Source of the DNA: Planctomycetota bacterium
GTDB taxonomy: Bacteria > Planctomycetota > UBA1135 > UBA2386
Assembly: GCA_016794425.1 (NCBI GenBank)
Contig: JAEUHR010000053.1
Coordinates: forward strand, 62,001-126,000
Reading direction: 5' to 3'
Length of the DNA: 64,000 nt
In this document: one piece after another, positions 1 through 64,000 of the stretch
Numbering within the stretch: the first letter of the stretch is position 1
Layout of the letters: the number at the start of each line of letters is the position of its first letter
The notes under the pieces: model-generated
Databases searched by the model: none
What the model was told of the DNA's origin: nothing
The model's input: the letters and a program-made list of their open reading frames with translations, nothing else
Made by a program: the position numbers and the translations under genes

Positions 1-2
1 TG

Positions 3-1997
3 CGTTCGCGCGCCGAGCGGCTGGCCCGCCGCCACGGCGTGCCGCGCGTCTGCGGCGACGTCGCCGAGCTGCTGGCCCTCGGCACTGTCGATGCCGTGCA
101 CGTGCTGGTGCCGCCGGCGGCGCACGCCGCGGTCGTGCGCCAGTGCCTGGAGCGCTCCGTGCACGTGCTGGTCGAGAAGCCGATGGTGCTGCGCGCCGCC
201 GAGGTCGCCGAACTGGCCGCACTGGCGCGCGCGCACGGCTGCGTGCTGGCGGTCAACCACAACCAGGCGTTCCATCCGGCGATCGCGCTGCTGCAGCGGC
301 ACCTCGCCGGCAACCGGCTCGGCCGCCTCGAACACCTCGCGCTGCAGCACCACGTGCCGTTGCGCCAGCTGCAGACCGGCGACGTCGGCCACTTCATGTT
401 CCAGACCGAGGCGAACATCCTCTGGGAGCAGGGGGTGCACTTGTTCTCGATGGTCTGGGCGCTGCTGGGGCCGTGCCGGCGCGTGCAGGCGGTGCTCGGG
501 CCGCGGCGGCCGCTGCCGAACGGCGTCGCGTTCGCGGTCGACTGGCACCTGCAGCTCGAATGCGAGCGCGGCACCGCCGGCATCCGCATGGCGTTCGGCC
601 GGCCGTGGCTCGAGACCACGGTGCAGGCGATCGGCAGCGACGGCTCGGCCTGGCTCGACCTGCAGCGCGGCGCCTGCTGGCTGCGGCGCAAGACGCGCTG
701 GCTTGACTTCCTGGACCACGGCCGCAACCTCGCGGCGGGTGCGTGGCACCTGGCCGGCCGCAGCATCGCCGCGGTCGCCGGCTACGGCCTGTCGTTGTTC
801 GGCCTCGGCTTTCCGGACGATCCGTTCCTGCGCGGCATGCGCGGGTCGCTGCGCGGGTTCCACGCCGCCGTGCGCGGCGAACGCGAACTGCCGCCGGCGG
901 CCAGTGCCGAGGCGGCGCGCGACGTGCTGCAGCTGTGCGAGGACGCGGCGCGCGCGGCCGGCGTCGCGCTGGCGCCGCCGCTGCCGCCGGCACCGCTGCC
1001 GGCGCCCGGTCCGGCACGGCCGGGCGAGGTCGTCGTGCTCGGCGGCACCGGTTTCCTCGGCCGCCGCTGCGTGCAGCGGCTGCGCGCCGCGGGTCGGCCG
1101 CTGACGCTGGTCGTGCGTCGGCCGCAGCTGCTGCCGCCGGAACTGCGCGACGGCAGCGTGCGCGTGTTCGCCGGCGACGCCGCCGATCCGGCGGTGCTGG
1201 CGGCGGCGTTCGTGGGCGCCGACGCCGTGCTGCACCTGGCGACCGCGGCCGGCGACGATGCCGGGGCGGTCGAGGCGGCGATGGCGGCGGCCGTGCGCGC
1301 GGCGGGGGCCGCGGCGCTGGCCGCGCGCGTGCGGCGGTTCGTCTACACCAGCAGCACCGCAGCGCTGTGGCTCGGTGCCGGCGGGCGCATCGACGGCAGC
1401 ACGGGCCCCGATCCGCGGCCGGCCGGTCGCGCCGCCTACGCGCGCGGCAAGATCGCCGCCGAACGCGAACTCGCCGCGCTCGCGGCGCAGGGCCTGCCGC
1501 TCGTGGTGGTGCGGCCGGCGATCGTCGTCGGCCACGACGGCGTGCCCGAACATTCGGGCGTCGGCCTGTGGGTGCGCGACAACCACTGCGTCGGCTGGGG
1601 CCGCGGCGCGCACCCGCTGCCGTTCGTGCTGGCAGACGACTGCGCGCAGGCGCTGGTCGCGGCGCTCGACGCGGCGGCGGCGGCCGGCCGCGCCTACAAC
1701 CTCGCCGGCGACGTGCGGCTGTCGGCGCGCGAGTGGGTGGCCGAACTGGCGCACCGCACCGGCCGCGACCACCACTTCCACCCGACCTCGTTGTGGTGGA
1801 TGTGGCTGCAGGAGTTCGCGAAGTACCTGGTCAAGGTCGCGGCGCGGCGGCCGCGCCAGTGGCCGGCCTACCGCGACCTCGCGTCGCGCAGCTTCCGCAC
1901 CGAACTCGACTGCAGCGACGCCAGGCGCGACCTCGGCTTCGCGCCCGAGGCCGACCGCGCGCGGTTCCTGCAGCGCGTGTTCGATCCGCAGCGATGA
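3..1997 (+). CDS. Gfo/Idh/MocA oxidoreductase fused to extended SDR (5' partial)
   Basis: The frame is open to the left window edge, so the true start and most of the first Rossmann fold are missing; the first in-window candidate start (GTG at 39) is unlikely to be real. The N-terminal part (to about position 1000) is a Gfo/Idh/MocA sugar dehydrogenase: it has the EKP motif (VEKPMVL) and the 'GVHLFSMVWALLG' active-site helix. A Pro/Ala-rich linker leads into a second NAD(P)-binding fold (GGTGFLGRR) with YTSST and YARGK, the YxxxK of extended short-chain dehydrogenase/epimerases. The stop overlaps the next start (ATGA), and the downstream glycosyltransferase suggests a role in making or modifying a sugar for surface polysaccharide. 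Substrate cannot be told. The domain calls are solid; the fusion itself is unusual. Confidence 0.85.
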   Translation, partial: RSRAERLARRHGVPRVCGDVAELLALGTVDAVHVLVPPAAHAAVVRQCLERSVHVLVEKPMVLRAAEVAELAALARAHGCVLAVNHNQAFHPAIALLQRHLAGNRLGRLEHLALQHHVPLRQLQTGDVGHFMFQTEANILWEQGVHLFSMVWALLGPCRRVQAVLGPRRPLPNGVAFAVDWHLQLECERGTAGIRMAFGRPWLETTVQAIGSDGSAWLDLQRGACWLRRKTRWLDFLDHGRNLAAGAWHLAGRSIAAVAGYGLSLFGLGFPDDPFLRGMRGSLRGFHAAVRGERELPPAASAEAARDVLQLCEDAARAAGVALAPPLPPAPLPAPGPARPGEVVVLGGTGFLGRRCVQRLRAAGRPLTLVVRRPQLLPPELRDGSVRVFAGDAADPAVLAAAFVGADAVLHLATAAGDDAGAVEAAMAAAVRAAGAAALAARVRRFVYTSSTAALWLGAGGRIDGSTGPDPRPAGRAAYARGKIAAERELAALAAQGLPLVVVRPAIVVGHDGVPEHSGVGLWVRDNHCVGWGRGAHPLPFVLADDCAQALVAALDAAAAAGRAYNLAGDVRLSAREWVAELAHRTGRDHHFHPTSLWWMWLQEFAKYLVKVAARRPRQWPAYRDLASRSFRTELDCSDARRDLGFAPEADRARFLQRVFDPQR

Positions 1998-3091
1998 GCG
2001 GCGGGCCGCGGCATTTTGTGCACGTGTTCGCCACGTTCGGCGCCGGCGGGCCGCAGGTGCGCGCGGTGCAGCTGATCGAACGGCTCGGCGCCGCGGCCGT
2101 GCACACGGTGCGCGCGCTGGACGGCAACACCGACGCCCTGGCGATGCTGTCGCCGGCGGCGCGCGTGACGCTGGCGCCACCGGCACCGCGGCGCGGCCTG
2201 CTCGGCAGCGTGGCGGCGGCACGCACGTGGCTGCGGGCACAGCGGCCGGACCTGGTGCTGACCTACAACTGGGGCGCGATCGAGAGCGCGATCGCGGCGC
2301 GGTCGCTGGGCCTGCCGCTGGTGCACCACGAGGACGGCTTCCTGCCCGACGAGGCCGTGCGGCGGCTGCGGCGGCGCACGCTGCTGCGGCGGTTCGCGCT
2401 GCGCTCGGTGCCGGTCGTGGTGCCGTCGGCGGTGCTGCAGCGCATCGCCACCGCCGAATGGCGGCTGCCGGCGGCGCAGGTGCACCATCTGCCGAACGGC
2501 GTCGACCTGCAGCGCTTCCGCGCCGCCGCCGGTGCGGGTGCCGAGACCGCGGGGGTCGTCGGCACGGTCGGTGGCCTGCGCGGCGAGAAGGACCACGCGA
2601 CGCTGCTGCGCGCGTTCGCGGCGCTCGAACCGGGTGTGGCGCGGCGGCTCGACCTGGTCGGCGGCGGCCCGCTGGACGGCGAACTGCGCGCGCTGGCGCA
2701 ACAGCTCGGCCTCGGCGCGCGGGTGCGCTTCACGGGTCCGGTGCGCGACACCGCGCCGTGTTACGCCGAGCTCGGCGTGTTCGTGCTGTCGTCGCGCACC
2801 GAGCAGATGCCGCTGGCGCTGCTCGAGGCGATGGCCTGCGGCCTGCCGGTGGTCGCGACCGACGTCGGCGACGTGCGCGCGATGCTGCCGCCGTCGGCGC
2901 AGGACCTGATCGTGCCGCGCGAGGACCCGGCGGCGCTGGCGGCGGCGCTGCGGCGCGTGCTGGCCGATGCGGAGCTGCGGCGCCGGCTCGGCGCCGACAA
3001 CCGGCGCCGCGTCGAACAGCACTACGAGGCCGGCACCTGCCTCGACCGCTTCGTCGCGCTCTACGACCGCGCGGCTGCGGCGCCGCGGTAG
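1994..3091 (+). CDS. GT4-family glycosyltransferase
   Basis: A 365-residue GT-B glycosyltransferase. The N-terminal domain begins with an FGAGGPQ loop typical of GT4 acceptor domains; the C-terminal domain has VGTVGGLRGEKDH, a nucleotide-binding VGGGPL turn and the EX7E motif (TEQMPLALLEAMACG), which binds the nucleotide-sugar donor. It lacks a signal peptide or membrane segment, so it should act on the cytoplasmic side of the membrane. The ATG overlaps the stop of the oxidoreductase/SDR fusion by 4 bp, indicating one operon for polysaccharide or glycolipid assembly. Donor and acceptor are unknown. Confidence 0.88.
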   Translation: MSGGPRHFVHVFATFGAGGPQVRAVQLIERLGAAAVHTVRALDGNTDALAMLSPAARVTLAPPAPRRGLLGSVAAARTWLRAQRPDLVLTYNWGAIESAIAARSLGLPLVHHEDGFLPDEAVRRLRRRTLLRRFALRSVPVVVPSAVLQRIATAEWRLPAAQVHHLPNGVDLQRFRAAAGAGAETAGVVGTVGGLRGEKDHATLLRAFAALEPGVARRLDLVGGGPLDGELRALAQQLGLGARVRFTGPVRDTAPCYAELGVFVLSSRTEQMPLALLEAMACGLPVVATDVGDVRAMLPPSAQDLIVPREDPAALAAALRRVLADAELRRRLGADNRRRVEQHYEAGTCLDRFVALYDRAAAAPR

Positions 3092-3152
3092 CCGGAACGG
3101 CAGGCCTTCGTGGCCCGGCCGGGCGACGGCGGCTATCGTGCCCGCCCGCCGA

Positions 3153-4847
3153 ATGTCCCTCAACGACCTCAACATCGCCCGTTCGATCCCCCTGCGCCCG
3201 CTGACCGAAGTCGCGCGCGTGATGGGGCTCACCGCCGACGACCTCGAGCCCTACGGCCACAGCAAGGCCAAGGTGAAGCTCGACCTGCTGCGGCAGCCGG
3301 CCACGCGCAAGCCGGGCAAGTACGTCGTCGTCACCGCGATCACGCCGACGCCGCTCGGCGAGGGCAAGACCGTGCACACGGTCGGCATCTCGCAGGCGCT
3401 GAACCGGATTGGCCAGCGCGCCTGCTGCGTGATCCGCCAGCCGTCGATGGGGCCGGTGTTCGGCATCAAGGGCGGCGCCGCCGGCGGCGGCTACTCGCAG
3501 GTCGTGCCCCCCGAGGAGCTGAACCTGCACCTGACCGGCGACTTCCACGCCGTCACCGCGGCGCACAACCTCTGCGCCGCGTTCCTCGACGCCCACCTGT
3601 TCCACGGCAACGAGCTCGGGCTCGACCTCGAGCAGATCAGCTGGCGGCGCGTGCTCGACATGAACGACCGCGCGCTGCGCGAGATCGAGGTCGCGCACGG
3701 CGACAAGAACGGTTCGCCGCGCCGCACCGGCTTCGACATCACGTCGGCCAGCGAGATCATGGCGATCCTCGGCCTCGCCAAGGACATCCACGACCTGCGC
3801 CGCCGGCTCGGCGCGATGGTCGTCGGCTACACGAAGGACGGCCGGCCGGTCACGGCCGAGGACCTGAAGGCCGCCGGCGCGATGACCGCGATCCTGAAGG
3901 ACGCCCTGAAGCCGACGCTGATGCAGACGCTGGAGGGCACGCCGGCGCTGGTGCACACCGGTCCGTTCGCGAACATCGCGCACGGCAACAGCTCGATCGT
4001 CGCCGACCTGGTCGCCCTGCGCGGTCTCGACTTCGTCGTCACCGAGGCCGGCTTCGGCGCCGACATGGGCGCCGAGAAGTTCTTCGACATCAAGTGCCGC
4101 GCGTCGGGGCTGAAGCCGGACGCGGCGCTCCTGGTCGCGACCGTGCGCGCGCTGAAGATGCACAGCGGCCGGTTCGAGATCAAAGCCGGCAAGCCGCTGC
4201 CCGACGGCCTGCAGAAGGAGGATCTCGACGCGCTCGCGGCCGGCATCGGCAACCTCGAGAAGCAGATCGAGAACGTGCGCCTGTTCGGCATCCCGGTGGT
4301 CGTCGCGATCAACAAGTTCCCGACCGACACCGAGGCGGAGATCCACTTCGTGCAGGAGGCGGCACTGCAGGCCGGCGCGTCGGCCGCGCACGTCTCGACG
4401 TTGTTCACGGACGGCGGCAAGGGCGGCGAGGCGCTGGCGCACGCGCTGGTCAAGGCCTGCGACGAGCCGAGCTCGTTCCGACTGCTGTATCCGAGCGAGC
4501 TGCCGCTGAAGCAGAAGATCGAGACGCTGGCGACCAGGATCTACGGCGCCGACGGCGTCGACTTCGAGCCGGCGGCCGAACGGCAGCTCGGGTTGTTCGA
4601 GGAGCGCGGCTACGGCCACTTCCCGATCTGCATGGCGAAGACGCAGTACTCGCTGAGCCACGACCCGAACCTGAAGGGCCGGCCGCGCGGCTTCCGGTTC
4701 AAGGTCCGCGACGCGCGCGTCTCGGTCGGTGCCGGCTTCGTCTACCCGCTGGCCGGCGAGATCATGACGATGCCGGGCCTCGGCAAGGTGCCGGGCGGCG
4801 CGCGCATGGACATCGACCAGGACGGCAACGTCACCGGCATGCTGTAG
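3153..4847 (+). CDS. fhs: Formate--tetrahydrofolate ligase
   Basis: Makes 10-formyl-THF from formate, ATP and THF, feeding one-carbon units to purines or formyl-Met. At 564 residues it has the family's usual length. Diagnostic stretches are the P-loop-like TPLGEGKT, PSMGPVFGIKGGAAGGGYSQV with LTGDFHAVTAAHNL following, and the C-terminal PGLGKVPGGARMDID. The start (MSLNDLNIARS) was chosen because the frame extends further upstream but homology begins here. It stands alone with 60 bp to the preceding glycosyltransferase, so it may have its own promoter. Confidence 0.96.
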   Translation: MSLNDLNIARSIPLRPLTEVARVMGLTADDLEPYGHSKAKVKLDLLRQPATRKPGKYVVVTAITPTPLGEGKTVHTVGISQALNRIGQRACCVIRQPSMGPVFGIKGGAAGGGYSQVVPPEELNLHLTGDFHAVTAAHNLCAAFLDAHLFHGNELGLDLEQISWRRVLDMNDRALREIEVAHGDKNGSPRRTGFDITSASEIMAILGLAKDIHDLRRRLGAMVVGYTKDGRPVTAEDLKAAGAMTAILKDALKPTLMQTLEGTPALVHTGPFANIAHGNSSIVADLVALRGLDFVVTEAGFGADMGAEKFFDIKCRASGLKPDAALLVATVRALKMHSGRFEIKAGKPLPDGLQKEDLDALAAGIGNLEKQIENVRLFGIPVVVAINKFPTDTEAEIHFVQEAALQAGASAAHVSTLFTDGGKGGEALAHALVKACDEPSSFRLLYPSELPLKQKIETLATRIYGADGVDFEPAAERQLGLFEERGYGHFPICMAKTQYSLSHDPNLKGRPRGFRFKVRDARVSVGAGFVYPLAGEIMTMPGLGKVPGGARMDIDQDGNVTGML

Positions 4848-4894
4848 GCGCCTCGGGCTGGCGCGCGCCGCGGACCGCCGTAGCGTTGCGCCCC

Positions 4895-5467
4895 ATGAGC
4901 GACAGCTACTGGGTCCGCCACCGTTCGCTGCGCGGGTTCGTCGGTCCACTGGCGAAGGGCGTGCTGCACGGCGCCGTCGCCGCCGGTTCGCTGCCGGCCG
5001 ACTGCGAAGTGCGGCTCGCGGTGCCCGGTGCCGGCGCCGAGAAGCTCGACGACTCCGGCTGGAGCAAGGCCTACGAACTGCTCGGGCTGCCGGCGCCGAA
5101 GCCAGAGCCAGCGGCGGCGGGGCCGGCGTCGGCCGGCAGCGATGCGGACGGTCCGTGCCGACGACTGCGCGAGCGGTCCCAGTACCGCAAAGTGCGTACG
5201 GTGGTGAAGGTGCTCGCGATCGTGCAGGCCATCGTGCTGGTCATCCTCGGACTGACCCCTTCGGTCATGGCCATGATGTTCGGTGGCAGCGGGGACGCGA
5301 AGATTCCCTACCGGCTCAATGCGTGGCTCGCTCTGCCGACGATGGTCGAGCAGCTCGCCATCCTGTGGGTTGTCTACCAGGGCTTTCAGATGCTCGCCGA
5401 CATCGCCGACTGCGCGCTCCGCCGCGAGACCGACGCGGCCGCGCAGCGGCTGGCCGACGGCCGCTGA
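4895..5467 (+). CDS. Small membrane protein with GYF-like N-terminus
   Basis: 190 residues, function unknown. The N-terminal 45 residues (YWVRHRSLRGFVGPLAKGVL, then a conserved Leu/Asp/Val stretch) resemble the GYF_2-type module of bacterial membrane proteins, which reads 'W+ R G .. GPL ... L ... G'; this is a weak match by eye. A Pro/Ala linker follows, then two hydrophobic helices (about residues 103-128 and 145-170) and a charged tail. It converges on transketolase with a 2-bp gap, so the two genes share no room for a terminator. Confidence 0.6.
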   Translation: MSDSYWVRHRSLRGFVGPLAKGVLHGAVAAGSLPADCEVRLAVPGAGAEKLDDSGWSKAYELLGLPAPKPEPAAAGPASAGSDADGPCRRLRERSQYRKVRTVVKVLAIVQAIVLVILGLTPSVMAMMFGGSGDAKIPYRLNAWLALPTMVEQLAILWVVYQGFQMLADIADCALRRETDAAAQRLADGR

Positions 5468-5469
5468 CG

Positions 5470-7446
5470 CTACAGCGCGGCCTTGACGCGTGCCGCGACC
5501 TTCGCCGCCGTGAAGCCGAAGTGCTCGGCCACCACCTTCGCCGGCGCGCTGGCGCCGAACGTGCTCTGGCCGATGCACCGGTCGAGGCGGCCCGTCAGCT
5601 GGCACCAGCCTTCGGGGCGGCCCATCTCGAGCGTGAACAGCGCGGCCGAGCCGAGCACCTGGTCGCGGTAGCCGCGGTCCTGCTGCAGGAACAGTTCGAG
5701 GCACGGCATCGACACGACGCGCACCGGCACGCCGTCCTTGGCCAGCAGCGCAGCGGCCTGCACGGCCAGCGACACTTCGGCGCCGGTCGCGACGAGGGTC
5801 GCCCTGGCCGCGGCCGCGTCCTGCAGCAGGTAGCCGCCGCGCAGCGCTTCGCGCGCGCTCCAGCCGGTCGCGTGCGGCAGCTTGTCGAGGTTCTGCCGCG
5901 TCAGGGCCAGCACCGTCGGGCCGTCGCGGCGCGACAGCGCGTGCGTCCAGGCCGCCGCGGTCTCGGCGCCGTCGGCGGGCCGGAACACGTGCAGGTTCGG
6001 GATCGCGCGCAGCGTCGCCAGATGTTCCACCGGCTGGTGCGTGGGCCCGTCCTCGCCGACCATCAGGCTGTCGTGCGTGAACACGAACGTCGACGGCAGC
6101 TTCATCAGCGCCGCGAGCCGGATCGGCGTGCGCATGTAGTCGGCGAACACCAGGAACGTGCTGCCCGAGGCCAGGAAGCCGCTGTGCAGCGTGATGCCGT
6201 TCACGACCGCGCCCATCGCGTGCTCGCGGATGCCGAAGTGCAGCGTGCGGCCGGTGCGGTCTTTGGCCGTGAACGAGCCGCCCTTCTTGATGCGCGTCTT
6301 CGTCGACGGATCGAGGTCGGCGCTGCCGCTGGTGAAGCCGGGCACCAGTTCGGCGGCCTTCTGGATCACGTTGCCCGACAGCGCGCGCGTCGCGGCCGGC
6401 TCGGCGCCGGCAGCGGCATGGAGCTGCTCGATCAGGTCGACCGGCAGCGTGCGGGCGCGGAACGCACGCCAGGCCTTCGCGGCGTCGGGCGCCTTCGCTT
6501 CCCAGCCCTGCATCGCGGCCTGCCAGGCGAGGCGGTCCTTCTCGTTCTGCGCCGCGGCCCGCTGGAACACCGCGCGCGCCTTCGGGTCGACGAAGAAGTC
6601 GTCGGCCGGCATGCCGAGCGCCTTCTTGGTCAGCGCGACCTCGTCCTTGCCGAGCGGCGCGCCGTGCACGTCGTGCGTGTTGGCCTTGTTCGGGCTGCCC
6701 TTGCCGATCGTGGTCTTGCAGCAGATCAGCTGCGGCTTGCCTGCGGCCGTGGTGGAACGGCGCAGCGCGTCGCGCACCTGGTCGTGGTCGTGGCCGTCGA
6801 TGCTGGCGACGTCCCAGCCCTGCGCGCGGAACCGCGCCGCGACGTCTTCGCTGGTCGCGAGGTCGGTGTGGCCCTCGATCGTGATCGTGTTGTCGTCGAA
6901 CAGGCAGATCAGGTTGTCGAGCTGCAGGTGGCCGGCGAGACCGGCGGCCTCGTAGGCGATGCCTTCCATCAGGTCGCCGTCGCCGACGGTGACGAACACG
7001 CGGCTCTTCAGCAGCGGGTTCTGGAAGCGCGCCGCTTCCATCTGCGCCGCGATCGCCATGCCCACCGCGTTCGCGAAGCCCTGGCCGAGTGGGCCGGTCG
7101 TGGTCTCGACGCCGACGGTGTCGCCGTACTCGGGGTGGCCGGGTGTCTTGCTGTGCAGCTGGCGGAACTGCTTCAGGTCGTCGATCGTGACCGGGAAGCC
7201 GGCGAGGTGCAGCAGCGAGTAGAGCAGCATCGAGCCGTGGCCGCCGGACAGCACGAAGCGGTCGCGGCCCGGCCAGCCCGGGTCCTGCGGCGACCAGCGC
7301 AGGAACTCGGTCCACAACACGGCGGCGGCGTCGGCCATGCCCATCGGCATGCCCGGGTGGCCGGATTCGGCCTTCTGCACCGCGTCCATCGCGAGACCGC
7401 GGATCGTGTTGGCGACGAGCGAGAGTTCTTGCGTGGCGACCGGCAT
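5470..7446 (-). CDS. tkt: Transketolase
   Basis: Thiamine diphosphate enzyme of the non-oxidative pentose phosphate pathway, transferring two-carbon ketol units. 658 residues, as expected. Seen: GHPGMPMGMADAA near the N-terminus, the TPP-binding GDGDLMEG...N region, the ETTTGPLGQG loop, and the conserved pyrimidine-domain FGIREHAMG. The start MPVATQELS fits the family; the same frame runs far upstream as non-coding readthrough. It is divergent from the sigma-factor fusion gene across about 205 bp. Confidence 0.97.
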   Translation of the reverse strand: MPVATQELSLVANTIRGLAMDAVQKAESGHPGMPMGMADAAAVLWTEFLRWSPQDPGWPGRDRFVLSGGHGSMLLYSLLHLAGFPVTIDDLKQFRQLHSKTPGHPEYGDTVGVETTTGPLGQGFANAVGMAIAAQMEAARFQNPLLKSRVFVTVGDGDLMEGIAYEAAGLAGHLQLDNLICLFDDNTITIEGHTDLATSEDVAARFRAQGWDVASIDGHDHDQVRDALRRSTTAAGKPQLICCKTTIGKGSPNKANTHDVHGAPLGKDEVALTKKALGMPADDFFVDPKARAVFQRAAAQNEKDRLAWQAAMQGWEAKAPDAAKAWRAFRARTLPVDLIEQLHAAAGAEPAATRALSGNVIQKAAELVPGFTSGSADLDPSTKTRIKKGGSFTAKDRTGRTLHFGIREHAMGAVVNGITLHSGFLASGSTFLVFADYMRTPIRLAALMKLPSTFVFTHDSLMVGEDGPTHQPVEHLATLRAIPNLHVFRPADGAETAAAWTHALSRRDGPTVLALTRQNLDKLPHATGWSAREALRGGYLLQDAAAARATLVATGAEVSLAVQAAALLAKDGVPVRVVSMPCLELFLQQDRGYRDQVLGSAALFTLEMGRPEGWCQLTGRLDRCIGQSTFGASAPAKVVAEHFGFTAAKVAARVKAAL

Positions 7447-7570
7447 GGCGCGGACTCTAGATGCGCGTGCGGTGCCAGGGAAGCGCGCCGCGGCGGCGTC
7501 GGCCGGGGCGGCCCGGGCCTCGGCCTGGACAATTCCGGGCAATCTCTCCACAGCCTGTCGGCGGCGGCGC

Positions 7571-7584
7571 GATTCGCGAGAATC
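7571..7584. repeat. Short perfect inverted repeat in tkt/sigma-factor divergent region
   Basis: GATTC-GCGA-GAATC lies about 70 bp upstream of the sigma-factor fusion gene and 125 bp upstream of tkt. It could be an operator half-site pair or chance; no protein can be assigned. The AT-richer patch just before it (about 7528-7555, with a TGGACA box) is the most promoter-like stretch in the gap. Confidence 0.25.
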
Positions 7585-7651
7585 CTGCATCAGCGGCCGG
7601 CCTTCGTGCCACGGTGCCGGCGTGGCGACCAGCGACAGCCCCGAACCCCGC

Positions 7652-10651
7652 ATGGACGACCTGCTGCGGCAGACGCGCTGGCTGCACCGGCTGGCGCGCG
7701 CGCTCGGCGCCGACGAGGCGCTGGCGCACGACCTCGTGCAGGACACGTTCCAGCAGGCGCTGCGGGACCGGCGCGGCGGCTGGCGCGACGTGCGCGCCGT
7801 GCTGGCGACGATGCTGCGGCGGCGGGCGCGCCGCTGGCTGCGCCGCGAACGGGAGCGGCCCGCGGTCGAAGCGCGTGCGGGTGCGGTGGCGGCGGCGCCG
7901 GCGACCGACGAAGTGGTGGTGCAGGCGACCGTGCACCGCGACGTCGTCGACGCCGTGCTCGCTCTGGGCGAGCCGTACCGCACGACGATCCTGCTGCGGT
8001 TCCTGCAGGACCTGTCGATCCACGACGTCGCGCACCGCACCGGCGTGCCACTCGCGACGGCGCGGTCGCGTGTGCAGCGCGGCCTCGGGCAGCTGCGCGA
8101 ACGGCTCGACCGCTGCTACGGCCGCCGCGATGCGTGGCTGGCGCCGATCCTCGGTGGCGCCGCCGCGCGGCCGCTGCTGCTCTCGATGGTGTTCTGGATG
8201 AACAGCAAGCTGATCGTGGCCGCGGCAGCGGCCGTCCTCACCGCCGGCGTCGTGCTGTGGTCGTCGTCGCCGGAGCCGGTCGCGCCTGCACCCGGGCCGG
8301 TGGCCGCCGGTGGATCGTCGGCCGCGGTGCAGGGCAGTGCACCGAGCGGCCTGCCGGCGGCCGGCGAACGCGAGGCCGTGGCCGCGGCCGCGGCGGCTCC
8401 GGCGCCTGCCGCGCCGGTGCTCGCCGTGGCGTTCGGCACCGTCGTCGACGAGGAAACGCGGTTGCCGCTGCCCGGCGTCGAGATCACGTGGAGCGCGCGG
8501 TACCACTTCCTGGCCCAGGCGATGCCCGCGGTCGTCAGCGACCACGCGGGGCGCTTCGAACTGCCGAGCACGGTCGCGGCGCCGCACGAGACCGGCGATC
8601 TGCTGTTGCGCCGAGCTGGCTACGCGTGGTTGCGGCACCCGCTGGCAGCGGCGCCGACCGGGGCGCCGCGGCGCTACGACGCGGGCGTGGTCGCGCTGCC
8701 GCCGGGCACCGGGGTCGCCGGCATCGTCGTCGATCCGGCGGGAGCGCCGGTCGCGGGCGCCGACCTGTTGTTCTTCGACACCACGTACTGGGTCGAGGAC
8801 GGCCGCAGCGTGATGCTCGACTGGCCGCTGGTGGCCGGTCGCAGCGGCGCGGACGGCACGTTCCGGCCGCCGGAACGGTTGTTCAGCGTGCAGGACGCCG
8901 TGCTGCTCGCCGCGTCGCCGCGCGGCATCGGCTGGCTGCCGGTGCCGCAGCTGACGCGGACGCGCAGCGAGGCCGAAGGGCTGCGCATCGAACTGCGTCC
9001 GACGGCGACGCTGACCGTGCGCGTCGAAGGCACCGACGGCGCGCCGATCGAAGGCGCCGACGTCGTCGTGCTGCCGCGGTTCACGCCGCTCGGCCATGGC
9101 AACGGCGGGCGGGCGACGGGGCCGCTGCCGCCGGCGCTGGCGGCGGTGTTCGCGGCGCGCACCGCCGCCGACGGCCTCGCTGCCTTCGCGGCGCTGCCGC
9201 TGGCTGCGGCCGCCGCGCCGTACCGGATCAGCGTGCGGGCTCCGGACCACATCGAGGCGGAGGTGCCGATCGAACTCGGCGCCGAGCCGCGCCGGCAGAC
9301 CGTGGTGCTGGGGCGACCGCGGCGCGTCACCGTGGTCGGCAGCGTGCGCGACGCGCGCGGCGCGCCGATCGTCGGCGCGGCCGTTCGGTTCGGCCGGCCC
9401 GAGCGCGACCGCGACGTCGACGCGGTCAGCGACGCCGAGGGCGCGTTCGCCGGCACCGTCGAACTCAGCGGTCCGGTGCTGCGCGCGACGGTGCAGGCGA
9501 ACGGGTGGCGCCGGACGGCCAACGAGACCGGCGTGCCGGCGACCGCCGATCGCGTCGAGGTCGCGTTCGTGCTCGAACCGGCCGCCGTGATCCGGGGCCG
9601 CGTCGTCGACGACCGCGACGTCGGCATCGAAGCCGCGACCGTGATCGCGGTCGGCGAGCACACGTCGTGCACGACCGATGCCCAGGGGCAGTTCGAGCTG
9701 CACGAGGCGCCCGCGGACCGGGCGGTCGAGATCTCGGTGATGCCACCCGGCAACGAACTCGACTGGGTCGGCACGGCCGGCCAGTCGGTGCCGCCCGGCA
9801 GCGGGCCGGTGACGCTGCGCCTGCTGCGTGCCGGCACGTGCCGGCTCGCGGTCGAACTCCTGGCCGCCGACGGCTCGCGCCTCGAGGCGCGGCGGCACCA
9901 GCTCGAGTACGGCGACGGCACGTGGTTCCCGTCCGAGGCGACGCTGGGGCAGGTGGTGGCCGAACGGCTGCGGCCCGGCCGCTGGACCCTGTTCGTCGAG
10001 CCGGTGCGCGGTGCTTCGCTGGTCGCCGAGTTCACGATCGCGCCCGGGGACGTGGCGCACGAACAGACGCTGCAGCAGGCGCCGTCGGCGACCGTCGTCG
10101 GCGTCGTCGAACCGGTGCCCGCGGACCTGGCGCTGCCGTCGACCCTGCGCGTGGCCTGCGGCTACCGCAACCGCGGCCGCTTCGTGCCGGATGCGCACCA
10201 GAGCCTCGATGACGACGCGCTGCGGCTCGACTCCGCGCACGGACGCGGCTTCCGCCTCGAAGACGTCGATCCGACGCGGCCGCTGGTCCTGTTCGTCAGC
10301 GGCGGCGACCTGCTCGGCCGCGCCGAGGTCGCGCTGCGCTCCGCTGGCGAGACCACGGTGCGGGTCCGCGTCGCCCGCGCCGGCTCGGTGCGCTTCGTCA
10401 GCGACGCGCCGTGGCCGCAGGACGAGCTGCGGTTCTGGCTGCATGCCGACGGTGCCGCCGCCGGCAACGGCGACCACGCCACCGGGCTGCTCGGCCGCAC
10501 CGAGCTGCTCGAACTGCCGTTCGCGGCCGGGTCGTGGCGCTGGCGCGTCGAGTTGCCGGCACCCGCCGGCACCGCGCCGATCGTGCGCGAGGGCGTGCTC
10601 GAGGTGCGGCCGGGGGAACGCTGCGACGTGCACCTCGTGGTGCCGCGCTAG
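7652..10651 (+). CDS. Membrane-tethered ECF-like sigma factor fused to carboxypeptidase-regulatory-like domains
   Basis: A 999-residue fusion. Residues 5-68 look like sigma-70 region 2 (DLVQDTFQQAL, basic tail), residues 98-152 like region 4 with the helix-turn-helix DVAHRTGVPLATARSRVQRG. One hydrophobic helix (about 187-204) follows, then a Pro/Ala linker and about 750 residues with at least five repeats of the carboxypeptidase-regulatory/Cna-B type (pattern G.VVD..G.P..GA.V). Reading is uninterrupted from sigma to repeats. ATG 7652 is chosen; GTG 7622 is in frame and adds ten residues. An internal ATG at 8198 (MNSKLIVAAAAAVL) would give a normal signal-anchored protein, so a second translation product is possible. 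Predicted topology puts the sigma part in the cytoplasm and the repeats outside. Confidence 0.8.
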   Translation: MDDLLRQTRWLHRLARALGADEALAHDLVQDTFQQALRDRRGGWRDVRAVLATMLRRRARRWLRRERERPAVEARAGAVAAAPATDEVVVQATVHRDVVDAVLALGEPYRTTILLRFLQDLSIHDVAHRTGVPLATARSRVQRGLGQLRERLDRCYGRRDAWLAPILGGAAARPLLLSMVFWMNSKLIVAAAAAVLTAGVVLWSSSPEPVAPAPGPVAAGGSSAAVQGSAPSGLPAAGEREAVAAAAAAPAPAAPVLAVAFGTVVDEETRLPLPGVEITWSARYHFLAQAMPAVVSDHAGRFELPSTVAAPHETGDLLLRRAGYAWLRHPLAAAPTGAPRRYDAGVVALPPGTGVAGIVVDPAGAPVAGADLLFFDTTYWVEDGRSVMLDWPLVAGRSGADGTFRPPERLFSVQDAVLLAASPRGIGWLPVPQLTRTRSEAEGLRIELRPTATLTVRVEGTDGAPIEGADVVVLPRFTPLGHGNGGRATGPLPPALAAVFAARTAADGLAAFAALPLAAAAAPYRISVRAPDHIEAEVPIELGAEPRRQTVVLGRPRRVTVVGSVRDARGAPIVGAAVRFGRPERDRDVDAVSDAEGAFAGTVELSGPVLRATVQANGWRRTANETGVPATADRVEVAFVLEPAAVIRGRVVDDRDVGIEAATVIAVGEHTSCTTDAQGQFELHEAPADRAVEISVMPPGNELDWVGTAGQSVPPGSGPVTLRLLRAGTCRLAVELLAADGSRLEARRHQLEYGDGTWFPSEATLGQVVAERLRPGRWTLFVEPVRGASLVAEFTIAPGDVAHEQTLQQAPSATVVGVVEPVPADLALPSTLRVACGYRNRGRFVPDAHQSLDDDALRLDSAHGRGFRLEDVDPTRPLVLFVSGGDLLGRAEVALRSAGETTVRVRVARAGSVRFVSDAPWPQDELRFWLHADGAAAGNGDHATGLLGRTELLELPFAAGSWRWRVELPAPAGTAPIVREGVLEVRPGERCDVHLVVPR

Positions 10652-10667
10652 CGCTTCGCGCGGGCCG

Positions 10668-10682
10668 GTCTCGCCGCGAGAC
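10668..10682. terminator. Possible stem-loop after the sigma fusion gene
   Basis: GTCTCG-CCG-CGAGAC forms a perfect 6-bp GC-rich stem 17 bp past the stop. There is no T-run, so intrinsic termination is doubtful; it might be a processing or pausing hairpin. Confidence 0.3.
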
Positions 10683-10735
10683 GGCGACGCTGCTCCGGGG
10701 TCGGCGGCAGGCGGGCGCGCGCCGATGAGGGCGCG

Positions 10736-11446
10736 ATGCCGCTATTGCTGCTGGTCGCCATGGTCGCGCTCGTCGGCTGGGTCGACGGCGGTCCGTTGCC
10801 GGGCCTACTGGCGGCCGCACTGGCGCTGGCGATCGTGGTGCGGACGGTGCGGCGCGCGATCGACCGCAGCCTGCCGCGCGAACCGTCGGTCGAGCCGCTC
10901 GCCGAGGTCGACCTGCTGCCGGCGACCGCGGCGCGGATCCGCGACCTGCGTGCGCTCGGCTTCGAACCGCTCGGCGGGCCGCACGTGGCGAACCTGTCAC
11001 CGGCACCGGTCGTGGTGCCGTTCGTGCACCGCTCGGCCGGCGTGCTGGCCGCGGTCTACCAGGTGCAGAACCCGGTCGAACGCAGCGTGCTGGACTTCGT
11101 GACCACGTTCGCGTCGGGGGCGATGCTGACGACGGCGAGTTCGCGCGAGGCGGCGACGCTGCCGCTGCCGCCGCGTTGCTTCCTGCAGACGGTGCACGAC
11201 GCCGACACCGCGGCGCTGCTCGAGCGGCACCGACAGGGCATGGCGACCCTGCAACACCGGGGCGAACGGCCGCGCGCGACGGCGGCGACGACGCTGGCCG
11301 AGTACCTGCAGCGCCTCGTGGCGTGCCTGCGCGACCAGCGGGCGGCGTTCGAACGTGCGCCGCTGCGGACCACGCTGACGGCGCTGCTGCGTTCGCTGCT
11401 GCGGCTCGATCCGGCTCGGGGACCGCTGCAGCCGCGGCAGGTCTGA
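10736..11446 (+). CDS. Membrane-anchored protein of unknown function
   Basis: 236 residues. The first 40 residues are one long or two short hydrophobic helices (MPLLLLVAMVALVGW and LLAAALALAIVV), followed by a soluble domain with no motif I recognise. The soluble part resembles proteins in which a membrane-anchored domain compares fluorescence-like 'HRSAGVLAAVYQ...ERSVLDFVTTFASG' segments, meaning an alpha/beta fold with aromatic-poor strands, but no family can be named. It lies 84 bp after the sigma fusion gene in the same direction and is convergent with the next gene. Confidence 0.6.
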   Translation: MPLLLLVAMVALVGWVDGGPLPGLLAAALALAIVVRTVRRAIDRSLPREPSVEPLAEVDLLPATAARIRDLRALGFEPLGGPHVANLSPAPVVVPFVHRSAGVLAAVYQVQNPVERSVLDFVTTFASGAMLTTASSREAATLPLPPRCFLQTVHDADTAALLERHRQGMATLQHRGERPRATAATTLAEYLQRLVACLRDQRAAFERAPLRTTLTALLRSLLRLDPARGPLQPRQV

Positions 11447-11476
11447 CGCCGTGCGGACGGCGCCGGCTGGCGCAGC

Positions 11477-12433
11477 TCAGGTGCGGTAGGCAACCAGGTT
11501 CGTGGCGCCGAGGTAGCCCGGGCCCAGGCTCACGTGCTGCACGTAGAACAACAGGCCCGTTGGCAGGGTGGGCACCGACAGCTGCCAGCGCCCGGCGCCG
11601 AGCGGGTTGCCGGGCGTGTCGAGCAGCGGTGCGAGCAGCAGATCGTCGCAGCCGTAGCCGAGCCCGAGCAGTCCCGGGGCGAGCCGCGTCGGATCCGTGG
11701 CGACGACGAACGTGGCCAGCGTGCCGCGGCCGTCGGCGACGAAGTCGACGGCGTTGCCGCCCGTGCCTGGCAGCGCGGCGAGGAAGTAGTCCTCGAGACT
11801 GTGTGCCGGGTAGATCCGATTGGGCGTGCAGGCAGAGCCGAAGTCCTTGGCGGAAGGGTGCCAAGGCTCCCAGGCGATGTCCGCATGCATGTAGAGCGGT
11901 GCCGGAACCGACGCGAAGAGGCGGATGCGCACCGGGATCGGCGCGGCCGTCAGGTGGAGTGGAACATGCACGTCGACGGCCATGTCCCAGCTGCTGCCCA
12001 TCGTCGACAGCACGGCGTCGACGGTGCCGTCGTCGAAGACATCGACCGTCGGGTTGCCGGGGAAGTCACCGGTCGAGAACAACTCGATACGCAGGTGGCC
12101 TCGTGTCGGCGGTGCCGACAACCACAGGGTGGTGTCGAGGAACGCGACCGACGGGATCGGATAGGTCGCGTACATGTTGTTCCAGAACCGCCAGCGCCGT
12201 CCCGTGGGTGAGGTCGTCCATCCGATCGCGCCGGCGTACGGTTCCGGCGCCGGCAACGTCAGCGTACCGTTGGCGGGAATCGGACCTGCCGGGCCGCTGG
12301 CGCTGTAGGTGCCGCTCGGAACGGTGGCACTGACCACGAACGGTGTGTTGGCGACGAGGCTCGTCCGTACGTCCTGTGCGGCGAGCGAGGCGATCGAGGC
12401 TGCGACCACGAACGGGATGGCGGCGTGCGACAT
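11477..12433 (-). CDS. Secreted protein of unknown function
   Basis: 318 residues with an N-terminal signal peptide (MSHAAIPFVVAASIASLAAQ, cleavage likely after AQ). The mature part is rich in beta-strand, Pro and Gly. Its C-terminal segment (LGYGCDDLLLAPLLDTPGNP ... GLLFYVQHVSLGPGYLG) resembles a C-terminal module that recurs in many secreted proteins of high-GC planctomycetes; I infer this from pattern memory. The frame extends 19 residues upstream, but the signal peptide fixes the ATG. GC bias is visibly weaker than in the adjoining isc operon. Located 78 bp downstream of fdx on the same strand. Confidence 0.65.
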   Translation of the reverse strand: MSHAAIPFVVAASIASLAAQDVRTSLVANTPFVVSATVPSGTYSASGPAGPIPANGTLTLPAPEPYAGAIGWTTSPTGRRWRFWNNMYATYPIPSVAFLDTTLWLSAPPTRGHLRIELFSTGDFPGNPTVDVFDDGTVDAVLSTMGSSWDMAVDVHVPLHLTAAPIPVRIRLFASVPAPLYMHADIAWEPWHPSAKDFGSACTPNRIYPAHSLEDYFLAALPGTGGNAVDFVADGRGTLATFVVATDPTRLAPGLLGLGYGCDDLLLAPLLDTPGNPLGAGRWQLSVPTLPTGLLFYVQHVSLGPGYLGATNLVAYRT

Positions 12434-12511
12434 GGAGTTCTCCGATGAGCCGACACCGTAGCGTCCGGCGGCGTGCGGGGGGATGCGCACGTCGACGGGC
12501 TTCGGCTGCGC

Positions 12512-12856
12512 TCAGTGCCCGGCGCCCTCGCGCACCGCGTTGACGTTCCAGGTCGGGATCGAGATCTCGACCTGGCCACCGCTCGGCGCGCGCAGCAGCT
12601 TCGCCTGGCAGCCGAGCCGCGAGTCGAGGCCGACGCCGCGCGCCTCGTCGAGCTGGTCGAGTTCGTCCTCACTCGGTGCCGAGAAGCAGTCGCCGCCCTG
12701 CGTGATCTTCACGTGGCAGGTCGAACAGGCGCAGACGCCGCCGCAGGCGTGGTCGAGCGCCAGGCCCTGCTGCATCGCCGCCTGCAGGATGGTCTGGCCG
12801 ATCGCCAGCGTGAACACGCGGTCGTCGCCGTGCACGCACAGGCGGGCAGCGGTCAT
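12512..12856 (-). CDS. fdx: ISC-type 2Fe-2S ferredoxin
   Basis: 114 residues. It supplies electrons to the ISC scaffold during cluster assembly. Ligands are seen as C38-x5-C44-x2-C47 (in [14 protein letters not shown]) and C83 (LGCQAK), the pattern of the adrenodoxin/Isc ferredoxin family; C42 is extra. It is the last gene of the isc operon; its ATG overlaps the hscA stop by 4 bp. No iscX follows. Confidence 0.95.
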
Positions 12857-14697
12857 CGTCGTTCCTCCTCGCGCAGTGCCTTCGTCACCGCGGAACTGAT
12901 CACGTCGTCGGCGATCGTCGCGGTGACCTCGGTCAGCGCATCGCACCCGGCCTTCAGCGCCGCCGTGTCGGCGGCGCCGGCGAGCAGCGCTTCGAGTGCC
13001 TTCACGGCCTTGTGCACGGCCCAGGTCTGGTCCGGCGGCAGTTCGGCCAGCGCCAGCGCCTTGCGGGTGCCGCGCACCATCGCTTCGGCCTTGTTGCGCA
13101 GGTCGATCGCCTCGCGCGCGACGTAGTCGGTCTGCGCGTGTTCGATCGAGTCCAGCATCATGCGGCGCACCTCGTCGCGCGACAGGCCGAACGTCGGCAC
13201 GACCTGGATCCCGGCTTCGACGCCGGTGCGATGTTCGCGCGCCGTGACGCGCAGCACACCGTCGGCGTCGACCAGGAACGTGACGGCGATGCGCGGCAGG
13301 CCGGCCGGCATCGGCGGGATGCCGCGCAGCTGGAACCGGCCGAGCAGCCGGCAGTCGGCGGCGAGTTCGCGTTCGCCCTGGTGGATCGACAGGTCGACCG
13401 AGGTCTGGCCGTCGACGCCGGTCGAGAACTCCTCGGTGACGCTGGTGGGGATCGTGCTGTTGCGCAGGATCAGCTTCTGCACGGCGCCGCCCAGCGTCTC
13501 GATGCCGAGCGACAGCGGGATCACGTCGAGCAGCAGCAGCGAACGGTCGTTGCCGGCCAGCACGTCGGCCTGGATCGCCGCGCCGAGCGCGACCGCGAGG
13601 TCGGGGTCGACGTCGGTGTGCGGCGCCTTGCCGACCAGGTTGCGCAGCCGTTCGCGCACCAGCGGCACGCGCGTGCTGCCGCCGACCAGCACGACGTCGT
13701 CGATCGCCGGCAGCCGCAGTCCGGCGTCCTTGACCGCACGCTGCACGCAGTCCAGCGTGCGCTGCACCAGCGGCGCGATCGCGGCTTCGAACTCGGCGCG
13801 CGTCACCGTCAGCCGCGCCGTGCCGCGCGGGCCGAGGTCGAGCGCCAGTTCGGCTTCGTTCGCCGAGCTGAGGCGGATCTTCAGGCCTTCGGCGGCCGCG
13901 CGCACGGCCTGCAGCACGAACGGGTCGCTCTGGCGCGTGGCCGGCACGGCGCCCGGCAGCGCGGCGAGGATCCGGTCGGCCAGCAACTGGTCGAAGTCGT
14001 CGCCGCCGAGGTGCGTGTCGCCGGCGGTCGCCAGCACGCGGAACACGCCGTCCTCGATGCGCAGGATCGAGACGTCGAACGTGCCGCCGCCGAGGTCGTA
14101 GACCAGCACGGTGCCGTCCTTCTTGCCGTCGATGCCGTACGCGAGCGCGGCTGCGGTCGGTTCGTTCAGGATCCGCAGGCAGTCGATGCCGGCCAGCGCG
14201 GCGGCGTCCTTGGTCGCCTGACGTTGCGCGTCGTCGAACCAGGCCGGCACCGTGATCACGGCGGCCTGCACCGGCTGCGCGAGCGCCTCCTCGGCGATCG
14301 CCTTGACGCGCTGCAGGATCCGCGCCGAGACCGCCTCGGGCGAGTGGCGGGCGTCGCCGATCGCGATGCGCGGCAGACCACGTTCGCCGGCGACGACGCG
14401 GTAGGGCAGCCGCGTGGCCTCGGCCTCGACCTCGCGCGCTGACCGGCCGACCAGGCGCTTGACCGAGAACACGGTGCGGTCCGGCAGTTCGAGCCGCAGC
14501 GCCTTGGCTTCGCGGCCGACCAGCACGCGTCCGTCCGGGTGGTAGCAGACCACCGACGGCACCAGCGGCTGGCCGTCGCGGTCGCGCAGCACGTGCGGCA
14601 GCTTGCCGGCGCGCACGGCGGCGAGGCTGTTCGTCGTGCCGAGGTCGATGCCGACGACCAGGCGCGGGGACGGTGGCGGCGGCGGGGCGGCGGTCAC
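12853..14697 (-). CDS. hscA: Fe-S assembly chaperone HscA (Hsp70)
   Basis: 614 residues, matching HscA length. The Hsp70 nucleotide-binding domain has [22 protein letters not shown] and the [10 protein letters not shown] loop; the substrate-binding domain begins after the [14 protein letters not shown] linker. It drives transfer of the cluster from IscU to acceptors using ATP. The GTG start overlaps the hscB stop (GTGA) and follows a Pro-rich leader ([11 protein letters not shown]), which differs from the usual short N-terminus. Position between hscB and fdx makes HscA rather than DnaK the right name. Confidence 0.95.
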
Positions 14698-15194
14698 GAT
14701 TTGGCGTCCAGGTCGTGCAGGGCCTTGGTGTGGTAGTGCGACTCGTGCACCGCCCGGGCGGCGGCGTCGAGTTCGCCGCGCAGCACGTGCCCACGCAGCC
14801 GGTCCCAGTCGGCGGCCAGTGCCGCGGTCAGCTGCGCGCGCAGCGGCGCGGTCGCGGCGCCGCGCGCGTCGGCGACCGCTTCGGCGAGGTCCAGTGCCGA
14901 GGCCAGGAAGCCCGGATCGAGGCGCTTGTTGCGCTCCAGCACGCCGGGCCGCTCGGCCTCGAGCAGCGCCCGCGCGCGGCGCCACGGATCGCGCAGCACC
15001 TGCCAGGCGTCGTTGATCTCCGCCGCGCGCTGCAGCACGGCGATGCAGTCGCCGGCGTCGGTGGCGCGCAACCGATCCGGGTGGCACTCGCGCGACAGGC
15101 GCAGGTAGCGCTGCTCGAGCGCGCGTTCGTCGAGGTCCAGCGCGCGCGGCAGACCGAACACCGTGAACGGATCGGGTGCGGGGACGTGGATCAC
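14694..15194 (-). CDS. hscB: Fe-S co-chaperone HscB (J-domain)
   Basis: 166 residues. The N-terminal J-domain has the HPD motif ([10 protein letters not shown]), needed to stimulate HscA ATPase; the C-terminal helical domain (after about residue 85) is the IscU-binding part. Starts 9 bp after the iscA stop and overlaps hscA by 4 bp. Confidence 0.93.
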
Positions 15195-15203
15195 GTCGGT
15201 GCG

Positions 15204-15590
15204 CTACGCGGAGAACGAGGTGCCGCAGCCGCAGGTGCCGCTGGCCTGCGGGTTCTTGAACACGAAGCCGCGGTCCAGCAGGCCGTCGTTGAAGTCCAGC
15301 GTGGTGCCGCCGATGAAGAACTCGCTCTTCTTGTCGACCACGACGTTGACGCCGTGCTGCGGGAACGCGAGGTCGAACTCGGTCGGGCCGTTCTGGTCGA
15401 AGTCGAGCACGTAGGTGAAGCCCGAGCAGCCGCCGCCCTTGGCGCCGATGCGGACCCAGGTCGTGGCCGGGAACTTCTGCTCCGCGATCACGCGCCGGAT
15501 CTCGTTGGCGGCGCGCTCGGTCAGCACCACGCCGCGCTGCGGCTTGGTGGCCGGAGCCGACGTGGTCGTGGTCGGGGTGTCGGCGCTCAT
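15204..15590 (-). CDS. iscA: A-type iron-sulfur carrier IscA
   Basis: 128 residues with the three ligand cysteines of the HesB/IscA family: C55 (GGGCSGF) and C120/C122 (TCGCGTSF). A Thr/Pro-rich N-terminal tail of about 18 residues precedes the core. ATG overlaps the iscU stop by 4 bp. Confidence 0.94.
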
Positions 15591-15997
15591 GCTCCGGCTC
15601 CCGCGCCGTCCTCGCGCGCCGACTGCTTGCGCCGCCAGTCCTCGATCGCGGCCTTGATCGCGTCCTCGGCCAGCACCGAGCAGTGGATCTTGACCGGCGG
15701 CAGCGACAGCTCCTCGACGATCTGCGTGTTCTTGATCTGCGCCGCGGAGTCGACGCTGGCGCCCTTCAGCCATTCGGTCGCCAGCGACGACGACGCGATC
15801 GCCGAGCCGCAGCCGTAGGTCTTGAACTTCGCGTCGACGATCTTGCCGTCGTCGCCGACCTTGATTTGCAGCTTCATCACGTCGCCGCACTCCGGTGCAC
15901 CGACGACGCCGGTGCCGACGTTCGGGTCGTCCTTGTCGAGCGAGCCGACGTTGCGCGGGTTCTGGTAGTGATCGAGCACCTTGTCGCTGTAGGCCAT
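15587..15997 (-). CDS. iscU: Fe-S cluster scaffold IscU
   Basis: 136 residues. Cluster ligands are C37, C63 and C106, and the destabilising Asp is D39 (PECGD). The LPPVK motif recognised by HscA is present at residues 99-103, so the dedicated chaperone system should act on this scaffold. It starts 17 bp downstream of iscS with an AGGA ribosome-binding site, one of the few clear ones here. Confidence 0.96.
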
Positions 15998-16014
15998 CTT
16001 GGTAGTTCCTGGAT

Positions 16015-17229
16015 CTAGTGCACGGTCCACTTGACCTTGCTGAGGTCGACGCCCTCCTGGACCATTTCCCAGAGCGGCGACATCTCGCGCAGGCGCTTCA
16101 CCTCCTGCACGACGCGGTCGACGGCGAAGTCGACCTCGGCTTCGGTCGTGAAGCGGCCGAGCGAGAATCGGATCGAGCTGTGCGCCAGCTCGTCGCCGAG
16201 GCCGAGGCTCTTCAGCACGTAACTCGGTTCGAGGCTCGCCGACGTGCAGGCGGAGCCGGACGACACCGCCAGCTCCTTGACGCCCATGATCAGCGATTCG
16301 CCTTCGACGTAGGGGAACGACAGGTTCGCCAGGTGCGGCAGCCGCGCGTCGGGGTCGCCGTTCCGCACCGCATCGGGCAACTGCGCGAGGATGCGCTGTT
16401 CGAGCCGGTCGCGCAGTGCGCGCAGCTTCGGCACCTCGGTCGCCATCTCGGTGCGGCAGATCCGCGCGGCCTCGCCCATGCCGACGATGCCGGTCACGTT
16501 CAGCGTGCCCGAACGCATGCCGCGCTCGTGGCCGCCGCCGTCCATCTGCGCGACCAGCCGCACGCGCGGGTTCTTGCGCCGCACATAGAGGCAGCCGACG
16601 CCCTTCGGGCCGTACATCTTGTGTGCCGACAGCGACAGCAGATCGATGTGCTGCGCCTCGACGTCGAGCGGGATCTTGCCGGCGGCCTGCGTCGCGTCGG
16701 TGTGGAACAGCGTGCCCTTCTGCTTGCACAGCGCGCCGATCTCGGCGAGCGGGTGCAGCGTGCCGATCTCGTTGTTCGCCGCCATCAGCGACACCAGGAT
16801 CGTGCGGTCGGTGATCGCCGCCGCCAGCTCGGCCAGATCGACGTGGCCGCGGCCGTCGACCCGCAGCCAGGTGACCTCGAAGCCCTGCGCCTCGAGGTGC
16901 TTCATCGGATCGAGCACGGCCTTGTGCTCGGTGGCGGCGGTGATCAGGTGGTTGCCCTTCGGCCGGTACATCTCGGCCACGCCCTTGATCGCGAGGTTGT
17001 TGGCCTCGGTCGAGCCGCTGGTCCAGAGGATCTCCTTCGGGTGCGCGCCGAGCAGCTGCGCGACCTGGTCGCGGGCTTCGTCGACGGCGGCTTCGGCGGT
17101 CCAGCCGAACGCGTGGCTGCGGCTGGCCGCGTTGCCGAACGTCTCGCTGAAGAACGGCAGCATGCGCTGCACGACGCGCGGGTCGCACGGCGTGGTCGCG
17201 CTGTAGTCCAGGTAGACGGGGGTCTTCAT
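16015..17229 (-). CDS. iscS: Cysteine desulfurase IscS
   Basis: 404 residues. PLP enzyme that removes sulfur from cysteine and hands it to IscU as persulfide. Seen: YLDYSATTP start, the [13 protein letters not shown]-stacking His, the PLP lysine in [12 protein letters not shown], and the mobile-loop catalytic cysteine in [17 protein letters not shown], which is the long-loop group I (IscS/NifS) form. Its C-terminal KVKWTVH differs slightly from the proteobacterial ending. ATG overlaps the iscR stop by 4 bp. Confidence 0.97.
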
Positions 17230-17738
17230 CGGCGGGCAGCGGTGGGGGTGGCGTCGGCCAACGAGCACAGCTCGTCGAGCCGGATCCGGTGGAACAGGTC
17301 GGCGATGCGCTGGTGCACGATGCGCATCGGGTTCTTGCTGGGACAGAAGCCGATCAGCTGGCAGTCGTGGGCCGGGTGGTCGGCGGAGCGCGCCAGCGGC
17401 AGCAGGCCCGAGGACTTGCCGTCCAGCGTGTGCTCGACGCAGTCGACCAGCGTGAACGGCCCCTCGACGACCTCGAGGATCTCGCCGAGCGAGATCGCGC
17501 TCGGCGGCTTCACCAGCCGGTACCCGCCGCGCAGGCCGCGCACGGATTCGAGCAGGTTGCGGCGCGCGAACTCCTTCAGCAGGTTGGCGACGACCGACTT
17601 GTTGAGTCCCGCCAGCTTCGCGATCTCGTGGGCGCTGACCACCGAGTCGCCGGCCGCGCCGCCCGGGTAGGCGCCCTGGCGGGCGATCGCGCCCAGCAGG
17701 AACACGGCGTAGTCGGCCTTCTTGGAGATGCGCAGCAT
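17226..17738 (-). CDS. iscR: Rrf2-family regulator IscR
   Basis: 170 residues. Winged-helix N-terminus beginning [12 protein letters not shown], typical of Rrf2 proteins, and three cysteines at C100, C126 and C132 that can hold a 2Fe-2S cluster. The first two are 26 residues apart, much wider than the 6/6 spacing of E. coli IscR, so the loop is longer here. As first gene of the isc operon it most likely represses that operon when clusters are abundant. Confidence 0.9.
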
Positions 17739-17792
17739 GACGGTCGCGGGAGGTCGGTCGACCCCGGCGGGGCGACAAAGTAGACCTGGATT

Positions 17793-17827
17793 GGGGCTCT
17801 TTACAACGATCGGCTCGAAAAAGCCCC
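17793..17827. promoter_or_regulatory. Inverted repeat in the iscR/ygfZ divergent promoter region
   Basis: GGGGCT (17793-17798) and AGCCCC (17822-17827) flank an AT-richer 23-bp core in the 91-bp gap between the divergent iscR and ygfZ starts. On the minus strand TTGTAA followed after 16 bp by TCTACT is a possible promoter for iscR. The repeat does not match the E. coli type 1 IscR site, so an IscR operator is only a guess. Confidence 0.3.
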
Positions 17828-17829
17828 GG

Positions 17830-18765
17830 ATGAAGGCACATTCTGTGGTCGTGACGAACCCGACCGCCGAAGACCTGCGCAGACACCTCGTTGGCACCGG
17901 CCCCTGCGTGCGCGACCCGGCACCGTACCGGCTGGTCGCAGTCGAGGGCCTCGACGCCGGTGAGTTCCTGCATCGACTCTGTGCGCAGGACGTGCAGGGC
18001 CTCGCCGACGGGGTCGTGGCGCCGGCGGCGTTCCTCGACGCGAAGGGCAAGGTGCAGGTGACGTGCCTCGTGGCCCGGCTCGGCGGCGTGCACTGGCTCG
18101 AAGTGCAGGCCGAACAGGAGCCGCGGCTGCTGGCGCTACTCGAGCGCTACCACTTCACCGAGAAGCTGCGGTTCGCCGGCCGCCCGTCGGTCTGCCACGA
18201 GCGCATCGACGCCGGCGAGCCCGCCGCGGTGGTGGGCCGCGGCGTCGCGGCGGCCGACGCGGCGGGACTGCGGCTCGAGTTCACGCGGCGCTCGGTGCGC
18301 AGTGAACGGCGCCACACGTTCGCGGCGGCGGCCGTGCCGGTCGCGCCGGCGGACGACTGCGCTGAGTGCCTGCGCATGCTGGCCGGGCTCGTCCGCGTCG
18401 GCGTCGAGACCGAACCGAACACGCTGGCGCTCGAGGCGGACCTCGACGACCACTGCTCGACGACCAAGGGCTGCTACACCGGCCAGGAGATCGTCGCGCG
18501 CATCCACACCTACGGCCACGTCAACCGGCGGCTGTGCCTGCTGCAGCTCGGGCCCGGCGAACGCATCGCGGCGCCGGTGGCGCTGCTCGAGCCGGGCGAC
18601 GGCATCGCGGTCGGCCGCGTGCTGCACGCGGTGCCGGTGCCCGGCCGCACCGCGCGCCTCGGCCTCGGCTACCTGCCGAAGGACTTCCAGGCGTTCGGGA
18701 CCCAGCTGACGCTCGACGGTGGCGGCGCCGCGACCGTGATCGGCTACGAGCCTTTGCCGGCGTAG
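17830..18765 (+). CDS. ygfZ: YgfZ/GcvT-like folate-dependent Fe-S maintenance protein
   Basis: 311 residues. The signature KGCYTGQE (K213-E220) is the YgfZ motif, whose cysteine is essential in E. coli; YgfZ/IBA57 proteins use folate to help repair or mature Fe-S enzymes such as MiaB. The start at ATG 17830 is chosen over upstream in-frame ATGs because those lie inside the iscR regulatory region. Divergent from the isc operon, which agrees with a shared role. Its 3' end overlaps the convergent next gene by 22 bp. Confidence 0.9.
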
Positions 18766-19487
18766 GCGAGCACGACGTAGCGCGGCGCGGCGCCTGCCGC
18801 GATGCAGACGCCGTCGACATCGCCGTGCAGCGCGGCGGTGTCGCCGTCCTCGCCGCGCGTGAACACGATCACTTCGTCGGCGCGCGGGCGGCCCGGAATC
18901 TCGGCGATGCGCAGCGTGCCACCGGCCGGCACGACCACCTCGTCGACCGACAGCGTGGCGGCCTTGTAGTCGGGCGCGAGCACGCGTTCGACCGTCAACG
19001 CGCCGACGGACAGGCGCTGCATGCGCCGCGGCGGCAGCGACTCGGGCGCGGTCGGGAACGTCTCCGCCGGCCGCCATTCGCCGGCCGTCGGGTCGAACGA
19101 CTTGCCGCTGCCGGCCAGCGGCAGCAGCGGCTTCTGTGCCATCGCCTCGCGGCCGTGCACCTCGCGCGGCGGCGCCGGCTGCCGTGCCGCCAGCAGCAGG
19201 ATCTCGCCGTGGCCGTTCTGGGCGCAGAACTCCGTGTGCGGCGGCAGGAACACTGCCATCGGCCGGCCCGCGAACGGCGTCGTGCGCGCGCCGCGCGCCG
19301 GCCACGCGGTGCCGCCGCCGATCAGGTCGAACGTGCCGGCCAGCAGCAGCGCCGCGGTCTCGCCGGCGCCGGTGACGAGGCGGTCGCTGCCGACGGGGCG
19401 CCACAGCTGCACCGACTCGGCCCAGCGCGCGTGCGGCAAGCCGAACGTGCGCAGCCGCGCGTCGCCGCTCCAAGGCGCGGTCGTCAC
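18744..19487 (-). CDS. IolB/KduI-family cupin (5-deoxy-glucuronate isomerase-like)
   Basis: 247 residues, a double-cupin protein resembling IolB: N-terminal 'FLPPHTEFCAQNGHGEILLL' strand pair and a C-terminal half with 'VVVPAGGTLRIAEIPGRPRADEVIVFTRGED'. The family isomerises 5-deoxy-D-glucuronate in inositol breakdown, but no other iol gene is in the window and the metal ligands cannot be matched confidently, so substrate is open. The GTG start overlaps the stop of the PPIase gene (GTGA). Confidence 0.5.
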   Translation of the reverse strand: MTTAPWSGDARLRTFGLPHARWAESVQLWRPVGSDRLVTGAGETAALLLAGTFDLIGGGTAWPARGARTTPFAGRPMAVFLPPHTEFCAQNGHGEILLLAARQPAPPREVHGREAMAQKPLLPLAGSGKSFDPTAGEWRPAETFPTAPESLPPRRMQRLSVGALTVERVLAPDYKAATLSVDEVVVPAGGTLRIAEIPGRPRADEVIVFTRGEDGDTAALHGDVDGVCIAAGAAPRYVVLAYAGKGS

Positions 19488-20857
19488 TTCGGCCCCGCCG
19501 GCGGTGCCGTCACCAGCTCGATCTGCGCGTCGCGTAGCACCTGCTGCTGCAATTCGAGCGCCTTGTAGCGGCGCAACTGTTCGACCAGCCGCACGTCGGA
19601 CGGGTCCGGGTCGACCTCGAGCACCTTGACCAGCCAGACGCCTTCCTCGCTGCGCACCGGCGCCGACACTTCGCCGGCGGGCAGGGCGAACGCGGCGGCC
19701 AGCACCGGTTCGGGCAGCTGGCCGGACTTGCGGCGGTGCCAGCCGGTGTCGCCGCCGCGCGGTTTGGTGGCGTTGTCCTCGCTCTCGATCGCCGCGACGT
19801 TGGCGAACGTCTCGCGGTCGAGCCGCTCGCGGACCTGCTGCAGGTGCGCCGTGGCCGCGGCGAAGTCGCGCGGCACGAGGTCGTTCGGATCGACGAGGGC
19901 GCGCACGAAGATCACGCCGAGGTGCCGGCGGGGGCCGACCAGGTCGAGCACGGTCTGGCGATCGCGGCGCAGTTCGGCCTGCAGGTCCGCGTCGGGCCAC
20001 AGCACCAGCGCGAGTTTGTCCAGCAGCACCTGGGCGCGGAACACGCGCAGCTCGCGCAGCGCCGCGACCGTCATGCCCTGGCCCTGCAGCAGCTGCTCGA
20101 ACGTCGCGCCGGCGTAGCGCGGGTCGCGCGCCGCCTCGGCGCGCCGCGCCGCGATCGACGCCTCGAGGTCGGCCTCGCCGACCTGGACGCCGCGCGCGCG
20201 CCCCAACGCTTCGATCGCCTGCAGGTAGACCACCTGGCGCACGAACCGTTCGCGTTCGGCGTCCTCGGCGGTGCGCAGCAGCAACAGGCCGAGGTCGGCC
20301 AGCGGCAGCGTCGTGTCGTCGACCTGCGCGCAGGCGCCGAGCGGCAGTGCATCCTGGTCGACCACGACGCGGCGCAGGCGGCGTTGCTCCTGCAGCCAGA
20401 GCTTCAGCATGTCCGGGCCGACCGCCTCCTCCTTGCCGAGGCCCAGTTCGGCTCGCACCAGCCGTTCCTGCGCCATCTGCACCGCGAGGTCGGCGAGCCA
20501 CTGGTCGGGGTTCGTGTTGCGCACCGCTGCGAAGCTGGCCGGGTTCTGGCCGGCCGCACGCAGCTGGTCCTGCAGCGTGTGCCAGAACTGCTCGACTTCG
20601 GGCCGCGTCGGCATCAGGCCCTTCTGCTCGGCCGCGCGGCGCGTCAGCGTCGCGTCGACGAGCAGCGCGATCGCCTCCTGGCCGCGGTCGCGGCGGCGCA
20701 GGTGGAAGGCCATCTCGAGCGCGACGTCGGTGCGCGTCACGGCGGCGGGCTTGCCGTCGAGCACGTAGCGCGCGAGCACGTCGTCGGGCGACTGGCCGCG
20801 CGCCGACGGGGCCAGCGACGCCAGCAGCAGGGGGGCGTACACGGACGATCGGGTCAT
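19484..20857 (-). CDS. Secreted parvulin-type peptidyl-prolyl isomerase (SurA/PpiC-like)
   Basis: 457 residues with a signal peptide (MTRSSVYAPLLLASLAPSARG). A long helical SurA-like chaperone region covers about residues 25-310, and the parvulin domain lies at the C-terminus, recognisable by GGDTGWHRRKSGQLPEPV...FALPAGEVSAPVRSEEGVWLVKV. Expected role is folding of periplasmic or outer-membrane proteins. The signature is clean but the helical region is highly charged and Arg/Ala-rich, which fits the genome's GC bias. Confidence 0.82.
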   Translation of the reverse strand: MTRSSVYAPLLLASLAPSARGQSPDDVLARYVLDGKPAAVTRTDVALEMAFHLRRRDRGQEAIALLVDATLTRRAAEQKGLMPTRPEVEQFWHTLQDQLRAAGQNPASFAAVRNTNPDQWLADLAVQMAQERLVRAELGLGKEEAVGPDMLKLWLQEQRRLRRVVVDQDALPLGACAQVDDTTLPLADLGLLLLRTAEDAERERFVRQVVYLQAIEALGRARGVQVGEADLEASIAARRAEAARDPRYAGATFEQLLQGQGMTVAALRELRVFRAQVLLDKLALVLWPDADLQAELRRDRQTVLDLVGPRRHLGVIFVRALVDPNDLVPRDFAAATAHLQQVRERLDRETFANVAAIESEDNATKPRGGDTGWHRRKSGQLPEPVLAAAFALPAGEVSAPVRSEEGVWLVKVLEVDPDPSDVRLVEQLRRYKALELQQQVLRDAQIELVTAPPAGPK

Positions 20858-20899
20858 GCGCGGCGGACGATACCAGAACGCATGGCCGCTGCCGCAGCG

Positions 20900-21685
20900 T
20901 CAGCCGAACCGGCCCTCGATGTAGTCCGCGGTCTCCTGGCGCGCCGGCGCGACGAACATCCGTTCGGTCGGCGTGTGCTCGACGACGCGGCCCATCAGCA
21001 TGAACACGCACTCGTCGCTGGCGCGCCGTGCCTGCGCCATGTTGTGCGTGACGATCAGGATCGAGTAGCGGCCGCGCAGGCTCCAGATCAGTTCCTCGAC
21101 CGCGGTCGTCGCCGCCGGGTCGAGCGCCGAGCACGGTTCGTCCATCAGCAGCACGGTCGGCTTGGTCGGCAGCAGCCGCGCGATGCACAGCTTCTGCTGC
21201 TCCTCGAGCGACAGGCTGGTCGCGCGCTCGTGCAGCCGGTCCTTGACGCGGTCCCACAGCAGCACCTCGCGCAGCGCCTGTTCGACCGTGGCGTCCTGTT
21301 CGCTGCGCGACCGCCGGTTCGGCTCGTGCAGTCGCTGCGCGAACAGCACGTTGTCGCGGATCGACAGCGGCAGCGGGTTCGGCCGCTGGAACACCATGCC
21401 GACGTGGCGCCGCACCTGGATCGGCGATGCGTCGGTCGCGTGGATGTCGTGGCCGAGCACCTTGATGCTGCCGGTCGTCGACACGTAGCCGAGCCGTTCG
21501 ACGATCCGGTTGCAGCTGCGCAGCAGCGTCGACTTGCCGCAGCCCGACGGGCCGATCAGCGCGGTGACCACGCCGCTGGCGACGTCGAGGTCGATCTCGA
21601 ACAGCGCCTGGAACGTGCCGTACCAGAGGTTCAGATCGCGCACCTCGACGGCCGGCGCCGGGCGGGAACGAGCGGGCTCAGCCAA
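20900..21685 (-). CDS. pstB: Phosphate ABC transporter ATPase PstB, copy with degenerate signature
   Basis: 261 residues. Walker A GPSGCGKST (45-53), Q-loop VFQ (Q100), Walker B VLLMDEP (E183), D-loop SALD and H-loop VTHN (H214) are all canonical. The ABC signature is not: LSGGQQQR is replaced by LSLEEQQK (residues 158-165). The start is taken as TTG 21685, which overlaps the upstream stop and has GGAGG 7 bp before it; no ATG or GTG gives a sensible N-terminus. Its ATP site motifs complement those lost in the neighbouring PstB, suggesting the two form a heterodimer. Confidence 0.9.
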   Translation of the reverse strand: MAEPARSRPAPAVEVRDLNLWYGTFQALFEIDLDVASGVVTALIGPSGCGKSTLLRSCNRIVERLGYVSTTGSIKVLGHDIHATDASPIQVRRHVGMVFQRPNPLPLSIRDNVLFAQRLHEPNRRSRSEQDATVEQALREVLLWDRVKDRLHERATSLSLEEQQKLCIARLLPTKPTVLLMDEPCSALDPAATTAVEELIWSLRGRYSILIVTHNMAQARRASDECVFMLMGRVVEHTPTERMFVAPARQETADYIEGRFG

Positions 21686-22460
21686 AGCGGCCCTCCAGGT
21701 AGTCGTTGGTGCGCTGGTCGCGCGCGCCGCCGCCGAACAGCGCGTCGGTTGCGGCGCACTCGACGCAGCGACCACCGAGGAAGAACGCGGTGCGGTCGGC
21801 GAGCCGCCGCGCCTGCTGCACGAGGTTCGTCACCAGCACGATCGTCAGCTCGCGGCGCAGTTCCTTCAGCACTTCCTCGATGCGCATCGTCGTCACCGGA
21901 TCGACCGCGATCGAGAACTCGTCGAGCAGCAGCAGCGACGGGTCCTGCGACAGCGCGCGCGCGATCGTCAGCCGTTGCTGCTGGCCGCCGCTCAGCAGCG
22001 AACCGAGGCCGTCGAGCCGGTCCTTGACCTCGTCCCACAGCGCGGCGCGGCGCAGGCAGCGCTCGACGATCTCGTCCAGCGCGGCGCGCCCCGTGGTACC
22101 GGCCAGCCGCGGGCCCAGCGCGACGTTGTCGTAGATCGACAGCGGCAGGCCGACCGGCAGCGGGAACACGACGCCGATCTGGCGCCGCAGCGCGTAGAGG
22201 TTGCGGACCGAGCGCACGTCGCGGCCCGCGAACGTCACGTTGCCGTCGACCCGCATGCGCGGCACGAACTCGTCCATCCGGTTCAGCGCGCGCAGGAACG
22301 AGGTCTTGCCGGCATTGGCCGGGCCGATGATGCCGAAGATCTCGTGTTCGCGGACGTCGAGGTCGACGCCCTGCAGGGCGACGTGGTCGCCGTAGCGCAC
22401 GGACAGGCCGCGCACCGTGACGAGGTTCGCCGGTCCGGTCGCCGGGGCGGGGGCGGTCAC
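21678..22460 (-). CDS. pstB: Phosphate ABC transporter ATPase PstB, copy with degenerate catalytic motifs
   Basis: 260 residues. It keeps a perfect signature LSGGQQQR (156-163), but Walker A is GPANAGKTS (46-54), the Q-loop glutamine is Pro (VVFP, residue 100), Walker B ends LLLLDEF with D-loop IAVD instead of SALD, and the H-loop histidine is Asn (VTNL, N212). By itself it should be a poor ATPase. GTG 22460 overlaps the pstA stop (GTGA); GTG 22463 is an alternative. Same length as the next gene and 3' end identical in sense (DYxEGRFG), so the pair arose by duplication. Confidence 0.9.
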   Translation of the reverse strand: MTAPAPATGPANLVTVRGLSVRYGDHVALQGVDLDVREHEIFGIIGPANAGKTSFLRALNRMDEFVPRMRVDGNVTFAGRDVRSVRNLYALRRQIGVVFPLPVGLPLSIYDNVALGPRLAGTTGRAALDEIVERCLRRAALWDEVKDRLDGLGSLLSGGQQQRLTIARALSQDPSLLLLDEFSIAVDPVTTMRIEEVLKELRRELTIVLVTNLVQQARRLADRTAFFLGGRCVECAATDALFGGGARDQRTNDYLEGRFG

Positions 22461-23344
22461 CACTTCTTCCTCCCGCGCAGCCGCATGCGGAACCAGATCG
22501 CGATCGAGTTCATCGCCAGCACGACCAGGATCAGCGTCAGCGCGACCGCGAACGGCACTGCGCGCGGCACGTCGGTGACCTGCGTCGACACCGTGTAGAG
22601 GTGGAACGACAGTGCCATCGTGCGGTCGAACACGGTCTCCGGCGTGACCAGACGCAGGAACACGGCGCCGGTGAACATGATCGGCGCGGTCTCGCCGACC
22701 GCGCGGCACACGACCAGGATCACGCCGGTCAGGATGCCGCTGACCGAGTTCGGCAGCACGATGCGCCAGATCGTCTGCCAGCGCGTGGCGCCCATGTTCC
22801 AGCAGGCTTCGCGGAACGCCTTCGGCACGGCCTTCAGCGATTCGCGCGTCGCGACGATCACGACCGGCATCGTCATCACCGCCAGCGTGCAGCCGGCGGC
22901 CAGGATCGACTCGCCGAAGTGCAGGAAGTGCACGAACGCGCCGACGCCGAACAGCGCGTGCACGATCGACGGCACGCCGGCCAGATTGACGATCGCGAGG
23001 TTGATCAGCCGCGTCAGCCGGTTGTCGCGCGCGTACTCGCTGAGGTAGATCGCGGCCGCGACGCCGAGCGGCAGCGCGACGGCCAGCGCGGTGGCGGTCA
23101 GCCAGATCGTGCCGACCAGCGCCGGCCAGATGCCGCCGGCGGCGCCGAGCCGCTGCGGCTTGTCGAACAGGAACGACCACGACAGGGCCGGTGCGCCTTC
23201 GAACACCAGCACGCCGAGGATGCCCAGCACCGGCACCAGCAGCAGCAGCGTGACGCACAGCAGCAGCATGCGCACCAGCCGCTGCACGAGCTGGCGGCGC
23301 TGCTCGAGCGGCGTGGCGTGGAACGGGGTCTCGCCCGGGTTCAT
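22457..23344 (-). CDS. pstA: Phosphate ABC transporter permease PstA
   Basis: 295 residues, six predicted membrane helices. The cytoplasmic coupling loop is EACWNMGATRWQTIWRIVLPNSVSGI, the EAA motif of importer permeases, followed by GETAPIMFTG as in PstA. Overlaps pstC by 4 bp (ATGA). Confidence 0.94.
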   Translation of the reverse strand: MNPGETPFHATPLEQRRQLVQRLVRMLLLCVTLLLLVPVLGILGVLVFEGAPALSWSFLFDKPQRLGAAGGIWPALVGTIWLTATALAVALPLGVAAAIYLSEYARDNRLTRLINLAIVNLAGVPSIVHALFGVGAFVHFLHFGESILAAGCTLAVMTMPVVIVATRESLKAVPKAFREACWNMGATRWQTIWRIVLPNSVSGILTGVILVVCRAVGETAPIMFTGAVFLRLVTPETVFDRTMALSFHLYTVSTQVTDVPRAVPFAVALTLILVVLAMNSIAIWFRMRLRGRKKW

Positions 23345-24291
23345 GCGCGCCCCCGACCGCCGCGGACCAGCCAGTCCGCGAGCAGGTTGATCGTGAACGT
23401 GATGCAGAACAGCACGAGGCCCAGCACGAACAGCGCCTGGTAGTGGTCGCTGTCGACCGCCGCTTCACCGAGTTCGGCCGCGATCGTCGCGGTGATCGTC
23501 GCCGCCGAGTCGAACACGCTGCTCGGCGGCAGCAGCCGGTGGCCGCTGGCCATCAGCACCGCGATCGTCTCGCCGAACGCGCGGCCGATGCCGAGCAGCA
23601 CCGCGGCCGACAGGCCGGGCCGCGCGTGCGGCAGCACGACCTTGCGGATCGTCTGCCAGCGCGTGGCGCCGAGTGCTTCGGCCGCCTCGCGGTGCGCGTC
23701 CGGCACGGCCTTCAGCGCATCCTCGGCCAGCGTCGTCATGATCGGCGCCGCCATCAGGCCGAGGATGATGCCGGCGTTCAGCACGTTGAGTCCGACCGGC
23801 GTGTCGAACAGCCGCTGGATCAGCGGGTTCATGACCTGCAGGCCGACCACGCCCCAGACCACCGACGGGATCGCGGCCAGCGTCTCGATGACGATCTTCA
23901 GCCACTCGCGGCGGCGGCCGGTCGCGAACTCGCCGACGTAGATCGCGGCCGCGAACGACAGCGGGACCGCCACCGCCATCGCGACCGCCGTGATCCACGC
24001 GGTGCCGGCGATCAGCGGCCAGGCGCCGTAGCTCGGCGGCTTCGCGGTGGGTTCCCAGCGCGCGCCGGTCAGCAGTTCGGACCACGACAGCCGGTGCCAC
24101 GCGAACTCGAAGCCCTGCGAGGCGATGAACACGATGATCGCCGCGATGAACAGCACGGCGCTGATGCCGCCCAGGCCGACGACGGCGCGCGCGAGCAGGT
24201 CCTGCCACCAGGCGCGGTCGCGGCGGTCGAGGGCCTGCGCGGCGCTGCGCGATCGGGCGCCGGCGCTCGGGGCAACGGTGGGGGGCGTCAC
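23341..24291 (-). CDS. pstC: Phosphate ABC transporter permease PstC
   Basis: 316 residues, six helices, EAA loop EAAEALGATRWQTIRKVVLPHARPG and the GRAFGETIAVLMASG segment typical of PstC. A charged, likely disordered N-terminus of about 30 residues precedes the first helix. GTG start, 3 bp after the phoU stop. Confidence 0.94.
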   Translation of the reverse strand: MTPPTVAPSAGARSRSAAQALDRRDRAWWQDLLARAVVGLGGISAVLFIAAIIVFIASQGFEFAWHRLSWSELLTGARWEPTAKPPSYGAWPLIAGTAWITAVAMAVAVPLSFAAAIYVGEFATGRRREWLKIVIETLAAIPSVVWGVVGLQVMNPLIQRLFDTPVGLNVLNAGIILGLMAAPIMTTLAEDALKAVPDAHREAAEALGATRWQTIRKVVLPHARPGLSAAVLLGIGRAFGETIAVLMASGHRLLPPSSVFDSAATITATIAAELGEAAVDSDHYQALFVLGLVLFCITFTINLLADWLVRGGRGRA

Positions 24292-24294
24292 GGA

Positions 24295-25359
24295 TCAGCT
24301 CGCCTGTTCGCCGCGGAGCAGCTCCATCAGTTCGCGCACGCGCGGCGCCAGCTGGCGGTAGACCGCTTCGGGGCCGGCGGCGGCGTCGATCGGCCACACC
24401 AGCACGGTCGTGTGGAACGGCACCTTGCCGATCTGTTCGCGCGCACCGTCGCCGATGCCGATCACGAGCTGGTAGTCGTCGAGCTGGTCGATCAGCGTCG
24501 CCAGCGGCGTCGGCCACGCCTTCGACAGGTCGAGGCCGACCGTGGCCGCGAAGTGGCGGTAGGCCCCGTCGACATCCTCGGCTGCGGCCCAGCCGGCGCT
24601 GCGGTAGCGACCGCTCTGCGGGAACGCCTTGCGCGTGAAGTGCTCGGCCAGCTGGCTCGGTCCGTTGTTCTGCGCGTCGACGAACAGGATCTGGAACGTC
24701 TTCTCGCCCTTGGTCTTGCCGGTGGCGACGAACACGGTCTCTTCGCAGATGTTCTTCGCCTGGTGGATCACGCGTTCGAGCCGGTTGAACGTCGCCATCA
24801 GCGAGAACAGGTCCGGCACCGGCCGCGAGTGGGTCTCGCCCTCCTTGACCAGGTCGGCGAACACGCGGTCGAAGTACTGCGCGAACTGCGCGGCCGTGGT
24901 CAGCGTCGCCTGCGCGATCGCGACGTCGCGCTGCTGGAAGCTGCGCAGCGAGTCGTTCAGCATGCGCCGCGCGTGTTCGGACATCATCTCGATGTCGCGC
25001 GCGACGACCGGCGGCGGCGCCGCCGACAGCTGCCCCGCGGTGCGGGCGATCGTCGCCGCGTAGTCGCCGATGCGTTCCAGCCCGATGTCGAGCCGCAGCA
25101 CCGCCGAGACGTAGCGCAGGTGGCCGGCGCTCGGCAGGTGGCGCGCGACGAACGCGTGGCACAGCCGGTCCAGCTCGCGCGTCTGCCGGTTGATCGTGTA
25201 GTCGCCGATCACCGTCATCGCGGCGAGGTCCTTGTCGAGCTTCAGCACCGACGTGACCGCATCGTCGATCGCCTTCGTGATCGCCTGGCCGACGACGGCC
25301 ACCAGGTCCTGGATCCAGGTCAGGTCCTTCTGCAGACGCTCTTCGTAGTGGGCAGGCAT
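24295..25359 (-). CDS. phoU: PhoU fused to an inactivated low-molecular-weight phosphatase-like domain
   Basis: 354 residues. Residues 1-215 are the two three-helix bundles of PhoU, which couples Pst transport to PhoR/PhoB signalling; the first ExxxD metal motif is kept (E95, D99) but the second has His for Asp (E195, H199). Residues 222-345 fold like the LMW-PTPase/arsenate reductase family, beginning ILFVDAQNNGPSQLAEHF. In active enzymes this loop is C-x5-R; here the Cys is D228 and the Arg is P234, so catalysis is excluded. It sits between pstS and pstC, an unusual place for phoU. Confidence 0.85.
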   Translation of the reverse strand: MPAHYEERLQKDLTWIQDLVAVVGQAITKAIDDAVTSVLKLDKDLAAMTVIGDYTINRQTRELDRLCHAFVARHLPSAGHLRYVSAVLRLDIGLERIGDYAATIARTAGQLSAAPPPVVARDIEMMSEHARRMLNDSLRSFQQRDVAIAQATLTTAAQFAQYFDRVFADLVKEGETHSRPVPDLFSLMATFNRLERVIHQAKNICEETVFVATGKTKGEKTFQILFVDAQNNGPSQLAEHFTRKAFPQSGRYRSAGWAAAEDVDGAYRHFAATVGLDLSKAWPTPLATLIDQLDDYQLVIGIGDGAREQIGKVPFHTTVLVWPIDAAAGPEAVYRQLAPRVRELMELLRGEQAS

Positions 25360-25387
25360 CGGAAGTTCCGGGCGGCGGATGGCGGGA

Positions 25388-26257
25388 TCAGAGCGGGCGC
25401 AGCGGCGGGTAGCCGTGCTCCATCAGCACGCGCTGGCCGGCGTCCGAGAGGATCCAGTCGAGGTATTCCTTGGTCGCGCCCTGCGGCGCGCCGTTGGTGT
25501 ACATGAACAGCGGGCGGGCGATCGGGTAGCTGCCGTCGATGATCGAGGCGTTGTTCGGCGCCACCGGGCCGCGCTCGGCGCCGGTCGTGACCGGCACCAC
25601 GCGCACGCCTTCGTTGGCGTAGGCGAGGCCGCTGTAACCGATCGCGCTCTTCGCCTTGCCACAGAAGTCGACGACGTCCTTGCTGCCGTTCAGGTTCATG
25701 CACTCGAGCTTGAACCGACCGGTCGAACCGCCGAGCACGGCCTCGCGGAAGTACTCGTAGGTGCCGCTGTTGTTCTGGCGGCTGACCAGCACGATCGGGT
25801 CGAGCTTCGGATCGCCGAGGTCGACGCCGAGCTGCGACCAGCGCGTCACCTCGCCGCCGTCGCCGAACAGCGCCTTCAGCTGCGCCATCGAGATCGACGG
25901 CAGCGGGTTGTCCCGGTGCACGAAGATCGCGATGCCGTCGTAGCCGACCTTGTGCTCGACCGGGTGCTGGCCGCGCTTCTCGGCGCGCGCCAGCTCCTCC
26001 TTCTTCAGCTTCCGCGAGCTGTTCGCGAGGTCGATCTTGCCGACGATCAGCGCCGCGATGCCGGTGCCCGACCCGCCGCCCGAGACCGACACGACGATGT
26101 GGTCGGTGACCTTGTCGTAGGCCTCCGCCCACGCGCCGGCCACTTCGAGCATCGTGTCGGAGCCGAGGTTGCGCACCTCCGTGTATCGCGCCGTGCCGCG
26201 CACACAGGCGGCGCCCCACGGCAGCAGCACGGCGAGCACGGCGAGCGGGGTTCGCAT
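25388..26257 (-). CDS. pstS: Phosphate-binding lipoprotein PstS
   Basis: 289 residues. Signal peptide with a lipobox ending in GAAC, so a membrane-anchored periplasmic binding protein. Phosphate-site segments are LGSDTMLEV, SVSGGGSGTGIAAL, NSSRKLKKEE and RQNNSGTYEYF. The start MRTPLAVLAVLLPW was chosen because it gives the signal peptide; an in-frame ATG 39 bp further up does not. First gene of the pst operon. Confidence 0.94.
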   Translation of the reverse strand: MRTPLAVLAVLLPWGAACVRGTARYTEVRNLGSDTMLEVAGAWAEAYDKVTDHIVVSVSGGGSGTGIAALIVGKIDLANSSRKLKKEELARAEKRGQHPVEHKVGYDGIAIFVHRDNPLPSISMAQLKALFGDGGEVTRWSQLGVDLGDPKLDPIVLVSRQNNSGTYEYFREAVLGGSTGRFKLECMNLNGSKDVVDFCGKAKSAIGYSGLAYANEGVRVVPVTTGAERGPVAPNNASIIDGSYPIARPLFMYTNGAPQGATKEYLDWILSDAGQRVLMEHGYPPLRPL

Positions 26258-26292
26258 GGGCGCGCAGAGCGTCGCGAGCGCACCGCGCCGGT

Positions 26293-27324
26293 TCAAGATG
26301 CCGTGTGCGGAAGATCAGGGGTTCGTGAAGGAGCCGTGAAGAGCGGCGGCAGGCCGTCGGCGTCCGGCTGTTCGCCGGTGGGGCGGTGGCGGAAGCGCCG
26401 GCTCTGCCAGAACCACTGTTCCGGCGCTTCGGCGATGCCGCGGCCGAGCGCGTCGTTGATGCGCGCCGTGATCGCGAGCAGGTCGCGCTCGCGGTCGCCG
26501 GTCGCTGCGTCGCGGACCACGTCGTAGATGCGCAGCCGGTAGCGCATGCGGCCGGTGCGCAGCACGGCGACCACCGCGATCGGCGCGCCGGTGGCGAGGT
26601 GCAGCAGCGCCGGGCTCGCGACCGTGCGCGCGACGGTGCCGAGGAACGGCGCCTCGACGGCGCTGTGCTTGCCGCCGCCGTCGGCGAGGATGCCGGTGAC
26701 CTTGTGCTCGCCGAGCACGCGCAGCAGCGTGCGCAACACGTTCTTGCGCGCGACGACGGTCTGGCCGCTGCCGGTGCGCAGCCGTTCGATCAGCCGGTTC
26801 AGCGCCGGCAGCGGGCTCGGTCGGAACACCGACCACAGCGGCAGCCCCAGCAGGCCGGCGACGTGGCCGGAGACGTCCCAGACGCCGATGTGGCCGGTGG
26901 CGAAGATCAGGCCCTTGCCCTCGTCGAACAGCGCCTGCAGCCGCGGGTACTCGGCGAGGTCGCAGTGCGTGGCCGCGTTCGCGCGCGTGATGCGGTGCAT
27001 GCGGCAGAAGTCGATCGCGAGCCAGGCGATGTGGCGCGACCAGCGCCACAGGTGGCCACGCGGCCGGTGCGGGCCGAGCGGCGCGCCGGCGCGGAAGGCG
27101 ATGCGGCAGTTGCGCCAGTAGCCGCTGCTGCGCCGGCCGCGCCGGTCGCGCAGCGACCAGTAGGCGAACCACGGCAGCGCCAGCAGGTCGCCGAGCGCGT
27201 AGGCGAGCCGCGTCGGCAGCGCGCCGACCAGCCGGATCAGCAGCGCGAACGCACCGACCAGCACGCGCTGCCACAGCGGGTCGCGCGCGCGCGGGCTCGG
27301 GCGGTCGTCGTCGTCGTCGGTCAT
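26293..27324 (-). CDS. LpxL/HtrB-family acyltransferase
   Basis: 343 residues. N-terminal Asp-rich cytoplasmic tip, one hydrophobic helix (LVGAFALLIRLVGAL), then the acyltransferase domain with the HX4D motif HIGVWD and a conserved RPSPLPALNRLIERLR segment. The family adds secondary acyl chains to lipid A or related lipids on the inner membrane. The stop is 35 bp before pstS, and the last codons contain the PHO-like box. ATG overlaps the MFS stop by 4 bp. Confidence 0.85.
   Translation of the reverse strand: MTDDDDDRPSPRARDPLWQRVLVGAFALLIRLVGALPTRLAYALGDLLALPWFAYWSLRDRRGRRSSGYWRNCRIAFRAGAPLGPHRPRGHLWRWSRHIAWLAIDFCRMHRITRANAATHCDLAEYPRLQALFDEGKGLIFATGHIGVWDVSGHVAGLLGLPLWSVFRPSPLPALNRLIERLRTGSGQTVVARKNVLRTLLRVLGEHKVTGILADGGGKHSAVEAPFLGTVARTVASPALLHLATGAPIAVVAVLRTGRMRYRLRIYDVVRDAATGDRERDLLAITARINDALGRGIAEAPEQWFWQSRRFRHRPTGEQPDADGLPPLFTAPSRTPDLPHTAS
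26324..26341 (-). promoter_or_regulatory. PHO-box-like direct repeat upstream of pstS
   Basis: On the minus strand CTTCACG-GCTC-CTTCACG gives two identical 7-bp repeats with a 4-bp spacer, an 11-bp period as in PhoB and PhoP boxes. It ends 67 bp before the pstS ATG and lies inside the last codons of the acyltransferase gene. No good -10 is visible; a weak candidate (GATCTT) is 7-8 bp further on. Confidence 0.45.
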
Positions 27325-28643
27325 GGCCGGGTCGCCGCGCCGGATCGCGGCATGCGCACCATCGCCAGGCAGGCGATGCCGAGCAACAGCGGAGCGCACT
27401 GCGCGAGCAGGGCGGTGCGGCTGCCCCAGTGGTCCGCGATCACGCCGTAGACCGCGCTGCCGACCACCGAGACCTTCACCGTGATGCCGTACAGGCCGAA
27501 GAACTCGCCGATGCGTTCGCGCGGCGCCAGTTGCAGCAGCAGCTTGCGGCCGGCGGTCCAGACGCCGGCCATGCCCAGTGCGCCGCCGAGCACCAGCGTG
27601 CCGGTGAACGCCGCGGTGTCGCCGCCGCCGAACCACGCGCCGCCGGCCAGCGCCAGACCGAGCGCCAGCGCCGACGCACGCAGCACGGCCAGCGCGTGCC
27701 GGTCGGTCCAGCGTGCGACCAGCACACCGAAGCCGAACGCGAGGCCGCTGAACACCAGTCCCAGCAGGCCCAGGAACGCGACCATGCTGCGCGCGCCGGG
27801 GCCGAACTCGAGGCCGAACCAGCGCAGCGAGCCGGCCGCGAACGGCGCCGCGAACGCGTCCTTGACGTAGTCGCCGAAGAACTGCACCGCGGTGTTCATC
27901 ACGTCGACGACGCAGAAGTTGCCGAGCAGGAACCACAGCAGCGCGCGGTGCCGCGGCAGTTCGCGCAGCGTCGTGCCGAGGCCGCGCCAGCTCGCGCGCA
28001 GCGCCGGTCCGAGCGGGCCCGGTTCGATCGGCCGTCGGTCGCGCACCAGCACGAGGCACGGCAGCGCGAACAGCAGGAACGCGGCGCCGCCGAATGCGAG
28101 GTAGGCCGGCGCTTCGCCGAAGCCGGCCGGCGGCACCAGCAGCAGGGCCACCAGCACGACGATGTTGCCGAAGTAGCCGACGCCGGTGCCGATGCCGCTG
28201 AGCCAGCCCTGGCGCGCCGGCGGCGCGACCGACGGCAACAGCACATTGTAGAACGTCAGTGCCGACTGGTAGGTGACGTTGGCGACGAACAGTCCGGCCA
28301 GCAACTGCGCCGCGCTGCCGCCGAGGCCCCAGGCCAGCATCATGGCGACGTTGCCGAGCGTCGCCAGCGTCAGCAGCGTGCGGGTGCGGCCGGTGCGGTC
28401 GGCCAGCGCGCCGAGCAGCGGACTCAGCAGTCCGGCCAGCAGCATCGACACCGTCGTCGTGACGCCGAGGCTGGTGCGCGCATCGAGCGTGCCGGCGAAG
28501 GTCTCGGTGAAGTACGGCGTGAACAGGTAGGTCACGGCCGCCGCGTAGATCGTGTTGGCCAGGTCGTAGACGACCCAGCTGGCCGCGCGCAGCGACGTAC
28601 CGGCGTCGCTCGGCGGGGGCGGCGGGGCGGTGGCCGGGGCCAT
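27321..28643 (-). CDS. MFS transporter, UMF1/Atg22-like
   Basis: 440 residues, about 12 predicted helices. N-terminal SWVVYDLANTIYAAAV and the loop GALADRTGRTRTLL fit the UMF1 (Atg22-like) branch of the major facilitator superfamily; substrate unknown. Pro/Ala-rich N-terminal tail. The loop after helix 6 (RDRRPIEPGPLGPALRA) is long and basic. Divergent from the CBS protein across 94 bp. Confidence 0.85.
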   Translation of the reverse strand: MAPATAPPPPPSDAGTSLRAASWVVYDLANTIYAAAVTYLFTPYFTETFAGTLDARTSLGVTTTVSMLLAGLLSPLLGALADRTGRTRTLLTLATLGNVAMMLAWGLGGSAAQLLAGLFVANVTYQSALTFYNVLLPSVAPPARQGWLSGIGTGVGYFGNIVVLVALLLVPPAGFGEAPAYLAFGGAAFLLFALPCLVLVRDRRPIEPGPLGPALRASWRGLGTTLRELPRHRALLWFLLGNFCVVDVMNTAVQFFGDYVKDAFAAPFAAGSLRWFGLEFGPGARSMVAFLGLLGLVFSGLAFGFGVLVARWTDRHALAVLRASALALGLALAGGAWFGGGDTAAFTGTLVLGGALGMAGVWTAGRKLLLQLAPRERIGEFFGLYGITVKVSVVGSAVYGVIADHWGSRTALLAQCAPLLLGIACLAMVRMPRSGAATRP

Positions 28644-28737
28644 CGGCGCAGTGTGCCGGTTGGCGGCCGGGCCGCAAGCGCGCGGCCGGCGCCGGAATCC
28701 TCGTGCGCGCAGCCGTCGCCTCGGGCAGGATCGCGGC

Positions 28738-29328
28738 ATGCACGTGCACGAACTGATGAGCCGGGAGCCGCGTGCGGCTCGTCTCGGGGAGCGTCTCGAC
28801 GCGGCGGCGCGGATCCTGTGGGAGGCCGACTGCGGCTTCGTGCCCGTCGTCGACGCGGCTGGCGCCGTGGTCGGGGTCGTCACCGACCGCGACCTCTGCA
28901 TGGCCGTCTACACGCAGGGCCGTTCGCTGGGCGAGATCCCGGTTGCCGCCGTGATGGCGCGCGAGGTCCGCACCTGCCGCGCCGACGACACCGTCGCCGC
29001 CGCGCTGCAGACGATGCAGGCGGCGCAGGTGCACCGCCTGCCGGTCGTCGATGCCCGCAACGTGCTGGTCGGCGTGCTGTCGACCAACGACCTCGTGCGC
29101 GCGGCCGCACAGCGGCCGGCCGCGGTCGACGCGCAGGGCGTGTTGCGCTGCCTGGCCGGGGTCGGTGCGCCGCGCCGCACGCCGGCAGCGCCCGCCGCAC
29201 CGGCGGCGGCGCGCCCGGCGGCGAAGCCGGCGGCGCCGGTGCCGACCACGGCGGCGGCCGAGGCGGCGACGCCGGTGCCCGAGGCGAAGCCGAAGGCGCG
29301 GCCGAAGGGCAAGGGCAAGAAGGCCTGA
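28738..29328 (+). CDS. CBS-domain protein with basic tail
   Basis: 196 residues. Two CBS domains cover about residues 1-125 (MHVHELMSREP, VVTDRDLCMAV; VMAREVRTC, GVLSTNDLV); such pairs bind adenine nucleotides. Residues 138-196 are a low-complexity Ala/Pro/Lys tail ending KARPKGKGKKA, similar in composition to histone H1-like tails, perhaps nucleic-acid or membrane binding. 94 bp before mlaE, same strand. Confidence 0.82.
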   Translation: MHVHELMSREPRAARLGERLDAAARILWEADCGFVPVVDAAGAVVGVVTDRDLCMAVYTQGRSLGEIPVAAVMAREVRTCRADDTVAAALQTMQAAQVHRLPVVDARNVLVGVLSTNDLVRAAAQRPAAVDAQGVLRCLAGVGAPRRTPAAPAAPAAARPAAKPAAPVPTTAAAEAATPVPEAKPKARPKGKGKKA

Positions 29329-29422
29329 ACGACGGTGCCGGCCGCCGGCATGCACGGTCGCGGCTCGCGTTCGGCGGCCGGGCGTGCCCGCCGCGGGCGG
29401 CTGGCTGCGTGAGTGCACGGCG

Positions 29423-30547
29423 ATGGACCCGTCCTTCACGTTGACGCGCGAACCGGCGGCCGATGGCCGCCTGCGCCTGCGCCTGCAGGGTTCGCTGACG
29501 CTGCGCGACGGCGCGCGGTTGTGGCGCGACCTCGCCGCCGCCTGCGCCGGCTACGCCGAGGTCGAGGTCGACCTCGCTGCGGTCGAGCGGCTCGACGGCG
29601 GCGCGGCCGCGTTGCTCGCCGGCAGCGCGCTGCGCCAGGGCGAACGCGGCGGCCGCATCGTCTGGGTCGGCGCGACCGGCGACACGGCGAAGCTGCTCGA
29701 CCTCTACGACTGCGGGCCCGGCGCCCCGTGCGAACGCACCGAGCCGCGCCAGCCGGGCCTGCTGGCCGACATCGGCACGTTCGCGATCGCCGCGGTCGAC
29801 ACCACGCGGCAGATCCTCGCGTTCGTCGGCGACCTCGTGACCGGCGTGCTGCTGGCGGTGCGGCGGCCGCGCAGCGTGCACACGGCCGACCTCGGCGTGC
29901 TGCTCGAGCGCGCCGGCACCGACGGCATGCCGATCGTGCTGCTGATCAACTTCCTGGTCGGCGCGATCCTCGGCCTGCAGGGCGCCATCCAGCTGCACCG
30001 GTTCGGCGGCGATCCGTTCCTCGCCAACCTGGTCGGGCTGTCGGTGGTGCGCGAACTGGGCCCGCTGATGACCGCGATCCTGGTCACCGGCCGGTCCGGC
30101 GCCGCCTACGCGGCCGAGCTCGGCACGATGACGGTCAACGAGGAGATCGACGCGCTGCGCACGCTCGGCCAGGATCCGCAGCGGTTCCTGGTGTTCCCGC
30201 GCGTCGTCACGCTGCTGCTGGTGCTGCCGGTGCTGACCCTGGTCGGCGACCTGGTCGGCTCGTTCGGCGGCCTCGTGATCGCGATGGTCTATCTCGACCA
30301 GCCGGCGGTCGTCTACCTGCAGTCGTTCCAGCAGGCCGTGTCGTTCGGCGACGTCGGCACCGGGCTGCTGAAGAGCGTCGCGTTCGCGATCGCGATCGGT
30401 CTGATCGCCTGCCAGCGCGGGCTCGCGACGCGCGGCGGTGCGGTCGGCGTCGGCCGCGCGACGACGTCGGCGGTGGTGGTGGTGCTGTTCAGCCTGGTGG
30501 CGCTCGACGCGGCGTTCACCTGGGTGTTCTCGCTGCTGGACTGGTGA
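29423..30547 (+). CDS. mlaE: MlaE-type lipid transporter permease with fused STAS (MlaB-like) domain
   Basis: 374 residues. Residues 1-95 form a STAS domain as in MlaB, and residues 115-374 are the MlaE permease (ASLxGxLxLH-like segment QGAIQLHRFGG, VVRELGPLMTAILVTGRSG, EIDALRTLGQDPQRFLVFPRV). In E. coli MlaB is a separate subunit and its conserved Thr is required; here the position is Gly (LDGGAAALL), so regulation by phosphorylation is unlikely. ATG follows with no overlap; mlaF starts 1 bp after the stop. Confidence 0.9.
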   Translation: MDPSFTLTREPAADGRLRLRLQGSLTLRDGARLWRDLAAACAGYAEVEVDLAAVERLDGGAAALLAGSALRQGERGGRIVWVGATGDTAKLLDLYDCGPGAPCERTEPRQPGLLADIGTFAIAAVDTTRQILAFVGDLVTGVLLAVRRPRSVHTADLGVLLERAGTDGMPIVLLINFLVGAILGLQGAIQLHRFGGDPFLANLVGLSVVRELGPLMTAILVTGRSGAAYAAELGTMTVNEEIDALRTLGQDPQRFLVFPRVVTLLLVLPVLTLVGDLVGSFGGLVIAMVYLDQPAVVYLQSFQQAVSFGDVGTGLLKSVAFAIAIGLIACQRGLATRGGAVGVGRATTSAVVVVLFSLVALDAAFTWVFSLLDW

Positions 30548-30548
30548 C

Positions 30549-31289
30549 ATGGCCCGCGTGCTCGCAGTCCGCGACCTCAGCATCGGCTACGGCGGCGAAG
30601 CGCTGCTCGAGGAGATCGCGTTCGACGTGCAGCGCGGCGAGGTGTTCGCGATCCTCGGCGGGTCCGGCTCGGGCAAGTCGACGCTGCTGCGCACGCTGAT
30701 CGGCCTGCAGCCGCCGCTGCAGGGCCGCGTGCACTTCACCGGCATCGGCCCACCCGAACGCGCGATGACGCCGCCGCGGTTCGGCGTCGTGTTCCAGTCG
30801 GCGGCACTGTTCGGTTCGTCGACGCTGCTGCAGAACGTGCTGTTGCCGCTGCAGAAGTGGACCGACCTGCCGCCCGACGCGGCGACCGCGGTGGCGATGG
30901 GGCGCCTGCGGCTGGTCGGCCTCGAACGGTTCGCGCACCACCTGCCGTCCGAGGTGTCCGGCGGCATGAAGAAGCGCTGCGGCATCGCGCGCGCGCTGGC
31001 GCTCGATCCGCCGATCCTGTTCCTCGACGAGCCGTCGGCCGGGCTCGATCCGATCACGAGTGCCGACCTGGACCGACTGATCCTGACGCTGGCGCGGCGC
31101 CTCGCCGTTACCATCGTGCTGGTGACCCACGAGCTGCCGTCGATCTTGCACACCGCCGACCAGTGCATCCTGCTCGATTCCCGCGCCCGCGGCGTGATCG
31201 CCCGCGGCGCGCCGCGCGAGCTGGCCGAGCGTTCGACCGACGTCCGCGTGCAGGCCTTCTTCCAGCGGCGCGAGGCTGGCCACGCATGA
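30549..31289 (+). CDS. mlaF: Mla-type lipid transporter ATPase
   Basis: 246 residues. Walker A GGSGSGKST, Q-loop VVFQSAALF, signature VSGGMKKR (the MlaF/TGD3 form), Walker B ILFLDEP and H-loop VTHEL are all intact. Powers phospholipid movement between the membranes. Confidence 0.94.
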   Translation: MARVLAVRDLSIGYGGEALLEEIAFDVQRGEVFAILGGSGSGKSTLLRTLIGLQPPLQGRVHFTGIGPPERAMTPPRFGVVFQSAALFGSSTLLQNVLLPLQKWTDLPPDAATAVAMGRLRLVGLERFAHHLPSEVSGGMKKRCGIARALALDPPILFLDEPSAGLDPITSADLDRLILTLARRLAVTIVLVTHELPSILHTADQCILLDSRARGVIARGAPRELAERSTDVRVQAFFQRREAGHA

Positions 31290-32281
31290 CCGCGCCGGCC
31301 AACCGCTGGAAGCTCGGCCTGTTCGTCGTCGGCGGCCTAGCCGCGCTCGGCCTCGGCGCGACCTGGCTCGGCATGCGCGAGTTCCAACGCGCCTACCACA
31401 CCGCGTTCGCCTACTTCGACGAGGCGCTGACCGGGCTCGAGGAAGGATCACCGGTGAAGTTCCGCGGCGTCACGATCGGCACCGTGAAGCGGATCCGCGT
31501 CGGGCCGGACAAGAAGCACCTGATGGTCGAGGCGTCGCTGTACGACGACTACCTGATCGACCTCGGCCTCGACGTCGCGCGGCTCGAGGGCGACTGCCCG
31601 CTGCCGGAGAACCTGCGCGCGCAGGTCGTGATGTCGTGGGTCACCAGCACCTCGTTCGTGCAGGTCGACTACTTCCCCGATCCGCCGTCGGGTGCGCAGC
31701 AGCTGCCGTTCCCGGTCGGCACCAGCACGATCCGCACCGTGCCGAGCACCGCCAAGGGCCTCGAGGACGCGAGCCGCGAGGTGCTGCGCGAACTGCCGGC
31801 GATGGCCGCGGCGGCGCGCGAGCTGATCGTGATGCTGCGCAGCGACCTGACCGCGCTGCGGCTGCCGGAGATCGGCCGACGCCTCGAGGGCGTGCTCGAC
31901 CTCGCCGAACGCGAACTGCAGAACGTGCGCGAGCGCGGCACCGTCGCGGCGGCGAGCCGCGCGTTCACCGAGGTCGCCGAGCTCGCGGCGGCGTATCGGG
32001 CCGACGGCAACCCGCTGGCGGTGGCGCTGCAGCAGGTGCAGGCGACCGCGGCGACGTTGCAGAGCGAGCTGACGGCGCTCGAACTGCCGGCGACCGGCGG
32101 CAGCGTGCGCGCGGCCGGCGACGCGGTGGCCGCGGCCGGGCAGGACCTGCGCGCCGAACTCGCGCAGCTGCACCGAACGCTGGCGGCGCTCGAACGGCTC
32201 GCGGCGCTGCTCGAACGCGACCCGGGTGCGTTGCTGTACGGCCGCGGCGCCGCCGCACGGTCCCCGTTGGAGTCCCGATGA
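31286..32281 (+). CDS. mlaD: MCE-domain protein MlaD-like
   Basis: 331 residues. One N-terminal membrane helix (about 9-28), then the MCE domain (FDEALTGLEEGSPVKFRGVTIGTVKRI), and a long alpha-helical, Leu/Ala/Glu-rich C-terminal region (about 160-320) that should form a coiled-coil extending into the periplasm. Longer than E. coli MlaD (183 residues) and closer to the layout of PqiB/YebT-like or LetB-type shafts, but with one MCE unit. ATG overlaps mlaF stop by 4 bp. Confidence 0.9.
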   Translation: MTAPANRWKLGLFVVGGLAALGLGATWLGMREFQRAYHTAFAYFDEALTGLEEGSPVKFRGVTIGTVKRIRVGPDKKHLMVEASLYDDYLIDLGLDVARLEGDCPLPENLRAQVVMSWVTSTSFVQVDYFPDPPSGAQQLPFPVGTSTIRTVPSTAKGLEDASREVLRELPAMAAAARELIVMLRSDLTALRLPEIGRRLEGVLDLAERELQNVRERGTVAAASRAFTEVAELAAAYRADGNPLAVALQQVQATAATLQSELTALELPATGGSVRAAGDAVAAAGQDLRAELAQLHRTLAALERLAALLERDPGALLYGRGAAARSPLESR

Positions 32282-32787
32282 AGCGTCGTCTGCGCCTGCT
32301 GCCTCTCTCGTGGTTGCCGTTCGCCGGCTGCCTGTCCTCGGCGCCGCCGTTGCCGCCCGTGCGCTGGTTCGACCCGTCGCCGCCGGCGGCTGCCGCCGAC
32401 CTGCCGCGCGCCAGTGCCGACCTGCGCGTCACCGCCGCCGGGCACCTCGGCCGCGAGTTCGTGATCCGCACCGGGCCGCGCGAGATCGTGTTCGACGACC
32501 GCCACGGCTGGATCGACGAGCCGCAGCACCTGGTCGCGGCGGCGCTGCGCCAGCGCATCGATGCCGGCGCCGAACCGCTCGCGGTGCTGGTCGAGACCTT
32601 CGAACTCGACCTGCAGACCGGCCCCCGCGCCGTGGTGCGCTGCGTCGTGCAGGGGAGTGATCGCCGCCAGCTGGTGACGATCGCCGAACCCGCCTCGGCG
32701 GCGGATGCGCCCGCGTTCGCCGACGCGATGGCGCGGGCGCTGGCGCGGCTGTCCAACGAGGTCGCGCTGCTCGTGCGGGGTGCCTGA
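32278..32787 (+). CDS. ABC-type transport auxiliary lipoprotein (PqiC-like)
   Basis: 169 residues with signal peptide and lipobox (PFAGC, Cys at 18). The domain matches the ABC_trans_aux family that accompanies MCE systems: a small outer-membrane-facing lipoprotein with the strand pair LRVTAAGHLGREFVIRT and the ALARLSNEVALLV end. It overlaps mlaD by 4 bp (ATGA), so it is the last gene of the mla operon. Confidence 0.85.
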   Translation: MKRRLRLLPLSWLPFAGCLSSAPPLPPVRWFDPSPPAAAADLPRASADLRVTAAGHLGREFVIRTGPREIVFDDRHGWIDEPQHLVAAALRQRIDAGAEPLAVLVETFELDLQTGPRAVVRCVVQGSDRRQLVTIAEPASAADAPAFADAMARALARLSNEVALLVRGA

Positions 32788-32900
32788 GCGTTCGACCCGG
32801 TGGTCGAGGTTGCAATGTTCGGCGGTGGACGCCATCCTGCGGCGGGAACGGGCGCGAGTGTTGGCCCGCTGGCTGCCATCGCATGGAACGAGAGTCCGAC

Positions 32901-33839
32901 ATGCTGATTCGCCCGGCACGGTTCCATACCGGCCGCGTGGGACTGTTGCTGTTGTCGCTGGCAGCCTGCGCGACCCAGGACGAGTCGGCGCTCGTCGACG
33001 GCCGCCACGTGCGGGACGTCGCCTCTGTGCCGATGCACGTCGCGCTGCGCTCCGTTCGCATCGCGGATCCGCCGGCATCGGTGGCGGGAGCCGCGGACAC
33101 CGTCTTGCTGCGACCGGAAGCGGGGGTGGTGAGCGCATGGACCACGGAACTCGCGGAGCGCCTGCGGGCGCTGAACATGAGCGCGGTCGCCGTGGACGCG
33201 AACGACGATCCTCTGGTCGATTCGCCCTACGACTTGGGCGTGGAGGTCTCGCTGCTGTGGGCGGGGGATCTGCAATCGAGTTCCCATGACTTCATAGGCT
33301 CGTTCCTTGCGTGGGGTTTCCTCTGGCCGCTCTCGGTGACCGAGGTCGCGGCAGTCGAGGACCGGAGTTACCAGGCTCGGATCGGCCTGCACATCCGCTT
33401 GCGGTGGCTCGATGCCGAGCGCGAAGTCCAGGTCGAGGAACTCGGGCCACTGCGTCTGTCCTTTCCCCAGCGCCAGGACGGCTTCTGGTGGAAGGTGGCT
33501 GCTTTCACGCCGGTGTACTTCGTGGCCCCCGATGCCGTCGCCCACCGTGACCGCAACCTCTACCGGAGCATCCTCGACCGCGTGGCGCTGCACGTTGCGC
33601 GAGTCGTCAAGCTGGACCCGCGCCACGCCTCCGGCATGCATCGGTGGGTCGGTGACTACGTCGAGTTCGTGCTGCCGGCTGGCATGGCGGTGCAGGTCGC
33701 CGGCGGCATGCGCGAACGCGGCACCGATCCGGTCCGGTTCCTGGTGCCGAGAGAGACCACGACGGTCCGAGCGACCTTCGAACGCGAGGCATCGGGTGTG
33801 CGGGAGCGCTGGACGCAGACCCTGACGCGGCGGCCGTGA
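32901..33839 (+). CDS. Lipoprotein of unknown function
   Basis: 312 residues. Signal peptide with lipobox LSLAAC (Cys at 23). The mature protein is mixed alpha/beta with a hydrophobic middle (FIGSFLAWGFLWPLSV) that could be a membrane-inserted hairpin. The C-terminal 90 residues (GDYVEFVLPAGMAVQVAGG) read as a beta-sandwich. I cannot name a family. Codon use is visibly less GC-skewed than the mla genes just upstream; the start is set by the lipobox rather than by an ATG six codons earlier. Confidence 0.65.
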   Translation: MLIRPARFHTGRVGLLLLSLAACATQDESALVDGRHVRDVASVPMHVALRSVRIADPPASVAGAADTVLLRPEAGVVSAWTTELAERLRALNMSAVAVDANDDPLVDSPYDLGVEVSLLWAGDLQSSSHDFIGSFLAWGFLWPLSVTEVAAVEDRSYQARIGLHIRLRWLDAEREVQVEELGPLRLSFPQRQDGFWWKVAAFTPVYFVAPDAVAHRDRNLYRSILDRVALHVARVVKLDPRHASGMHRWVGDYVEFVLPAGMAVQVAGGMRERGTDPVRFLVPRETTTVRATFEREASGVRERWTQTLTRRP

Positions 33840-33856
33840 AGGCCGCTCCGCCGCCA

Positions 33857-35659
33857 TCAACGGAAGTGAAAGACCGCGCCGTTGCCCAGCACGATGCCAC
33901 TCTCCAACGGGCCGCCGACGAGCAACGATCTCTCGTCCAGTGCCAGGGTGGAGCCGAACTGCAGGCCGAGTGCGTTGGTGGCTGCCTTGATGTAGGCAGT
34001 GGGTTGCCAGGCGCCGCCGACGAGTGAGTACAGATACACCGCACCCGAGTCCGGTACGCCGCTGACCTGCACGGATGTGTTGGCGGCTGCGGTCACCCCT
34101 GCGAAGCCGCCGTCTTCCTTCGGCGCACCCACGGCGAGCATTTCGTCGTGGAGTGCGACCGAGAAGCCGAAGTCGGCGGACGCTGCCGGGTTGGTCGCCT
34201 TCACGTACGCTTCCTCGACCCAGTTCGAACCCTCGCGCCGGAACACATAGGCGGCACCGGCGTCGAACAAGCTGTCGTTGCTGCTGTCACCGCCGACACC
34301 TGCCGCCGAACCGTCCTCGGTCGCTGCCCCGGCGGCGATGCGACCGCCGCGCAGGTCGAGTGCACGGCCGAAGAAGTCGCCGGCATCAGGTTGCGTGGCG
34401 CGCAGGCGAGCCGATCGCAGCCAGTCGGTGCCAGAGCGATCGAACACGTAGACCGCTCCCGATCCCGCATCCTCGTTGGGTGCCGACACGGCGATCGTGT
34501 CGGCATCGATGTCGACACTCTCGCCGAACGCGGCGCCAGCCGGCGACGGCGTGGCTGCCTTCAGGTACGCGGTCTGGACCCAGTCTGCGCCGTTGCGTTC
34601 GAACACATAGGCCGCACCGGCATTCACGTCCGATCCGGCTGGATCGTTGTTCTGTGAGCCGTCGGTGTTGTCCTCCTGCGGCGCGCCGACCACGAGCCGG
34701 TCCTGCTGCAGCGCCACCGAATAGCCGAACAGGTCGCTGCTGTCCGGATTGGAGGCCTTCAGGTATGCCTCCGGCGTCCAGGTGGAGCCCGTGCGCCGGA
34801 ACACGTAGACCGCGCCGGCAGCCGATGCGTCGTCATCGCTCGCGGGCGTTCCTGGGCCTGCTGCCGCCGAATCCTCGTTCGGCGCCCCGACGACCAGCGT
34901 GTCGCCGCCCAGGGCCAGGGTGTGCCCGAAGGTGTCACCGCCATCGACCGCGCCCGGCAGGTTGTTGGGTGCCTTCAGATAGGCCTCGAGCGTCCACGCG
35001 GACGTCGGTGAGCTGCGACGGAAGACGTGCACTGCTCCGCTGTCGGCGGTCGCGGCGGACAGGTCAGACGGATCGCCCGCGCTGCCCTGTCCTGTGCCGT
35101 CCTCGAAAGGTGCGCCGACTGCCATGGTGTCGCCGTCGATGGCGACCTTCCATCCGAAGACGTCCAGCTGGCCGGCCACCTGGGCGCGGATCGCGGGTTC
35201 CCGCTGGATGAACCCGGTCAGTGTGGTTCGCTGCACGTTGACGAGGTAGGTCGTCGAGAGGCTGCCGTTCTCAACCGTCACGCCGATGGTCTGGATCGGC
35301 GCCAGCAGAGCCACCGGTTGGCTCGTCTGCCCGTTGGCCACGGCATCCCCGGCGACACGGATCGTGTTGCTGCCGCCCGTGGTTGCAGTCACGGAGATCC
35401 GCGTGGTCAGGAAGTCAACCGATGCGGAGTACGAGGTCGTCGCCGGGTCGAATGCCGGCACCAGTTCTCCCACGGAGAGGCTCAGTGTCTCGAGGGCGGG
35501 CGGACTCGAGGCGCCGGTTTCGGCGCTGCCGCCGCCGCCGCCGCCGCCACCCGCCGCGACGGCTCCGATCGTCGAGGGAATGCAGCCGGCCAGCGCGGCG
35601 AGCAACACGGCCAGGACCACTCGGTGGCCTGAGAGACAGCTTCGAATCGCGGCTGGCAT
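33857..35659 (-). CDS. FG-GAP repeat lipoprotein with cadherin-like beta-sandwich
   Basis: 600 residues. Lipobox LAALAGC (Cys at 26), a Gly-rich linker with an eight-Gly run, then a cadherin-like beta-sandwich domain (LETLSLSVGELVPAFDP ... YLVNVQR). Seven FG-GAP-type repeats follow, each with a VGAPxED core (VGAPFEDG, VGAPNEDS, VGAPQEDN, VSAPNEDA, AGAATEDG, VGAPKEDG, VGGPLESG), likely a seven-bladed propeller binding Ca2+ at Asp/Asn-rich loops. Predicted to be surface or periplasmic, possibly adhesive. ATG 35659 is chosen by the lipobox; the frame extends to 35794. Divergent from the kinase gene. Confidence 0.85.
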   Translation of the reverse strand: MPAAIRSCLSGHRVVLAVLLAALAGCIPSTIGAVAAGGGGGGGGSAETGASSPPALETLSLSVGELVPAFDPATTSYSASVDFLTTRISVTATTGGSNTIRVAGDAVANGQTSQPVALLAPIQTIGVTVENGSLSTTYLVNVQRTTLTGFIQREPAIRAQVAGQLDVFGWKVAIDGDTMAVGAPFEDGTGQGSAGDPSDLSAATADSGAVHVFRRSSPTSAWTLEAYLKAPNNLPGAVDGGDTFGHTLALGGDTLVVGAPNEDSAAAGPGTPASDDDASAAGAVYVFRRTGSTWTPEAYLKASNPDSSDLFGYSVALQQDRLVVGAPQEDNTDGSQNNDPAGSDVNAGAAYVFERNGADWVQTAYLKAATPSPAGAAFGESVDIDADTIAVSAPNEDAGSGAVYVFDRSGTDWLRSARLRATQPDAGDFFGRALDLRGGRIAAGAATEDGSAAGVGGDSSNDSLFDAGAAYVFRREGSNWVEEAYVKATNPAASADFGFSVALHDEMLAVGAPKEDGGFAGVTAAANTSVQVSGVPDSGAVYLYSLVGGAWQPTAYIKAATNALGLQFGSTLALDERSLLVGGPLESGIVLGNGAVFHFR

Positions 35660-35786
35660 TCCTTCGTCGGGCTCACTCGAGCCGGCGGGATGTTCGCGCA
35701 GTTGGCGCGAGTCGGCAAGAGGGGCGCGTTTTCGTCGGACGGCCTTCGATCGAGGCCTTGGCGTCGCTAGTTTGGATCGCCGGCGA

Positions 35787-38700
35787 ATGGTCACTCAAGG
35801 TGAGTCGTTGGATCAGGACCCGCTGCTCGCCCGAGCGCCGGTGATCGAGGGGTTCAAGGTGCTCGACCCCGCCGTGCTCTACGCCAAGGTCGGGACCGGT
35901 GGCATGGGCTCCGTCTACCGCGGACGGCATCTGAACCTGGGGTGCGATGTCGCCGTGAAGGTGCTGCGCCAGGATCTCGCGGCCGACGAGCAGTACGTGC
36001 AGCGATTCCAGCGCGAAGCACGCCTGGCGGTACGGATCCGCAACGACAACGTCGTCAATGTGCTCGATGTCCGCAGCCGCAATGGCATCCACTACCTGGT
36101 CATGGAGTTCGTGGATGGCGAGACCGCGCTGCAGCGAGTCGTGCGCAAGGGCGGTCTGCCCGAGGCCGAAGCGCTGGCGATCATCGCCGGCGCGGTCCGC
36201 GGACTGCGTCCGGCGCACTCGGCTGGCATCGTGCATCGTGACATCAAGCCCGACAACATCCTGATCTCGTCCAGCGGTGCCGTGAAGCTCGCCGATCTCG
36301 GGCTGGCGAAGCAGCGGCACGGGCTCGTCGACCAGAGCCACGCCACGTTGCAGACCGGGATCCTCGGTACGCCGCGCTACATGCCACCCGAGCAATGGCG
36401 TTCGACCGACGTGAGCACCTCGGCGGACGTCTGGGCCATCGGTGCGACGCTGTGGTTTCTGTTGGCGGGACGGCATGCCATCGAGGAACGCGACCTGATC
36501 GCGATCGCCGATCGCATCCGGGACCAGGACTTCCCGGACCTGGCGACGGTGCGTCCTGGCCTGGACGCCGGCGTGTTGGCGTTGGTCGCCCGGTGCACGT
36601 TGCGTGACCCCGATTCGCGCTATCCCGACGCCCGGGAACTCTGGCGTGCGCTGCAGCCGTTGCTCGGCACGGACGAAGAGGCCCTGGTCGACCTCGCAGC
36701 GGGCGTCACGCCGTCGTCGACTGCGGTCGCGACGCCGCCGCCTCGCGCAGCCTTGGCGAGAATCGGCGTCCGTGTGGGCGACGACCCAGGACAGACGCGC
36801 CAGTTGCCTGGACCGTTGCTGCGACCGGAGTCATCGGACTTGCGGTTGGGTGCTCGTCGCCGTCGTTGGCCGGTCATCGTTGGGCTGCTGGTTCTGGCGT
36901 CGGCACTGGCTGGTGCGTTCCTGGTGAAGTGGCCGGCGTCAGATTCTGCGGGCGCAGTGCCGGCGAACGTCGAGGATCCGTTGGCGGAGCTGCGGCGGCA
37001 GGTCGATCGAGCGGAGGACCTCGATCACGCGATCGAACGCCTGCAGTCGATGGCGCCGGTGGGCACGCTGGGTCAGGAGATCGTTCCTTTGATGGTCAGC
37101 GCCCTGCGCCGCCGCGCGGGACAGCTCGCCGCGGCCGAGCCGACGCGGGCACTGCAACTGATACAGCAGTCGCTGGAACTCGACGCCGGGGATCCGGCCG
37201 CGAGCGCGACCGAAGCCGAGCTGCGGCGCGTCGTCGCCGAACGCCTCGCCAACGAGGTCGATTGGCGTCAGCCCGCCGGCGACAGTCTGCAAGCAGGTCG
37301 GGAGGTTCGAGTTGCGGGGCTGTTCGCGCGGCAGGCGGACTGCTCGCTTCGAGTCGCGCTGGTTCGGGCCGAAGCAGACAGCAGCACGTTCCCGACCGGC
37401 AGTGACCTCGTCGCCGTGCGCGAAGGTGCGTTCGCACACGATCTCGTGGCGCCTGGGGACGGCAATTGGCGCCTGCGCCTGCAGGTGGCGGGGCCGGCTG
37501 GCGTGAGCACGGAGTTGCCGCCGCGGCGAATCACGATCGACAGTGTGCCGCCGAGCATCGTGGTGCAGCAGCCTGCGCAACGCCGTGTGCGCAATCCGGT
37601 CCGGTTCGAGGGCTCCGTGGACGACACCGAGGCACGGCTGACCGTCGGCGGGCGCAGCGTGACCCCGGACCCGCAGGGGCAATGGTCGGTCCAGATCGAG
37701 CTGCCTGCAGGCGAGCAGGAGGTGCAACTGGTGGCCGTCGACCGCCTCGCACGGCGCAGCACGCAGTCGTGCCGGGTCGCGGTCGCGCCGGCGACGCCGA
37801 TCGTCGAGATCGTCGAGGCACCGCCGTCGACGACTTCGGCACGCGTCGTCCGAGTGCGGGGGAGAGTCGAGGATCCGGCGCACGTCGAACTGCGCCTCGA
37901 CGATGCGATCGTGCCCGTCGGAGTCGACGGCAGTTTCGAGCAGGAGTGGAATCTGCCGGGCGATGGGGAGCATCGGTTCCGGCTCGTCGCTACCGATGAA
38001 CTGCGCAAGGAGACGAGCCGCGAGTTCGTCGTGCGGTGCGATGCGACGCCGCCGGTCCTCGAAGTGCGGCAACCGCCACCGCTCGTGGTGGCCGGCCAGG
38101 TCACCTTGTCCGGCACCGTGCGGGACTCGAGTGCCTGTCAGGTGACGGTCGGTGAGGCCGTGGCAGAAGTCGTCGGGGAGGAGTGGCGGGTGGGCGTGGA
38201 CGTTGCATCCCCGGGTACCGAGTTCGTCGTCACGGCCCGCGACGCGTTGGGCAACGAGGCTGCACCGGTGCACATCGCGCTTCGTACCGAAGTGCCGGAT
38301 GCCGAACTCGAATGGGCCACCCGCGAGCCGGATGCAGTCCCGGTGGAAATCGAGGGCCGTGCGTACCCCAGCGTCGTACGCGTGCGAGGCACGGATCTGC
38401 GACTGCGCTTGATCCGACCTTCCGCCCACGGGTTCGAGATGGGCGCCGGTGAGGAGGACCTCGACGCGGAGGGCGACGAACGCCGCCACGTGCGCCGCAT
38501 GCGCAAGCCCTACTGGCTCGGGGAGACCGAGGTCACGCAGCAGCAGTGGTACGCGGTGCTCGGCGAGCGTCCGAGCCTGCACACGGGCGATTCGCTGCCG
38601 GTCGATTCCGTCAGTTGGCGCGATGGCCAGCGGTTCGTTCGCGCGTTGGCAGAGCGATGCGGCGATCGCGAGTTCCGTTTCCGACTGCCCAGCGAGGCAG

Positions 38701-39041
38701 AATGGGAGTACGCGTGCCGGGCGGGAGGATCGGCAGCCTTCCTCGTCGACGTGGCTTCGATCCACCACGGGGCCGAGGCTCCGCGTGAGGCTGGCGCATC
38801 GGCCGCGAACGCGTGGGGCTTCCGCGACATGCACGGCAACGTCTGGGAATGGTGCGCGGACGCCTGGGCCGAGTACCCGCTGGAAGGGACCGAGGATCCG
38901 GCGGTCGGCGTCGGTCCGCGCGTACTCCGCGGCGGCAGTTGGCAATCGCCGCTGCCGCACTGCCGCGCATCCAACCGGTTCCCGGCGGAGGAGTGGTCGA
39001 AGCGCCCCGATGCCGGTCTGCGCGTCGCGCGTACCCTGTGA
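35787..39041 (+). CDS. Membrane-tethered Ser/Thr kinase with Ig-like and formylglycine-enzyme-like domains
   Basis: 1084 residues. Kinase domain 21-290: GTGGMGSVY loop, catalytic K58 (AVKVL), HRDIKPDN with D152, and DLG in place of DFG. A Pro-rich juxtamembrane segment leads to one membrane helix (about 361-380). The extracytoplasmic part has a helical stretch (about 395-480), four or so Ig-like/beta-sandwich repeats (SVPPSIVVQQP, VRVRGRVEDPA, VTLSGTVRDSS), and a C-terminal sulfatase-modifying-factor (FGE-like) domain from about 880 (VTQQQWYAVLGERPSLH, DMHGNVWEWC, LRGGSW). The two catalytic Cys of true FGE are not both present (HCRASNR), so it is probably a sensor or binding module. Confidence 0.88.
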   Translation: MVTQGESLDQDPLLARAPVIEGFKVLDPAVLYAKVGTGGMGSVYRGRHLNLGCDVAVKVLRQDLAADEQYVQRFQREARLAVRIRNDNVVNVLDVRSRNGIHYLVMEFVDGETALQRVVRKGGLPEAEALAIIAGAVRGLRPAHSAGIVHRDIKPDNILISSSGAVKLADLGLAKQRHGLVDQSHATLQTGILGTPRYMPPEQWRSTDVSTSADVWAIGATLWFLLAGRHAIEERDLIAIADRIRDQDFPDLATVRPGLDAGVLALVARCTLRDPDSRYPDARELWRALQPLLGTDEEALVDLAAGVTPSSTAVATPPPRAALARIGVRVGDDPGQTRQLPGPLLRPESSDLRLGARRRRWPVIVGLLVLASALAGAFLVKWPASDSAGAVPANVEDPLAELRRQVDRAEDLDHAIERLQSMAPVGTLGQEIVPLMVSALRRRAGQLAAAEPTRALQLIQQSLELDAGDPAASATEAELRRVVAERLANEVDWRQPAGDSLQAGREVRVAGLFARQADCSLRVALVRAEADSSTFPTGSDLVAVREGAFAHDLVAPGDGNWRLRLQVAGPAGVSTELPPRRITIDSVPPSIVVQQPAQRRVRNPVRFEGSVDDTEARLTVGGRSVTPDPQGQWSVQIELPAGEQEVQLVAVDRLARRSTQSCRVAVAPATPIVEIVEAPPSTTSARVVRVRGRVEDPAHVELRLDDAIVPVGVDGSFEQEWNLPGDGEHRFRLVATDELRKETSREFVVRCDATPPVLEVRQPPPLVVAGQVTLSGTVRDSSACQVTVGEAVAEVVGEEWRVGVDVASPGTEFVVTARDALGNEAAPVHIALRTEVPDAELEWATREPDAVPVEIEGRAYPSVVRVRGTDLRLRLIRPSAHGFEMGAGEEDLDAEGDERRHVRRMRKPYWLGETEVTQQQWYAVLGERPSLHTGDSLPVDSVSWRDGQRFVRALAERCGDREFRFRLPSEAEWEYACRAGGSAAFLVDVASIHHGAEAPREAGASAANAWGFRDMHGNVWEWCADAWAEYPLEGTEDPAVGVGPRVLRGGSWQSPLPHCRASNRFPAEEWSKRPDAGLRVARTL

Positions 39042-39044
39042 TCG

Positions 39045-40514
39045 CTAGTCGCCGAGTGCCGCGCGCAGCGTCGCCGGCGGCTCGCCGACGACCGGCAGCG
39101 GCAGCGACAGCACGCGGGCGCGGCGCCAAGCCTGCAGCGCGAGGCCCTGTGCCGCGGCGTCGCCGCGTGGCTCCAGCGTGGCCAGCAGCTGGCGCACGGC
39201 GGCCGGGTGTTCGACCGCGAGCAGCGCCTGCCACTGCGCCGGGTGGTGGACCAGGTCGCACGGACCGTGCAGCAGCTTCTCGAGCGGCGGCGGTTCGCCG
39301 CCCTGCGCCAGCAGCGCGGCGAGCTGGGGCAGCGACTCGGTGCGTGTGGTGGCGCGGAACAGGTCGCGCAGCAGCGGCGCGGCGCGGGCCGGGTCGCTGC
39401 GCGCGACCAGCACGGCACCGGCGGTCCGCACGTCGAACGGCTGGCCGCCATCGGCTGCCAGCGCGGCGGCATGGGCCAGCAGTTCGGTCGACGGCGGGGC
39501 GGCGAAGTTCGTCAGCAGCGCGGTCTTGCGGACCGGATCGTCCTCCGCGATCAGGTGCCGTTCGAGCGCGCGGCGCATGCCGGCACCGCCGATCGCGAGC
39601 ACCGAACGCAGCCCCTGGCCACATTCGACGGCGTCGCTGCTGCGCATCGCGCGCGCGGCGATCTCGAGCGCCGGCAGGTGGCGCCGGCGGGTCAGCGTCG
39701 CGAGCGCGGCCGCGCGTTCGCCGGCGCCGCCCTGCCGCGCCAGGCGTTCGACGACCGGCAGCAGGTCGTCGGCGACCACCGCGTCGCCGTCGGCGAACCA
39801 GCGCAGCAGGGCCGTGCGTTCGTCGGCGCTGCTGCGTTCGAGCAGACGGCGCAGTTGCCGCAGGTCGAACGTGTGGCCCGCACGCAGCAACAGGTGCAGC
39901 AGCTGCGCGCGGATCCGCGCGTCGCGCAGCGAGTCGTCGTCGTAGACGCGCAGCAGCGACGCGGCGTGCGCCTGCGGGTCGCGCTGGGCGAGCCCCAGCA
40001 GCAGCGCCAGCAGCGGATCCTGTTCGCGGCGCAGGTTGCCGCGCAGGAAGCCGGTCAGCACGCTGCTGGTCAGCGTGCCGGCCAGGTCCGGTGCCAGCAG
40101 CCCGACCGCGAACGCGGCCGCGGTGCGGTCGGTGCTGGTGTGGCCGCGGCCTTCGTCGAGCAGGTCCGCGAGCAGCAGCGGGCTGCCGGGGGCCGACTGC
40201 AGACCGACCGCGACGATCGCGCGCGCGCGCGCGGCCGGGTCGGGGTCGGTGGTCAGTTCGGCGATGCGGCCGTGCCAGGCGTTGGCGCCGCCGGCCGACA
40301 CGACCAGCGCCGCCTCGCCGCGCACCAGTGGATCGGGGCTGTGCAGCAACCGCGCCGCGTCGGCCGTGACCAGCCGCGCCAGACCGTCGTCCTGTGCCTG
40401 CGCGAACCCGCACAGCAGCAGCGTCAGAGCCGCACCGAGTCGGTGCGCGGCACCTGGGTGGCGCGCGCGGTCGCGGCGGGGGCGGCGGGGGTCTTGTTCG
40501 GGGCGGACGTTCAC
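39045..40514 (-). CDS. Secreted HEAT-repeat protein
   Basis: 489 residues. Signal peptide (LGAALTLLLCGFAQA) preceded by a long basic segment, so export depends on GTG 40514 being the start. The rest is tandem Ala/Leu-rich helical pairs with the HEAT pattern (DPLVRGEAALVV, DPAARARAIVAVGL, VRKTALLTNFA), roughly nine repeats. Likely a periplasmic scaffold. The 3' end converges with the kinase gene, 3 bp apart. Confidence 0.75.
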   Translation of the reverse strand: MNVRPEQDPRRPRRDRARHPGAAHRLGAALTLLLCGFAQAQDDGLARLVTADAARLLHSPDPLVRGEAALVVSAGGANAWHGRIAELTTDPDPAARARAIVAVGLQSAPGSPLLLADLLDEGRGHTSTDRTAAAFAVGLLAPDLAGTLTSSVLTGFLRGNLRREQDPLLALLLGLAQRDPQAHAASLLRVYDDDSLRDARIRAQLLHLLLRAGHTFDLRQLRRLLERSSADERTALLRWFADGDAVVADDLLPVVERLARQGGAGERAAALATLTRRRHLPALEIAARAMRSSDAVECGQGLRSVLAIGGAGMRRALERHLIAEDDPVRKTALLTNFAAPPSTELLAHAAALAADGGQPFDVRTAGAVLVARSDPARAAPLLRDLFRATTRTESLPQLAALLAQGGEPPPLEKLLHGPCDLVHHPAQWQALLAVEHPAAVRQLLATLEPRGDAAAQGLALQAWRRARVLSLPLPVVGEPPATLRAALGD

Positions 40515-40623
40515 AAACTGGCCGGAGAGCGCGTAGTATGGCAGATTGCGGTGCCGCGGGTAGTGGTCGGTCGGTCCGGCCACCAAGCGCGCCCGGCTGC
40601 CAAGAGGCAAAGGTCGTTCCCAC

Positions 40624-41862
40624 GTGCGAGTCGCCGTTCTCGATGCCTGGTCCGGGGTTGCCGGCGACATGTGGGTCGGCGCGATGCTCGACGCCGGGCT
40701 GCCGCTGGCTCCGCTGGTCGCGGCGGTCGACTCGCTGCGGCTGCCGGGCGTCCGCCTGCAGGCGGCGAAGGTGCTGCGCGGCGGGCTCGCCGGCACACAC
40801 TTCACGGTCGCGGTCGACCGCGCCGGGGCGCCGGGGGTGTTCACTGAAGTCACGGCGCCGCGGCTGGCGGTGCGGCTCGGTGTGGTCGGCGACGGCGACG
40901 CGGCGCACGTGCACCGCGGCCTGCGCGAGATCGAGGCGATCGTCGGCCGCGGCGACCTGCCGGCGCCGGTGCGCGACCGCTGCCTCGCGGTCTACCGCGC
41001 GATCGGCGCGGTCGAAGCCGCCGCGCATGGTTGCGCGATCGACGACGTGCACTTCCACGAAGTCGGCGCCGAGGACACCATCGTCGACGTCGTCTGCGTC
41101 TGCCTCGGCATGCACCTGTTCGGCGTCGAAGCCGCGTGGTGCAACGGGCTCGAGGTCGGCTCCGGCACGGTGCGCGCGGCGCACGGCGAACTGCCGGTGC
41201 CGGCGCCGGCCACGGCGGCGCTGCTGCGCGGCATCCCGCACCGCAGCGGCGGGCTCACCGGCGAACGCACGACGCCGACCGGCGCCGCGCTGCTGCGCAC
41301 GCTGGTGCAGCAGTTCGACCGGCCGCTGACCTGGACCACCGACGCGATCGGCTACGGCGCCGGCACGCGCGACTTCGCCGACACGCCGAACCTGCTGCGG
41401 CTCGCGCTCGGCCACACGGTCGCGCCGACGTCGCCTGTCGACCTGGTCGAACTGGCGTGCCAGGTCGACACCGCGACCGGCGAACAGATCGGCTGGCTGC
41501 TCGACGAACTCGCGCGCCGCGGCGCGGTCGACGCGTTCGCGACGCCGGTGCAGATGAAGAAGGGGCGGCCGGGCTGGCTGCTGACGGTGCTGGCCGACGC
41601 CGCGCACGCGGCGGCGCTGAGCGACCTGCTGCTGGCCGAATCGTCGTCGCTCGGCGTGCGATCCCACCGCGTGCAGCGCAGCGTGCTCGAGCGCTGGCAG
41701 GAGACGCGCGACACGGCGTTCGGGCCGGTCGTCTGGAAGTGCGCGCGGCTGCCGAACGGTCAGGTCGTCGCGCGCCCCGAAGACGACGAGCTGCGCCGGC
41801 TGTGTGCCGCGCACGGACTCGGCCGCGCCGAACTGCTGCAGCGGCTCACGCCCGGCCCATGA
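40624..41862 (+). CDS. larC: Nickel-pincer cofactor nickel insertase LarC
   Basis: 412 residues (DUF111/LarC). LarC inserts Ni into the pincer nucleotide cofactor of lactate racemase and related LarA enzymes. Recognisable are DAWSGVAGDMWVGAMLDAG, the VHFHEVGAEDTIVDVVC core, GELPVPAPATAALLRG, the GERTTPTGAALL metal segment and VQMKKGRPGWLLTVL. It is not in one operon with larA, larB or larE here. The GTG start follows by 109 bp the divergent HEAT gene; the 3' end overlaps efp by 17 bp. Confidence 0.9.
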   Translation: MRVAVLDAWSGVAGDMWVGAMLDAGLPLAPLVAAVDSLRLPGVRLQAAKVLRGGLAGTHFTVAVDRAGAPGVFTEVTAPRLAVRLGVVGDGDAAHVHRGLREIEAIVGRGDLPAPVRDRCLAVYRAIGAVEAAAHGCAIDDVHFHEVGAEDTIVDVVCVCLGMHLFGVEAAWCNGLEVGSGTVRAAHGELPVPAPATAALLRGIPHRSGGLTGERTTPTGAALLRTLVQQFDRPLTWTTDAIGYGAGTRDFADTPNLLRLALGHTVAPTSPVDLVELACQVDTATGEQIGWLLDELARRGAVDAFATPVQMKKGRPGWLLTVLADAAHAAALSDLLLAESSSLGVRSHRVQRSVLERWQETRDTAFGPVVWKCARLPNGQVVARPEDDELRRLCAAHGLGRAELLQRLTPGP

Positions 41863-42406
41863 ACTCGCCGGTCTCGGTGCTGACGCGCACCTTCTCGCCC
41901 TTCTTGATGTGGGCCGGGACCTTGATCATCAGGCCGGTGTTGCACCTGGCCGGCTTCTGCACGCTGCTGACCGTGTCGCCGCGCGCGGCGTCTTCGGTCT
42001 CGACGATCTCCAGTTCGACCGCCGGCGGCAGCTGCACGGTCAGCGCTTCGCTTTCGCAGAACACGACCGTGACGCTGCTGTTCTCGGTGATGAACTGCAT
42101 CGACTCGCCGACGACGTCCGCGCTGAGCACGAACTGCTCGTAGTTCTCGTTGTCCATGAACGTGTAGCCGAGCGAGTCCTTGAACAGGTACTGCGCTTCG
42201 CGCGGATCGAGGAACACGAGGTCGAGCTGGTCGCTGGTCTTCATGCGCACCTCCTTCTGCCGCCCGTGCTTCAGGTGCTTCATGTAGACGTGGTGGATGG
42301 CGCGCAGATTGCCGGGAGTCAGGTGGTCGTAGCGGGTGATCTGGTAGAGCTCACCCTCGAAGCGGATGACCATGCCCTTCTTGGCTTCGGTGACGCGGAT
42401 CGCCAT
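41846..42406 (-). CDS. efp: Elongation factor P, variant tip loop
   Basis: 186 residues, three beta-barrel domains, C-terminal signature NTGLMIKVPAHIKKGEKVRVS ending GRA. EF-P relieves stalling at polyproline by placing a modified loop beside the P-site tRNA. The tip here is TPGNLRA (residues 30-36); the usual KPGKG lysine that is beta-lysylated, or the Arg that is rhamnosylated, is Asn33, with Arg at 35. So an unmodified or differently modified factor is expected. Convergent overlap of 17 bp with larC. Confidence 0.93.
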   Translation of the reverse strand: MAIRVTEAKKGMVIRFEGELYQITRYDHLTPGNLRAIHHVYMKHLKHGRQKEVRMKTSDQLDLVFLDPREAQYLFKDSLGYTFMDNENYEQFVLSADVVGESMQFITENSSVTVVFCESEALTVQLPPAVELEIVETEDAARGDTVSSVQKPARCNTGLMIKVPAHIKKGEKVRVSTETGEFMGRA

Positions 42407-42517
42407 GGCTGTGCGGAGGTGTCGGTGGACGGGTTCGGAGGGCGAGCAGGATAGCGCGCGGCGATTGCGGCGGCGAGGGTTGCCTCGCTGGTGGGGCGCT
42501 CCTCCAATGCCACCGCC

Positions 42518-43480
42518 ATGAACGGAACCACCTCCGGCGTCGACCGCCGCCGCTTCCTCGGCGCCGCGGCGGCCGCCCTCGGCGCCGCTGCGCTGCCCGC
42601 CTGGTCGCGGCCGCGGCGCACCGAACCGCTGTTCTCGATCAGCCTCGCGCAGTGGTCGCTGCACCGCACGCTCCGCGCCGGCGGACTGACGACGCTGGAC
42701 TTCCCGCGCGTGGCCCGGCGCTTCGGCGTCAGCGCGGTCGAGTACGTCAACACGTTCTGGCAGGACAAGGCCGCCGACGCCGAGTTCCTGCGCGAGCTGA
42801 AGCAGCGCTGCGACGGCGAAGGCGTGCGCAGCCTCTTGATCATGTGCGACGCCGAAGGCGCGCTCGGCGACCCGAACGAGAAGGCCCGCGCCAAGGCGGT
42901 CGCCAACCACCATCGCTGGGTCGAGGCCGCCAAGGCGCTCGGTTGCCACGCGATCCGCGTCAACGCGCAGAGTGCGGGCACCGCCGAGGAGCAGCGCAAG
43001 CTGGCCGCCGACGGCCTGCGCGCGTTGTGCGAGTTCGCCGACCCGCTCGGCATCGACGTGCTGGTCGAGAACCACGGCGGCCTGTCGTCGAACGGCGCCT
43101 GGCTGCGCGACACGCTGCGCGCGGTCGAGCACCGTCGCATCGGTTCGCTGCCGGACTTCGGCAACTTCCGGATCGCGGACGGCGAGGACTACGACCGCTA
43201 CCGGGGCGTCGACGAGCTGATGCCGCTGGCGCGCGCGGTCAGCGCGAAGTCGCACGACTTCGACGACCAGGGCTTCGAGGTGCACACCGACTACCGCCGC
43301 ATGCTGGAGCTGGTGGTGGTGCGGCACGGCTACCACGGCCACATCGGCATCGAGTACGAGGGCGACAAGCTGCCGGAGCCGGCGGGCATCGCGGCGACGC
43401 GCACGCTGCTCGAGCGCGTGCGCGACGAACTGGCGGCACGGCCCGCGCCGAAGGCGGACACCGGCGAGGCACCGCGATGA
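42518..43480 (+). CDS. Tat-exported sugar phosphate isomerase/epimerase-like TIM barrel
   Basis: 320 residues. Twin-arginine signal ([19 protein letters not shown]). The mature protein is an AP-endonuclease-2/xylose isomerase-like TIM barrel: [30 protein letters not shown] and HIGIEYEGD place the metal-binding Glu, Asp, His and Glu at strand ends. Such enzymes are numerous in planctomycetes and act on exported sugars. The stop overlaps the next start by 4 bp. Confidence 0.85.
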
Positions 43481-44613
43481 ACGAACGTCTGCGCAAGCTG
43501 CCGACCTATCCGATGGAGCAACTCGCGGGCTGGAAGCGCGAGCTCGAAGCGCGCGGCCAGCGCGTGTTCGACTTCGGCACCGGCGATCCGCGCGAGCCGA
43601 CGCCGGCGATCCTGCGCCGCGCGCTGCACGACGGCCTCGCCGACGTCAGCCAGTACCCGCCGACCGCCGGCACGCCGGCGCTGCGGCAGGCGGTCGCCGG
43701 CTACCTGCGGCGCCGCTTCGCGGTCGAGGTCGACGCGGACCGCGAAGTGCTGGCGACGTTCGGCAGCAAGGAGTGTCTGTTCCACCTGCCGATGACGTTC
43801 GTGCAGGTGCCGAGCGACAAGGACCTGGTGCTGTACGGCGAGCCCGCCTACCCGGTCTACGAGATCGGCGCGCTGTTCGCCGAGGCCTGGACCTACGCGG
43901 TGCCGCTCGGCGTGCAGAACGGCTACGCGCTGGACCCGGACCTGGTGCCGGCCCCGGTGCTGCAGCGCGCGGCGGTGGTGTTCCTGAACTACCCGCACAA
44001 CCCGACCGGCTTCACGCTGCCCGACGCGCTGTTCCGGCGCTGGGTCGAGGTGCGCGAGGAGTACGGCTTCGTGCTGGTCAGCGACGAGTGTTACGTCGAC
44101 CTGCACTACACCGGCGAACGGCCGAAGAGCCTGCTGCAGTTCGGCCGCAAGGGTTGCCTCGCGGTGCACTCGCTGAGCAAGCGCTCGGGCATGACCGGCT
44201 ACCGCAGCGGCTTCGTCGCCGGCGATCCGGAGCTGATCGCGACCTACCGGCGGGTCCGCGCCAGCATGGGCACGGCGCCGCAGGAGTTCGTGCAGGCCGC
44301 GGCGGCGCTGGCCTGGACCGACGACGCCCACGTCGTCGACCGCGTCGGCGTGTTCGCCGAGAAGCGGCGCATCCTGCTCGAGCTGTGCCAGCGGCGCGGC
44401 CTGCGCGTGCACGGCAGCACGGCCGGGCTCTACTTGTGGGTCGAGGTGCCCGACGGCGTGCGCGACGTCACCTACGCGGCGCGGCTGCGCGAGGTCGGCA
44501 TCCTGGTCGCGCCGGGCAGCTTCTTCGGCAAGGGGCAGGAGCGCTACGTGCGCCTGGCACTGGTGCCGACCGCCGACGAGTGCCGTGCCGCCGCGGCGGC
44601 GTGGCCGGCCTGA
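43477..44613 (+). CDS. Class I/II aminotransferase, DapC-like
   Basis: 378 residues, fold type I PLP enzyme. The PLP lysine is in [15 protein letters not shown]; substrate Arg lies in the C-terminal [17 protein letters not shown] and SDECYVDL are conserved cofactor contacts. The SLSKRS...RSGF pattern is that of succinyl-diaminopimelate aminotransferase (lysine/peptidoglycan path), though no other dap gene is near, and paralogues act on other amino acids. Coupled to the TIM barrel gene by ATGA overlap; the reason for that pairing is unclear. Confidence 0.75.
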
Positions 44614-44626
44614 GCGACGCTCGCGT

Positions 44627-44959
44627 TCAGCCGCGGCGCGGGCCGGTCTCGAGCGGCAGGCCGCAGCCGGCCCACCAGGCGAGGCCGCCGCTGAGGTTCG
44701 CCAGCCGCGCGAAGCCCGCCTGGGCCAGGATCTCGCAGGCCCAGACGCTGCGGCGGCCGTGCTCGCAGTGCACGAGCCAGTTGGCGTCGCGGTCGAGTTC
44801 GCCGAGCCGCGCCTCGAGTTCCTGCACCGGGATCAGCGTCGACTGCGGCAGTCGATGGCTCGCGTGTTCGCCTTCGGTGCGCACGTCGAGGATGCGCAGC
44901 GTCGGGTCGGCATGCAGCTCGCGCTGTGCGGTCGCGGGGTCGAGGTCGCGGTAGCTCAT
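44627..44959 (-). CDS. Rhodanese-like single-domain protein
   Basis: 110 residues. One rhodanese fold with the active-site loop CEHGRRS, so the catalytic cysteine is present, and the DVRTEGEHASHRLP start typical of GlpE/PspE-type proteins. ATG 44959 is preferred to one 12 codons upstream because homology starts here. 46 bp downstream of ubiD, likely the operon's last gene. Confidence 0.85.
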   Translation of the reverse strand: MSYRDLDPATAQRELHADPTLRILDVRTEGEHASHRLPQSTLIPVQELEARLGELDRDANWLVHCEHGRRSVWACEILAQAGFARLANLSGGLAWWAGCGLPLETGPRRG

Positions 44960-45005
44960 CGGCGGGATCGGATCGGAACCGCGCGCAGCCGTCAACGGCG
45001 CCGCG

Positions 45006-46811
45006 TCAGTCCAGGTGGCCGCGGCTGCTGTCGCCCATGGCCACGTCGCCGCGCGGGAAGTACTCGCGCCAGCGGCGGTCGACGCACCGCGCCGTTCGGT
45101 CGTCGCAGAACAACTCGGCCGGATAGCCGGGCTTCATGCGCGCGTCGATCACGACCGGCGGCGTCCAGCTCGGCTGCCCGCGTACGAGGCGCAGGTCGCG
45201 GCCGTGCAGGTCGGCCGCGGGTTCGAAGCGCGTGAACGTCGTCCACAGGAAGTTCACGCTGGAGCGCGCCGCGCGCGCGGCGTCGTCGACCAGCACGACC
45301 AGCGGCCAGTCGGCGAGCGCCGGCAGCTGCGCCAGTGCTGCGGCGGCGCCGCGGTCCTGCGCCGCGCCCGGCCCGTCGACGACGAGGCAGCCGGCGCAGA
45401 ACGGCACCGCCGAGCGGAACGGCGGCGGCAGCGCGCCGGTGAACTCGGTCGGCAGGCGCCGCACCGGGTCGCCGAGGCCGAGCAGCACGCCCTTGCTGCC
45501 CTTGTTGACCTCGGGGCCGGCGTAGTCGAGCGTGTCCATCGACAGGCTGCCGAACACGTAGAGGTCGGTCGCGAACCGGCAGCGCGCCAGCACGTGTTCG
45601 AGCACGGCGCGGAAGTCGCGCAGGTCGACCGGCCGGTCGGTCAGCAGCAGGAACTTCGTCAGGCTCAGCTGGCCTTCGCCGAGGATGCGGAACGCGCCCT
45701 GCATCGCCTCGCGGCCGTAGCGTTCGCGCACCACGGCGGCGGCCAGCGAGTGGTAGCCGGTCTCGCCGTACGACCACAGGTCGCGCACTTGCGGCATCGC
45801 CACCTTCGCCAGCGGCAGCAGCAGCTCCTGCAGCCAGTCGCCGAGGAAGAAGTCCTCCTGGCGCGGTTTGCCGACCACGGTCGCACACAGGATCGGGTCC
45901 TGGCGGTGCAGCAGCGCCGAGACGCGCAGCAGCGGGTAGTCGTGGCGCAGCGAGTAGTAGCCGTAGTGGTCGCCGAACGGCCCCTCGGGGTGGCGTTCGC
46001 CGGGGCGCACCTCGCCGCAGAGCGTGAACTCCGCGTCGGCGAACAGCGGCAGCGGCGTGTGCGGCGAGCGCGCGGTGCGCAGCCGCCGGCCCAGCAGCAG
46101 CGAGGCCAGCAGCACCTCGGGCACGTTCTCGGGCAGCGGTGCGATCGCCGACAGGATCAGCGCCGGCGGGCCGCCGATCGTCACGGTCACCGGCATCGGC
46201 CGGCCGAGCCGTTCGTACTCGGCCAGGTGGAAGCCGGAGCCCTTGCCGATCTGCAGGTGCAGGCCGGTCGTGTCGTCGCTGTGGCGCTGGATCCGGTACA
46301 TGCCGAGGTTGCTGCCCAGGCCCTCGGGGTGCTCGGTGTAGACCAGCGGCAGCGTCACGAACGGCCCGCCGTCCTCGGCCCACGTGCGCAGCAGCGGCAG
46401 GCGCGACAGGCGCGGCGGCGTGTCCTGGTGCTGCAGGATCGGCGCGCCGCGCACGCGGCTGCGGCCGACGCGCGCCAGCGCACCGAGCAGGTCGCGGTGC
46501 TGCCACAGCTTGCCGAGGCTCGGCGGCAACAGCGTGTGCGGCAGGTCGGCGAGCCGCTGCACGAGGTCGAGTGGACGCCGGCCGAACGCCAGTTCGACGC
46601 GCCGCGCGGTGCCGAACAGGTTGGTCACCACCGGCCACGGCGAGCCCTTGACGCGGCGGAACAGCAGCGCCGGCCCGCCGGCGGCGATCACGCGGCGGTG
46701 CACCTCGGCGGCTTCCAGGTCGGGGTCGACCTCGGCGTCGATCTCGACCAGTTCGGCTTCGCGGCGCAGCAGCGCCAGCAGCGCGCGCAGGTCCAGCAGC
46801 GGGGAGGTCAT
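45006..46811 (-). CDS. ubiD: UbiD-family prenylated-FMN decarboxylase
   Basis: 601 residues, full UbiD length. The prFMN/metal region is LGMYRIQRHSDDTTGLH, followed by GPPALILSAIAPLP; the C-terminal half contains EGPFGDHYGYYS and the KFLLLTDRPVDLRDF stretch. Removes the carboxylate from an aromatic acid, as in quinone biosynthesis (4-hydroxybenzoate or futalosine-path MqnL), but no ubiX is in the window. ATG overlaps lpxB by 4 bp. Confidence 0.9.
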   Translation of the reverse strand: MTSPLLDLRALLALLRREAELVEIDAEVDPDLEAAEVHRRVIAAGGPALLFRRVKGSPWPVVTNLFGTARRVELAFGRRPLDLVQRLADLPHTLLPPSLGKLWQHRDLLGALARVGRSRVRGAPILQHQDTPPRLSRLPLLRTWAEDGGPFVTLPLVYTEHPEGLGSNLGMYRIQRHSDDTTGLHLQIGKGSGFHLAEYERLGRPMPVTVTIGGPPALILSAIAPLPENVPEVLLASLLLGRRLRTARSPHTPLPLFADAEFTLCGEVRPGERHPEGPFGDHYGYYSLRHDYPLLRVSALLHRQDPILCATVVGKPRQEDFFLGDWLQELLLPLAKVAMPQVRDLWSYGETGYHSLAAAVVRERYGREAMQGAFRILGEGQLSLTKFLLLTDRPVDLRDFRAVLEHVLARCRFATDLYVFGSLSMDTLDYAGPEVNKGSKGVLLGLGDPVRRLPTEFTGALPPPFRSAVPFCAGCLVVDGPGAAQDRGAAAALAQLPALADWPLVVLVDDAARAARSSVNFLWTTFTRFEPAADLHGRDLRLVRGQPSWTPPVVIDARMKPGYPAELFCDDRTARCVDRRWREYFPRGDVAMGDSSRGHLD

Positions 46812-48151
46812 GGCGGGGCTCCGTTCAGGAAGCGGCGCACGATCGCGGCCGTGCGTTCGGTGGCACCCGGGGCGCCGAGCCGCGCCCGCACGTCGGCGAG
46901 GCCACGCTCGACCTCGGCGCGCGCGGCGTCGTCGGTCCACAGCTGCAGCGCGGCCTGCTCGACGCGGCGCCAGCCGGGTTCGCCGTGGAAGCAGAACTCC
47001 GGCACGACCTGCCGACCGGCGATCAGGTTCGCGGCCGCGATCCACGGCACGCTGAGGATGTTGTGGTAGCCGAGCGTGCTCAGCACGCCGCGCAGCTGGT
47101 AGACGACCAGCGTCGGGTTGCCCGACAGGCACGCGAGCAGCGAGCCGGTGCCGGACTTGGCGAGGATCAGCCGCGCGCCGAACAGCCACGCGGCCAGCGG
47201 TCCTTCGTGGTGCTCGATCCAGTCGGCGCCGAGCGCCGCCAGCCGTTCGCGCAGCAGTGTGGTGCGGCGCGGGTTCTCGTGCGGCAGCACGCAGCGCAGC
47301 GCCGGGTCGTGCGCGCGCAGCGCCGCGGCCGTGCGCACGAGCCCGGGCAGGTTCGCCTCGATCTCGGCGCGCCGGCTGCCCGGCAGCAGCACCAGCGTGC
47401 GGCGAGCCCGCACCGCGGCGACGGCCGCCGCATCGGGCGGGTGTTCGGCCAGCGCGTCGAGCAGCGGGTGGCCGATGTAGAGCGCCGGCACGCGGCAGCG
47501 GCGGAAGAACGAGGTCTCGAACGGCAGGATCGTCAGCGTCGCCGAGACCGCGCGGCGGTAGCGGCGCATGCGCCACGGGCCCCAGGCCCAGTACTGCGGT
47601 GCGACGTAGTGCAACACCGGCACCTTGCGGCGCCGCGCGGCCTTGGCCATCACGAGGTGCAGGCCCGGGTAGTCGACCAGCACGACCAGGTCCGGCGGAT
47701 CGTCGCGCAAGAGCCGCAGGTAGGCGGCGAACGCGCGCAGGATCAGCGGCAGCTGCCGCAGCACGCCGGCGATGCCCATCACCGCGTGTTCGCTGAGCTG
47801 GAACCGCACGTCGGCGCCGGCGGCGGCGAGCGGCTGGCCGCCGAACGCGGTCACGCGCAGCGAGCCGCCGAGCGCCCGCACGAGCCGCGCCGCGTGCGCT
47901 TCGCCGCTGGCCTCGCCGGCCGAGACGAACAGGTGCGGGCGGGCGCCGCGGTCGGGCCGGCGCGACGCGAAGAACTCCTGCAGCGCGGTCTCGGCTGCCG
48001 GCGGCGGTTCGTGCGCGGCCGCGTCGAGCACCTCGCGCGCGACGCGGCGCCAGCGGTGGCGTGTCGGCAGGTAGGCGCCGAGCCGCAGCGGCACCAGCAG
48101 CGTGCGCAGCACCTCGCGCACGAGCGTCAGCAGCACTTCGAGCGCGATCAC
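46808..48151 (-). CDS. lpxB: Lipid-A-disaccharide synthase with N-terminal extension
   Basis: 447 residues. The LpxB domain begins about residue 73 (LFVSAGEASGEAHAARLVRAL) and includes SEHAVMGIAGVL, YVAPQYWAWG, LLPGSRRAEIEANL and KSGTGSLLACLSGNP. Family members are normally near 380 residues, so about 72 residues with an amphipathic helix (VLRTLLVPLRLGAYL) are added at the N-terminus; it may bind the membrane. The usual SGD is SGE. GTG start overlaps the permease stop (GTGA). Confidence 0.9.
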   Translation of the reverse strand: MIALEVLLTLVREVLRTLLVPLRLGAYLPTRHRWRRVAREVLDAAAHEPPPAAETALQEFFASRRPDRGARPHLFVSAGEASGEAHAARLVRALGGSLRVTAFGGQPLAAAGADVRFQLSEHAVMGIAGVLRQLPLILRAFAAYLRLLRDDPPDLVVLVDYPGLHLVMAKAARRRKVPVLHYVAPQYWAWGPWRMRRYRRAVSATLTILPFETSFFRRCRVPALYIGHPLLDALAEHPPDAAAVAAVRARRTLVLLPGSRRAEIEANLPGLVRTAAALRAHDPALRCVLPHENPRRTTLLRERLAALGADWIEHHEGPLAAWLFGARLILAKSGTGSLLACLSGNPTLVVYQLRGVLSTLGYHNILSVPWIAAANLIAGRQVVPEFCFHGEPGWRRVEQAALQLWTDDAARAEVERGLADVRARLGAPGATERTAAIVRRFLNGAPP

Positions 48152-48960
48152 GGTTCGGCGCGCCGCAGGTCGCGCCAGGCGAGGCCGTAGAACAGCGCGA
48201 CGCCGGCCAGCACCCAGGTCGTGAAGCCGGGGCCGCCGAACGGGTCGAACATCTGCGCCGCGCGCACGTTGCCGGCCAGCAGCGGTCCGTACCAGTCGAA
48301 GTCGGCTAGTCGGAACAGGCTGTAGGGCCGGATCCGCTGCGTCAGGTAGATGCCGATCTGCACGACCGCGACGGCGCCGGTGATCGCGGCCACGTGCGCC
48401 TGCACGCGGCAGCGCAGCGACACCCAGGTCGTGAAGGTCAGGAACAGCAGCACGAAGCAGGCCGCGTGCAGCGAGGCCAGCAACAGCGGCTCGAGCGGCA
48501 GGTCGAGGTCGATGCGTCGGCTCCAGGGGATCGCCGACAGGTTGACGACGAAGATCGGCAGCGTCGCGCACAGCGCGCACGGCCACCACTTCGCCCACAA
48601 GAGCCGTCCGCGCGACACCGGCTTCGCCAGCAGGAACTCGAACGTCTGCGCCTCGCGCTCGCGCGCGAACAGGCCGGTGCCGAACAGCACCGCGGCGGCG
48701 ATGCCGACCAGGTTGGTGCTGCGGAAGAACAGCATCAGCGCGCAGTAGCTCGTGTAGGCGATCTCCTCGTTGCGGTCGGACACGGCGACGCCGACGCGCT
48801 GCAGCCAGTCGATGTCGATGCCGCGCAGCAGCGTCGAGCGCTGCAGGTCCGGGTAGAAGTCCGGCCACAGCAGGATCACCGGCACCGCCAGCAGTTCGAG
48901 GATCAGCAGGTAGGCCAGCGCCATCCAGCGGATCTCGCGGAACGTCTTGCCGGCGATCAC
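48148..48960 (-). CDS. ABC-2-type transporter permease
   Basis: 270 residues, six predicted membrane helices. The amphipathic N-terminal segment (GKTFREIRWMALAYLL) and loop FAREREAQTFEFLLAKPVSRGRLLWAKW are typical of NosY/YhhJ-like ABC-2 exporter permeases. Partner of the ATPase just upstream; GTGA overlap on both sides. Confidence 0.82.
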   Translation of the reverse strand: MIAGKTFREIRWMALAYLLILELLAVPVILLWPDFYPDLQRSTLLRGIDIDWLQRVGVAVSDRNEEIAYTSYCALMLFFRSTNLVGIAAAVLFGTGLFAREREAQTFEFLLAKPVSRGRLLWAKWWPCALCATLPIFVVNLSAIPWSRRIDLDLPLEPLLLASLHAACFVLLFLTFTTWVSLRCRVQAHVAAITGAVAVVQIGIYLTQRIRPYSLFRLADFDWYGPLLAGNVRAAQMFDPFGGPGFTTWVLAGVALFYGLAWRDLRRAEP

Positions 48961-49850
48961 CGGTGCCCTCCGTCGGCCTGCTGCTGCAACAGCAGTTCGT
49001 AGAGGTCCTCGAGCCGCGGGATGCCGACCTCGGCGCTGTCGATCGCGCCGGCCGGTGCCTGGCGCAGCCACGCCATCGGGTCGCCGTCGGTCTCCACGAC
49101 CAGCGTGCCGTCCGGTTCGCGCCGCTGTTCGCGCGCGCCGGCCGGCAGCGGCTGGCCTGGCGCGAGCCGCACGCGCGGGCTCTGGCGCAGGCGCTGCCGC
49201 GCCGCGGCGAGCCGTTCGTCGGCCACGAAGCGGCCGTCGAGCAGGAACACCAGCCGTTCCGCCAGCGCCTCGACCTCGCCGAGGTGGTGCGAGCTCAGCA
49301 CGATCGTGCGGCCCGCGGCCCGCAGGTCGCGCAGCACGTCGCGCAGGAAGAACCGCACGCTGGCGTCGAGCGCGCGGTCCGGCTCGTCGAGCAGGTACAG
49401 CTCGACGTCGGGCGCCAGCGCGGCGACCAGCGCGAGCTTCTGTTTCATGCCGGCGCTGTAGCTGCGCACCTTCTGCCGCAGCGGCAGCCGGAAGCCGTCC
49501 AGCAGGCGGTCGCGCAGCTCCGGCTGCTGGCGGGCGTGGAAGCTCGCCGCGAAGCGCAGGAACTGCGCGCCGGTCAGGTTCGTGTAGACGCCGGCCTCGC
49601 CGGGCAGGTAGCTGGTGCGCTGCCGCACCGCCAGCGCATCGCGCTGCGGATCGAGGCCGAGCACGCGGGCGGCGCCGCTGGTCGGCGGCAACAGGCCGAC
49701 CAGGGTGCGCAGCAGCGTCGACTTGCCGGCGCCGTTCGGACCGACGAGTCCGAGCAGCTCGCCGGCGGCCACGTCGAGGTCGACGCCGTGCAGCACCGCG
49801 CGGGCGCCGAACGACTTGCCGAGCCCGCGCACCGCGATCGCCGGCGTCAC
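48957..49850 (-). CDS. ABC exporter ATPase
   Basis: 297 residues. Walker A GPNGAGKST, Q-loop SYLPGEAG, signature YSAGMKQK, Walker B LYLLDEP, and H-loop SSHHL. Shape is that of ABC-2 exporter ATPases such as those for antibiotics, with a C-terminal 80-residue regulatory tail. The signature SAGMKQK, instead of SGGMRRR, is common in this group. GTG overlaps the preceding stop; the pair may export a lipid or small molecule in the lpxB operon. Confidence 0.88.
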   Translation of the reverse strand: MTPAIAVRGLGKSFGARAVLHGVDLDVAAGELLGLVGPNGAGKSTLLRTLVGLLPPTSGAARVLGLDPQRDALAVRQRTSYLPGEAGVYTNLTGAQFLRFAASFHARQQPELRDRLLDGFRLPLRQKVRSYSAGMKQKLALVAALAPDVELYLLDEPDRALDASVRFFLRDVLRDLRAAGRTIVLSSHHLGEVEALAERLVFLLDGRFVADERLAAARQRLRQSPRVRLAPGQPLPAGAREQRREPDGTLVVETDGDPMAWLRQAPAGAIDSAEVGIPRLEDLYELLLQQQADGGHR

Positions 49851-50404
49851 GCGACCTCCCGCAGGAAATTCGCCAGCAGCCGCGGGCCGTGCGGCGTGCG
49901 GAACGACTCCGGATGGAACTGCACGCCGAACGTCGCATGCTCGCGGTGCTGCACGGCCATCACTTCGCCGGCTTCGGTGTGCGCGGTTGCACGCAACACG
50001 GCCGGCACCGGCGCCGCGACGTACAGCGAGTGGTAGCGGCAGGCCGGCAGCGGGTCCGGCAGGCCTGCGAACAGGCCGCGGCCGTCGTGCCGCACCGGCC
50101 GCGCGCGGCCGTGCACGGGCTCGCCGCGCACGATCGTGCCGCCGAACGCGAGGCCGATCGCCTGGTGGCCGAGGCAGACGCCGAGGATCGGCAGCGTGCC
50201 GGACCAGCGCCGGATCGCCGCCACCGAGTGGCCGGCGTGTTCGGGCCGCCCCGGCCCCGGCGACACGACCAGCGCGCGGCACGAGCCGAGCCGCTCGACG
50301 TCGACGCGATCGCTGCGTTCGACCCGGACCGGTGCACCGAGCGCCTGCAGCGCCTGCGCGAGGTTCCAGACGAACGAGTCCTTGTTGTCGAGAAGGAGGA
50401 TCAA
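49847..50404 (-). CDS. Glutamine amidotransferase, PabA/TrpG-like
   Basis: 185 residues, class I glutaminase. Catalytic triad is visible: Cys in GVCLGHQAIG, His and Glu in GVQFHPESF; LLDNKDSFVWNLAQAL is the start typical of PabA/TrpG. It supplies ammonia to aminodeoxychorismate or anthranilate synthase, but no pabB or trpE is present here. The only in-frame start is TTG 50404 (TTGATCCTCCTTC); 34 bp from the divergent trkA. Confidence 0.85.
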   Translation of the reverse strand: MILLLDNKDSFVWNLAQALQALGAPVRVERSDRVDVERLGSCRALVVSPGPGRPEHAGHSVAAIRRWSGTLPILGVCLGHQAIGLAFGGTIVRGEPVHGRARPVRHDGRGLFAGLPDPLPACRYHSLYVAAPVPAVLRATAHTEAGEVMAVQHREHATFGVQFHPESFRTPHGPRLLANFLREVA

Positions 50405-50438
50405 ACCGCGCGCGCACAGTATCGTGCCGCCGCAGACG

Positions 50439-51788
50439 ATGAACATCCTGATCGTCGGACTCGGCGAGGTCGGTTCGTACCTCGCCAAGGTGCTGTCCAC
50501 CGAGGGCCACTCGATCACGGTGGTGGACCCCGATCTGCAGCGCATGCGGCGCATCGCCGATCTGCTCGACGTGCAGGCGGTGCACGGCGACGGCTCGCGG
50601 CCCGACGTGCTCGACCGGGCCGACGCGCACCAGATGGACCTCGTGCTCGCGGTGTCGAACGACGACAAGGTCAACATGCTGACCTGTCTGTTCGGCAAGC
50701 GCATGGGCGCCAAGAAGACCGTGCTGCGGCTGCGCGACACGTCGGCGTTCCGGCGCAGCAAGACGTTCTTCCGCCGCAACCTGCAGCACGACCTGCTGCT
50801 GTCGCTCGACGACCTGGCGGCCGGCGAGATCGTGCGCACGGTGCGGCAGGCCCAGGGCTTCGCGGTCGAGAACTTCGCCGACGGCCGCGTGCAGATGCGG
50901 CGCTTCGTGCTGGCCGGCGACGGGCCGCTGACCGGCAAGCCGCTGAAGGACCTGAAGATCCCGGCCGGCACGCTGATCACCGCGATCGACCGCGACCACG
51001 AGGTGCTGGTGCCGGGCGGCGACGACGACCTGCGCGCCGGCGACGAGGTGTTCGTGCTCGGCGAGCCGAAGCCCCTGGCGCAACTCGAGAAGAAGCTCGG
51101 CGGCCGCGTGCAGCAGGCGCGCAACGTCGTCGTCTACGGCGCCGGCGGCGTCGCGGTGCAGGTGTGCCAGGCGCTGCAGCGCGAACACGTCGACGTGCGC
51201 GTGCTGGTCGAGGACCGCGGCGACGCCGAACGGCTGTCCGAGGTGCTGAAGGGCGTCGTCGTGCTGCACGCCGACCCGACCGATCTGGCGTTCCTGCGCG
51301 AGGAGCACGTCGGTTCGGCCGACGCGTTCCTCGGCATCTCGAGCGAGGACGAACGCAACCTGATGTCGTGCCAGCTGAGCCGCAGCCTCGGCGTGCAGCG
51401 CACCGTGGCGCTGGTGCAGAAGCCCGACTACGTCGCGCTCTACCAGCAGCTCGGCATCGACGTCGCCGTGTCGCCGCGGCTCCTGTGCGCGAACCGGATC
51501 CTGGCGTTCGTGCGCAGCCGCAGCATCTCGACGATCGCGACGATCGAGGAGGGCAAGGCCGAGGTGATCGAACTCGAGGTGCAACCCGGCAGTTCCCTGG
51601 TCGGCAAGGCGCTGAAGGACGCGGGCTTCCCGCGCGGCTGCGTCGTCGCCGCGATCACGCGTGAGGACGGCCAGGTGCTGATCCCGCGCGGCGACGACGA
51701 GCTGCAGGCGTACGACCAGATGGTCATCTTCGTGCTCGACAAGGTCGTCGGCGAGGTGCTCGAGCGAGTCGGCGTCGTGCGCGAGTGA
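50439..51788 (+). CDS. trkA: Trk potassium channel NAD-binding subunit TrkA
   Basis: 449 residues with two TrkA-N/TrkA-C (RCK) repeats. First Rossmann motif is GLGEVGSYLAKVL, the second is YGAGGVAVQVCQAL; each is followed by a TrkA-C domain (PLTGKPLKDLKIPAGTLITAI and SLVGKALKDAGFPRGCVVAAI). It gates TrkH/G-type K+ uptake in response to NAD(H)/ATP; no trkH gene is in the window. Divergent from the pabA-like gene. Confidence 0.93.
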   Translation: MNILIVGLGEVGSYLAKVLSTEGHSITVVDPDLQRMRRIADLLDVQAVHGDGSRPDVLDRADAHQMDLVLAVSNDDKVNMLTCLFGKRMGAKKTVLRLRDTSAFRRSKTFFRRNLQHDLLLSLDDLAAGEIVRTVRQAQGFAVENFADGRVQMRRFVLAGDGPLTGKPLKDLKIPAGTLITAIDRDHEVLVPGGDDDLRAGDEVFVLGEPKPLAQLEKKLGGRVQQARNVVVYGAGGVAVQVCQALQREHVDVRVLVEDRGDAERLSEVLKGVVVLHADPTDLAFLREEHVGSADAFLGISSEDERNLMSCQLSRSLGVQRTVALVQKPDYVALYQQLGIDVAVSPRLLCANRILAFVRSRSISTIATIEEGKAEVIELEVQPGSSLVGKALKDAGFPRGCVVAAITREDGQVLIPRGDDELQAYDQMVIFVLDKVVGEVLERVGVVRE

Positions 51789-51800
51789 CGGCGCGGCAGG

Positions 51801-54659
51801 CTAGTGCAGGTGCAGCGGCACCGCGTTGCTGACGGCCAGTACTTCCATCCCGTCGCCGAGCACCAGGAAGGCGTGGTGCAGCAGCGCTCGACTGCCCGGC
51901 AGTCCGCCCGGCGGCACGGGCAGGACGGCGCGCGCCCGGCCGTGTTCGTCCAGTCTGCCGCGCACCGCCCCGGGCCCGCCGTTCGTGTTCGCGAGCAGCG
52001 TGGCGGCGAGGTGGTCAGATGCGTTGAGCGGGACCGGGACCTCGAGCTGCGTCGATCCGGGCCAGGTGCCGGCGTCGGAGCCGATCACCCAGTAGTCCCG
52101 GTGCGCGAACTCGACGCCGGCATCCAGCCGGAACACGATGTCGCCGCCTTCGGCGCGCGGCAACGACACGACGTCGCTGGTGAGCATGCGTCCGGGCGGC
52201 GGGTTGTCGAGGTCGAGCAGGTCGACCGCGCCCCAGTAGCTCCAGTCCATGCTCCCGCTCGGGCCCGGCAGCGTGCTCAGCACCACTGTCGAGCCGGGGG
52301 GCAGGGTCGCTGCCAACGCGAACTCCTGGGTGCCGCGGTCCGCCGGCTCGCGCACGGGCTCGAGCCGGCGTTCGAACAACGTCGACCGCGTACCGTCCGC
52401 GGCTAGGCCCTCGATGCGGAACGTGACGCCGTCGGTCGCGGGTTCGCCCGCGTAGGCCTCGGGCCGGATGCCGAAGACGCCGCTGATCGAGACTCGTCCC
52501 GCCGCGTCGAACAGCATCTCGCTCGGCGGCTGGGCGATGAGCACGTCCCGGCCGCGTTCGCGGTGGGAGACGAAGTTCGACCGCGGCCGCGTCTCCCGCG
52601 GTCCGCTCGACAGCATCGGGAAATGGAGTCGGGCCGCGCGTGCCGTCGCCTCGTCGATCGGCGGAGGCAGGTCCGACCGCCAGAAGGTGCAGCGGTACGT
52701 TGGCCGGTAGAAGTGCTCGCGGCCGGCGCGCGACCGCAGGCGGAACGCGACGACGCGCTGCAGGTCGTTGCCGCCGGTGTAGAGGCGCGTGAACGCGCCC
52801 AGATCGACGATCAGCGGGTCGACGACGAACGGCAGCTGCATCAGGCCGCGCGAGGTCACCCAGCTGCCGCGCTCGCTCCCGTTGGCCAGTCGCACGTCGA
52901 TGTAGAGCCGCGGGCCGCGGAACGCCGCGTTCCACAGCGCGCCCGTCGTCGAATAGTGCAGGTCGACCGCCAGCTCGCCGAGTCCCTCACCGGGCTCGAG
53001 CGTCACCCACTCGTCGAGCCGCGCCTCCCGCTCGAACACCTGACGCTGGCCGGGGCGACCGGTGACCGGCGGCTGCGGCGCTGCAGTCGCCTGGCGTTCG
53101 AGCAGCAGGTAGCCGCCCTCGACCAGGCGCGGCCGATAGTGCCGCAACAGGGCGCGGTAGACCTGGCTGTCGGCCACGGTGGGGTACTGGCCGTCGGTCG
53201 ACTCGATCCGCAGCAGCACGAACGACGGTGCGCGCGCCGGATCCTCGTAGAAATCGCCGTTGAGGCGCTGCAAGTACGGCGAGTAGGCCGAGTAGCTCTG
53301 GAACACCGGTCGGTGGTGCACCGTGAGGTCGTTCAGGAACAGGATGTTCTGGCCGTGCGGAACCTCGTCGACGGTGGCGTCGCCGACCGCGGCCCGCACC
53401 GCGCCGAGGCGGTTGGCCACTGCGACCCGCCGCCGTCGGGTCTCGAGGTCGCGCTGCAGCCCGGCCGGCTCGGTCACGAAGCGCCAGTGCGCCTTCGCGG
53501 TCGCGGTGACCAGCCGCGGCAGTGTGCCGGGCCGGTAGTCGAGCCCACCCTCGAGGCGGAACGCGCCGAGGAACGCGATCGCCGAGGCCGCCGCCGCCAT
53601 CGCGTCGACGAGCCAGCCGCCGCGAGCGGGCCGCGGCAGGCACCAGAGCCACGACGCGGCGACGGCGACGCAGCAGTAGCAGATCATCACATGGCCCGCG
53701 TCCTGCCGCACGAATCCGGCCTTCCAGCCGAGGAACAGCGTCGCGGCCACGACACCGGCGGCGAGCGGCGCCACGAGCGAGCGCGGACGTCGCACGCAGG
53801 CGAGCAGCGCGCCGATGGCGAGGATCGCGATCGGCACCAGCGCGAACACCAGCTCGTGGACGTGGGGGCGACGGCCGTCCTGCGTCACCCAGCGCATCGA
53901 CTGGTTGTAGCCCGACGCGATCTCGGCGGAGCCCTTCAGGAAGGCGGGCAGGCCGAGTGGTGACTGGCCGAGCGCGGTCCATGTCACGGCGACGACGAGC
54001 GCGAACACGGCCGGCACGGCAAGGGCCTTGCGGAGCCCCTGCTTGTGCCAGGACGACAGCGTCAGCAGCCCGACGCAGCCGAAGCCCAGCACGAAGAACG
54101 TGAACTTGCCGAACCCGAGCGCGGTGAACATCACCAGCGCTGGCACGGTCGCCAGCGGCCGGCCGCTGCCGAACAGCAGGAACAGCGTGCTGCCCGAGAT
54201 CGCCAGCAGCGCGAAGGCGTTGTCGGCGATCGGGGTCGTTGCGAACACGACCAGCAGGTAGGCGAGTCGCTGCCAGGTGCGGTGCATGCGCAGCACCGGC
54301 AGGACGACCGCGACCGCGACCATCGCATTCAGCGTCAGGCTGAGCACCCAGTGCGTCCAGAAGACGTCGCTGGTGTAGGTGGGATACCCGGAGACGAAGT
54401 AGCCGAGCGGACCGTACGTGAACACGAAGTCGACGCCGGCCTGCAGGCGGTGCCGGAAGTCGAACGCGACGAGTTCGTTCCACGACGCGTCCAGCTCGAC
54501 TCTGGGCGGCACCGACGGCGGTCGCACGGTCAGCAGCCACACCAACGCCGCGACGGCGACGTAGAGCGGGGCCAGCAACCAATCGGCGATGCCGTAGCGC
54601 CGCGGCGCCGCCGGATTCCCGCGGCCCGGGTCCGGCGGGGCCGGCTGCCCGGACGTCAT
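51801..54659 (-). CDS. Large polytopic membrane protein with extracytoplasmic C-terminal region
   Basis: 952 residues. About eleven membrane helices lie in residues 20-390, followed by a soluble region of 560 residues likely outside. The first loop (WNELVAFDFRHRLQAGVDFVFTYGPLGYF) has charged residues at the place where GT-C lipid-sugar transferases carry them, but no clear motif is seen. The C-terminal part reads as beta-strand-rich, possibly carbohydrate-binding. Its neighbours (dolichyl-phosphate-type GT2, epimerases) suggest glycan assembly. Codons are slightly less GC-rich than in the epimerases. ATG overlaps the GT2 stop by 4 bp. Confidence 0.65.
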   Translation of the reverse strand: MTSGQPAPPDPGRGNPAAPRRYGIADWLLAPLYVAVAALVWLLTVRPPSVPPRVELDASWNELVAFDFRHRLQAGVDFVFTYGPLGYFVSGYPTYTSDVFWTHWVLSLTLNAMVAVAVVLPVLRMHRTWQRLAYLLVVFATTPIADNAFALLAISGSTLFLLFGSGRPLATVPALVMFTALGFGKFTFFVLGFGCVGLLTLSSWHKQGLRKALAVPAVFALVVAVTWTALGQSPLGLPAFLKGSAEIASGYNQSMRWVTQDGRRPHVHELVFALVPIAILAIGALLACVRRPRSLVAPLAAGVVAATLFLGWKAGFVRQDAGHVMICYCCVAVAASWLWCLPRPARGGWLVDAMAAAASAIAFLGAFRLEGGLDYRPGTLPRLVTATAKAHWRFVTEPAGLQRDLETRRRRVAVANRLGAVRAAVGDATVDEVPHGQNILFLNDLTVHHRPVFQSYSAYSPYLQRLNGDFYEDPARAPSFVLLRIESTDGQYPTVADSQVYRALLRHYRPRLVEGGYLLLERQATAAPQPPVTGRPGQRQVFEREARLDEWVTLEPGEGLGELAVDLHYSTTGALWNAAFRGPRLYIDVRLANGSERGSWVTSRGLMQLPFVVDPLIVDLGAFTRLYTGGNDLQRVVAFRLRSRAGREHFYRPTYRCTFWRSDLPPPIDEATARAARLHFPMLSSGPRETRPRSNFVSHRERGRDVLIAQPPSEMLFDAAGRVSISGVFGIRPEAYAGEPATDGVTFRIEGLAADGTRSTLFERRLEPVREPADRGTQEFALAATLPPGSTVVLSTLPGPSGSMDWSYWGAVDLLDLDNPPPGRMLTSDVVSLPRAEGGDIVFRLDAGVEFAHRDYWVIGSDAGTWPGSTQLEVPVPLNASDHLAATLLANTNGGPGAVRGRLDEHGRARAVLPVPPGGLPGSRALLHHAFLVLGDGMEVLAVSNAVPLHLH

Positions 54660-55477
54660 CGCGGCCACACCTGCAACTGCGTCTCCCGGATCTCCGGCTT
54701 GTCGCGGTAGTCGTTGCGCGACAGCACCTTCTCGAGGAAGCAGTAGAGGATGATGAACAGGTACCGCGAGCCCATCTCGCGGATCTTGAACTTCGAGACG
54801 CCTTCCTTGCGGTTGCGCCAGGTGTTGGGCACGACCGCGTACTTGTAGCCGCGCACGATCGACTTCAGCGGCAGTTCGACCGTGAGGTTGAAGTGGTAGG
54901 CGAGCAGCGGCTGCAGGCCCGCGATGACTGAGCGCCGGTACATCTTGAACGCGTTCGTGATGTCGTTGTAGCGCATCCAGAACAGCGTCTTGATGAACAG
55001 GTTGCCCATCCGGTTCATCATCAGCTTCGGGAACGGGTAGTCGATCACCTTGCCGCCGCGGACGAAGCGCGAGCCGAAGGCGCAATCGTGGCCGTCCTGG
55101 ATCTTGCGATAGAACGCGACGACGTCGTCCGGCGAGTCGGACAGGTCGGCCATGACGATCGCGACGGTGTCGCCGCGGAAGTTCGACAGGCCGCACCGCA
55201 CCGCGAAGCCGAAGCCGTTCGGCGGCTGGTTGTTGACGTAGCGCACCTGCGGGATCCGCGCCGCGAGCTGCTGCAGGATCGACTCGGTGGCGTCCTTGCT
55301 GTTGTCGTTGACGACCAGGATCTCGTGCTCGATGGCCGCCTTCTGTAGCGCTTCGTGCAGCGTCGTGACGGTCTCCTCGATGTGCCCGGCCTCGTTGTGG
55401 GCGGGGATCACGACCGACAGCATGTTCGGGATGCCGGCGGCTTCCCACTCGGCGAGCGACTTGACCTCCATGCTCAT
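54656..55477 (-). CDS. GT2 glycosyltransferase, dolichyl-phosphate-mannose-synthase-like
   Basis: 273 residues. N-terminal [18 protein letters not shown] and [14 protein letters not shown] are typical of polyprenyl-phosphate sugar transferases; ADLSDSPDD carries the DxD motif and [11 protein letters not shown] follows. A C-terminal amphipathic helix ([15 protein letters not shown]) places it on the membrane. Likely makes polyprenyl-P-sugar for the neighbouring membrane protein. ATG 55477 overlaps the epimerase stop; a second ATG lies two codons on. Confidence 0.87.
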
Positions 55478-56541
55478 CGGCTCGCCGACCGTGCCTGCAG
55501 TCCGCCGTGGATCTCGGCCAGGATCCGGCGGATGTCGTACTCGAGGCGGTAGCCCGGGTAGTGCGCCTGGAACTTGCGGATGTCGCTGATCCACCAGATG
55601 TGGTCGCCGGCGCGGTTGGTCGCGTTGTAGCTCCACTGCATCGGTCGTCCCGTCAGTTCCTCGCACATCGCGATCGCCTCGCGCATCGAGCAGTTCGAGT
55701 GCCGCCCGCCGCCGATGTTGTAGACCTCGCCGCTGCGCGGCTTCTGGAAGAAGTGCCAGAAGGCAGCGACCAGGTCGTGGCTGTGGATGTTGTCGCGGAC
55801 CTGCTTGCCGCCGTAGCCGAACACCGTGTAGGGCGCGCCGGTGATCGCGCACTTCACCAGGTAGGCGAGGAACCCGTGCAGTTGGGTGCCCGAGTGGCCG
55901 GGACCCGTCAGGCAGCCGCCGCGGAAGCAGGCGGTCTTCATGCCGAAGTAGCGGCCGTATTCCTGGACCAGCACGTCGGCGGCGACCTTCGAGGCGCCGA
56001 ACAGGCTGTGCATCGTGCCGTCGATGCTCATCGTCTCGTCGATGCCGTGTTCGGCGAACGCGTGCTGGCGCAGCTCCCAGCGCGTCGCTTCCTCGACCAG
56101 CGGCAGGCGATTGGGCGTGTCGCCGTAGACCTTGTTGGTGCTCGTGAACACGAACACGGCGTCCGGACAGTGCTGCCGCGTCAGCTCGAGCAGGTTCAGC
56201 GTGCCGTTGGCGTTGATCGTGAAGTCGGTGTGCGGCTCGCGCGCGGCCCAGTCGTGCGAGGGCTGCGCCGCCGTGTGCACGATCACCGCGATCGACTTGC
56301 CGTAGCGCGTGAAGATCCGCTTCAGATCGGGTTCACTGCGGATGTCGCAGGCCTCGTGCACGTACTTCGGCAGCTGCTTCTGCAGCTCGGCGCGGCTCCA
56401 GGCCGTGCTGGCCTCATCGCCGAAGAAGTAGCGGCGCATGTCGTTGTCGATGCCGACGACGTCGAGGCCGCGGGAGGAGAATTCGCGGACGGTCTCGGCG
56501 CCGATGAGGCCTGCGGAACCGGTGATCAGGGCTACGGCCAT
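55474..56541 (-). CDS. NAD-dependent nucleotide-sugar epimerase, CDP-tyvelose-epimerase-like
   Basis: 355 residues, extended SDR. NAD-binding GSAGLIG (8-14), [19 protein letters not shown] and the [15 protein letters not shown] substrate loop resemble CDP-paratose 2-epimerase and relatives. The catalytic YxxxK is FGASK: F181 in place of Tyr, with K185 kept. Either Phe is tolerated in this branch, a different group supplies the acid, or the enzyme is impaired. Coupled to the GT2 gene by ATGA; 44 bp from the preceding gene. Confidence 0.87.
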
Positions 56542-56585
56542 GGGTTGCTGCTGTGGGTGCGGGGCGTGCCGACGCGGCGCGGCGT

Positions 56586-57653
56586 CTAGGCGAGGATGGG
56601 TTCGAGGGCGGCGCGGTGGTCGACGAGCCAGCGGAAGACGTCGTCGAGCACGAAGTCGACGCTGCGCTGCGGCCGCCAGCCGGTCCGTTCCGTCACCAGG
56701 GTGTTGTCGGTCACGTAGTACGGGATGTCGGCGGCGCGCGTCTGCGGATCCGCCTCGATCGCCGGCGACCGGCCGCCGGTGCGGGCCGCACACCGCGCCG
56801 TCAGTTCGGCCAGCGAGACGCTGCGGTCGAGTCCGCCGCCGACGTTGTAGACCTGGCCGCGGTGGCGGTCGATGTCGCGCACCTGGAGCCGGACCAGGTC
56901 GTAGAGGTCGGCGGCGTGCAGGAGGTCGCGCACCTGATGGCCGTGACCGCCGAAGCCCATGTAGGCGAGCGGCTTGCCGAACAGGTGGCGCGATGCCCAC
57001 AGGACCAGGAAGCCCTGGTCGACCTTGCCCATCTGCCAGGGTCCGGTCAGCACACCGCAGCGGTTGACGACGGCGCGCATGCCATAGGCGGCCGCGTACT
57101 CCTCGATCAGGTGCTCGGAGCAGAGTTTGGTCGCGCCGTAGAGCGAACGGTGTCCGTTCAGCGTGAAGTCGGTGCTGATGCCCGCGGCCGAGAAGCCGGC
57201 GGGCAGCGCCGCGCCGCGCTTCGGCGCCAGCCGGCTGCCGGCGACCTCGAGCGGCAGCGCGCGCAGTGGGTCGATCGGGTAGACGCGGCTGGTCGACAGG
57301 AACACCGTGTCGGCGCGATGGCGGCGCGCGGCTTCGAGGCAGTTCTTGGTGCCGACGAGGTTGGTGTGGATCAGGTAGTCGGGGCTGCCGTCGTAGCCCG
57401 CGTGCACCGAGGGCTCGGCCGAGCACTCGAGCAGCAGATCGAACGCGCCGACTTCGGCGAGGTCCTCGGGGTTGCGGATGTCGCCGTGCCGGAACTCGAC
57501 GCCGCCGGCGCGCAGACGTGGCAACGCGAGCTCGCTGCCGCGCCGGCGCAGGTTGTCGAGGGCGACGACCCGCCGCTGGGGTTCGTCGCGCTTCCACATC
57601 AGCGCCAGGTTGGAACCGACGAATCCGGCGCCGCCGGTGACGAGCAAGGTCAA
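56586..57653 (-). CDS. NAD-dependent nucleotide-sugar epimerase/dehydratase
   Basis: 355 residues, extended SDR. NAD-binding GGAGFVGSN, the TSRVYP serine and intact YxxxK (YGATK) are present, unlike its paralogue downstream. Substrate loop [17 protein letters not shown] parallels that of CDP-tyvelose epimerase-like proteins. The only usable start is TTG 57653 (TTGACCTTGCTCGTC) as the upstream frame has no ATG or GTG that fits. First gene of the glycan operon. Confidence 0.85.
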
Positions 57654-57683
57654 GTGGCCGCTCCGGGTATGGTCTGGGTCCCG

Positions 57684-57709
57684 GCTATGCCAGGGGGCGG
57701 CATGGTAGC
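57684..57709. repeat. Imperfect inverted repeat upstream of the epimerase operon
   Basis: GCTATGCC (57684-57691) pairs with GGCAT-GG-TAGC (57699-57709), 31 bp before the TTG start. Position suits an operator or 5' leader hairpin; a weak match only. Confidence 0.25.
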
Positions 57710-57834
57710 ACGCTGCGGCGCGGCGGCCAGCACTCGGCGACGCGGTGGTCCGGCACCGATTGCCAGCTAGGAGCCTGGCAGCGGTGGCAGGGGCTGTTGC
57801 TGGTCCGCGTGCTGGTCGGTCCAACCTGCGGCTA

Positions 57835-57854
57835 CCTGGCCGACAGCTGCCAGG
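57835..57854. terminator. Stem-loop behind the lipoprotein gene
   Basis: CCTGGC-CGACAGCT-GCCAGG is 5 bp past the stop of the minus-strand lipoprotein gene. No T-run follows. The rest of this 206-bp gap (57654-57859) contains a second, shorter repeat (GCCAG...CTGGC near 57765) and no gene or RNA I recognise. Confidence 0.3.
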
Positions 57855-57859
57855 CCGCG

Positions 57860-58591
57860 TCACTTCGGCTGCAGCAGCGGCGGCAGCGGCGACGGTGCGG
57901 TCGTCGGCTGCGGCGGCGGTTCCGCGGGTTCCCGCGGCTTCAGCACCGAGATGTCGTCGGTGCGGTACTTCGGCACCATGTCGACCGGGTGGCGGGTCGG
58001 GATCGCCAGCATCTCGCGCAGCCGGTCGGGGCCGGCGAACACGTAGAAGCGCGCGCCGTCCAGCGTCGCCTCGGCGGCGACGAGGCCGACGAACAAGAGG
58101 CCGTCCTCTTCGGTGGTGGTGAACAACGCCGCTCCGGGCGGCAGCGTGCGGCCGGGGTGTTCGAGCACGTCGCCGTGCACGCGGTCGCGCTGCGCCAGCC
58201 GCACGGCGACCGTTTCGACCGCGGTGCCCTCGGCGGTCCACATCGCCAGCAGTTCGTCGCGCGGTGTGGGCGAACGGTCGAGGCAGCGCACGGCCTGCGT
58301 CTTCAGGTCGATCTCGGCGCGCACGAACGTCGGTGACAGGCGCAGCAGCGCGCCGTCGTCGACCATCGGTGTCGGGCCGAGGAAATAGCGCACGCGGCAC
58401 GGCCCCTCGTCGGCGGTGCCGCCGAGCGTCAGCACGCCGAACTCGGTGGTGGCGCCGAGCTCGACACCGCCGGTGGTCTCGACCAGCGCCACCGGCCGCG
58501 AGCGGTCGTAGTAGTGTTCGCCGGAGAAGAACCAGACGCTGCAGCTCGTGAGCGCGGGCAGCAGCAGGATCGTGATCGCTCGGAGTCGCAT
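57860..58591 (-). CDS. Lipoprotein of unknown function
   Basis: 243 residues. Signal peptide with lipobox LLPALTSC (Cys at 17). The mature part is beta-rich with no motif I recognise; the last 30 residues are Pro/Glu-rich (REPAEPPPQPTTAPSPLPPL). 14 bp after the next minus-strand gene, probably co-transcribed with it. Confidence 0.68.
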   Translation of the reverse strand: MRLRAITILLLPALTSCSVWFFSGEHYYDRSRPVALVETTGGVELGATTEFGVLTLGGTADEGPCRVRYFLGPTPMVDDGALLRLSPTFVRAEIDLKTQAVRCLDRSPTPRDELLAMWTAEGTAVETVAVRLAQRDRVHGDVLEHPGRTLPPGAALFTTTEEDGLLFVGLVAAEATLDGARFYVFAGPDRLREMLAIPTRHPVDMVPKYRTDDISVLKPREPAEPPPQPTTAPSPLPPLLQPK

Positions 58592-58605
58592 GGGGGCGCA
58601 GCGGG

Positions 58606-58962
58606 TCAGATCGGCAGGCGCTTCCGTTCGGGCGTGCCGTCCGGGCCCGGAACCATACGCACCAGGTGGCCGCCGCGGCAGAGCGGTGAGTGCTTCAGCA
58701 GCGGCAGCAGCACGGCCAGCAGCCGGTCGACGTCGGGGCCGCAGAAGAACAGGGTGCACTCGCCGCCGCCGATCTCGTCGCCGTCGTACTCGCCGACGCC
58801 GGCGGCCTGCACCGCCGCCTCGAGTTCGTCGGCGAAGGCCTCGAGCTCCTGGCGTTCGCGGCCGGTGCCCATCTGTCGGTTGCTGAGCCGCAACACGACC
58901 AGCAGGTCCTGCTCGGCGCCGTCGGCGGAGTCGTCGTCGTCATCGGCCGGTGCCGGTCGCAT
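58606..58962 (-). CDS. Small protein of unknown function
   Basis: 118 residues. Acidic N-terminus (four or five Asp in a row), then an alpha/beta domain with GEYDGDEIGGGECTLFFCGPDVDRLL and a short LKHSPLCRGG end. Shape recalls small stand-alone domains of the immunity/DUF type, but I cannot name one. ATG 58962 was chosen where the acidic N-terminus begins; the frame extends further up without homology. Gene 105 bp from the divergent uvrA. Confidence 0.55.
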   Translation of the reverse strand: MRPAPADDDDDSADGAEQDLLVVLRLSNRQMGTGRERQELEAFADELEAAVQAAGVGEYDGDEIGGGECTLFFCGPDVDRLLAVLLPLLKHSPLCRGGHLVRMVPGPDGTPERKRLPI

Positions 58963-59066
58963 GCGGGGGACGGTAGGGGCGCGCGCCGACCGTGCAACGG
59001 GGCGCTCGTTCCGTCGGCGTCGGCTGGCCAACCGGACCCCCGTCGTTATGCTGCGGGGTTCGTCGC

Positions 59067-62000
59067 TTGGCCACCAACTCGCGCAAGAAGGCCCGCACGG
59101 GCGCTGCTCCGGCCACCCAGGCCGAACCCGACGCGACCGGACCGTCATGGGTGGTGGTCAAGGGGGCGCGGGAGCACAACTTGAAGGGGGTCGACCTGCG
59201 CTTCCCGCGCGACGCGCTGGTCACGTTCACCGGCGTCTCGGGCTCCGGCAAGTCGAGCCTGGCGCACCACACGATCTACCAGGAAGGCCAGCGGCGGTTC
59301 GTCGAGAGCCTCAGTTCGTACGCGCGGCAGTTCCTCGGCCGCATGGAGAAGCCGAAGGTCGACCTGGTCGAGGGCCTGTCGCCGACCGTGTCGATCGACC
59401 AGAAGTCGACCAGCCACTCGGCGCGGTCGACGGTCGGCACCCTGACCGAGGTCATGGACTTCCTGCGCCTCTTGTGGTCGCGCCTGGGCGAACCGAGCTG
59501 CCCCGAGTGCGGCGCGGCGATCGAAGCGTGGTCGCCGGACCGCGTCGTCGACGCGATCGTCGCCGACCACCAGGGCCAGGCGGTGCTGGTGCTGGCGCCG
59601 GTCGTGCGCGAACGCAAGGGCGAGTACCGCAAGGAACTCGCCGAGTGGGCGCAGAAGGGCTTCGTGCGCGCGCGCATCGACGGCGCGGTGCGGCGGCTCG
59701 ACGAGGACATCCGGCTCGAGCGCTACGTCTACCACACGATCGAACTGGTCACCGACCGGCTGACCGTGGCCGCCGAGGCGCGGTCGCGCCTCGCCGAGGC
59801 GGTCGAGCAGGCGCTGCCGCTCGGCGGCGGTTCGTGCGCGATCGCGTACGGCGACGACGGCTACCGGCTGTTCTCGACGCTGCGCGCGTGCCCGAACGGC
59901 CACGGCGCGCTGCCGGAGATGGAGCCGCGGCTGTTCTCGTTCAACAGCCCGATCGGCGCCTGCGCGCGCTGCGACGGCCAGGGTGAGACGTTCGGCTTCG
60001 ATCCGGAGCTGCTGGTCGCCGACCGCACCAAGACGCTGCGCGAGGGCGCGCTGCACGCGTTCACCGACGAGGGCAAGCTGGTCTACGGCCGGCTGACGCT
60101 GGACCACCTGGCCGAGGTCGGTCGCAGCTTCGGCTTCGACCTCGACACGCCGTGGCAGAAGCTGTCGGCGAAGGCGAAGAAGGTCGTGCTGCACGGCTCG
60201 GGCAGCCAGAAGTTCGAGTTCCGCTGGCGGCGCCAGGGCGCGTCGTTCACGACCAGCGGCAGCGACCGGATCGCGTTCCCCGGCATCGTGCGGCACCTCG
60301 AGCAGGTCTACCGGCCGTCCCGCGCGCGGCACCTGGACCGCTTCCGCGCCGCGGTGGTCTGCGACGAGTGCGGCGGCGAACGGCTGTCGGCGGCCGCGCG
60401 CGCGGTGCGCTTCCTGGGCCAGCGGCTGCCCGAGGTGCTGCGGCTGTCGATCGACGATGCGCTGCGCTGGGTCGACGGCGTGCGGCTCGCCGGCAACGCG
60501 GCGCGCATCGGCCAGGAGATCCTGCCGGAGATCCGCCGGCGCCTGCAGTTCCTCGCCGACGTCGGGCTCGGCTACCTGACGCTCGAGCGCCGCGCGCCGA
60601 CGCTGTCGGGCGGTGAATCGCAGCGCATCCGGCTCGCGGCGCAGGTCGGCGCCGGCCTGCGCGGCATCCTCTACGTGCTCGACGAACCGTCGATCGGCCT
60701 GCACACGCGCGACCAGGAACGGCTGCTGCGCACGCTCGAGGCGCTGCGCGACCGCGGCAACACGGTCGTCGTGGTCGAGCACGACGAGGAGACGATGCTG
60801 CGCAGCGACTTCCTGGTCGACGTCGGGCCCGGCGCCGGCGTGCACGGCGGCGAGATCGTCGCGGCCGGCACTCCCGAGCAGGTGCGGGCCTCGCCGCGGT
60901 CGCTGACCGGCATGTACCTGCGCGGCGAACGCACGGTGCCGATGCCGTCGGTGCGGCGCAGCGCGGAGCGCTCGGCGCTGCAGATCCGCGGCGCGCGGCA
61001 CCACAACCTGCAGGGCATCGACGTCGACCTGCCGCTGGGCCGGCTGGTCGCGGTCACCGGCGTCTCGGGTTCCGGCAAGTCGACGCTGGTGCACCACGTG
61101 CTGGTGCCGGCGCTGAAGGCCGCGCTGTCGCGCACCGGCGGCGCGCCGGTGCACTGCGATGCCGTGCTCGGCATCGAGCAGCTCGACAAGGTGGTGGAGA
61201 TCGACCAGGCGCCGATCGGCCGCACGCCGCGCAGCAACCCGGCGACCTACACCGACGTCTGGACCCACGTGCGCGACCTGTTCGCGCTGCTGCCGGAGTC
61301 GAAGCTGCGCCAGTACGAGAAGGGCCGCTTCTCGTTCAACGTGCCCGGCGGCCGCTGCGAGGCCTGCGGCGGCGCCGGCGTGACCACGCTGGAGATGAAC
61401 TTCCTGGCGCCGGTCGAGGTCGTCTGCGACGAGTGCGGCGGCGCGCGCTTCCACAGCGAGACGCTGTCGATCCGCTGGCAGGACAAGAGCGTGCACGACG
61501 TGCTCGAGATGACCGTCGACGACGCGGCGGCGTTCTTCCGCGACCTGCCGAAGATCGCGCGCGGCCTGCGCGCGTTGCAGGACACCGGGCTCGGCTACCT
61601 GAAGCTCGGCCAGCCGTCGACGACGCTGTCGGGCGGCGAGGCGCAGCGCGTCAAGCTGGCGACCGAGCTGCAGCGGCCGGCGACCGGCCGCACGTTCTAC
61701 GTGCTCGACGAACCGACCACCGGCCTGCACTTCGAGGACGTCGCGAAGCTGCTGCAGTCGCTGCAGCGACTGGTCGACGCCGGCAACACGGTGCTGGTGA
61801 TCGAACACAACCTCGACGTCGTGCGCGCCGCCGACTGGATCGTCGACCTCGGGCCCGAAGGCGGCAGCGGCGGCGGCCGGCTGGTCGCTGCCGGCACGCC
61901 CGAACAGGTCGCCGCAGTCGACGCGTCGCCCACCGGCGCGGCGCTGCGCGCGATCGGCATCGGTGCGCCGCGGCGGCGGCCCGTCGCCGCGCAGGCGGCG

Positions 62001-64000
62001 GGGAAGGCGAAGGTGCCGGCCGCGCCGGTGCGGCGGCCGACGCACATCGAGGTGCGCGGCGCCCGCACGCACAACCTGCAGGGTGTCTCGGTCGACGTGC
62101 CGCTCGGCAAGTTCACGGTGGTGACCGGCCCGTCCGGCTCGGGCAAGTCGAGCCTCGCGTTCGACACGATCTTCCAGGAGGGGCAGCGCCGCTTCCTCGA
62201 GAGCATGTCGACCTACGCGCGGCGCTTCCTCGGCCGCCTCGACCGCGCGCCGGTGGACCGGCTCGACGGCCTCGGGCCGGCGATCGCGATCGACCAGAAG
62301 CGCACCACGCGCAGCCCGCGGTCGACCGTCGCGACGACGACCGAGATCCACGACTACCTGCGCCTGTTGTTCGCGCGCGTCGGCCGGCACCACTGCCCGA
62401 CGCACGGGCAGGAGCTGATCGCGTGGTCGCCGAGCAAGGCCGCCGCCGACCTGGTCGCGACCTGGTCGGGCCGGCGCGCGCACGTGTTGGCGCCGATCGC
62501 GGTGCCGGCCGACACAGCCGCGGCGCCGAAGCAGTTCGCTGGCTGGCTCGCGGCGCTGCAGCAGCAGTGGCGGCAGGACGGTTTCGTGCGCGCGATCGTC
62601 GACGGCCAGGAACTGCGGCTCGACGCGGCCTGGCCGGCGACCGTGCGCGAACTGTTGCTGGTGATCGACCGCACGACGCTGGCCGACCGCGCGCGGCTCG
62701 CCGACGCGATCGAGCAGGCGCAGGCGGCGGCGGCCGAGCACGGCGGCGCGGCCGCCGCGGTCGTGCAGCTCGCCGACGGCGCCGAGGCCGGGCAACGGCT
62801 CTGGTACCGCGCCGATCAGGGCTGCCACCTGTGTGACTACCGTGCGCCGGCCGAAGTGCACCCGCGCTGGTTCTCGTTCAACCACCACACCGCCGCCTGC
62901 ACGAGCTGCCTCGGCCTCGGCGAGGTCGTCGTCTGCGCCGAGGACCTGCTGGTCAACCATCCGGACAAGCCGGTGTTCGGCGGCGCGATCCGCCACCAGG
63001 GCGCGGCGTTCACGTTCCTGACCGGGCGCGAGGGCTGGTACGCCGAGGTCGCGGCCGCGGTGGCCGAACGGCACGGCTTCGACCTGTCGCTGCCGTGGCG
63101 CAAGCAGCCGGCGAAGGTCCGGCAGCTGCTGCTGCGCGGCTGCGGCGACGAACGCTTCGAGGTCACGTTCAAGAAGGTCGAAGCCGGCCGGCGGCGCGAG
63201 TGGCGCATGCAGGTGCCGTGGAAGGGCCTCGCGCGGCAGGTCGAGGAGTGGTTCCACGGCAAGGACGAGGAGCACGGCGGCGACGAGCGGTTCCGCGCCG
63301 TGATGCGCTCGCAGTCGTGCCCGGCCTGCGAGGGCGAACGGTTGCAGCCGGGGCCGCGGCACGTGCGCGTCGGCGGCGTGCGGCTGCCCGAACTGCTGGC
63401 GCGCACCGTCGACGACGCGGCGGCGCAGCTCGACGCGCTGCAGCTCGACGCGACGCAGCAGCGCATCGCCGCCGACGTGCGCAAGGAACTGCACCACCGG
63501 CTGTCGTTCCTGCGCGCGACCGGCCTCGGCTACCTGACGCTGGATCGGTCCGCGGCGACGCTGTCGGGCGGCGAGGCGCAGCGGATCCGGCTCGCGGTGC
63601 AGCTCGGCAACAAGCTCTGCGGCGTGTTGTACGTGCTCGACGAGCCGACCGTCGGGCTGCACCCGCGCGACACCGAACGGCTGCTGCGCACGCTGCTCGA
63701 CCTGCGCGACCTCGGCAACACCGTGATCGCGGTCGAACACGACGAGACGATGGTGCGCGCCGCCGACTGGGTGCTCGACCTCGGTCCGGGTTCGGGTTCG
63801 CGGGGTGGGCGGATCGTCGCCGCCGGCGCGCCGGCCGCGGTCGCCGCGGCCGACAGCCTGACCGGCGCCTGGCTGCGCGGCGAACTGCTGGTCGCGGCGC
63901 CCGGCGCGCGGCGCCCGCCGGCCGGCCACGTCGCGCTGCGCGGCGTCGCGGTGCACAACCTGCGCCAGCTCGACGTCGACCTGCCGCTCGGCTGCATGCT
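59067..64000 (+). CDS. uvrA: Double-length excinuclease subunit UvrA (3' partial)
   Basis: 1644 codons are in the window and the gene runs off the edge. Copy 1 (59067-about 62000) has ATPase I (GVSGSGKSS, signature [17 protein letters not shown]), the UvrB-binding/insertion region, and ATPase II (GVSGSGKST near 61057, [13 protein letters not shown] zinc finger, [17 protein letters not shown]). A Pro/Ala linker joins copy 2 (62041 on): ATPase I ([26 protein letters not shown]) and the start of a fourth ATP site. UvrA recognises DNA damage in nucleotide excision repair. Copy 1 has CPNGH where the first zinc finger usually has CPxC. TTG 59067 is the best start; the nearby ATG 59048 is out of frame. 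Confidence 0.92.

Follow-up and report, generated by a model that had tools for sequence, protein, structure and literature searches.

A membrane-tethered ECF sigma factor with an extracytoplasmic beta-sandwich array in Planctomycetota, and a family-level signal for internal translation initiation

The window, that is, the whole analyzed stretch of 64,000 nucleotides, contains a gene in which an ECF-type sigma domain, a transmembrane helix, and an array of beta-sandwich repeats are encoded in a single open frame. The gene and the elements associated with it are the following.

7581..7612, + strand, promoter-like motif, a weak match of 8.7 bits to the ECF-type element of the family (EM motif, 182 regions)
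7622..7624, + strand, GTG, likely full-length start (1009 aa), at the onset of the family profile and 10 nt past the promoter-like match
7652..10651, + strand, sigma-transmembrane-beta fusion gene, 999 codons plus stop (ORF scan, Pfam)
7652..8119, + strand, ECF sigma domain, regions 2 and 4, residues 1-156 (Pfam, NCBIfam, AlphaFold, Foldseek)
8120..8167, + strand, juxtamembrane segment YGRRDAW..., family motif [YH]GGxRxxW, with a short helix (alignments, AlphaFold helix)
8186..8188, + strand, ATG, alternative internal start, in frame
8198..8200, + strand, ATG (MNSK), putative start of a sigma-less product, in frame, no GGAG upstream (family statistics)
8204..8263, + strand, transmembrane helix or signal anchor, residues 185-204, Lys on the cytoplasmic side (hydropathy 2.1, AlphaFold helix)
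8264..8419, + strand, Ala/Pro-rich linker, disordered over residues 205-251 approximately (pLDDT <50 for residues 201-251)
8420..10636, + strand, extracytoplasmic beta-sandwich array of CarboxypepD_reg or transthyretin-like repeats (Pfam, AlphaFold, Foldseek)

A reading of the letters alone (below, the sequence-only reading) had placed the fusion in one unbroken frame beginning with ATG 7652. The unbroken frame was confirmed, but the full-length start is likely GTG 7622, 30 nt upstream, because the family profile begins there and the promoter-like match lies 10 nt before it. Upstream lies a divergent transketolase gene, and the two downstream ORFs, 10736-11446 (+) and 11477-12490 (-), have no Pfam match. 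Thus no recognizable anti-sigma gene adjoins the fusion gene, as that reading had noted, and no protease gene adjoins it either. An anti-sigma domain between the sigma domain and the membrane helix was ruled out, since only about 30 residues separate them, a gap that is conserved over the family.

Pfam, NCBIfam, and AlphaFold agree on the proposed order of sigma regions 2 and 4, one membrane helix, and five or more carboxypeptidase-regulatory repeats. The window protein matches the NCBIfam sigma70-ECF model (3e-14) and Pfam Sigma70_r4_2 (residues 97-148, 1.3e-7) above their cut-offs and Sigma70_r2 (residues 9-67, 5.8e-5) just under the cut-off, while CarboxypepD_reg is found in five stretches (1.6e-25). 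In the AlphaFold model of residues 1-208 (mean pLDDT 88.8), the sigma helices occupy residues 2-156, and ECF sigma factors lead its Foldseek matches, with a TM-score for region 4 of up to 0.88 of the target. The Sigma70_r2 match slightly below the Pfam cut-off would fit a sigma-like domain that is no longer a sigma factor and serves, for example, in DNA binding or as a scaffold. However, D27 and Q30 of region 2 and several residues of region 4 are near-invariant in the family alignment, the fold matches that of ECF factors in transcription complexes, and an ECF-like promoter motif precedes the family genes, making loss of sigma function very improbable. By profile and fold the protein is an ECF factor, for which sigma activity is predicted.

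The hydropathy and the Lys preceding the membrane helix place the sigma domain on the inner side of the membrane and the beta array on the outer side. The beta strands span residues 258-995, forming an array of 740 residues; the Foldseek matches of the whole model are pilins, Cna-B repeats, a grappling-hook protein, and Ig arrays, and a sequence search of the beta part against the PDB gave no match. The models thus point to a surface-type beta array, with no specific function indicated by the structure matches. These data confirm that the window protein combines an ECF sigma domain, one N-in membrane helix, and an outside-facing beta array in one chain. The short juxtamembrane helix covers residues 159-168 in the 208-residue model and 159-172, at lower confidence, in the whole model. 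A motif, [YH]GG(D)RxxW...LLPL, is strongly conserved family-wide between sigma region 4 and the membrane helix, and could possibly be a docking or autoinhibition element.

The same fusion was sought in relatives, as the sequence-only reading had suggested, and 38 of 41 gave matches. In total, 183 distinct sigma-transmembrane-extension fusions with an identical layout were collected, which makes the fusion more than a chance event, and a frameshift or an assembly artefact as its source is ruled out by this conservation. The fold, the membrane helix, and the conservation in many genomes together bear out a membrane-tethered ECF sigma factor. The genome of the window (G000, 5.4 Mb) carries about 11 further copies. 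The sigma-plus-transmembrane profile matches all 151 genomes of the class that were tried at E<=1e-10, a threshold that includes some ordinary ECF factors, and 44 of 199 genomes across the phylum at 1e-30. In a contig scan with a three-sequence alignment, the named fusion loci belong to Planctomycetota, a few having other or doubtful bin names. The C-terminal extensions fall into two length classes, of about 0 or of 400-1050 residues; the sequences without an extension are ordinary sigma factors or are cut by contig ends, except for one short but complete frame, L266, possibly the result of a frameshift. Nearly every fusion has a predicted transmembrane helix (median hydropathy 2.06), and CarboxypepD_reg is present in 21 of 24 sampled family members. 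Six matches, of which five fall in long frames, were obtained in Rohdeia mirabilis Pla163, as against 71, about 68 in long frames, in Saltatorellus ferox Poly30. The Poly30 chromosome CP036434.1 (G339; loci L359-L388) thus shows an unusual expansion specific to its lineage; the species is in culture, and its genome sequence is complete. A stand-alone, sigma-less homolog of the outer part of the window protein, starting with MTMWFKLL, was also found (L037, G011:C256:96118-98412); it adjoins a divergent Ser/Thr kinase gene.

The ECF classification includes in-silico reports of ECF factors whose extensions contain transmembrane segments, and the bare fusion was possibly noticed there earlier; to our knowledge, neither the dual-start signal nor the private promoters described below are known from that work. 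In ECF41, ECF42, and ECF238/CorE (PMC8103513), a C-terminal regulatory part is fused to sigma2-sigma4 and a separate anti-sigma factor is lacking; the present family resembles them in this respect. It differs in the nature of the extension: instead of the SnoaL_2, TPR, or metal-responsive CorE type, the family has a membrane helix followed by 400-1000 extracytoplasmic residues, as well as an internal start. In the extension of the window protein, no Pfam match to SnoaL or TPR was found, the matches being to CarboxypepD_reg behind the membrane helix.

The regions upstream of the family genes share a two-block element, roughly TTYCyTGmATC-N13-GCGGCAT, which EM motif finding recovered from a set of 182 regions (log-likelihood 646 versus 123 for shuffled regions). 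Scores above 10 bits were obtained in 112 of 182 regions versus five shuffled ones, the model having been trained on the sequences that it scored. A score of at least 8 bits is reached by 13 of 182 shuffled regions (7%), so that the window match is weak when taken alone. In the 2.86 million strand-bases of loci that were read, strong matches occur 44 times before fusion starts and seven times elsewhere; at least four of these seven also precede family members (L004, L045, L171, L238), and the one in L067 probably precedes a tandem copy. One match, at window position 16053, lies inside an apparent other coding region. The element of one subgroup occurs about once per genome, before its own gene. 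Matches to the family element in Poly30 are weaker, with 3 of 24 exceeding 10 bits. The start codon mostly follows the motif at 7-18 nt, leaving little room for a leader, and a Shine-Dalgarno sequence precedes just 24 of 178 sigma starts. Since the primary start thus mostly lacks a Shine-Dalgarno sequence and follows a shared ECF-promoter-like motif, these observations suggest autoregulation by the encoded sigma factor and a near-leaderless mRNA. Other targets of the encoded sigma factor, with degenerate spacers, are possible.

The sequence-only reading had also raised the option of two products from one gene, the shorter starting at ATG 8198. Across the family, the junction between the sigma and membrane parts has the features of a translation start. 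A Met occurs within eight residues before the transmembrane Lys in 71 of 98 junctions (7.8% expected), and Lys is preferred over Arg (90:8) despite the GC-rich genomes. In the control set of Ser/Thr kinase-transmembrane junctions from the same genomes, Met occurs in 1 of 26 and the Lys:Arg ratio is 8:18, which rules out composition as the cause of the Met-Lys pattern. GC content and predicted mRNA structure dip at the internal start codons (-5.8 versus about -13 kcal per 40 nt). GGAG stands exactly at -12 in 20 of the 71 internal Met starts, the Gly codon at -4 is GGA in 25 of 28 cases versus 13% elsewhere, and codons -5 to -3 are biased at p=6e-21. When the junctions of all 183 genes were scanned for GGAG-N7-9-RTG, 60 occurrences fell in frame 0, one in frame 1, and two in frame 2, with a spacing of 8 in 53. 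The signal occurred 14 times in 40 loci belonging to other families in the phylum, in frame in every case. Synonymous resampling that preserved the proteins yielded 9.5 +/- 2.9 genes with the signal, whereas 50 were observed. A start with a Shine-Dalgarno sequence is present in 69-71 of 160 fusions and neither element in 21 of 160, in a tally that favors candidate starts with a Shine-Dalgarno sequence; the -12 GGAG and Gly-codon test, the 183-gene frame scan, and the resampling are independent of this preference. As the family sequences are related, the counts are not independent; at 60% sigma identity they form 137 clusters, 38 of them with the signal.

From codon choice, frame bias, and the excess over resampling, selection on the nucleotides for translation initiation at the junction is strongly supported, and a second product is its best explanation. 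By these sequence statistics, the family-level signal is an internal ribosome-binding site with a start codon in the coding frame, and most family genes should also yield a sigma-less membrane protein. Alternatively, only the full-length protein is made, and the Met/Lys and GGAG are either a ribosome-pausing signal aiding membrane insertion or a relic of a two-gene operon. Pausing at Shine-Dalgarno-like sequences before transmembrane segments has been proposed in general, and the stand-alone sigma-less protein L037 is compatible with an origin by fusion. Pausing needs no start codon, yet ATG or GTG stands at a fixed 8 nt: in junctions without Met, the Val there is encoded by GTG in 17 of 19, and GGAG followed by RTG at 8 nt is 16 times commoner in the junction (53/164) than elsewhere (50/2525). 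A relic, in turn, would not retain the synonymous GGA across paralogs that are about 40% identical. We therefore consider production of the full-length form alone to be improbable, and internal initiation likely, for the family.

For the window copy, internal initiation is uncertain, since it has no Shine-Dalgarno sequence and its promoter match is weak. GGAG is absent from the internal start in all 12 copies examined in the genome of the window, this one included, and the ATG is kept in only six of them. These losses would fit decay of the internal start in the window copy, which would then make the full-length protein only, while its relatives make two. Against decay, ATG 8198 is kept before MNSK and a hydrophobic segment, and the 40-nt mRNA window there (-9.2 kcal/mol versus a gene mean of -16.5) is weaker in structure than 97% of the windows of the gene; a start codon in a weakly structured region can probably suffice where Shine-Dalgarno use is low. 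We give decay a little under an even chance. Thus the two-product proposal gained nucleotide-level support for the family, where it is the best-supported new feature, and is left with an ATG and weak structure in the window gene. The dual start thus characterizes the family and may have become weaker in the window copy.

Combining these observations, we moderately favor the following model, in which the fusion, the membrane helix, the fold, the family, and the family internal-start signal are well supported, while we infer autoregulation, the near-leaderless mRNA, proteolysis, what the short form does, and initiation at the internal start of the window gene. An ECF-type promoter belonging to the gene would direct synthesis of a near-leaderless mRNA, from which the full-length protein would be translated; the cytoplasmic sigma domain of this protein would be tethered through one N-in helix to the outside-facing beta-sandwich array. 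Most members would also use a second start, often led by a Shine-Dalgarno sequence and situated immediately ahead of the membrane helix, to yield the outer part as a sigma-less, signal-anchored protein. The outer part would sense or build an envelope structure, and a signal would free or un-block the sigma domain, most likely by regulated intramembrane proteolysis; the sigma factor would then activate, at a minimum, the gene that encodes it. By diluting or competing with the full-length form, the sigma-less form would set the ratio of structural to signaling subunits.

Both proteolytic release and action from the membrane are plausible for such a protein. ToxR and CadC are membrane one-component regulators that have a cytoplasmic transcription domain, one helix, and an outer sensor in one chain, and the tethered sigma factor might likewise act directly from the membrane. 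The layout is indeed similar, but here the output is a sigma factor, the outer part is a long beta-sandwich array, and two products are often predicted. The conserved gap of about 30 residues between the sigma domain and the membrane and the lack of an adjoining protease gene fit such direct action; against it, sigma factors have to bind core RNA polymerase and afterwards leave it, homologs of site-2 proteases, which are near-universal, are present in the genome of the window, and pro-sigma-K, a membrane-associated sigma factor released by the intramembrane protease SpoIVFB, provides a precedent for release (PMC11486902). On balance, we regard action without release as the less likely of the two and tentatively prefer proteolytic release. 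The likeness to pro-sigma-K consists in the attachment of a sigma factor to the membrane, predicted here from the helix; pro-sigma-K has an N-terminal pro-sequence and no sensor domain, and it is not an ECF factor.

For the two products, a close parallel is the in-frame two-product phage lysis gene, in which one gene has an internal ribosome-binding site and start with a shared stop, and the short C-terminal product can form heteromers with the full-length one, in assemblies of 1:3 or 1:5 full-length to short (PMC9430671). Unlike those enzymes, the full-length protein here carries a sigma factor, and the predicted short form starts with a signal anchor.

More tentatively, we suggest a one-gene switch, present in up to about 68 copies per genome, that would combine a tethered sigma factor made from the near-leaderless start with a sigma-less receptor twin made from the internal Shine-Dalgarno start, each sigma factor acting mainly on the private promoter of its own gene, so that many surface proteins would switch themselves in parallel. 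The proposed system would add a large class of sigma factors that act as their own membrane receptors with no need of a separate anti-sigma factor, and internal initiation in cellular genes would be programmed, at the nucleotide level, across a whole family. It would also bear on how Planctomycetota handle very many ECF sigma factors without adjacent anti-sigma factors, and is directly testable in the cultured S. ferox Poly30.

Finally, protein kinases are numerous in these genomes, with 73 matches to PF00069 in the genome of the window and more than 100 in several relatives, and some of them stand near fusion genes (for instance, at G015:C99).
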